From an uncultured Agathobacter sp. (GTDB lineage Bacteria > Bacillota > Clostridia > Lachnospirales > Lachnospiraceae), in NCBI GenBank assembly GCA_934365945.1, contig CAKRNE010000027.1:1-26187 (forward strand): a stretch of 26,187 bases of DNA, read 5' to 3'. Positions within the stretch are counted from its first letter, which is position 1; every line of letters begins with the position of its first letter. Position numbers and translations under genes: made by a program. Below are positions 1-26,187 of the stretch, in pieces. The notes beneath the pieces are model-generated. The model ran no database searches and was not told the origin of the DNA. It was given only the letters and a program-made list of their open reading frames with translations.

Positions 1-119
1 TGATGGATTTTATCGGAACAGACAGCCAGTTGACAGGAATTGTTGCGGTTGGCTTTGCCGATGAAGCTCCGGCTAAAAGGCCAAGGAAACCATTGGAAGA
101 AATCGTTGAGTACAGATAG
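1..119 (+). CDS. Nitroreductase family protein, C-terminal fragment (cut by window edge)
   Basis: The reading frame is open from the window edge to TAG at 117-119 and gives the last 39 or so residues of a nitroreductase (MDFIGTDSQLTGIVAVGFAD..., ending in EEIVEYR). It is nearly identical to the end of the complete nitroreductase at 1951-2541: 3 base differences over 120 bp, one of them changing an amino acid (V to I). The upstream part lies outside the window, so it may be a whole gene or only a duplicated 3' end. Function by family: FMN-dependent NAD(P)H oxidoreduction; the substrate cannot be told. Confidence 0.85.
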   Translation, partial: MDFIGTDSQLTGIVAVGFADEAPAKRPRKPLEEIVEYR

Positions 120-120
120 G
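1..120 (+). repeat. Left copy of 120-bp direct repeat (nitroreductase 3' end)
   Basis: Bases 1-120 match bases 2423-2542 with 3 mismatches. After the TAG stop the similarity fades within about 25 bases. The pair encloses the AAA-ATPase/nuclease gene and most of the second nitroreductase. The repeat may extend left of the window. Confidence 0.9.
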
Positions 121-195
121 AAAATTACGGTTGATGAATTAAAAGTGTAAATGCCCAATATTAGTTTAATAGGCATAAGCGGTATCTTTCTTTGC

Positions 196-224
196 TTGTA
201 ATCGTTTCAAAAGAATTATATAAT
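196..224 (+). promoter_or_regulatory. Sigma-A-type promoter of the AAA-ATPase/nuclease gene
   Basis: TTGTAA (196-201), a 17-base spacer and a consensus TATAAT (219-224). Transcription would begin near 231, which makes the ATG at 233 almost leaderless and supports the ATG at 254. The word TAATAGGCATA occurs at 167-177 and again at 221-231, the second copy overlapping the -10/start region. Confidence 0.6.
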
Positions 225-253
225 AGGCATATATGATTTTAGGAGAAGAAAGT

Positions 254-1942
254 ATGGCACAGACTATAAGCATCGGAAAACAGGATTTTCTATACCTTCG
301 TGAAAACAATTATTTTTATATAGATAAGACTGATTTTATCAGGCAATGGTGGGAGAGTGCGGATGACATCACGCTTATTACCAGACCACGCCGCTTTGGA
401 AAAACTCTGAATATGAGTATGCTTAATTATTTTTTCTCAAATCATTATTCGGAAAAAAGTGAGATTTTTGAGAAACTTTCTATATGGAACAGTGTAAAAT
501 ATCGCAAGCTACAGGGAGCATATCCTGTTATATTTATAAGCTTTGCTGATGTAAAGCAGGGAAATTATAAGGATGCGGTACAGAAGGTTAAGAAGATAAT
601 TGCGGATGTATACAGGCAGTATCGTTATCTGATGGATTATCCTGATTTCACAGTAGCTGACAGGCGTAAGCTGTCAGACATGACAGATAGGATTGATGAT
701 GTAACAGCTCAGGATTCCCTTAAAGATCTGTCATATTTTTTAAGCGAGTACTACAAGAAGAAGGTTATTATTCTACTTGATGAATATGATACACCTATGC
801 AGGAAGCTTACATTCATGGATATTGGGATGAATTCGTTAATTTTATGAGAGGATTGCTGAACTCTACTTTTAAGACCAATCCATATATGGAACGTGCAAT
901 AATGACAGGAATTACGAGAGTCTCAAAAGAGTCTGTTTTTTCAGATTTGAATAACCTGGTAGTTGTTACGACTACATCAGAGCAATATGCTGATTGCTTT
1001 GGTTTTACTGAGAAAGAGGTTTTTGAGTCGATTGAAAAGTATGGCATGAGTGATAAAAAAGCTGTTGTTAAGCAGTGGTATGATGGATTTACCTTTGGTT
1101 CGCTCAAAGATATATATAATCCATGGTCTATCACTAATTTCCTGAAAGAAAAAAAGTTAAAGCCTTATTGGGCTGCTACCAGCTCCAATGCTCTTATAAG
1201 CAGACTTATACAGGAATCATCTGCAGAGATAAAGAGCCTCATGGAAAGTCTGGTTAATGGAAAGAGTATTGAGGTTAATTTTGATGAACAGATAGTATTC
1301 AACCGGCTCGAAAAAGATGAGAGCGCTATATGGAGCCTTCTTCTGGCGAGTGGGTATCTGAAGGTTGATAGCATTGTCCATAAGGGAATTACTCTTGAGC
1401 CCTGGTATAGACTTAGTATAACGAATCTTGAGACTATAAGTATGTTTTCTAATCTGTTCAAAGGATGGTTTGCGGATGTATCATCCAACTATAATGAATT
1501 TGTGAAGGCTTTATTTAGTGGGGATGTAAAAGCAATGAACGTGTATATGAATGATGTGGCGATGTCTACTTTTAGTAGTTTTGATACAGGCAATCATCCA
1601 TCAGACCGTAGTCAGCCGGAGCGTTTTTATCATGGCTTTGTGCTTGGACTTTTGGTTGATATACGTGATAATTATGAAGTCCTTTCAAATCGTGAAAGTG
1701 GCTTTGGAAGATATGATGTAGTTCTGGTTCCGAGGGAGAAGGGACGTGACGCATTTGTTATGGAGTTTAAGGTGTTTGATGATAGTGAAGAAAGTGGACT
1801 CGAAGATACGGTTGCGGCAGCGCTCAGACAAATTGATGAGAAAAACTATGATACTCAATTGTTGGACAGGGGAATATCTGAGAATAATATCAAGCATTAC
1901 GGATTTGCATTTTGCGGAAAAAAAGTGTTGATCGGATGCTGA
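254..1942 (+). CDS. AAA-ATPase-like / PD-(D/E)XK nuclease-like protein, function unknown
   Basis: 562 residues from the ATG at 254, chosen because AGGAG at 241-245 sits at proper distance; the in-frame ATG at 233 has no ribosome site. The N-terminus has the family pattern (xIGKQDFxYLRENNYFYIDKT) followed by a P-loop of the RPRRFGKT type at residues 44-51 and a Walker B-like LLDEYD near 174-179. The C-terminus has a PD-(D/E)XK-like core: D in GRYDVVLVP near 487, E-x-K in VMEFKV near 503-505 and a following LRQI. This is the architecture of the AAA-ATPase_like plus PDDEXK_9 (DUF1703) family, abundant in Clostridia and Bacteroidetes, often multicopy and without a settled function; a defence or mobile role is only conjecture. 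The stop is 8 bases before the nitroreductase start, so the two are probably co-transcribed. Confidence 0.85.
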   Translation: MAQTISIGKQDFLYLRENNYFYIDKTDFIRQWWESADDITLITRPRRFGKTLNMSMLNYFFSNHYSEKSEIFEKLSIWNSVKYRKLQGAYPVIFISFADVKQGNYKDAVQKVKKIIADVYRQYRYLMDYPDFTVADRRKLSDMTDRIDDVTAQDSLKDLSYFLSEYYKKKVIILLDEYDTPMQEAYIHGYWDEFVNFMRGLLNSTFKTNPYMERAIMTGITRVSKESVFSDLNNLVVVTTTSEQYADCFGFTEKEVFESIEKYGMSDKKAVVKQWYDGFTFGSLKDIYNPWSITNFLKEKKLKPYWAATSSNALISRLIQESSAEIKSLMESLVNGKSIEVNFDEQIVFNRLEKDESAIWSLLLASGYLKVDSIVHKGITLEPWYRLSITNLETISMFSNLFKGWFADVSSNYNEFVKALFSGDVKAMNVYMNDVAMSTFSSFDTGNHPSDRSQPERFYHGFVLGLLVDIRDNYEVLSNRESGFGRYDVVLVPREKGRDAFVMEFKVFDDSEESGLEDTVAAALRQIDEKNYDTQLLDRGISENNIKHYGFAFCGKKVLIGC

Positions 1943-1950
1943 GAGAAATT

Positions 1951-2541
1951 ATGATACGAGAAATTGAGAATAGAAGAAGTATAAGAAAATATAAGCCGGA
2001 TAAGATCGAAAGAAAGTTAATTGAAGAGATTATATACAGTGCTTCCCTCGCACCATCAGCAAAAAACAGGCAGCCTTGGAAATTTATTGTATATCAGGGT
2101 GAAGAAAAAGATAAACTGGTTGATGTCATGCGTCAGGGTATCAATTCAGAAAAAACAACCCATGAACTAATGCCTGAATGGGCATTTGCCATACCGGATG
2201 CTGAGAATACAGTCAGAATCATGCAGGAGGCTCCCTGCCTCATAGCAGTACTCAATACTAATCAGCACACGCCATTTGCAGGTATTGAAAATGAGAAACG
2301 AATCGTTGAAATTTGTGATTCACTGTCCATAGGTGCGGCAATTGAAAATATGATTCTGACGGCAACGGGATATGGATTAGGTACCTTATGGATTGCCAAT
2401 ACTTGCTTTGCCTATAATGAGTTGATGGATTTTATCGGAACAGACAGCCAGTTGACAGGAATTGTTGCGGTTGGCTTTGCTGATGAAGCTCCGGCTAAAA
2501 GGCCAAGGAAGCCATTGGAAGAAATCATTGAGTACAGATAG
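1951..2541 (+). CDS. Nitroreductase family protein (FMN-dependent)
   Basis: 196 residues from the ATG at 1951 (MIREIENRRSIRKY...). The frame extends upstream to 1912, but that region overlaps the end of the preceding gene; the ATG at 1936 is an alternative. Family marks are the N-terminal NRRSIRKY (flavin phosphate contact), LAPSAKNRQPWKF, and GYGLGTLWIA near residue 140-150. Length is normal for small nitroreductases, which reduce nitro- or quinone-type compounds with NAD(P)H and FMN as dimers; the physiological substrate cannot be predicted. The ribosome site is weak (GAGAG at 1941-1945), consistent with translational coupling to the AAA-ATPase gene ending at 1942. The last 120 bp duplicate the left window edge. 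Confidence 0.9.
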   Translation: MIREIENRRSIRKYKPDKIERKLIEEIIYSASLAPSAKNRQPWKFIVYQGEEKDKLVDVMRQGINSEKTTHELMPEWAFAIPDAENTVRIMQEAPCLIAVLNTNQHTPFAGIENEKRIVEICDSLSIGAAIENMILTATGYGLGTLWIANTCFAYNELMDFIGTDSQLTGIVAVGFADEAPAKRPRKPLEEIIEYR

Positions 2542-2542
2542 G
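2423..2542 (+). repeat. Right copy of 120-bp direct repeat
   Basis: Mate of 1-120, offset 2422 bases; 3 mismatches, two of them silent. It covers the last 39 codons of the nitroreductase and its stop. Divergence this low suggests a recent tandem duplication or ongoing gene conversion. Confidence 0.9.
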
Positions 2543-2669
2543 AAAAATCGGATTGATTAAAATTTCTAGAGAAAATAAATATGCTTGAAGCAAAATATAA
2601 TATAAGTAATTTGGCTTTTGGAACGACTTTACTCAGATAAAAAAGATAAATTATCATTGCCTGCAAGAA

Positions 2670-2697
2670 TTGACTTTAGGCAGATTTTTGGTATAAT
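2670..2697 (+). promoter_or_regulatory. Strong promoter of the type III antitoxin RNA
   Basis: TTGACT (2670-2675), 16-base spacer, consensus TATAAT (2692-2697). The predicted start near 2704 lies about 16 bases before the first RNA repeat. It is the only good promoter between the nitroreductase and the toxin, as expected when one promoter drives both antitoxin RNA and toxin. Confidence 0.7.
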
Positions 2698-2719
2698 AAG
2701 ATTGAGAAAAGATAAAATG

Positions 2720-2807
2720 TTAAAGAGGGTGTCCCACTACCCATATCCCAAAGGTGGAACTTTAAAGAGGGTGTCCCACTACCCATGTGAAAGGTGGAAC
2801 TTTAAAG
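2720..2807 (+). ncRNA. cptI: Type III antitoxin RNA: about two 40-nt tandem repeats (CptI/ToxI-like)
   Basis: Two near-identical units lie head to tail, 2720-2760 (41 nt) and 2761-2800 (40 nt), and a third starts with TTTAAAG at 2801-2807. Each unit is TTAAAGAGGGTGTCCCACTA, then CCCAT, four to five variable bases, then AAAGGTGGAAC. Unit junctions carry TTTAAAG; A-rich junctions are where type III toxins cut their antitoxin precursor. In type III systems such repeats fold as pseudoknots that bind and inhibit the toxin. Position (promoter, repeats, terminator, toxin) is the textbook order. Assignment to the cpt rather than tox or tenp branch rests on the short array, the unit length and the resemblance of the toxin to the CptN described from Eubacterium rectale, from memory. 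Confidence 0.8.
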
Positions 2808-2810
2808 CGA

Positions 2811-2839
2811 ATGGAGAGGAGCAATCTTCTCCATTTTTA
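2811..2839 (+). terminator. Intrinsic terminator between antitoxin RNA and toxin gene
   Basis: Stem ATGGAGA (2811-2817) with TCTCCAT (2828-2834), followed by a short T run. It ends only a few bases before the toxin ribosome site AAGGAGA (2844-2850). In type III systems this leaky terminator sets the excess of RNA antitoxin over toxin mRNA. Confidence 0.75.
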
Positions 2840-2853
2840 CGTTAAGGAGAAAT

Positions 2854-3426
2854 ATGGCAAAGATTGAAAAATTTGGATTTTATACTGTGAAAGCTGATTA
2901 TCTGCAATTTCTTAACAGCATGGATTCCGAGGTATACTATAATGCATCATACCAAACAGCAGTGAAGCCATTTGTAGGTATTGTGATTATGGTTGCGGAT
3001 TACCACTATTTTATTCCGCTTACCTCGGCAAAAATGAAACATACAAAATGGAAAAATGTATCAGACGAGTGTTTCTTGATTTATGAAATTTTGAAAAATG
3101 AACGTGTCTTAGACGGATATATATGCAAGGAATATTCGGATGAGAAGAAATTACATATACTGTCGGTACTGGATACCAAGAAAATGATACCAGTTCCTGA
3201 AAACGCCTATCAGAAAGTGGAATTCAATGAACTCGAAGATGTGAAGTACAGAGATTTATTTCGAAAAGAATATGCTTTCTGTCTCAAAATTCAGGACAAG
3301 ATTTTAAAACGGGCAGAAAAGATATATGACAGACAGAAAAAAAGCGGAAAGGTCAGACATGCTTATTGCAATTTTTCTTTATGTGAAAAAGCATTAGAAG
3401 ATTGGAAAGAGCTTGAGCAAAAGTAA
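2854..3426 (+). CDS. cptN: Type III toxin-antitoxin toxin, endoribonuclease (ToxN/AbiQ/CptN family)
   Basis: 190 residues from the ATG at 2854 behind AAGGAGA. The N-terminal part matches the ToxN/AbiQ fold signature: FGFYTVKADYLQFL, an SYQTAVKPFVGIVI strand, and YHYFIPLTSAK with T57, S58 and K60, corresponding to the active-site Thr-Ser region of ToxN. Length suits the family (about 150-200). These toxins cut mRNA and their own antitoxin precursor, stall growth and in several cases abort phage infection; they are held inactive by the pseudoknot RNA encoded just upstream (2720-2807). Expression would need read-through of the hairpin at 2811-2839. No second toxin or protein antitoxin lies nearby. 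The cptN symbol is my best subfamily guess; the type III call is firmer. Confidence 0.85.
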   Translation: MAKIEKFGFYTVKADYLQFLNSMDSEVYYNASYQTAVKPFVGIVIMVADYHYFIPLTSAKMKHTKWKNVSDECFLIYEILKNERVLDGYICKEYSDEKKLHILSVLDTKKMIPVPENAYQKVEFNELEDVKYRDLFRKEYAFCLKIQDKILKRAEKIYDRQKKSGKVRHAYCNFSLCEKALEDWKELEQK

Positions 3427-3492
3427 AACTTTAGGAAAAAAATTAGATGGACAAACTTTTCGGAGCTATTATTACTTAAAGGAGGATATTGC

Positions 3493-3993
3493 ATGTACAA
3501 CGAAAATTATTCTATAATATTCAGTAGTATGACCGGCAACACACGTAAGCTGGCTGATAAAATTCATGAAATATTGCCAAAGGAGAGCTGCGATTATTTT
3601 GGCACGGCTGATGCGCAGGGGATAGAATCCGAATTGCTATACATTGGATTCTGGACGGATAAGGGAAACGCAGATAGCGATACATTAGATTTCTTATCTA
3701 AATTGAAAAATAAAAAGATATTTCTGTTCGGAACAGCCGGTTTTGGAGGAAGTGATGCATATTTTCAAAGGATTCTTGGCAATGTTAAAAGCGCCATTGA
3801 TTCAAGCAACACCATTGTAGGAGAATATATGTGTCAGGGCAAAATGCCATGGTCTGTGAGGGATCGTTATGTGAAAATGAAAGAAAACCCGGAGCATCCG
3901 GATAATATTGATGCGCTGATTGAAAATTTTGACAGGGCTTTGTCACACCCGGATGCAGATGATATAGAGCGACTAAAAAATACTATTATTTAG
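3493..3993 (+). CDS. Flavodoxin family protein
   Basis: 166 residues, with AAAGGAGG (3478-3485) before the ATG at 3493. The phosphate-binding loop SSMTGNTRKLA (about residues 11-21), the GFWTDKGNADSDTLDFL segment and LFGTAGFGG identify a short-chain flavodoxin of the Flavodoxin_3-like group, which binds FMN and passes electrons to partner enzymes. Only 18 bases separate it from the alcohol dehydrogenase downstream, so the two form an operon. Similar gut Firmicute proteins carry the name BilS (accessory to bilirubin reductase), but no bilR-like reductase is visible here, so that role is not supported. Confidence 0.85.
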   Translation: MYNENYSIIFSSMTGNTRKLADKIHEILPKESCDYFGTADAQGIESELLYIGFWTDKGNADSDTLDFLSKLKNKKIFLFGTAGFGGSDAYFQRILGNVKSAIDSSNTIVGEYMCQGKMPWSVRDRYVKMKENPEHPDNIDALIENFDRALSHPDADDIERLKNTII

Positions 3994-4011
3994 CAGGAGG
4001 TATTATAATAT

Positions 4012-5169
4012 ATGTACAATTTCACATTCAACATTCCAACAAAGATTCATTTCGGAAAGGATACCATTTCGAGCTTATCAGAGCTTAAGGCATATGGCAG
4101 CAAGGTGCTCTTAGTGTACGGAGGCGGCTCTATAAAGAAAAATGGTCTCTACGATACAGCAATGAAGATCCTTAAGGATGCGGGGCTGATCGTGTTTGAG
4201 CTTAGCGGAGTGGAGCCAAACCCAAAGATTGAGACAGTCAGAAAGGGTGTTGAAATATGTAAAAATGAGGGTATCGACATGGTACTTGCAATAGGAGGCG
4301 GCAGTACAATCGATTGCTCAAAGGTTGTTGCAGCAGGTGCAAAGTATGATGGTGATGCATGGGATCTGGTGCTTGATGGCTCGAAGGTCAAGTCGGCACT
4401 TCCGATATTTGATGTGCTTACTCTTTCCGCAACCGGAACAGAGATGGATCCTTTTGCTGTTATCTCTGATATGTCTAAAAATGAAAAGTGGGGAACAGGA
4501 TCGCCGTATATGGTGCCAACTATGTCAATATTAAATCCTGAATATACTTTTTCTGTATCAAAAAAACAGACTGCAGCAGGAACCGCAGATATGATGAGCC
4601 ATACAATGGAGAATTATTTCTCTATGGAGAATGCTGACTGCCAGAAATTTATGGCAGAGGGATTGTTACGTACAATGATTAAAAATGGACCGGTTGCCCT
4701 CGCACAGCCTGACAACTACGAGGCCAGAGCCAACCTGATGTGGGCAGGCACACATGCAATCAACGGTGTTGTGGGCGATGGCTGTTCACCGGCATGGTGC
4801 GTACATCCTATGGAGCATGAGCTGAGCGCTTTCTATGATATTACCCACGGAGAGGGACTTGCAATACTCACACCGGCGTGGATGGAGCACATACTAAATG
4901 ACGACACACTTCCGATGTTTGTGGAGTTTGCAAAAAATGTCTGGGGACTTTCCGGTGATGATGATTATGCACTTGCACACGCTGGCATTGATGCGCTGAA
5001 GAAATTCTTCTTCGAGACAATGGGCATTCCTGCAAATCTTAGAGCTGTGGGAATCACAGACGACAGGAACTTTGAGGTGATGGCAAAGAAGGCCTGCGAG
5101 GGTTCAAAGGGATCGTTTGTACCGCTTAGCAAGGACGATATTGTGGAAATTTACAGAGCGGCTTTCTAA
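4012..5169 (+). CDS. Iron-containing alcohol dehydrogenase (butanol dehydrogenase/YqhD-like)
   Basis: 385 residues, ATG at 4012 preceded by CAGGAGG. Group III alcohol dehydrogenase: nucleotide loop GGGS at 37-40, as in NADPH-using YqhD and butanol dehydrogenases; GGGSTIDCSK near 96-104; TGTEMD near 141; metal ligands most likely D193, H197 (TADMMSHTMENYF), H265 and H279 (HPMEHELSAFYDITHGEG). Full length. It would reduce short-chain aldehydes such as butyraldehyde with NAD(P)H, fitting fermentative electron disposal. The preference for NADPH is inferred from S40. It shares an operon with the flavodoxin and ends before a clear terminator. Confidence 0.93.
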   Translation: MYNFTFNIPTKIHFGKDTISSLSELKAYGSKVLLVYGGGSIKKNGLYDTAMKILKDAGLIVFELSGVEPNPKIETVRKGVEICKNEGIDMVLAIGGGSTIDCSKVVAAGAKYDGDAWDLVLDGSKVKSALPIFDVLTLSATGTEMDPFAVISDMSKNEKWGTGSPYMVPTMSILNPEYTFSVSKKQTAAGTADMMSHTMENYFSMENADCQKFMAEGLLRTMIKNGPVALAQPDNYEARANLMWAGTHAINGVVGDGCSPAWCVHPMEHELSAFYDITHGEGLAILTPAWMEHILNDDTLPMFVEFAKNVWGLSGDDDYALAHAGIDALKKFFFETMGIPANLRAVGITDDRNFEVMAKKACEGSKGSFVPLSKDDIVEIYRAAF

Positions 5170-5250
5170 TATACCGTTCCCGCAAATAACCGGATTAATA
5201 CCTTGATTAATAATTTGACTGAAATTCTATTTGAGGGATGAGAATAAAAT

Positions 5251-5290
5251 AAGAGTGTAGGCTATCCAATAAATAACCTGCACTCTTTTT
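5251..5290. terminator. Bidirectional intrinsic terminator between convergent genes
   Basis: An 11-bp stem, AAGAGTGTAGG (5251-5261) with CCTGCACTCTT (5277-5287), one G-U pair, followed by TTT on the plus strand. Read leftward the same stem is followed by a T-rich run, so it can also stop hicB transcription, which ends at 5316. Confidence 0.8.
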
Positions 5291-5315
5291 AGTTTGATTT
5301 GGTTTTTAAATTTAT

Positions 5316-5738
5316 TTATCTTGATACACCCAGCTTTACCATGAGAGCCTCCTGTAAAACGCGTGATACGTTGATATGGGATTTCTCAGCTTCCTGATTA
5401 AGCCAATTAGGGAGAGTGACATTTCTTCGGACGGTTTTATTGTCGACCTTCCGGCGGTATTCATCAAAATCTATATCCACAAATGAAACATGACTAATAC
5501 CAGTATTGTCAAAGGGACCGTTTTTGATGTCAATATCTGAAATATCACTTGGAACCGGAATTTCCCTGCCAAGATCCTGTAATGTGATTCCGTTTGCTCC
5601 AATGGCGTCGCGAGCCATCTCTATAGCATCTGGTAGACCGAAGCCCTCTGTTAATATATTCATATCAGGAACATTAATAAGCACGGTGTCTTTTTTATCA
5701 TTTAATTGTGTAAATATAACTGGATATACCTGTTTCAT
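5316..5738 (-). CDS. hicB: HicB-type antitoxin
   Basis: 140 residues from the ATG at 5736-5738, with GGAGG (complement of 5749-5753) ten bases upstream; the frame extends further 5' without a ribosome site. The N-terminal half (YPVIFTQ, LINVPDMNILTEGF, LPDAIEMARDAIG) is the partly degraded RNase H-like HicB fold. The C-terminal half (VRRNVTLPNWLNQEAEKSHINVSRVLQEAL) is a ribbon-helix-helix DNA-binding domain. It neutralises HicA and should repress the operon through the palindrome at 5988-6008. It follows hicA by 55 bases in the usual toxin-first order. Confidence 0.92.
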   Translation of the reverse strand: MKQVYPVIFTQLNDKKDTVLINVPDMNILTEGFGLPDAIEMARDAIGANGITLQDLGREIPVPSDISDIDIKNGPFDNTGISHVSFVDIDFDEYRRKVDNKTVRRNVTLPNWLNQEAEKSHINVSRVLQEALMVKLGVSR

Positions 5739-5793
5739 AATATAATATCCTCCATAAATTAATGTATATATAATATGTGATAAATTATAAATG

Positions 5794-5964
5794 TTATAAT
5801 CCCCATTTACGTAAAATTGCTTTTGCAAGCATTTCGTTGATCTCTTTATGCCTTGGGATCTGTTCTATATCTGAACCTCGAACATATACGTCATGATTAC
5901 CGCCATGTCTGGAAAATTCAAATCCGGCAGCCTCCAGTTTCTTGATAAGCTCTCTTTGTTTCAT
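5794..5964 (-). CDS. hicA: HicA-type mRNA interferase toxin
   Basis: 56 residues from the ATG at 5962-5964, with GGAGGAG (complement of 5971-5977) just upstream; earlier in-frame starts overlap the promoter and are unlikely. Complete HicA domain: KQRELIKKLEAAGFEFSRHGGNHDVYVR, with the catalytic histidine in GGNHDVY, then IPRHKEINEMLAKAILRK. HicA is a small dsRBD-fold, ribosome-independent RNase. Nothing suggests inactivation. Confidence 0.93.
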   Translation of the reverse strand: MKQRELIKKLEAAGFEFSRHGGNHDVYVRGSDIEQIPRHKEINEMLAKAILRKWGL

Positions 5965-5985
5965 AAATGCCTCCTCCATAATCAT

Positions 5986-6014
5986 AATATACACATTAAG
6001 TGTGTATAAGTCAA
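5986..6014 (-). promoter_or_regulatory. hicAB promoter with embedded operator palindrome
   Basis: On the minus strand: TTGACT (complement of 6009-6014), 17-base spacer, TATATT (complement of 5986-5991). The spacer and -10 box hold an inverted repeat, TATACACA / TGTGTATA at 5988-5995 and 6001-6008 around TTAAG. This is the expected site for autorepression by the HicB ribbon-helix-helix domain (inference). Confidence 0.7.
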
Positions 6015-6054
6015 CAACCTTTTTAAAAACAAAATATACAAATATGAAAAATAT

Positions 6055-6099
6055 ATAAGCCATGTTACCACCACAGCGGTGAGAACATGGCTTATTTTT
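6055..6099 (-). terminator. Terminator hairpin downstream of the 6121-6579 gene
   Basis: 12-bp perfect stem ATAAGCCATGTT (6055-6066) with AACATGGCTTAT (6084-6095). On the minus strand the stem is followed by a T-rich run (about 6046-6052); on the plus strand by TTTT. Its place suggests it ends leftward transcripts before the hicAB promoter. Confidence 0.65.
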
Positions 6100-6120
6100 A
6101 TGTGCTATTATATAAAATAA

Positions 6121-6579
6121 TCAATATATAGGGAATGCAACAGACTCTATAATGAACATAATCACAAATAGAGCAAAAATCACTGCCACATCAAGCAGTA
6201 TTATGCCGACATAGTGCAGGAAGCGGTTTTTGCTCTTGCAAAGTGGCAGTATATTCTGTACATTGAGATAGTTAAAGCCACAGCAAATCGCAAATATGAA
6301 CATACCAAGGCAGAAGATTCTTTCAAGCCACAGCTTTGCTCCGTAAGTATTTTCTAATTCCAATGACAGGCAAAGCCATATTATGAACAGATATGCGACT
6401 GAGGATAGCAGCATTTTCCATGGAGTTCTCGTGCGAAATCCGGGTGGGAGGAAACGGGAAGCACTGTCGTGGATAGCTTGATTAGCAGTATCGGCATTGT
6501 CACTGGCTTCATTGTTTGCATTGGCCTGGTTATTGTGTGCAGAATCACGTCGGTCGATCAGGTGGAGCTTAAATTCCAC
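6121..6579 (-). CDS. Four-TM membrane protein, possibly 5'-truncated
   Basis: 152 residues from a GTG at 6577-6579. Residues 1-50 are polar, with an N/A/D-rich stretch (HNNQANANNEASDNADTAN), then hydrophobic helices near 55-72, 84-102 and 125-148. No family was recognised. The start is poor: no ribosome site is seen, and upstream the frame stays open for 12 codons reading as a hydrophobic segment (IRYCIIALSIIYV) before a TGA, with no start codon. In another frame an ATG (MLSHLNPLLY) leads into the same region, so a 1-base frameshift may have cut off a real N-terminal helix. It is either a degraded gene or one with an unusual start. Confidence 0.55.
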   Translation of the reverse strand: MEFKLHLIDRRDSAHNNQANANNEASDNADTANQAIHDSASRFLPPGFRTRTPWKMLLSSVAYLFIIWLCLSLELENTYGAKLWLERIFCLGMFIFAICCGFNYLNVQNILPLCKSKNRFLHYVGIILLDVAVIFALFVIMFIIESVAFPIY

Positions 6580-6643
6580 ATATATAATGCTGAGAGCTAT
6601 GATACAATAGCGGATTCAGATGCGATAACATTTACGGCGCAGT

Positions 6644-6695
6644 AAAAAAATATAATATGCAAGCGGCAGGCTACCAGCATGTAGTCTGCCGCTTG
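6644..6695 (-). terminator. Intrinsic terminator of the XRE/membrane protein operon
   Basis: Stem CAAGCGGCAG (6660-6669) with CTGCCGCTTG (6686-6695); inner bases extend the pairing (CTAC/GTAG). On the minus strand it is followed by a T run (complement of 6644-6650). Confidence 0.8.
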
Positions 6696-6719
6696 TAACA
6701 TTCATCTAATACAATTCAA

Positions 6720-7205
6720 TTATTCTGCACTATAAGTTTTATTATAATACATTTTATAGAATTTTCGTGTGGCACCGGCTACAAATACTACTGCAAGCAT
6801 ACCAAGAAATGCTTCAAGACTGAAATAGCATACAATCAGCCCCAGTGCAACAGTAATCAGGATGGTAGCCTCGAGACCTTTCTGACCGGCCAGTGCTTCA
6901 ATCTGCTGGGAACGCTCGTCGTGGTGTTCATTGTAGAGACGCCTGAGCATAGTCTCATCTTTAAGGGCTTTCTGATTTTTGACAAATTTCATGATGACAA
7001 ATGCTTCCACTACAATAAACAATCCTAATATAAATCCATGAACAAAGCTTGCTGCATGAGGATTGCTGTAGGCAGAGGTTAGTACACCTGACAGGTTGGT
7101 TCCAAGTGCAATCAGACATAATGCTGTTACTGCCATATAGAAATTATTCTGCTGTTTTATCTCGGTTTTCATTTTATCAATTTGTTTATTATCCATTTTA
7201 TCCAT
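6720..7205 (-). CDS. Four-TM membrane protein of an XRE-regulator pair
   Basis: 161 residues from the ATG at 7203-7205 behind AAGGAG. A charged, lysine-rich N-terminus is followed by four helices: about 24-44, 53-75, 112-130 and 132-150. A soluble helical loop (KNQKALKDETMLRRLYNEHHDERSQQIEALAG) lies between helices 2 and 3. No enzyme motif is visible. It starts 24 bases after the XRE regulator, and such regulator/small membrane protein pairs are common in Firmicutes; function unknown. The operon ends at the terminator at 6644-6695. Confidence 0.8.
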   Translation of the reverse strand: MDKMDNKQIDKMKTEIKQQNNFYMAVTALCLIALGTNLSGVLTSAYSNPHAASFVHGFILGLFIVVEAFVIMKFVKNQKALKDETMLRRLYNEHHDERSQQIEALAGQKGLEATILITVALGLIVCYFSLEAFLGMLAVVFVAGATRKFYKMYYNKTYSAE

Positions 7206-7229
7206 TCTTGAACTCCTTACATTAAATAT

Positions 7230-7436
7230 TTATTCGTCCTCCATATCGCTGAAATCAAAGACTTCCTCGATGGTCAGTCCAAAATGATGCGCAATTTTAT
7301 AAGCCAGCCCGAGCGATGCCGTGTATTTCCCCACTTCGATTGATGTAATTGTCTGACGTGTTGTACCTACAATATCTGCAAGATCGCTTTGAGACAGCTT
7401 GTTTGCCTTGCGCAGTTCTTTTATTTTATTTTTCAT
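7230..7436 (-). CDS. XRE/Cro-family HTH transcriptional regulator
   Basis: 68 residues from the ATG at 7434-7436 (MKNKIKELRKANKLSQSDLADIVG...), typical of short stand-alone XRE regulators. The frame also has an ATG 6 codons upstream, but AAAGGTG fits the chosen start. The HTH spans about 13-45 (LSQSDLADIVGTTRQTITSIEVGK), followed by LGLAYKIAHHFGLTIEEVFDF. It is the first gene of a two-gene operon with the membrane protein at 6720-7205 and probably controls its own promoter (7473-7501), which has two ACTTTGCAAAA words. Confidence 0.92.
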   Translation of the reverse strand: MKNKIKELRKANKLSQSDLADIVGTTRQTITSIEVGKYTASLGLAYKIAHHFGLTIEEVFDFSDMEDE

Positions 7437-7459
7437 GATGATCACCTTTTGCATAGTTA

Positions 7460-7516
7460 ACTTTGCAAAAACAGAATAATATATGTGATTTAAAATGTCA
7501 AGTATACTTTGCAAAA
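7460..7516 (-). promoter_or_regulatory. Promoter of the XRE operon bracketed by two ACTTTGCAAAA sites
   Basis: On the minus strand: TTGACA (complement of 7496-7501), 17-base spacer, TATTCT (complement of 7473-7478). The word ACTTTGCAAAA (plus-strand orientation) occurs at 7460-7470, over the transcription start, and at 7506-7516, upstream of -35. The first copy also pairs with TTTTGCA at 7447-7453 as an inverted repeat. This suits autoregulation by the XRE protein (inference). Confidence 0.6.
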
Positions 7517-7658
7517 AAGAAATGAAATGTTACAATGAAATTGAAATATAAAGCTTGCCTTACAGATTGCATAATGGAAGTTTTAAAGAATTTATGGATA
7601 GATGTAACCCCCACCAAACAAAATCCTACATAATAGATAGAAGGGAGGTTTGCGGAAA

Positions 7659-8213
7659 ATGTACACACAGGAACAGATACTTGACATGTATTTTGATCGC
7701 AACCAGCAGGCTGTCAGTGCGACCACGCAGATGTACGGAGCGAAGCTTACGCGGTTTGCAGACACGATGATAGCACATGAGGATGCGCTGGAATGCGTAA
7801 ATGACACATACATAGCAGCATGGAACAAGATACCGCCGGAGCGCCCTATGCGTTTTATTTCCTGGCTCTACAGGGTATGCCGCAATATCGTCTGCGACAG
7901 GATTGACTGGAATAATGCTTCAAAGAGAAATTCCAACATGAACTGTATGCTTGATGAGCTTGAGGAGTGCCTTGCAGACAGCAATGCAAAATACGAGGGC
8001 GAGCTGTCGGATATTGGCAGGTGTTTATCGGATTTTCTGAATGGGCTGGAGACGGAAAAGAGAGTGCTTTTCGTGAGACGCTACTGGTATGGCATGACGA
8101 TTGATGAGCTGGCAGATGTGAGCGGCAAAAGCAAAAGCAGCGTAAAGACCACACTGTTTCGGATAAGGGCAGAGCTAAAAAAATATCTGGATGAGGAGGG
8201 CGTATATCTATGA
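7659..8213 (+). CDS. ECF-type sigma-70 family RNA polymerase sigma factor
   Basis: 184 residues from the ATG at 7659, ten bases after AAGGGAGG (7641-7648); a TTG at 7650 would sit on top of that site. Region 2 covers about 20-90 (HEDALECVNDTYIAAWNKIPPERPMRFISWLYRVCRNIVCDRI). Region 4 covers about 125-180 (FLNGLETEKRVLFVRRYWYGMTIDELADVSGKSKSSVKTTLFRIRAELKKYL). Its stop overlaps the start of the beta-propeller gene (ATGA), so the two are translationally coupled, as sigma/anti-sigma pairs usually are. A possible ECF-type promoter (TGTAACC at 7603-7609, CCTACATAA at 7625-7633) suggests autoregulation. Confidence 0.93.
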   Translation: MYTQEQILDMYFDRNQQAVSATTQMYGAKLTRFADTMIAHEDALECVNDTYIAAWNKIPPERPMRFISWLYRVCRNIVCDRIDWNNASKRNSNMNCMLDELEECLADSNAKYEGELSDIGRCLSDFLNGLETEKRVLFVRRYWYGMTIDELADVSGKSKSSVKTTLFRIRAELKKYLDEEGVYL

Positions 8214-10147
8214 CGAAAAAGGATTTATTTGATGGTTTAAATTATATCGATGATCAGATAATCGAAGAGGCGCAGCCGACCGGAAAATTGACCGGAGAAT
8301 CGGTCGGGTACAGTGATGACATTTATGTAAAAAATCATGAAACCCATCACGGCGGAAAAGAAGACAAAAACAGGAAAAAGCACAAGAAATTTGCACGAGC
8401 AGCAAAAGCGCTTGCCACAGTGGCGGCAGTTCTTGTTGTTGCAGTCTTAGGCACGGAGGTTGTGCGGCTTAATAACCGTATAGATGAGCTGGAAACAAAA
8501 ACCGCAAATGTGATTTCACAGAATAATGCGCAGAATAATGTCTATGCAGGGATAAAGAGTGGTGCAAAGCTTGGGGATTATGAAGCTGCCTCAGATTATG
8601 GAAAATTGTATGATGTGGTAAAAAAAGCAGAGGCTTCCATAAGGGATACCGCATTTGGAGAACTGTTGGAGAGTGCAGACGCAACAGGCAATATGTCTGA
8701 TGCATCGTCTACAAATAAACAGGAGTCTAAACAGGAGTCGGCAGCCAATACAGAGTATTCAACAACCAACGTGATGACAGAGGGCGTTGATGAGAGTGAT
8801 GTGGTAAAGACGGACGGAAAATACATTTACATGGTCGAGGATGGTCAGATATCCATCACGGATATTTCAAAGGGTGAGCCGGGAGAAGAGACGCTGTTTC
8901 GTCCTGATTTTGAGGTGCCGTCAGATACTGTAGAGGAGCTTTATATCAGTGACGGAAAAATGCTTATCATATCAAACCATGCGGGCGATAAGGATGAGAC
9001 CATATGCTACAGCTATGATATAGCTGATCCGACAAAACCGGTGCTTATAGGTAAAGCGCGTCAGGATGGATTTTACAATACATCGCGCAAAATCGGCAAT
9101 ACGGTATATGTTTTTTCGGACACATATATAAAGACCTCCGATATGAATAAAAATGTGGCGCTGCAGGAGGATAATCTGGATAAATGGGTTCCTCAGGTAA
9201 ATGGCAAAGTGATAAGCTATGACTGCTTCTATATAGGAGAGGATACATACTCAGGCACAGTTGTTTCGAGCTTTGATGTGGATAAACCTGATAAGACGAT
9301 AGATGTCAAATGTATTATGAATAATAGCGGCGAGGTGTATGTTTCTAGCAGTGCCATGTATCTGTATCATTCTGATTGGAGCGCAAGCCGTGAGCTTACC
9401 AAAATCAGCAAAATTTCGTTTGAGGATGGAGTGATGAAGACTGGGGAGACAACCTCAGTGAATGGTTATCTTAATGATAAATTCGCAATAAATGAGCAGG
9501 GCGGATATCTGTATGTGCTTCCAACCTCAAATACCGGCAGTCAGCCTGTCAATTCGCTTCATGTGCTGGATAAGGACATGAAGGAGGTTGGTGTGATAAA
9601 CGAGATTGCGCGTGGGGAGAGTATCTATGCGGCCCGCTTCGTTGGAAAATACGTATATTTCATCACCTACAGGCAGACGGATCCGCTTTTTGTGGCAGAT
9701 ATATCCGACCCGACAGCACCAAAGCTTCTCGGAGAGCTCGAGGTGAGTGGATTTTCTGAATATCTGCATATGTGGGATGACACGCATGTACTTGGAATAG
9801 GCTATGGTGACTCGCAGCAGAGTAAGATAAAGCTTACGATGTTTGACGTGAGTGATCCGACAAAGCCGGTTGAGGTGAGCCAGAAGCTTATCGATAGTTC
9901 TGAGAGCTGGAGCAATGAGTTTGTATACAACTACAAGGCTATTCTTGCAGACCCGGAGAAAAACCTGATAGGCTTTGCTGCGAATGACTACTATCTGTTT
10001 TCGTATGACAGTGAAAACGGCTTTAGTCTGGTGGAGCAGCAGGCACTGACCTATAAAAATACAGACGGCTACAGAGGCATTTACAAGAATAATGATTTCT
10101 ATGTGGCAGGAAACGGAGAGATAAAGCATTTTAAGTTAGCTAAATAG
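8210..10147 (+). CDS. Membrane-anchored beta-propeller protein, candidate anti-sigma partner
   Basis: 645 residues, overlapping the sigma gene by 4 bases. Order: cytoplasmic segment 1-62 with DLFDGLNYIDDQIIEEA at 5-21; one membrane helix about 63-81; a short coiled coil to about 103; an S/N/E-rich linker; and from about 185 an extracytoplasmic Beta_propel domain (TEGVDESDVVKTDGKYIYMVEDG, several xxVDISDPTKPxxxG blades). The N-terminal IDDxxIEEA motif is common in membrane proteins encoded after Lachnospiraceae ECF sigma factors, so this protein may hold the sigma factor at the membrane and respond to a wall or surface signal (inference). Four in-frame TAG codons follow at 12-base intervals. 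Confidence 0.88.
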   Translation: MTKKDLFDGLNYIDDQIIEEAQPTGKLTGESVGYSDDIYVKNHETHHGGKEDKNRKKHKKFARAAKALATVAAVLVVAVLGTEVVRLNNRIDELETKTANVISQNNAQNNVYAGIKSGAKLGDYEAASDYGKLYDVVKKAEASIRDTAFGELLESADATGNMSDASSTNKQESKQESAANTEYSTTNVMTEGVDESDVVKTDGKYIYMVEDGQISITDISKGEPGEETLFRPDFEVPSDTVEELYISDGKMLIISNHAGDKDETICYSYDIADPTKPVLIGKARQDGFYNTSRKIGNTVYVFSDTYIKTSDMNKNVALQEDNLDKWVPQVNGKVISYDCFYIGEDTYSGTVVSSFDVDKPDKTIDVKCIMNNSGEVYVSSSAMYLYHSDWSASRELTKISKISFEDGVMKTGETTSVNGYLNDKFAINEQGGYLYVLPTSNTGSQPVNSLHVLDKDMKEVGVINEIARGESIYAARFVGKYVYFITYRQTDPLFVADISDPTAPKLLGELEVSGFSEYLHMWDDTHVLGIGYGDSQQSKIKLTMFDVSDPTKPVEVSQKLIDSSESWSNEFVYNYKAILADPEKNLIGFAANDYYLFSYDSENGFSLVEQQALTYKNTDGYRGIYKNNDFYVAGNGEIKHFKLAK

Positions 10148-10192
10148 TGTAAAAAATAGTGTAAAAAATAGTGTAAAGAATAGCGCAACGTA
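10145..10192 (+). repeat. 12-bp tandem repeat spanning the stop codon
   Basis: TAGTGTAAAAAA repeats with period 12 from 10145: two exact copies, a third with one change, and a diverged fourth start (TAGCGCAACG). Because 12 is a multiple of 3, it puts TAG in frame at 10145, 10157, 10169 and 10181. Most simply a replication-slippage expansion. Confidence 0.85.
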
Positions 10193-10204
10193 ATAAGATA
10201 TAAA

Positions 10205-10249
10205 AACAGGCGGTGAATGCCCAAGGAGGGTGTTTGCCTCCTGTTTTTT
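10205..10249 (+). terminator. Intrinsic terminator after the sigma/beta-propeller operon
   Basis: AACAGG (10205-10210) pairs with CCTGTT (10240-10245), an imperfect inner stem continues (GG...CC, GCCC/GGGT), and six T follow (10244-10249). Confidence 0.7.
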
Positions 10250-10355
10250 GTATAATTTCATATACAAAAGATAAGTAAAAGCATATTTAAGTATGCAATT
10301 CAAGCTAGACGGTGATATAATATCTCTGATTTTGTCAAATAAGACGGATTACTAA

Positions 10356-10385
10356 GGTTATCGGGGGCACTGGCGAACGGTAACC
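10356..10385 (+). promoter_or_regulatory. Leader hairpin upstream of the EamA transporter
   Basis: An 8-bp stem, GGTTATCG (10356-10363) with CGGTAACC (10378-10385), one G-U pair, capped by a 14-base loop GGGGCACTGGCGAA. It lies 20 bases before the ribosome site GGAGG (10406-10410). No T run follows, so it is not a plain terminator. It may be a regulatory leader; no riboswitch class was matched. Confidence 0.35.
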
Positions 10386-10420
10386 ATAAATAGATTTGAT
10401 AACACGGAGGAATAATTAAA

Positions 10421-11365
10421 ATGAATACAGCCTCAAAGACAAGACATGTCTTTATTTTGTTTTTGGCAGATATAGTCTGGGGAATAGCCTTTGTAGCGCA
10501 GTCAAAGGGAGGGGACGCAGTTGGAGCATTTTCATTCAACGGTATCCGCTTCCTTATTGGTGCGCTCTGCCTTCTGCCGGTCATAAAAATACTGGATGTA
10601 AAGGAGCTGACGGTAAACAAGCCTGAAAGCAAAAAGAAAAAGAAAGAGCTTTGGATAGCCGGAAGCTGCTGTGGAATAGCGCTATTTTTTGCAAGTAACC
10701 TGCAGCAGCTTGGAATCAGCATGGGCGCAGAATCCGGTAAGGCTGGGTTCCTTACAGCTACATATATACTTATGGTGCCGATACTTGGGATTTTCCTCAA
10801 AAGAAAATGCAAAGCCAAAATATGGATAGGCGTATTTATTGCACTGATAGGCATGTATTTTCTGTGCATGAATGGGGCATTTTCACTTAGTGGCTCGGAT
10901 TTGCTCCTGTTGGCAGGGGCATTGTGCTTTGCGATACAGATACTTGTTATAGACCATTTCGTATCACAGGTAGATGCGGTCAGACTCTCCTGCATAGAGT
11001 TTTTTGTCACAGGGCTTGGCTCATGTATAGTGATGATTTTTACAGATATGGGACCGTCTGCCGGCGGTATAGCGCAGTGGGCGCAGTCGCTTTGCACGTG
11101 GGATGCATGGATTCCGATTCTCTATGCCGGCATTTTTTCAAGTGGAGTGGGCTATACGCTGCAGATTGTCGGACAAAAGGGCTTAAACCCGGCGGTAGCA
11201 TCGGTGGCGATGAGTCTTGAGTCGGTGGTTTCTGTGATTGCAGGATGGATTCTGCTTGGCCAGATGCTAGGTGGCAGAGAAATTTTTGGATGTGTGCTCA
11301 TGTTTATTGCGATAATTATTGCACAGCTTCCGGATAGGGAGTATACTAAACAGGTTACAGTATAA
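10421..11365 (+). CDS. EamA/DMT-superfamily transporter, ten TM helices
   Basis: 314 residues from the ATG at 10421 behind GGAGG. Two EamA repeats: the first from ILFLADIVWGIAFVAQSKGG (about 12-30), with FNGIRFLIGALCLLPVI and SAESGKAGFLTATYILMVPILG. The second starts at about 163 (DLLLLAGALCFAIQILVIDHFV) and ends in GLNPAVASVAMSLESVVSVIAGWILLGQ. A basic loop (KPESKKKKKEL) lies after helix 2. The family exports or imports small metabolites, often amino acids; the substrate cannot be inferred. It stands alone, not in a visible operon. Confidence 0.9.
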   Translation: MNTASKTRHVFILFLADIVWGIAFVAQSKGGDAVGAFSFNGIRFLIGALCLLPVIKILDVKELTVNKPESKKKKKELWIAGSCCGIALFFASNLQQLGISMGAESGKAGFLTATYILMVPILGIFLKRKCKAKIWIGVFIALIGMYFLCMNGAFSLSGSDLLLLAGALCFAIQILVIDHFVSQVDAVRLSCIEFFVTGLGSCIVMIFTDMGPSAGGIAQWAQSLCTWDAWIPILYAGIFSSGVGYTLQIVGQKGLNPAVASVAMSLESVVSVIAGWILLGQMLGGREIFGCVLMFIAIIIAQLPDREYTKQVTV

Positions 11366-11471
11366 AATGAAATGTGATTATTCAGAATCACTGAGATCAA
11401 AAAAGCACGAGTATAGTGTGATTTTGCGAATGTACATGGGATGAATAGTTACAACAAGATAGGGATTGGAT

Positions 11472-12575
11472 ATGAGAAATAATAGCAGAAAAAATTACAG
11501 ACGACGCAGACGAAATACAGGAGCTTCACAGATTAAGCTTGTAGGAATAGTGGCTGTGATAGTCGTCATAGCAATCATAATAGTTATATCATGCTTTAAT
11601 AAAGCAAAAAAAGACAGTAATAAGGCAAAAGACACAGGAGCTGCCACAGAAAATGTGACTGGTGTGACAGAGCAGGAGAGTGAGACAGAGGAAGCAAAGG
11701 AGCTCTTTACACCAAAGGAGTCAGATGCCACAGCAGCAATCGGAGATGAGCTTGAGAGCTCTTATGCCGTAGTGATTGATGAGCAGGATGGCACAGTTGT
11801 TGCGGGAAAGAATGCACATGAGAAAATGTACCCGGCTTCCATGACAAAGGTTATGACAGTGCTTGTTGCAGCAGAGCAGGCTGAGAAAAATGCGGTAGAT
11901 GCAGCGAAGACTGAGAATACCGAAATAGACAGGCAGGCTGTGATAGAAAACAAGCTCAACGAGGTTGTGACCATCACAAGAGAAGCCACAGATTATTCAT
12001 ATGTGCATGATTGCAGCACAACAGGATTTTTAGACGGTGAGCAGGTGCCGCTTCGCGATGTGTTTAACGGAACCATTCTGCCATCAGGTGGAGAATCGGC
12101 ATATCAGCTTGCGGTTTACACAGCAGGCTCAATGGAGGCCTTTGTTGATATGATGAACCAGAAGGCAGCAGAGCTTGGTATAGGCCAGACCACGCATTTT
12201 GCAAATCCTGTTGGTATATATGATGAGAACAATTACAGCACAGCCTATGATATGGCGGTCATCATGCAGGCAGCGATGCAGGACGATATTTGTAAAACAG
12301 TACTTTCAAATCATACATACAGCACGGTTGCAACGCCACAGCATCCGGAGAATCTGAACATATCAAATCTGTTTTTGCGCCGTATAGAGGACAAGATGAC
12401 AAGTGGCGAGGTAATCGGTGCAAAGACAGGCTTTGTAAATCAGTCCGGCAACTGTGCGGTCAGCTATGAGAAGGCAGCCAGCGGAAAGACATATATATGT
12501 GTGACAGCAGGAGCTTCAAGCGGATGGCACTGTATAGATAATCATGTGTATTTATATAATACATACGGCAAGTAA
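11472..12575 (+). CDS. D-alanyl-D-alanine carboxypeptidase family protein (S11, PBP5-like)
   Basis: 367 residues from the ATG at 11472, seven bases after AGGG (11461-11464); the TTG at 11466 is too close to it. A very basic N-terminus (about 1-20) is followed by a membrane helix (about 23-41), a T/E-rich linker, and the serine-peptidase domain. SxxK is S123-M-T-K126 and KTG is 318-320. The SxN position reads S205-G-G rather than S-x-N. It would trim the terminal D-Ala of peptidoglycan stem peptides outside the membrane. The anchor is N-terminal and the usual C-terminal PBP5 domain and amphipathic tail are absent. Confidence 0.9.
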   Translation: MRNNSRKNYRRRRRNTGASQIKLVGIVAVIVVIAIIIVISCFNKAKKDSNKAKDTGAATENVTGVTEQESETEEAKELFTPKESDATAAIGDELESSYAVVIDEQDGTVVAGKNAHEKMYPASMTKVMTVLVAAEQAEKNAVDAAKTENTEIDRQAVIENKLNEVVTITREATDYSYVHDCSTTGFLDGEQVPLRDVFNGTILPSGGESAYQLAVYTAGSMEAFVDMMNQKAAELGIGQTTHFANPVGIYDENNYSTAYDMAVIMQAAMQDDICKTVLSNHTYSTVATPQHPENLNISNLFLRRIEDKMTSGEVIGAKTGFVNQSGNCAVSYEKAASGKTYICVTAGASSGWHCIDNHVYLYNTYGK

Positions 12576-12592
12576 TCAGCACAGCTGATTTT
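12574..12592 (+). other. Small hairpin between carboxypeptidase and methyltransferase genes
   Basis: AATCAGC (12574-12580) and GCTGATT (12584-12590) form a 7-bp stem with a 3-base loop overlapping the stop codon, followed by only two more T and then the ribosome site AAGGAG. It could be a weak terminator or processing site. Confidence 0.35.
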
Positions 12593-12605
12593 AAGGAGTA
12601 CAGAT

Positions 12606-13853
12606 ATGTCGGGAAATCAGGGCAATTCCAGGGAAAAAACAACGCGTAATGAGAAAAAATACAAAAATGCCACCGGACAGCCGAGGGTGAAGGAGAAAAG
12701 CAGCCGGGCAAAAAGCGATAACGTATGTCCGTATGCGAAGAAATGTGGTGGCTGCGACTATCAGGGCGTAGAATATAAGGAACAGCTAAAAACCAAGCAG
12801 GCATACATGAAAAAGCTGCTAAAGCCTTTTTGCTTCGTGGAGCCGATTGTCGGCATGAAAAATCCGCTCCATTATCGTCACAAGGTTCATGCAGCCTTTG
12901 ACTGCACGAGACGCGGTCAGATTGTGGCGGGAGCCTACAGGAAAAACACACATGATGTGGTGGATATCGAAAGCTGCATGATAGAGGAGCAGGAGTCAGA
13001 TGAGATAATCAGAGACATAAAGGATATGCTGCGCTCATTCAGGATAAAGACCTATGATGAGGACACCGGCTATGGGCTTCTCAGACATGTGCTTGTGAGA
13101 AAGGGCTATGCAACAGGGCAGATAATGGTAGTGCTTGTACTGGCATCACCTATACTTCCGTCGAAGAATAATTTCGTAAAAGCACTCAGGAAAAAGCATC
13201 CAAATATCACAACAGTGGTGCTCAACGTGAATGACAAAAAGACGAGCATGGTGCTTGGAGACAGAAACATCACACTTTATGGCAAGGGTTTCATAGAGGA
13301 TAAGCTGTGCGGCTGCACCTTCCGTATCTCACCAAACTCATTCTATCAGGTGAATCCGGTACAGACGGAGCTTTTATACGAGAAAGCCATTCATGAGGCA
13401 CACCTCACCGGCAAGGAGCGTGTAATCGATGCATATTGCGGCACCGGAACCATAGGCATCATAGCAGCAAAAAATGCAGGTGAAGTCATTGGAGTCGAGC
13501 TGAACCGTGATGCAATCCGCGATGCAGTCACCAATGCAAAGCGAAACGACATCAGAAATATCCGCTTCTACAATGATGATGCCGGAAAATTCATGGTCGA
13601 GATGGCACAAAAGGGTGAGAAGGCAGATGTTGTCATAATGGATCCTCCAAGAACCGGCAGCGATGAGGCGTTTTTATCATCGGTTGTCAAGCTGTCACCG
13701 GAGAGGGTGGTGTATGTGTCATGTGGTCCGGAAACACTGGCGAGGGATTTAAAATACCTCACAAAGCATGGGTATGCAGTGAAATGCGCAACACCATATG
13801 ACTGCTTTCCATATACAGAGCACATAGAAACAGTTGTGTTACTTTGCAGGTAA
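12606..13853 (+). CDS. rlmD: 23S rRNA (uracil-C5)-methyltransferase, RlmD/TrmA family
   Basis: 415 residues, with AAGGAG before the ATG at 12606. A basic, disordered N-terminus (1-40) leads to an iron-sulfur cysteine set C41, C47, C50 and C124. The SAM-binding methyltransferase core follows: IDAYCGTGTIGIIAA (274-288), MDPPRTG (345-351), nucleophile C373 in YVSCGPETLARDL, and E408 in the C-terminal HIETVVLL as proton acceptor. It adds methyl to U1939 (and possibly U747, as RlmCD does in Bacillus) of 23S rRNA. Unlike E. coli RlmD, no N-terminal TRAM domain is evident, so the exact target is uncertain. Confidence 0.9.
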   Translation: MSGNQGNSREKTTRNEKKYKNATGQPRVKEKSSRAKSDNVCPYAKKCGGCDYQGVEYKEQLKTKQAYMKKLLKPFCFVEPIVGMKNPLHYRHKVHAAFDCTRRGQIVAGAYRKNTHDVVDIESCMIEEQESDEIIRDIKDMLRSFRIKTYDEDTGYGLLRHVLVRKGYATGQIMVVLVLASPILPSKNNFVKALRKKHPNITTVVLNVNDKKTSMVLGDRNITLYGKGFIEDKLCGCTFRISPNSFYQVNPVQTELLYEKAIHEAHLTGKERVIDAYCGTGTIGIIAAKNAGEVIGVELNRDAIRDAVTNAKRNDIRNIRFYNDDAGKFMVEMAQKGEKADVVIMDPPRTGSDEAFLSSVVKLSPERVVYVSCGPETLARDLKYLTKHGYAVKCATPYDCFPYTEHIETVVLLCR

Positions 13854-13956
13854 ATGGTCAATAATAGTATTCCAATTCGCCGTCAAATGGTGTAGAATAA
13901 AAACTACTTTCCATGTATACTAATGAATGATTACAGCCCATATACGGAGGACAAAC

Positions 13957-14451
13957 ATGAGAACGCTATATACATTTGACAAACACAACTATTCCGATGA
14001 TATGGAGGTATTTGAGCGCTTCGCAGTGCGCGCGGTTATTATCAGAGACGGAAAGCTTGCCATGCAGCAGGCCGGTGAGGGCTACTATAAGATACTGGGC
14101 GGCGGTATTGATGCAGGCGAGACCAACGAGGTGGCGCTGGCAAGGGAGGTGCGCGAGGAGGCAGGGCTTCTTGTCGTGCCGGAAAGCATCAGGGAGTGTG
14201 GCAAGGTCATAGAAAAGAGACGCGATATATTTGAGGATGACAAGATATATTATTGTCACACCTATGTGTATTTCTGCGATGTGAGGGACGAGCATGTAGC
14301 CGCACAGATGACAGACAGTGAGATAAGGCTTGAGTATCATCTGTCATGGGCCACACCGGACGAGATAATAAAGGCCAACAGAGCCTTTCTTGATAAAGAA
14401 TGGATAGCAAGAGATACTAAGATTGTTGAGTTGATAAAAGAAATGTGTTAA
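13957..14451 (+). CDS. NUDIX hydrolase
   Basis: 164 residues from the ATG at 13957 behind GGAGGA; an ATG at 13927 in frame has no ribosome site. The full Nudix box is present: GGGIDAGETNEVALAREV followed by REEAGLLV, with the REEAG metal-binding glutamates (about residues 50-72). It hydrolyses a nucleoside diphosphate linked to another moiety; substrate unknown. It is a single gene between rlmD and the SseB-like gene, with a hairpin just past its stop. Confidence 0.92.
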   Translation: MRTLYTFDKHNYSDDMEVFERFAVRAVIIRDGKLAMQQAGEGYYKILGGGIDAGETNEVALAREVREEAGLLVVPESIRECGKVIEKRRDIFEDDKIYYCHTYVYFCDVRDEHVAAQMTDSEIRLEYHLSWATPDEIIKANRAFLDKEWIARDTKIVELIKEMC

Positions 14452-14454
14452 AAT

Positions 14455-14480
14455 AATGCCTGGATGTAAATCCGGGCATT
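14455..14480 (+). terminator. Hairpin after the NUDIX gene, possible terminator
   Basis: 11-bp stem AATGCCTGGAT (14455-14465) with ATCCGGGCATT (14470-14480), one G-U pair and a tight 4-base loop. The T run after it is poor (TTTAAT), so termination would be partial. It sits 7 bases before the AAGGAG of the next gene. Confidence 0.5.
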
Positions 14481-14503
14481 TAATATAAGGAGAAGCAGTA
14501 TAA

Positions 14504-15457
14504 ATGGATAACAATAAAATCAAAAATAAATTAAAGGACGATCCGGCCTTCACTCTCGAGGTGCAAAACCCTGAGGTTGAGGAGCTGATGGCACAGTATT
14601 CGAGCGACAAAAAGGCGGAGACACTCAATAAGCTCATTGAGAAATGCACAAAGAGCAGATTTTTGGTGCCTGCAAATGTCGGAGAGAACAACAAGCCAAT
14701 CCCGCTGTTTATTAAAAACGGTGAGGGAGAGGCTTTCATGCCGATTTATACCTCAAAGGCACAGCTTTCCAAGGATCATCCGTCACCATGCATTGTAAAT
14801 ATGCCGTTTCTTGCAGTCAACAATATGGTGGCAAATAAAGAGTCAAAGATTGATGGTATCGCATTCAACCCATTTACTCACAATCTGATTTTCAAAAAGC
14901 CTCTTGTAGAAAAGATTGAGGCAGTGGAAAAGGCCAGAAGAGAGGGACATCCTACATCACCGACAAAGGGCAAGACCGTACAGATGACAGCAGAGCAGTA
15001 CGTCATCTTCGAGCGTATGCAGTATGAGCATATTTTCCTGCCGACAAAGCTGTTTGAGGGCGGAAAGGAGTTCATGGATCGACTCGCCGATGAAAAGGAA
15101 AAGCTAATAGATGAGCTGTACGAGGAGGCATATCAGCAGAAGCGCATGTATCCGTATATGGAGGAGGATTTCTCTGTTATGTCTATGCAGATTTCAGATA
15201 CGCTAAATGTCACCAGAGTTGATTTTCCGACCAGGGATATGGCTCCAAACTGCGCAATCCGTGCTTATCTTGTGTGGGATGAGGCTGCGTCACAGGGCAG
15301 ATACTTTGCAATTGATGTGAAGGACGATAAAACCACTGAGCTGGTCGAGGTTACAGAGGATTACAAGCGTCTTGGATATGGAGCTGCACCGGTTGAGGGT
15401 GCTGAGCTTCAGGCCATTCTTGACCTGGTTAAGAAAAATGCAGAGGAAATGAATTAG
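14504..15457 (+). CDS. SseB N-terminal domain-containing protein
   Basis: 317 residues, AAGGAG upstream. Residues about 38-135 fit the SseB N-terminal domain (TLNKLIEKCTKSRFLVPANV, PLFIKNGEGEAFMPIYTS, IDGIAFNPFTHNLIF). The rest, with a basic helical middle (KIEAVEKARREG; DEKEKLIDELYEEAYQQKR) and an alpha/beta tail ending in ILDLVKKNAEEMN, was not recognised. Predicted cytosolic. SseB-type domains are widespread in Lachnospiraceae without a firm function. It is followed after 39 bases by the DUF308 gene. Confidence 0.7.
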   Translation: MDNNKIKNKLKDDPAFTLEVQNPEVEELMAQYSSDKKAETLNKLIEKCTKSRFLVPANVGENNKPIPLFIKNGEGEAFMPIYTSKAQLSKDHPSPCIVNMPFLAVNNMVANKESKIDGIAFNPFTHNLIFKKPLVEKIEAVEKARREGHPTSPTKGKTVQMTAEQYVIFERMQYEHIFLPTKLFEGGKEFMDRLADEKEKLIDELYEEAYQQKRMYPYMEEDFSVMSMQISDTLNVTRVDFPTRDMAPNCAIRAYLVWDEAASQGRYFAIDVKDDKTTELVEVTEDYKRLGYGAAPVEGAELQAILDLVKKNAEEMN

Positions 15458-15496
15458 AAAAGTAAAGCAGGGCAGGATATATAAAGGAGGTCGTGT

Positions 15497-16087
15497 ATGA
15501 AGGAGTTTTTAGGCAGAATAAAGGCTGATTTTCTACTGTCATCAGTGCTTTGCATAGCGCTGGGACTGGTGTTTATCATATGGAGAGCTTCGGTGCTCAC
15601 GATTGTGGCCAATGTGCTTGCGGTAGTGCTTATCATCATCGGAGTGGTCTATATGTGCAGCTATTTTTTGAGTATAGTCACGAATGGTTTTTCAGCGATG
15701 CTGGGGCTTGTGGTTTTGGCAGTGGGTATATGGTTTCTGGTACAGCCAAAGGTTGTGGTGAGCCTGATACCTATAGTCATCGGTCTGGTGCTCATTTTTC
15801 ACAGCATCAGGAGTATTATTGAGGCGGTGGATGCTAAGAAATACGGTTATGGCGGCTGGAGTGTCGGTCTGATTTTTTCGATAATCAGTCTGATTTTTGG
15901 AATAATCTGCGTGACAAATGCATTTGATGTAATGAAGACAGCCACTGTTGTTGTAGGTATCATACTGATTTTCAACGGAGTGTCAAATATCTGGATTACA
16001 AGCCGTGCCACAAAGGCGGAGAGCGCCTACAACAAGCAAAAGGAGTTTGAGGCAACGTTTGTTGAGGATAGAAAAGAGGAAAATTAA
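15497..16087 (+). CDS. DUF308/HdeD-family six-TM membrane protein
   Basis: 196 residues, AAGGAGG before the ATG at 15497. Six closely spaced hydrophobic helices in paired repeats (VLCIALGLVFIIW, LAVVLIIIGVVYMCSYF, LGLVVLAVGIWFLVQP, IPIVIGLVLIFHSI, SVGLIFSIISLIFGIICV, TATVVVGIILIFNGVSNIWI), the DUF308 pattern of HdeD-like proteins. It ends in a charged cytosolic tail (KAESAYNKQKEFEATFVEDRKEEN). HdeD of E. coli is linked to acid stress, but the family role is generally unknown. Confidence 0.8.
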   Translation: MKEFLGRIKADFLLSSVLCIALGLVFIIWRASVLTIVANVLAVVLIIIGVVYMCSYFLSIVTNGFSAMLGLVVLAVGIWFLVQPKVVVSLIPIVIGLVLIFHSIRSIIEAVDAKKYGYGGWSVGLIFSIISLIFGIICVTNAFDVMKTATVVVGIILIFNGVSNIWITSRATKAESAYNKQKEFEATFVEDRKEEN

Positions 16088-16109
16088 GCAATAACAGAAA
16101 GGCAGCAGA

Positions 16110-16340
16110 ATGCGTCGGATGGAGTTCAAGATGGAGAGACCCGGACTTACCAAGGTCGGTGACCATCTGAAGGTAACAGAGAGCAAGCTTCCGACTTCAT
16201 ATTATTACACGATAGAGCATGCGATTGCCATGTCGGGAAACTACGTGGTCAGCGAGAGGCTCAAAAGCCGCGAGGGCGATGTCGTGGATGTGAGGGAGAC
16301 TGAGAAGGGTTACTTTGTTACGATGGAGTTTGATGAGTAA
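16110..16340 (+). CDS. Small hypothetical protein coupled to TetR gene
   Basis: 76 residues, ATG at 16110 with AAAGG upstream; Met8 is an alternative start. Sequence features: [62 protein letters not shown], soluble and mixed alpha/beta, no membrane segment or known motif. Its TAA overlaps the ATG of the TetR gene by one base (TAATG), so it is translationally coupled to that regulator. It resembles short conserved proteins of Lachnospiraceae, but no function was recognised. Confidence 0.7.
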
Positions 16341-16909
16341 TGACACAGCAAGGTAAGAATGCAATAGATCTGGTGCTCGCTGAGAGCCTTATAGAGCTTT
16401 CAGCGAAAAAGCCGATCGATAAGATTACAATTAAAGAGATAACGGACAAGGCCGGAGTCATCCGCCCCACGTTTTACAATCATTTTCAGGACAAGTACGA
16501 GCTGATAGAGTGGATTATAAAAACCGAGCTGCTTGAGCCCATCAAGCCGCTGCTCAATGCCGGAATGATCTTTGAAGCGATTGTGCTGATGCTCAATAAT
16601 ATCTCGGCAAACAGTGTTTTTTACAAGAAAGCACTAAAGCTGGAGGGCGCTGTGACGTTTAATCAGATTGCCATGAAGTGCGTCTACGAGATGTTTATGA
16701 ATATCATAAGCGAAAAGAGCACAGGAAAGAAATCCAAGTATCGCTGGCTCACACCGGAGGTGATTTCTACATATTATGCGCAGTCGTTGTGCTTTATCAC
16801 GGAGGGCTGGATAGCCCAGGGCATGGATGATATTGAGCCGAAGGAGATGGCGGAGGCATACATGTATCTGATTACGCGCTCGATGGATGATATACTAAGT
16901 GAGCTGTAG
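16340..16909 (+). CDS. TetR/AcrR-family transcriptional regulator
   Basis: 189 residues. The HTH at about 23-48 (PIDKITIKEITDKAGVIRPTFYNHFQDKYELIEWII) is typical TetR; the C-terminal part is a helical ligand/dimer domain (EGWIAQGMDDIEPKEMAEAYMYLI). The start overlaps the stop of the 76-residue gene. A 12-bp inverted repeat at 17047-17076, downstream of the MMPL -10 box, is a good candidate operator, so this protein likely represses the MMPL/coiled-coil operon (inference). Confidence 0.9.
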   Translation: MTQQGKNAIDLVLAESLIELSAKKPIDKITIKEITDKAGVIRPTFYNHFQDKYELIEWIIKTELLEPIKPLLNAGMIFEAIVLMLNNISANSVFYKKALKLEGAVTFNQIAMKCVYEMFMNIISEKSTGKKSKYRWLTPEVISTYYAQSLCFITEGWIAQGMDDIEPKEMAEAYMYLITRSMDDILSEL

Positions 16910-17026
16910 AGGACAATTGCCATGGAAAATGACGGCTTAAGCAAGCTCATAAAGCAGAATCATAAAGAGATATGTGTTCATATAAATATGAAAATGCTGT
17001 GAAAAAGTGTCAGAAATCTAATACAA

Positions 17027-17076
17027 TATAATATATGTGTCATATCAGATATACAAATTGATGGATTTGTATATCT
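17027..17076 (+). promoter_or_regulatory. MMPL operon promoter with long inverted-repeat operator
   Basis: A TATAAT -10 box is at 17027-17032, with no good -35. Just downstream is a perfect inverted repeat: arms GATATACAAAT (17048-17058) and ATTTGTATATC (17065-17075), extended by an A-T pair (17047/17076), 6-base spacer TGATGG. Position relative to the start site (about +8 to +37) suits repression by a TetR dimer or dimers; the TetR gene ends 137 bases upstream. Confidence 0.65.
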
Positions 17077-17165
17077 CACATGACAAATCGAAGAGATTGA
17101 ATATTTATTTATTCGGTCTTTTTTTTTATACTTCAATACGAATAAAAGAAAGAGTGGTGAATCTA

Positions 17166-19250
17166 ATGATTAAATTTGGAAAAGGAGTCGTAAAATATCG
17201 TGTGCTGATACTGATAGTTGCATTTGCACTGCTTATACCGTCAGGCATCAGCTTTATCAACACGAGAATCAACTTTGATATCCTTTCTTATCTGCCAAGC
17301 CAGATTGAGACTATGAAGGGTCAGGATATCATGGTAGATGAGTTTGGAACCGGAGCGTTGTCATTTGTGATCTTAGAGGATATGAAGGATCAGGACATAG
17401 AGACTCTGGCTGATGACATTGAGGACATTGAGGGCGTAAAGGATGTCATCTGGTACGGAACAATCGCTGATTCCACATTGCCAAGAGAGGCAATTCCGGA
17501 TGAGGTGTACGACGCATTCAACAACAAGGATGCAAACAGCCAGCTCATGCTCGTCACCTACAGTGACACAATGGGTTCGGATGAGACAATGGAAGCCGTC
17601 AACAAGATGGATAAGATGGTGAAAAACCACTGCTTCGTAGCAGGAATGGCAGCGGTCAACGCAGATACAAAGACACTTGTTATGCAGCAGGCTCCTATAT
17701 ATGTCATCATAGCAGCATTGCTTTCAATGCTTGTCATGGGAATTACAATGGATTCAATAATTGTTCCGATGTTATTTCTCTTAAGTATAGGAATGGCTAT
17801 CATCTATAACCTGGGAACAAACTTCATACAGGGACAGATTTCATACCTGACACTGGCACTGACAGCAGTATTGCAGCTCGCCGTAACAATGGATTACTCG
17901 ATTTTCCTGTGGCACAGTTATCAGGAGCAGATAGACAGATATGACGGAGACAAGAAACGAGCCATGGCTCATGCCATTTCCCACACTATTGTCTCAGTAA
18001 CAGGAAGTTCAATCACAACAATCGCAGGCTTCGTAGCCCTCTGCTTCATGAGCTTTACACTTGGACTTGACCTGGGAATCGTAATGGCAAAGGGTGTTGT
18101 ATTCGGAGTTATCGGATGTGTAACAATCCTCCCTGCACTGATTCTTGCATGTGACAAGGCAATCGAGAAGACAAAGCACAAGATTCTCATGCCGGATGTT
18201 TCAAGGATTGCGAGCTGGGTAACAAATCATTACAAGATACTTGCAGTGATTTTCATCGTAGTGCTCATCCCGGCAATATACGGATACACTCATGATCAGG
18301 TCTACTATGACCTTGCAGGAACCATGCCGGACAGCGCATACAGTAAGCAGGCCAACGACAGACTCGACAAGGAGTATGCTATGGGTGCCACACATATCAT
18401 CATCGCACCGAGCGATATGTCAAAGGCAGACAGCATAAGCATGATAGATGATATCAAGAAGGTCGATGGAGTAAAGCTTGCAGTATCGCTTGACTCAATA
18501 CTTGGACCTACAATACCGGATGATATGGTGCCGGATGAGGCAAAAGAGATATTCAAAAACGGTGATTATCAGATGATGCTTGTTTCATCAAAATATGCGA
18601 CAGCATCAGACGAGGTAAACAACCAGATAACAGAGATTAATAAGATAGTAAAGAGTTACAGCGAGGACGCAATGCTTATCGGTGAGGCACCTTGTACAAA
18701 GGATCTTATCACTATCACGGATACAGACTTTAAGCGTGTAAGTGCGGTATCAATCGTATTGATATTCCTTATCATCCTGATTGTATTCAAATCAGTATCG
18801 CTTCCAATCATACTTGTAGCGGTCATCGAGTTTGCAATCTTTGTAAATATGGGAATTCCGGGATTTACAGGAACGAAGCTTCCATTTATCGCGAGCATCG
18901 TAATCGGAACCATACAGCTTGGTGCAACGGTTGACTATGCGATACTTATGACCACAAAGTACAGAAAGAACAGATACACCGGAATGGACAAAAAGCCGGC
19001 AATCACAAAGGCGCTTGCAGATTCGACAAACTCAGTTATCGTCAGTGCGCTCTGCTTCTTTGCCGCAACCTTTGGTGTAGGACTTTATTCAAACATTGAT
19101 ATGATCAGTTCTATCTGTATACTGCTTGCACGAGGCGCAATCATCAGTATGTTTGTAGTAGTATTTATACTTCCGTCAATGTTTATGATTTTTGACAGAG
19201 TAATATGTGCCACAAGCGCAGGCTTTAAAAACAAGAACCTGACAGCTTAG
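17166..19250 (+). CDS. MMPL/RND-superfamily (HAE3-like) transporter
   Basis: 694 residues from the ATG at 17166 (MIKFGKGVVKYRVLILI), behind GTGGTG; the frame reaches 17037, but that part lies over the operator. Topology is RND-like and duplicated: helix about 12-30, an extracytoplasmic domain about 31-172, a five-helix bundle about 177-325, helix about 356-373, a second outer domain, then a five-helix bundle about 525-672. Paired Asp-Tyr residues D243-Y244 (VTMDYSIFLWHSY) and D590-Y591 (ATVDYAILMTTKYR) are the proton-relay positions known from MmpL3-type proteins. It probably exports a lipid or amphiphile in concert with the coiled-coil protein 64 bases downstream. Confidence 0.92.
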   Translation: MIKFGKGVVKYRVLILIVAFALLIPSGISFINTRINFDILSYLPSQIETMKGQDIMVDEFGTGALSFVILEDMKDQDIETLADDIEDIEGVKDVIWYGTIADSTLPREAIPDEVYDAFNNKDANSQLMLVTYSDTMGSDETMEAVNKMDKMVKNHCFVAGMAAVNADTKTLVMQQAPIYVIIAALLSMLVMGITMDSIIVPMLFLLSIGMAIIYNLGTNFIQGQISYLTLALTAVLQLAVTMDYSIFLWHSYQEQIDRYDGDKKRAMAHAISHTIVSVTGSSITTIAGFVALCFMSFTLGLDLGIVMAKGVVFGVIGCVTILPALILACDKAIEKTKHKILMPDVSRIASWVTNHYKILAVIFIVVLIPAIYGYTHDQVYYDLAGTMPDSAYSKQANDRLDKEYAMGATHIIIAPSDMSKADSISMIDDIKKVDGVKLAVSLDSILGPTIPDDMVPDEAKEIFKNGDYQMMLVSSKYATASDEVNNQITEINKIVKSYSEDAMLIGEAPCTKDLITITDTDFKRVSAVSIVLIFLIILIVFKSVSLPIILVAVIEFAIFVNMGIPGFTGTKLPFIASIVIGTIQLGATVDYAILMTTKYRKNRYTGMDKKPAITKALADSTNSVIVSALCFFAATFGVGLYSNIDMISSICILLARGAIISMFVVVFILPSMFMIFDRVICATSAGFKNKNLTA

Positions 19251-19314
19251 TAATTGTCGGTGTTCAAAATATATAAACATATAACCTCAAAACTAAAATC
19301 AGGAGGAATAAGAC

Positions 19315-22071
19315 ATGAAATTACCAGAATTGAAAGAAAAGTTAAAAAGTAAATATATTGTCCGTGTTGTAGCCGGAGTCCTCACAATAGCACTTGTAGG
19401 TACAGGAATCGGAGCAACAGCGGTTTTTGCCGAGAAGGATAGCACAGCAGTCACAGCCGAGGCAGACAGCACAACAGGCAGCAGCAAGGATGCTGATGAC
19501 ATAGCAGATAAGCTCATGGACAGCGTATCATTAAAGGATAACGATGCAGACAAGGACGAGAGCGTATATCTCATCTCGGATGCAAACGGCAACGTAAACA
19601 AAACAATCGTAGTAGATCACCTTAAAAATAAAGACAAAAAGGACACCTTGGAGGATGCTTCAAACCTTTCAGATATCGAGAACGTAAAGGGCAAGGAAAA
19701 ATTCACACAAAGCGGTGACAAGCTCACCTGGCAGGCCGGTGGCAAGGATATTTACTATCAGGGCACAGCCACAGCAGAGCCACCTGTAACACAAAAGGTT
19801 ACATACTACCTCGATGGAAAAGAAATCTCACCTGAGGACCTTGCAGGAAAATCAGGAAAGGTCAAAATCCGTTTTGACTACACAAATACCACATCATATA
19901 CAGAGACAGTAAACGGCGAGAAGCAGACAGTTTCCGTACCATTTGCAGCAGTAACAGGACTTGTACTCGGTGATGGCTTCGAGAATATCGAAGTGACAAA
20001 CGGCAAGGCTGAGGTGAGCGATTCATCAAGCGTAGTGCTCGGCTATGCACTTCCGGGCTTAAAGGACAGCCTCGGAATCAAGGACAAAGACCTCGATGGC
20101 GATGTAAATATCCCTGAATACATGGAAATGACAGCAGATGTGGAGAATTTCTCAATGCCTGCAGCCATGACATTCGTGGTAAACGCGTCTGATTATGTAA
20201 GCACAGACGGAATTGATACATCAGACCTCGATGACATGATAAATGACTTAAAGGATGCCTCAACACAGCTTCAGGATGGTTCAAAGACACTGGCAGAGGG
20301 TACTGACACACTTTCTGACGGACTTTCAACATTGCAGAGCAAGCTCGGCACATTCGCATCAGGAGTTGGCACACTGCAGAGTGGACTTAAGACATATACT
20401 GATGGTGTTAGTACATTAAGTGGTGGATTGAATACATTGAATTCAAATGTACCTACTTTATCTAATGGCATAACAACATTAAACTCTAGTGCAAAATCAC
20501 TGAATGATGGGGTGGCTTTGCTTAATGCAACTGTTTCAGCAAAATTTACTGATTCAGAAAAGAAGACTCTTTTAGATCAGGTACACAGCACATTGGAGTC
20601 TCAAAAATCTGAAATAGAAAAACAGGCACAGACAACAGTTGCATCACAGAAAACAGCCATTCAAAAGCAGGCACAGAGTGCTGTTGACTCACAAAAAACA
20701 GATATAAAGAAGCAGGCACAGAGTGCGGTAGATGCGCAAAAGTCAGACATACAGAAACAGGCACAGAGTGCAGTAGATGCGCAAAAGTCAGACATACAGA
20801 AACAGGCACAGAGTACAGTAGATGCTCAGAAAGAAGATATTGAGAAACAGGCTCAGGCAGCAGTAGACGCTCAGAAGGAGCAGATTAAGTCAGTAGCAGC
20901 TGAGACAGTAAAACAACAGGAAACTGAAATAAAGAATCAGGCAGCAAGTGCTGTTGAACAGGAATTTACATCCGGAAAAACTGACTATATAACAAATGAA
21001 GCAAAGAAACAATTAGAAAGTATTAAGCCGGTAATTGAGAGTGGTGTGAAAGCACAGTTTGTACAGAAGATGGCTGAAAAAAATCCTGCAATCACAGATT
21101 ATGATTCAGCAAAGACTTTTTTTGACCAGTATGTTGGAATGAAAGACGGAGCAGCTGATGCATATGTCAATGAACAGATTAATACAATAATAAATCAGTT
21201 AGCTGGAAGTGTAGCATCAACAGCCAAGGATGCTTCTAAGATTGCAGCAGGAGAAGCAGCTTATACAGCAGCAAGTCAGACAGCAGGAGAAGCAGCTTAT
21301 ACAGGAGCAAGCTTAGCAGCAGGAACAGCAGCATATACAGCAGCAAGCCAGACGGCAGGAGAAGCAGCCTATGCGGGAGCAAGTTTAGCAGCAGGATCAG
21401 CAGCATATTTGGGAGCAAGTCAGGCAGCAGGAGAGGCAGCCTATACAGGAGCAAGCTTAGCAGCAGGATCGGCAGCGTATTTGGGAGCAAGTCAGGCAGC
21501 AACAACAGCAGCCTATACAGGAGCAGTTTCAGGAGCTGAGCAGGCTACTATAACGTCTGCAGAGCAGACAAAAGCGACTGTAGCAGCCTCTATTAATCAA
21601 AAGCAGGCAAATGGATACAGCCTTGTAACAGGAATGAAGGCACTTGCAGATGGAACACAGACATTGTATAGCTCAGTACCAACTCTCACAAGCGGTATCA
21701 AGCAGCTTGTAGACGGTTCAAACACACTTGTAGCAAACAATGCACAGCTCAACAGCGGAGCATCACAGCTTGCAGATGGAACAAATCAGATAGTTTCAGG
21801 TGTTGACCAGCTCACAACAGGCTCTAAGACACTTTCAGAGGGCGCACACACACTTGCAGACGGTATGGTCCAGTTCAACGAGGAAGGAATCAACAAGATT
21901 CTCGACGCATACAACGGTGACTTAAAGCCATTCACCGACAAGCTTCAGGCAGTAATTGACGCAGGTGAGGAATATCAGACATACTCAGCAATCGCTGATG
22001 GACAGACGGGCAGCGTTAAGTTCATATATAAATTAGCTTCAATAGATGCTAAGGCAGATAGCGACAAATAA
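19315..22071 (+). CDS. Secreted YhgE/Pip-like coiled-coil protein with two internal repeat arrays
   Basis: 918 residues, AGGAGG before the ATG at 19315. Signal peptide about 1-39 (VRVVAGVLTIALVGTGIGATAVFA). A globular beta-rich part follows to about 300. Heptad xxxLxxG repeats (DGSKTLAEGTDTLSDGLSTL) run about 315-405 and resume at about 775-852. Between them: eight 15-residue units 431-550 (consensus KSDIQKQAQSAVDAQ), a helical stretch, and eight 12-residue units 645-740 (consensus AGEAAYTGASLA). Without a C-terminal membrane helix it is probably periplasmic-face or wall-associated. xxxLxxG proteins commonly accompany MMPL transporters and may form the long extracytoplasmic part of the exporter. 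The codon style changes across about 20400-21640. Confidence 0.85.
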   Translation: MKLPELKEKLKSKYIVRVVAGVLTIALVGTGIGATAVFAEKDSTAVTAEADSTTGSSKDADDIADKLMDSVSLKDNDADKDESVYLISDANGNVNKTIVVDHLKNKDKKDTLEDASNLSDIENVKGKEKFTQSGDKLTWQAGGKDIYYQGTATAEPPVTQKVTYYLDGKEISPEDLAGKSGKVKIRFDYTNTTSYTETVNGEKQTVSVPFAAVTGLVLGDGFENIEVTNGKAEVSDSSSVVLGYALPGLKDSLGIKDKDLDGDVNIPEYMEMTADVENFSMPAAMTFVVNASDYVSTDGIDTSDLDDMINDLKDASTQLQDGSKTLAEGTDTLSDGLSTLQSKLGTFASGVGTLQSGLKTYTDGVSTLSGGLNTLNSNVPTLSNGITTLNSSAKSLNDGVALLNATVSAKFTDSEKKTLLDQVHSTLESQKSEIEKQAQTTVASQKTAIQKQAQSAVDSQKTDIKKQAQSAVDAQKSDIQKQAQSAVDAQKSDIQKQAQSTVDAQKEDIEKQAQAAVDAQKEQIKSVAAETVKQQETEIKNQAASAVEQEFTSGKTDYITNEAKKQLESIKPVIESGVKAQFVQKMAEKNPAITDYDSAKTFFDQYVGMKDGAADAYVNEQINTIINQLAGSVASTAKDASKIAAGEAAYTAASQTAGEAAYTGASLAAGTAAYTAASQTAGEAAYAGASLAAGSAAYLGASQAAGEAAYTGASLAAGSAAYLGASQAATTAAYTGAVSGAEQATITSAEQTKATVAASINQKQANGYSLVTGMKALADGTQTLYSSVPTLTSGIKQLVDGSNTLVANNAQLNSGASQLADGTNQIVSGVDQLTTGSKTLSEGAHTLADGMVQFNEEGINKILDAYNGDLKPFTDKLQAVIDAGEEYQTYSAIADGQTGSVKFIYKLASIDAKADSDK
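20605..20964 (+). repeat. 45-bp in-frame tandem repeats, 8 units
   Basis: Eight 45-bp units code for residues 431-550 of the coiled-coil protein. Units four and five differ by only a few bases; the outer ones are diverged (KSEIEKQAQTTVASQ first, ETEIKNQAASAVEQE last). The 15-residue period with regular Q/A/K/D is helical and fits a long coiled-coil rod. Confidence 0.9.
21247..21534 (+). repeat. 36-bp in-frame tandem repeats, 8 units with 72-bp higher order
   Basis: Eight 36-bp units code for residues 645-740, AGEAAYTxAS followed alternately by QT/QA and LA, so the true repeat is a 24-residue (72-bp) pair. It is strongly Ala/Gly/Ser-rich and made of small residues. Confidence 0.9.
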
Positions 22072-22108
22072 TTAATTAAAGGATGTTTAAAGATTATGGG
22101 AGGCAAAA

Positions 22109-22690
22109 ATGGGCTGGATAGAATATCTGTTAATCGTGGCGGGAAGCTCACTGGAGATTTTTGTGACGATGGAATGTCAGGGTTCCCTGATCCAGAAAGT
22201 AAATAAGAAACAGCTTACAGCCATTTGCTTCATAGTTGCAGTTTGCCAGTTATTAGCAATGTACATCGGGTATTTCCTGTCAAACTTCCTTAACGGAAAA
22301 TACTCGGTGAAGGATGAAGCACTTTTAGGAGAGATAATTTCTATCGGAATACTGATAGGACTGGGGATCAGGCTTATAGGAAAGGCTATAAGAAACGAAA
22401 GGATTGAGGAGCACTGTCAGGCGCAGCTTGACATGAAAAGAGTGCTAAGAATAGCAGGAATTACCGCATTTTATACGGTTCTTGCAGGGATAGCATTCGG
22501 CTTCCTTGGTACCGGACTTTTCACCATTATGATAATGGTGGCGCTGCTCACTGTCATCTGTATAGTGGCAGGCATTTACACAGGATATCATTTCGGTTTC
22601 GAGCAGAAGACAAAGGTATATATCGTGGGGGCGATACTCTTTTGGGCGGCTGGAATTGATGTGATAGTAAGGCTTGTAAGTGCAAAATAA
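22109..22690 (+). CDS. MntP-like six-TM membrane protein
   Basis: 193 residues, GGGAGG before the ATG at 22109; 37 bases after the coiled-coil gene and followed by a terminator, so last in the MMPL operon. Six helices in two similar halves, with the layout of MntP/LysE-type transporters (LLIVAGSSLEIFVTMECQG; LGEIISIGILIGLGIRLIGKAI; RIAGITAFYTVLAGIAFGFLG; VAGIYTGYHFGFEQKTKVYIVGAILFWAAGIDVIV). In MntP both halves carry SxDAFA-type aspartates; here the first reads SSLEIF and the second has none. Manganese export is therefore not safe to claim. Confidence 0.6.
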   Translation: MGWIEYLLIVAGSSLEIFVTMECQGSLIQKVNKKQLTAICFIVAVCQLLAMYIGYFLSNFLNGKYSVKDEALLGEIISIGILIGLGIRLIGKAIRNERIEEHCQAQLDMKRVLRIAGITAFYTVLAGIAFGFLGTGLFTIMIMVALLTVICIVAGIYTGYHFGFEQKTKVYIVGAILFWAAGIDVIVRLVSAK

Positions 22691-22698
22691 TGCATAGG

Positions 22699-22726
22699 GC
22701 TCTGTTCGTAAGGACAGGGCTTTTTT
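22699..22726 (+). terminator. Intrinsic terminator of the MMPL operon
   Basis: GCTCTGTTC (22699-22707) pairs with GGACAGGGC (22712-22720) through nine pairs (two G-U), loop GTAA, then six T (22721-22726). Confidence 0.75.
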
Positions 22727-22960
22727 GCTGTCTGAAATAAGACAAGAAAATACATATTTTGTACTGTGACCAGGGACACTCGCGTCGGACTGTCGAACGC
22801 CTAAAAGAACACAGCCTTTCCATGCAAAAATCCGTCCGGAAATTGCTCGTAGCGTCACAGAGGAACTGCAAAGCACACTGCGTGGAAGCCCAAGACATAT
22901 ACAGCGTGCTTGCGGAGGATATGTGAGAGCAAGTATGGGCTTGGACAATGTGGAGCCAAA
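22727..22960. other. Gene-free stretch of unknown nature, possible structured RNA or dispersed element
   Basis: No convincing gene on either strand. The composition is visibly richer in CG and CGT words than the neighbours (CACTCGCGTCGGACTGTCGAACGCC region, 22778-22802). Possible pairings include GCGT/ACGC around 22785-22801 and GCAAAGCAC (about 22869) with GTGCTTGC (about 22908). A 34-codon ATG frame at 22822-22926 lacks a ribosome site. It could be a dispersed repeat, an RNA, or a remnant. Confidence 0.3.
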
Positions 22961-22965
22961 TTAGA

Positions 22966-23012
22966 TTGACAATCATAGGTGGAAATGTTAGTATTAGTTA
23001 GTCAAAACTAAC
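22966..23012 (+). promoter_or_regulatory. ABC operon promoter with downstream inverted repeat
   Basis: TTGACA (22966-22971), 17-base spacer, TAGTAT (22989-22994). Directly after the -10 is GTTAGT (22997-23002) - CAAA - ACTAAC (23007-23012), an inverted repeat typical of a TetR- or MarR-type operator. No regulator gene precedes the operon; a possible MarR gene starts at 26150. Confidence 0.6.
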
Positions 23013-23033
23013 CAAGAAAGGGGAAACGAATGG

Positions 23034-23765
23034 ATGGAAGAGGGGAATGAGAAGCAAATGTTTGTTAGGATAAGAAATCTTCAAAAGAGTTATGGGAGTG
23101 GCTCAAGTAGAACACAAGTGCTAAAGCATGTGGATTTGGATATTGAAAAGGGGAAAATCTGCACGATTTTAGGACCGTCAGGTTCTGGAAAATCCACTTT
23201 GCTAAATGCGATTGGTGGAATGGATACGGTAGATCAAGGGCAAATTTTGATAGAGGGAATGGATATCAGTGCAATGAAGTATGCGCAGTTAACAGAATAT
23301 CGAAGAACATATATTGGGTATATTTTTCAGTTCTATAATCTGATTCCGGATTTGACAGTGAAAGAAAATATGGAAACGACAAAATACCTGGGTACGGATA
23401 CGATGGATGTGGAAGAACTGCTGGATATTTTGGGATTACGGGAGCATCAGTTTAAATTTCCGTCAGAACTGTCGGGCGGTCAGCAGCAGAGATGCGCAAT
23501 TGGAAGAGCGCTGGTAAAGAAACCGAGTCTGCTTTTGTGTGATGAACCGACCGGTGCGTTAGATTCCAAAACTTCGCAGGATATTCTGGAACTGCTGGAA
23601 AGACTCAATAAAGAGTTTGGGATGACAATGATTCTGGTAACACATAATGCGGATATTGCGGGGATGTCCGATCAGATTGTGGAAATCCGGGATGGAGAAA
23701 TTGTAAGAAATCAGGAGAACCCCAATAAACTGACAGCAAAGGAAGTGGGAACTCATGCTATATAA
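23034..23765 (+). CDS. ABC transporter ATP-binding protein (MacB/LolD type)
   Basis: 243 residues from the ATG at 23034 (AAAGGGG at 23016-23022 is rather distant; the ATG at 23058 is an alternative, giving MFVRIRNLQKSYG). Complete ATPase: Walker A GPSGSGKST (47-55), Q-loop FQ at 98-99, signature LSGGQ (146-150), Walker B LLLCDEP (166-172), H204. The IFQFYNLIPDLTVKENM stretch is typical of the MacB/LolD/BceA subgroup. It overlaps the permease gene by 11 bases and forms a transporter with it; these move lipids or peptide antibiotics, or act mechanically rather than as importers. Confidence 0.93.
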   Translation: MEEGNEKQMFVRIRNLQKSYGSGSSRTQVLKHVDLDIEKGKICTILGPSGSGKSTLLNAIGGMDTVDQGQILIEGMDISAMKYAQLTEYRRTYIGYIFQFYNLIPDLTVKENMETTKYLGTDTMDVEELLDILGLREHQFKFPSELSGGQQQRCAIGRALVKKPSLLLCDEPTGALDSKTSQDILELLERLNKEFGMTMILVTHNADIAGMSDQIVEIRDGEIVRNQENPNKLTAKEVGTHAI

Positions 23766-25983
23766 AAGATATTTCAGAGAACTAAAAAGAAATCCCGGAA
23801 TCTATCTGGCTATTTTTATTATTTTATCCATCGGCTTGGGGACGGTCTTGGGCGGAAATGCCGGAGATGACAGTATGATAGCCAAGGTTGAGGAGGTGAT
23901 GAAAAATGCAAATACATCCGATGGTTATGCCGTTATGGCTTTGCCGATCAATGAACAGGCGCTTGAAGATGAAAAATCCCTTGAAATCGAAGCGGCATTT
24001 TATTTGGATTGCGATACCAAAGACGGCTCATTGAGAGTGTTTGCAGATAGAGCAAATATAAATCGGGCTTATGTGGAAGATGGGAAACTTCCGGAAGAGG
24101 CGGATGAGGTATTTCTAGAGAAACACTATAGCGAGGAGAATGGATATGGAATCGGTGACAGTATCAAGATTGGTGATACAACATATGAAGTAAGTGGAAT
24201 CGGAATATTGCTGGATTACATTTATGTCTTGAAAAAAAGTACGGATATGTCTTCTCACACAGAGAGCTTTAGTGTTGCAGTTGTCAGTGAAGAGGAGATG
24301 GAGCGACTTGTCACCGAGCATGCGGGAACAACTACATATCAGTATAATTTTAAAGTGAAGAAGAACGGGGATATTGCGGATGCAGAGGAGTTTTTTTCTA
24401 ATTTGCAGGAGAACGTACCGTTAGAATTTGTAAACAGTGCGTATGATCCCAGAATGATTACTTACAAAGAAGACTGTGCAATGGTAAAGCGGGCAACTAT
24501 GGTATTTGCTGTGATTTTACTTATTGTAATTGCGTATGTGATCGGCGTATTTCAGAAAAACAGAGTGGAAGAAGAACGAAAATATATCGGAACATTAAGC
24601 GCACTTGGTTATCGAAGAAGAGAATTGATATTGCATTATACAGGGTTGCCAATGATTATCGCGCTTTTGGGAGGGATAGGCAGTCTTGCATGTGGAAGGG
24701 CGGTCTTTTCCAAAATGTTGACACAGGATAGTGTGGATTTATATTCTATGCCGGATTTTGAAGCGCATCTGTCATTGTATATTATTTTATTTGCAGTGAT
24801 CGTGCCTCCGCTTATTATGGGAAGCATAGGATTTGTGATGCTGAACAAAAAAATCTCCGATTGTCCGGACAAAATCATAAGACCCACGCAAAAGAATAGA
24901 AACGTGAAACTGAATTTGAATGCAGTACCCTATCTTACGGCTTTTCGTATGCGACAATTTGTGAAAGAAATTTCAGGCAATCTGGTTATGATGGGAGGAA
25001 TATTTGTTGCAACCGTTTTATTGCTGTTAGGCTATTCCATTTACAGTTCGGTGGATAATTACAGGGAAAATGTGTTGACGGATGTTAGTTATGACTATCT
25101 TTATATGGTGTCGGACGGGCAAATAGTTCCTGAGGGAGCAGAAAAATTGCTTGTGCAGAATGTAAAAGGAAAAAGCTCTGTACCGGGGATGAATTTAAAA
25201 CTGAATCTGTACGGAATAGAAGAAGACAGCGCCTATTTTCCGAAGATGGAATCCGCGGAGGTAAAAGAGGATCGCTATCCGGCAGTGATATCAGAATCAC
25301 TGGCTGCCAAGTGCGGGTTAGAGGTAGGAGATTTTCTTGATGTGAAGAATGCATCTAAGACGAATACCTATGAGCTTGAGGTAACGGCAATCGTGACTTA
25401 TTCGAATGGACTAAGTATTTTTATGTCCCGAAATACAGCAAATGAGATGTTTGACATGGACGAGACATACTACAATGCATTGGTAAGCAAAGAAAAGCTG
25501 GATGGGAATGAGGTGGGAGCATTTTCTACGACAAACAGCAGCGAATATGAGGAAGCGGCCCAAAGTATGCTGGATTCTTTGATGCTGATTATAATAGCAT
25601 TGCTTGGATCCGCCGTTGTTATTTATATTATGGTAATCTATCTGATGGTGAAATTTATGATGGATAAGGCAAAATATAATATTTCTTTGCTTGAAATCCT
25701 GGGGTACCGTGTGAAAGAAGTAAACCGGATTTATCTGGGAGGAGAGAGCTTTGTTGTCCTGTTTGCAATCCTTCTTTCGCTGCCGCTTGGAACGCTGGTA
25801 TTGCAGGGAATCTTTCCGTATTTGACAGCGGGCTATAGCTTTTATATTTCTCCGTATATTGGAATGACCGAATATTTGATTTTGGCATGCTTTATGTTTG
25901 TTGGATATGGGGGAATTTATATGTATCTAAAACGTCAGGTCAGAAAAATTGAATTCACTTATATATTAAAGGAGAGGGAGTAA
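23755..25983 (+). CDS. FtsX-like ABC transporter permease
   Basis: 742 residues from the ATG at 23755, inside the end of the ATPase gene. Two FtsX modules: helix about 15-34, a large extracytoplasmic domain about 35-240 with MacB-periplasmic-core character, helices about 247-266, 293-315 and 340-360; then helix about 413-433, a second outer domain about 434-605, helices about 612-635, 663-690 and 703-725. Cytosolic ERKYIGTLSALGYRRREL and YNISLLEILGYRVKEVNRIYL are the coupling segments usual in this family. The double-module layout resembles BceB-like permeases of peptide-resistance systems, but no sensor kinase is in view. Confidence 0.9.
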   Translation: MLYKRYFRELKRNPGIYLAIFIILSIGLGTVLGGNAGDDSMIAKVEEVMKNANTSDGYAVMALPINEQALEDEKSLEIEAAFYLDCDTKDGSLRVFADRANINRAYVEDGKLPEEADEVFLEKHYSEENGYGIGDSIKIGDTTYEVSGIGILLDYIYVLKKSTDMSSHTESFSVAVVSEEEMERLVTEHAGTTTYQYNFKVKKNGDIADAEEFFSNLQENVPLEFVNSAYDPRMITYKEDCAMVKRATMVFAVILLIVIAYVIGVFQKNRVEEERKYIGTLSALGYRRRELILHYTGLPMIIALLGGIGSLACGRAVFSKMLTQDSVDLYSMPDFEAHLSLYIILFAVIVPPLIMGSIGFVMLNKKISDCPDKIIRPTQKNRNVKLNLNAVPYLTAFRMRQFVKEISGNLVMMGGIFVATVLLLLGYSIYSSVDNYRENVLTDVSYDYLYMVSDGQIVPEGAEKLLVQNVKGKSSVPGMNLKLNLYGIEEDSAYFPKMESAEVKEDRYPAVISESLAAKCGLEVGDFLDVKNASKTNTYELEVTAIVTYSNGLSIFMSRNTANEMFDMDETYYNALVSKEKLDGNEVGAFSTTNSSEYEEAAQSMLDSLMLIIIALLGSAVVIYIMVIYLMVKFMMDKAKYNISLLEILGYRVKEVNRIYLGGESFVVLFAILLSLPLGTLVLQGIFPYLTAGYSFYISPYIGMTEYLILACFMFVGYGGIYMYLKRQVRKIEFTYILKERE

Positions 25984-26094
25984 GGGGGGAAAAAAGAAAA
26001 ATGAATAATATTCGTAGCAGAGTAGTAGAGATTATAGATGTAGAATTGATTTGTGTTTAGGAGGACAAAGCGGCAGATATAATGTTAAAAGTAG

Positions 26095-26123
26095 TTGCGT
26101 GCGCACGCACATTGATGTATAAT
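26095..26123 (+). promoter_or_regulatory. Promoter with 14-bp palindrome, upstream of the last gene
   Basis: TTGCGT (26095-26100), 17-base spacer, TATAAT (26118-26123). The perfect palindrome TGCGTGCGCACGCA (26096-26109) overlaps the -35 and spacer, which suits an autoregulatory operator. Confidence 0.55.
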
Positions 26124-26149
26124 ACGTTCTGATTGGAGGTATATATCTA

Positions 26150-26187
26150 TGCAACTATTAAAATGGCTTTCCGTAACAGACCGATTT
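26150..26187 (+). CDS. Start of a gene cut by the window edge, possibly MarR-family
   Basis: ATG at 26150 with GGAGG (26135-26139) ten bases upstream; 12 complete codons read MQLLKWLSVTDR and then F at the edge. The opening resembles MarR-type regulators of Lachnospiraceae (xLSVIDRF), and the palindromic promoter just upstream fits, but 13 residues are too few for a firm call. Confidence 0.4.

Follow-up and report, generated by a model that had tools for sequence, protein, structure and literature searches.

Our study identified, within a 26,187-nucleotide stretch of DNA from an uncultured Agathobacter sp. (the window, meaning the whole stretch that was analysed), a locus at positions 2670-3426 that is almost certainly a type III toxin-antitoxin operon of the ToxIN family. 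A promoter, a tandem array, a terminator hairpin, an AAGGAG element and an open reading frame of 190 amino acids lie there in this order, and the locus is a complete, ordinary member of this well-known kind, probably chromosomal to judge from the neighbouring genes. Its parts, its family membership, the conservation of its active site and the covariation of its pseudoknot stems are directly observed. The sequence-only reading that preceded our analysis had named the promoter, repeats, terminator and toxin and had rightly taken the locus for a type III system; the gene order, the family and the active-site residues of the toxin, and the pseudoknot with its covariation all support this putative RNA-protein assignment. 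Its description of the locus as CptIN-like did not hold, its duplicated AAA/nuclease region was not confirmed, and its possible hot spot is not shown for this window; our result corrects the family of the locus to ToxIN.

The toxN gene (2854-3426, forward strand) encodes a protein of 190 residues that, by its family, would be a ToxN/AbiQ-type endoribonuclease. In a Pfam search, the protein matched PF13958 at 3.3e-42, a family that may also cover CptN; the LTSxK active-site segment that had been described is present as LTSAK at residues 56-60. Residues Y33, K38, T57, S58 and K60 align with the active site of ToxN-Pa, and in a more distant set of 11 toxins K38, S58 and K60 were listed as invariant and Y33 was not listed. 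According to PMC5086642 and PMC8860590, type III families (ToxIN, CptIN, and TenpIN) are classed by toxin sequence; since this toxin, among the references compared (ToxN, AbiQ, and CptN), appears to group with ToxN and AbiQ and not with CptN, the locus would belong to ToxIN. The competing reading, a CptIN-family system forming a ring of two toxins and two RNAs, is highly improbable. Up to an E value of 10, the PDB sequence matches of the toxin were ToxN and AbiQ structures only, in a searched set that may lack the CptN entry 4rmo, and the predicted structure aligned with a Z score of 20.6 to ToxN versus 12.8 to CptN (VIA-align). On these two results CptIN membership was rejected; the structural match expected to ToxN is there, and CptN is not the nearest structure. 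Furthermore, the long helix predicted at residues 130-164 breaks at residue 146, like the kinked helix of ToxIN toxins, which is absent from CptN according to PMC4627078. The absence of 4rmo among the 50 Foldseek matches listed means nothing, since this entry surfaced in the second look with VIA-align. Toxin sequence and predicted structure therefore both point to ToxIN. The CptI-Er repeat also misfits our unit pattern, in a comparison that involves one CptI and a pattern drawn from the units of the window locus. The presence of only about two repeats, which had been offered as a mark of the cpt branch, does not discriminate between the families, because 27 relatives with apparently intact ToxN carry 2, 3 or 4 units.

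The sigma-70-type promoter that had been described was found at 2670-2697 of the forward strand (TTGACT, 16 nt, TATAAT, with a TG extension before the -10 element), and it agrees with 11 of the 12 consensus bases. It is important to note that this consensus match is suggestive only, because it is the best of five matches in the window at a loose threshold at which shuffled sequences give 4.5. Between the antitoxin and the toxin, the hairpin previously called a terminator was also located (2809-2838, forward strand), with a 12-bp stem whose arms occupy 2809-2820 and 2825-2836, a GCAA loop and a T run; it is a candidate Rho-independent terminator, one being found versus 0.5 expected. The closeness of the promoter and terminator counts to those of shuffled sequences counts against our explanation. 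The putative ribosome-binding site, AAGGAG at 2844-2849 of the same strand, was called, like the terminator, from sequence.

Tandem Repeats Finder delimited the array at 2720-2807 (period 42, 2.1 copies, score 146), in agreement with the 2.1-fold repetition estimated before. The array holds two complete, near-identical antitoxin (ToxI) units on the forward strand, of 42 nt (2720-2761) and 40 nt (2762-2801), the two nucleotides that the second lacks both being missing from the long loop; what had been read as the start of a third repeat is UUUAAAG at 2801-2807, a unit end that is shared. Each unit fits an H-type pseudoknot, the fold that had been suggested for checking: stem 1, GGGU/ACCC, encloses an eight-base loop, and CCAC in this loop together with a downstream GUGG makes stem 2. 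In unit 1, stem 1 pairs 2727-2730 with 2739-2742 and stem 2 pairs 2734-2737 with 2754-2757, leaving 11 nt between ACCC and GUGG, that is, between stem 1 and core stem 2; in unit 2, the corresponding arms are 2769-2772 with 2781-2784 and 2776-2779 with 2794-2797, and the gap is 9 nt. An extended stem 2 contains a C.A mismatch at one position in the window units, and loop 1 has 3 nt unless this mismatch is bridged. The motif UUAAAG occurs at 2720-2725, at 2762-2767 and, as the last processing-type site before the terminator, at 2802-2807 of the forward strand, where ToxN may cut.

When the whole window was scanned with the pseudoknot pattern, exactly these two units were found on the forward strand and no match was found on the reverse strand, and 200 shuffled windows gave 0.32 matches on average, with one of the 200 having two matches within 60 nt. 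This null is approximate, because mononucleotides were shuffled within blocks of 500 bases and the window units were already known when the pattern was defined. No Rfam family reached its gathering threshold in the window; three weak Rfam matches at the repeats (U6, a frameshift site, and an lncRNA; E up to 5) fell far below the cut-offs and were dismissed as chance. Minimum-free-energy folding of 2700-2860 was not unusually stable either (z -1.14, with 24 of 200 shuffles at least as stable), which would suit a chance repeat or a regulatory leader of the toxin gene in place of an antitoxin. Plain folding is uninformative here because the program cannot form pseudoknots, and this explanation, the least credible of those weighed, is opposed by the occurrence of pattern units upstream of the same toxin in nearly all sequences examined and by covariation across 59 of these units.

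The unit search covered 43 sequences, consisting of the window and 42 of 55 related loci, after 13 loci whose match starts at residue 23 or later had been left out. Of these, 41 had pattern-type units ahead of the toxin, 96 in total; L048 and L050 had no pattern unit. Alignment A2 (MAFFT) retains 59 of the 96 units, 58 of them distinct, and excludes identical copies along with four distinct units, namely L032:2416, which has no clear end, and L012:5899, L017:5903 and L045:5849, which were omitted unintentionally. Because the pattern demands GG/CC and a pyrimidine/purine fourth pair in stem 1, as well as G at base 5, the invariance of these features is by construction; stem 2 is left free. Across the 59 units, 98.7% of the cells at the eight core pairs are paired, versus 85.5% in shuffles and 32-58% in the sliding control, and the two-sided changes at these pairs number 85 versus 24.4 in shuffles, a value that none of 500 shuffles equalled; of the 85, 12 concern the fourth stem 1 pair, and the remaining 73 fall at positions that the pattern leaves free. 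Core stem 2 is paired in 100% of cells, with a change from C-G to U-A in 25 sequences and from G-C to A-U or U-A in 24. Two additional stem 2 pairs, which the window units form only in part, bring pairing to 91.6% of cells and two-sided changes to 86 versus 31.2. Neither the count of pairs showing two-sided change nor that of pair types exceeded shuffles, 130 and 300 of the 500, respectively, reaching the observed values. The sliding control weighs more in this analysis, because shuffles ignore relatedness and some units share one array. These results indicate that the tandem RNA repeats upstream of the toxin are two pseudoknot units whose pairing covaries among relatives, and they give a comparative picture, backed by covariation, of an antitoxin RNA that Rfam does not match in the window. 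At L044:5837-5951, both stems of the middle one of three units depart from the pattern, although pairing in them still seems possible; this unit was not counted.

Beyond the stems, two loop A's are present in 55 of the 59 units, U occupies pseudoknot base 6 in the window units and in 51 of the 59, and loop 2 is long (9-12 nt) in many. Stem 2 can be extended to six pairs in 21 units, leaving a one-base loop 1. In several Anaerococcus/Peptoniphilus-type relatives, the gap between stem 1 and core stem 2 is 5-6 nt in unit 1 and 10-11 nt in unit 2. We consider it conceivable, if rather doubtful, that the ToxI pseudoknot of this branch is intermediate in geometry between the ToxI and CptI types and that its ToxN ring might differ from the known 3:3 hexamer, for instance as a 2:2 or mixed ring, given the long loop 2, the one-base loop 1 available to about a third of the units and the two unit lengths per array. 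Arrays with two unit lengths, as in several of these relatives, constitute a natural test of ring stoichiometry in type III systems.

The toxin appears intact in 27 of the 55 related loci, all of which have at least two units upstream; in the other 28 it is, by our own rule, broken, partial or contig-cut, with 0 to 2 units and with at least three of these loci cut by contig ends. Re-examination of 17 loci first scored with no or one unit gave two units in nine, one in three, and none in five. These counts are consistent with a dependence of the toxin on its antitoxin. They also indicate that decay is common among the relatives, which speaks for the locus in the window being a decayed or inactive ToxIN remnant; this is nevertheless very unlikely in view of its full-length reading frame, the presence of all five active-site residues, and the retention of the promoter, two units, the terminator and the ribosome-binding site. 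In 18 loci (L003, L018, L022, L023, L025, L026, L028, L029, L033-L041, and L046), belonging to Peptoniphilus, Anaerococcus, Ezakiella, Fenollaria, Urinicoccus and related genomes, the ToxIN locus is carried by a DNA segment of several kb that is mostly 96-99% identical. The toxin frame is broken in nine of them (L033-L041), the first 46 toxin residues are unmatched in eight (L018, L022, L023, L025, L026, L028, L029, and L046), and the toxin is intact in L003; the antitoxin units are kept, with one seen in L046 and two in the rest. This segment has the appearance of a mobile element that spread recently and whose toxin was lost on more than one occasion. A scan of viral contigs (IMG/VR) gave a single relative, L055:3996-4682, which has two units together with a toxin, 42% identical, that is apparently intact.

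In the window, the ToxIN locus is preceded by an AAA-ATPase_like/PDDEXK_9 gene (233-1942) and a nitroreductase gene, and followed by a BilS-type flavodoxin, an iron alcohol dehydrogenase and then a HicB/HicA pair. The duplicated AAA/nuclease region reported earlier was not recovered: a single AAA-ATPase_like/PDDEXK_9 gene is present among the seven left-hand reading frames scanned, and comparison of 1-2000 with the rest of the window found no second AAA region. What is duplicated is a direct repeat of 138 bp, 94% identical, at 1-138 and 2423-2560, which consists of the nitroreductase 3' end and 19 bp beyond it; since the left copy extends past the window edge, a tandem nitroreductase duplication is possible, perhaps with the AAA/PDDEXK gene between the copies. 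The flavodoxin (3493-3993) scores 244.5 bits against a cut-off of 155 for NCBIfam BilS, an accessory flavodoxin of bilirubin reduction, and adjoins the alcohol dehydrogenase. The HicA-HicB type II toxin-antitoxin pair (5316-6063, reverse strand; HicA PF07927 1.7e-10, HicB-like PF15919 1.9e-7) lies about 2 kb from ToxIN. Despite this pair, the suggested defence or mobile hot spot found no backing, as the 17 reading frames scanned with Pfam, which take in a minority of those to the right of 14.5 kb, include no transposase, integrase or phage family; a tRNA search also found none. In an empty-site comparison, searches with 3493-5166 in 397 genomes of the family of Lachnoanaerobaculum saburreum, whose genome carries locus L009, and with 10421-14451 in four genomes of two genera revealed no close relative, whether carrying or lacking the locus; the best match reached 80% identity and covered part of the alcohol dehydrogenase gene.

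By analogy with the ToxIN family, the locus would be transcribed, its RNA cut and assembled into a ring, and its toxin would be toxic and act in phage defence. From one promoter, a short RNA containing the two ToxI pseudoknots would be made and would mostly end at the terminator, and occasional read-through would supply toxN mRNA. ToxN would cleave this precursor at the A-rich UUUAAAG sequences that separate the units, a presumed location, and would remain associated with the freed units in a closed ring with its active site blocked. Should ToxI synthesis stop, for example on shutdown of host transcription by a phage, the short-lived RNA would be lost and free ToxN would cut A-rich mRNA sites, leading to growth arrest (abortive infection) or to stabilisation of the DNA that carries it.

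Apart from the corrected family and the RNA comparison, the locus simply adds a further member to a defence family that has been well studied. The ToxIN toxins of Bacillus thuringiensis (PDB 4ato) and Pectobacterium atrosepticum (2xd0) share 26-28% identity with the window toxin in structural alignment. According to PMC5086642, their ToxI units measure 34 nt (2.9 copies) and 36 nt (5.5 copies), and antiQ of the Lactococcus lactis AbiQ system (PDB 4glk) has 35 nt (2.8 copies); the two window units, at 42 and 40 nt, exceed the 34-36 nt of these three characterised ToxI RNAs, which counts against our explanation, as do the U at base 6, the C.A mismatch in the extended stem 2, the lack of a gathering-level Rfam match, the unremarkable plain folding and the absence of Y33 from the invariant residues listed for the more distant toxins. 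In the E. coli ToxIN system (PDB 7d8o), the gap between stem 1 and core stem 2, derived from the numbering in PMC8860590, is about 6 nt, shorter than either gap in the window. The same source describes A6 as conserved in E. coli ToxI clusters, where the window has U; other conserved features that it gives are kept here, namely G5 and the two G-C pairs in the middle of stem 1, which our pattern demands, and the two loop A's. It also reports that ToxN cuts at AAAU in P. atrosepticum, AAAAA in B. thuringiensis, and GAAAU in E. coli. The CptIN system of Eubacterium rectale (PDB 4rmo) has a toxin of another family, CptN, which has no kinked helix according to PMC4627078; its CptI-Er unit has 45 nt and a one-base loop 1 (PMC5086642), the loop that is possible in 21 of our 59 units. 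Finally, a [Ruminococcus] gnavus protein known by its annotation as a 'ToxN/AbiQ family toxin' (P0097; PF13958) is 55% identical to the window toxin over 98% of the query.
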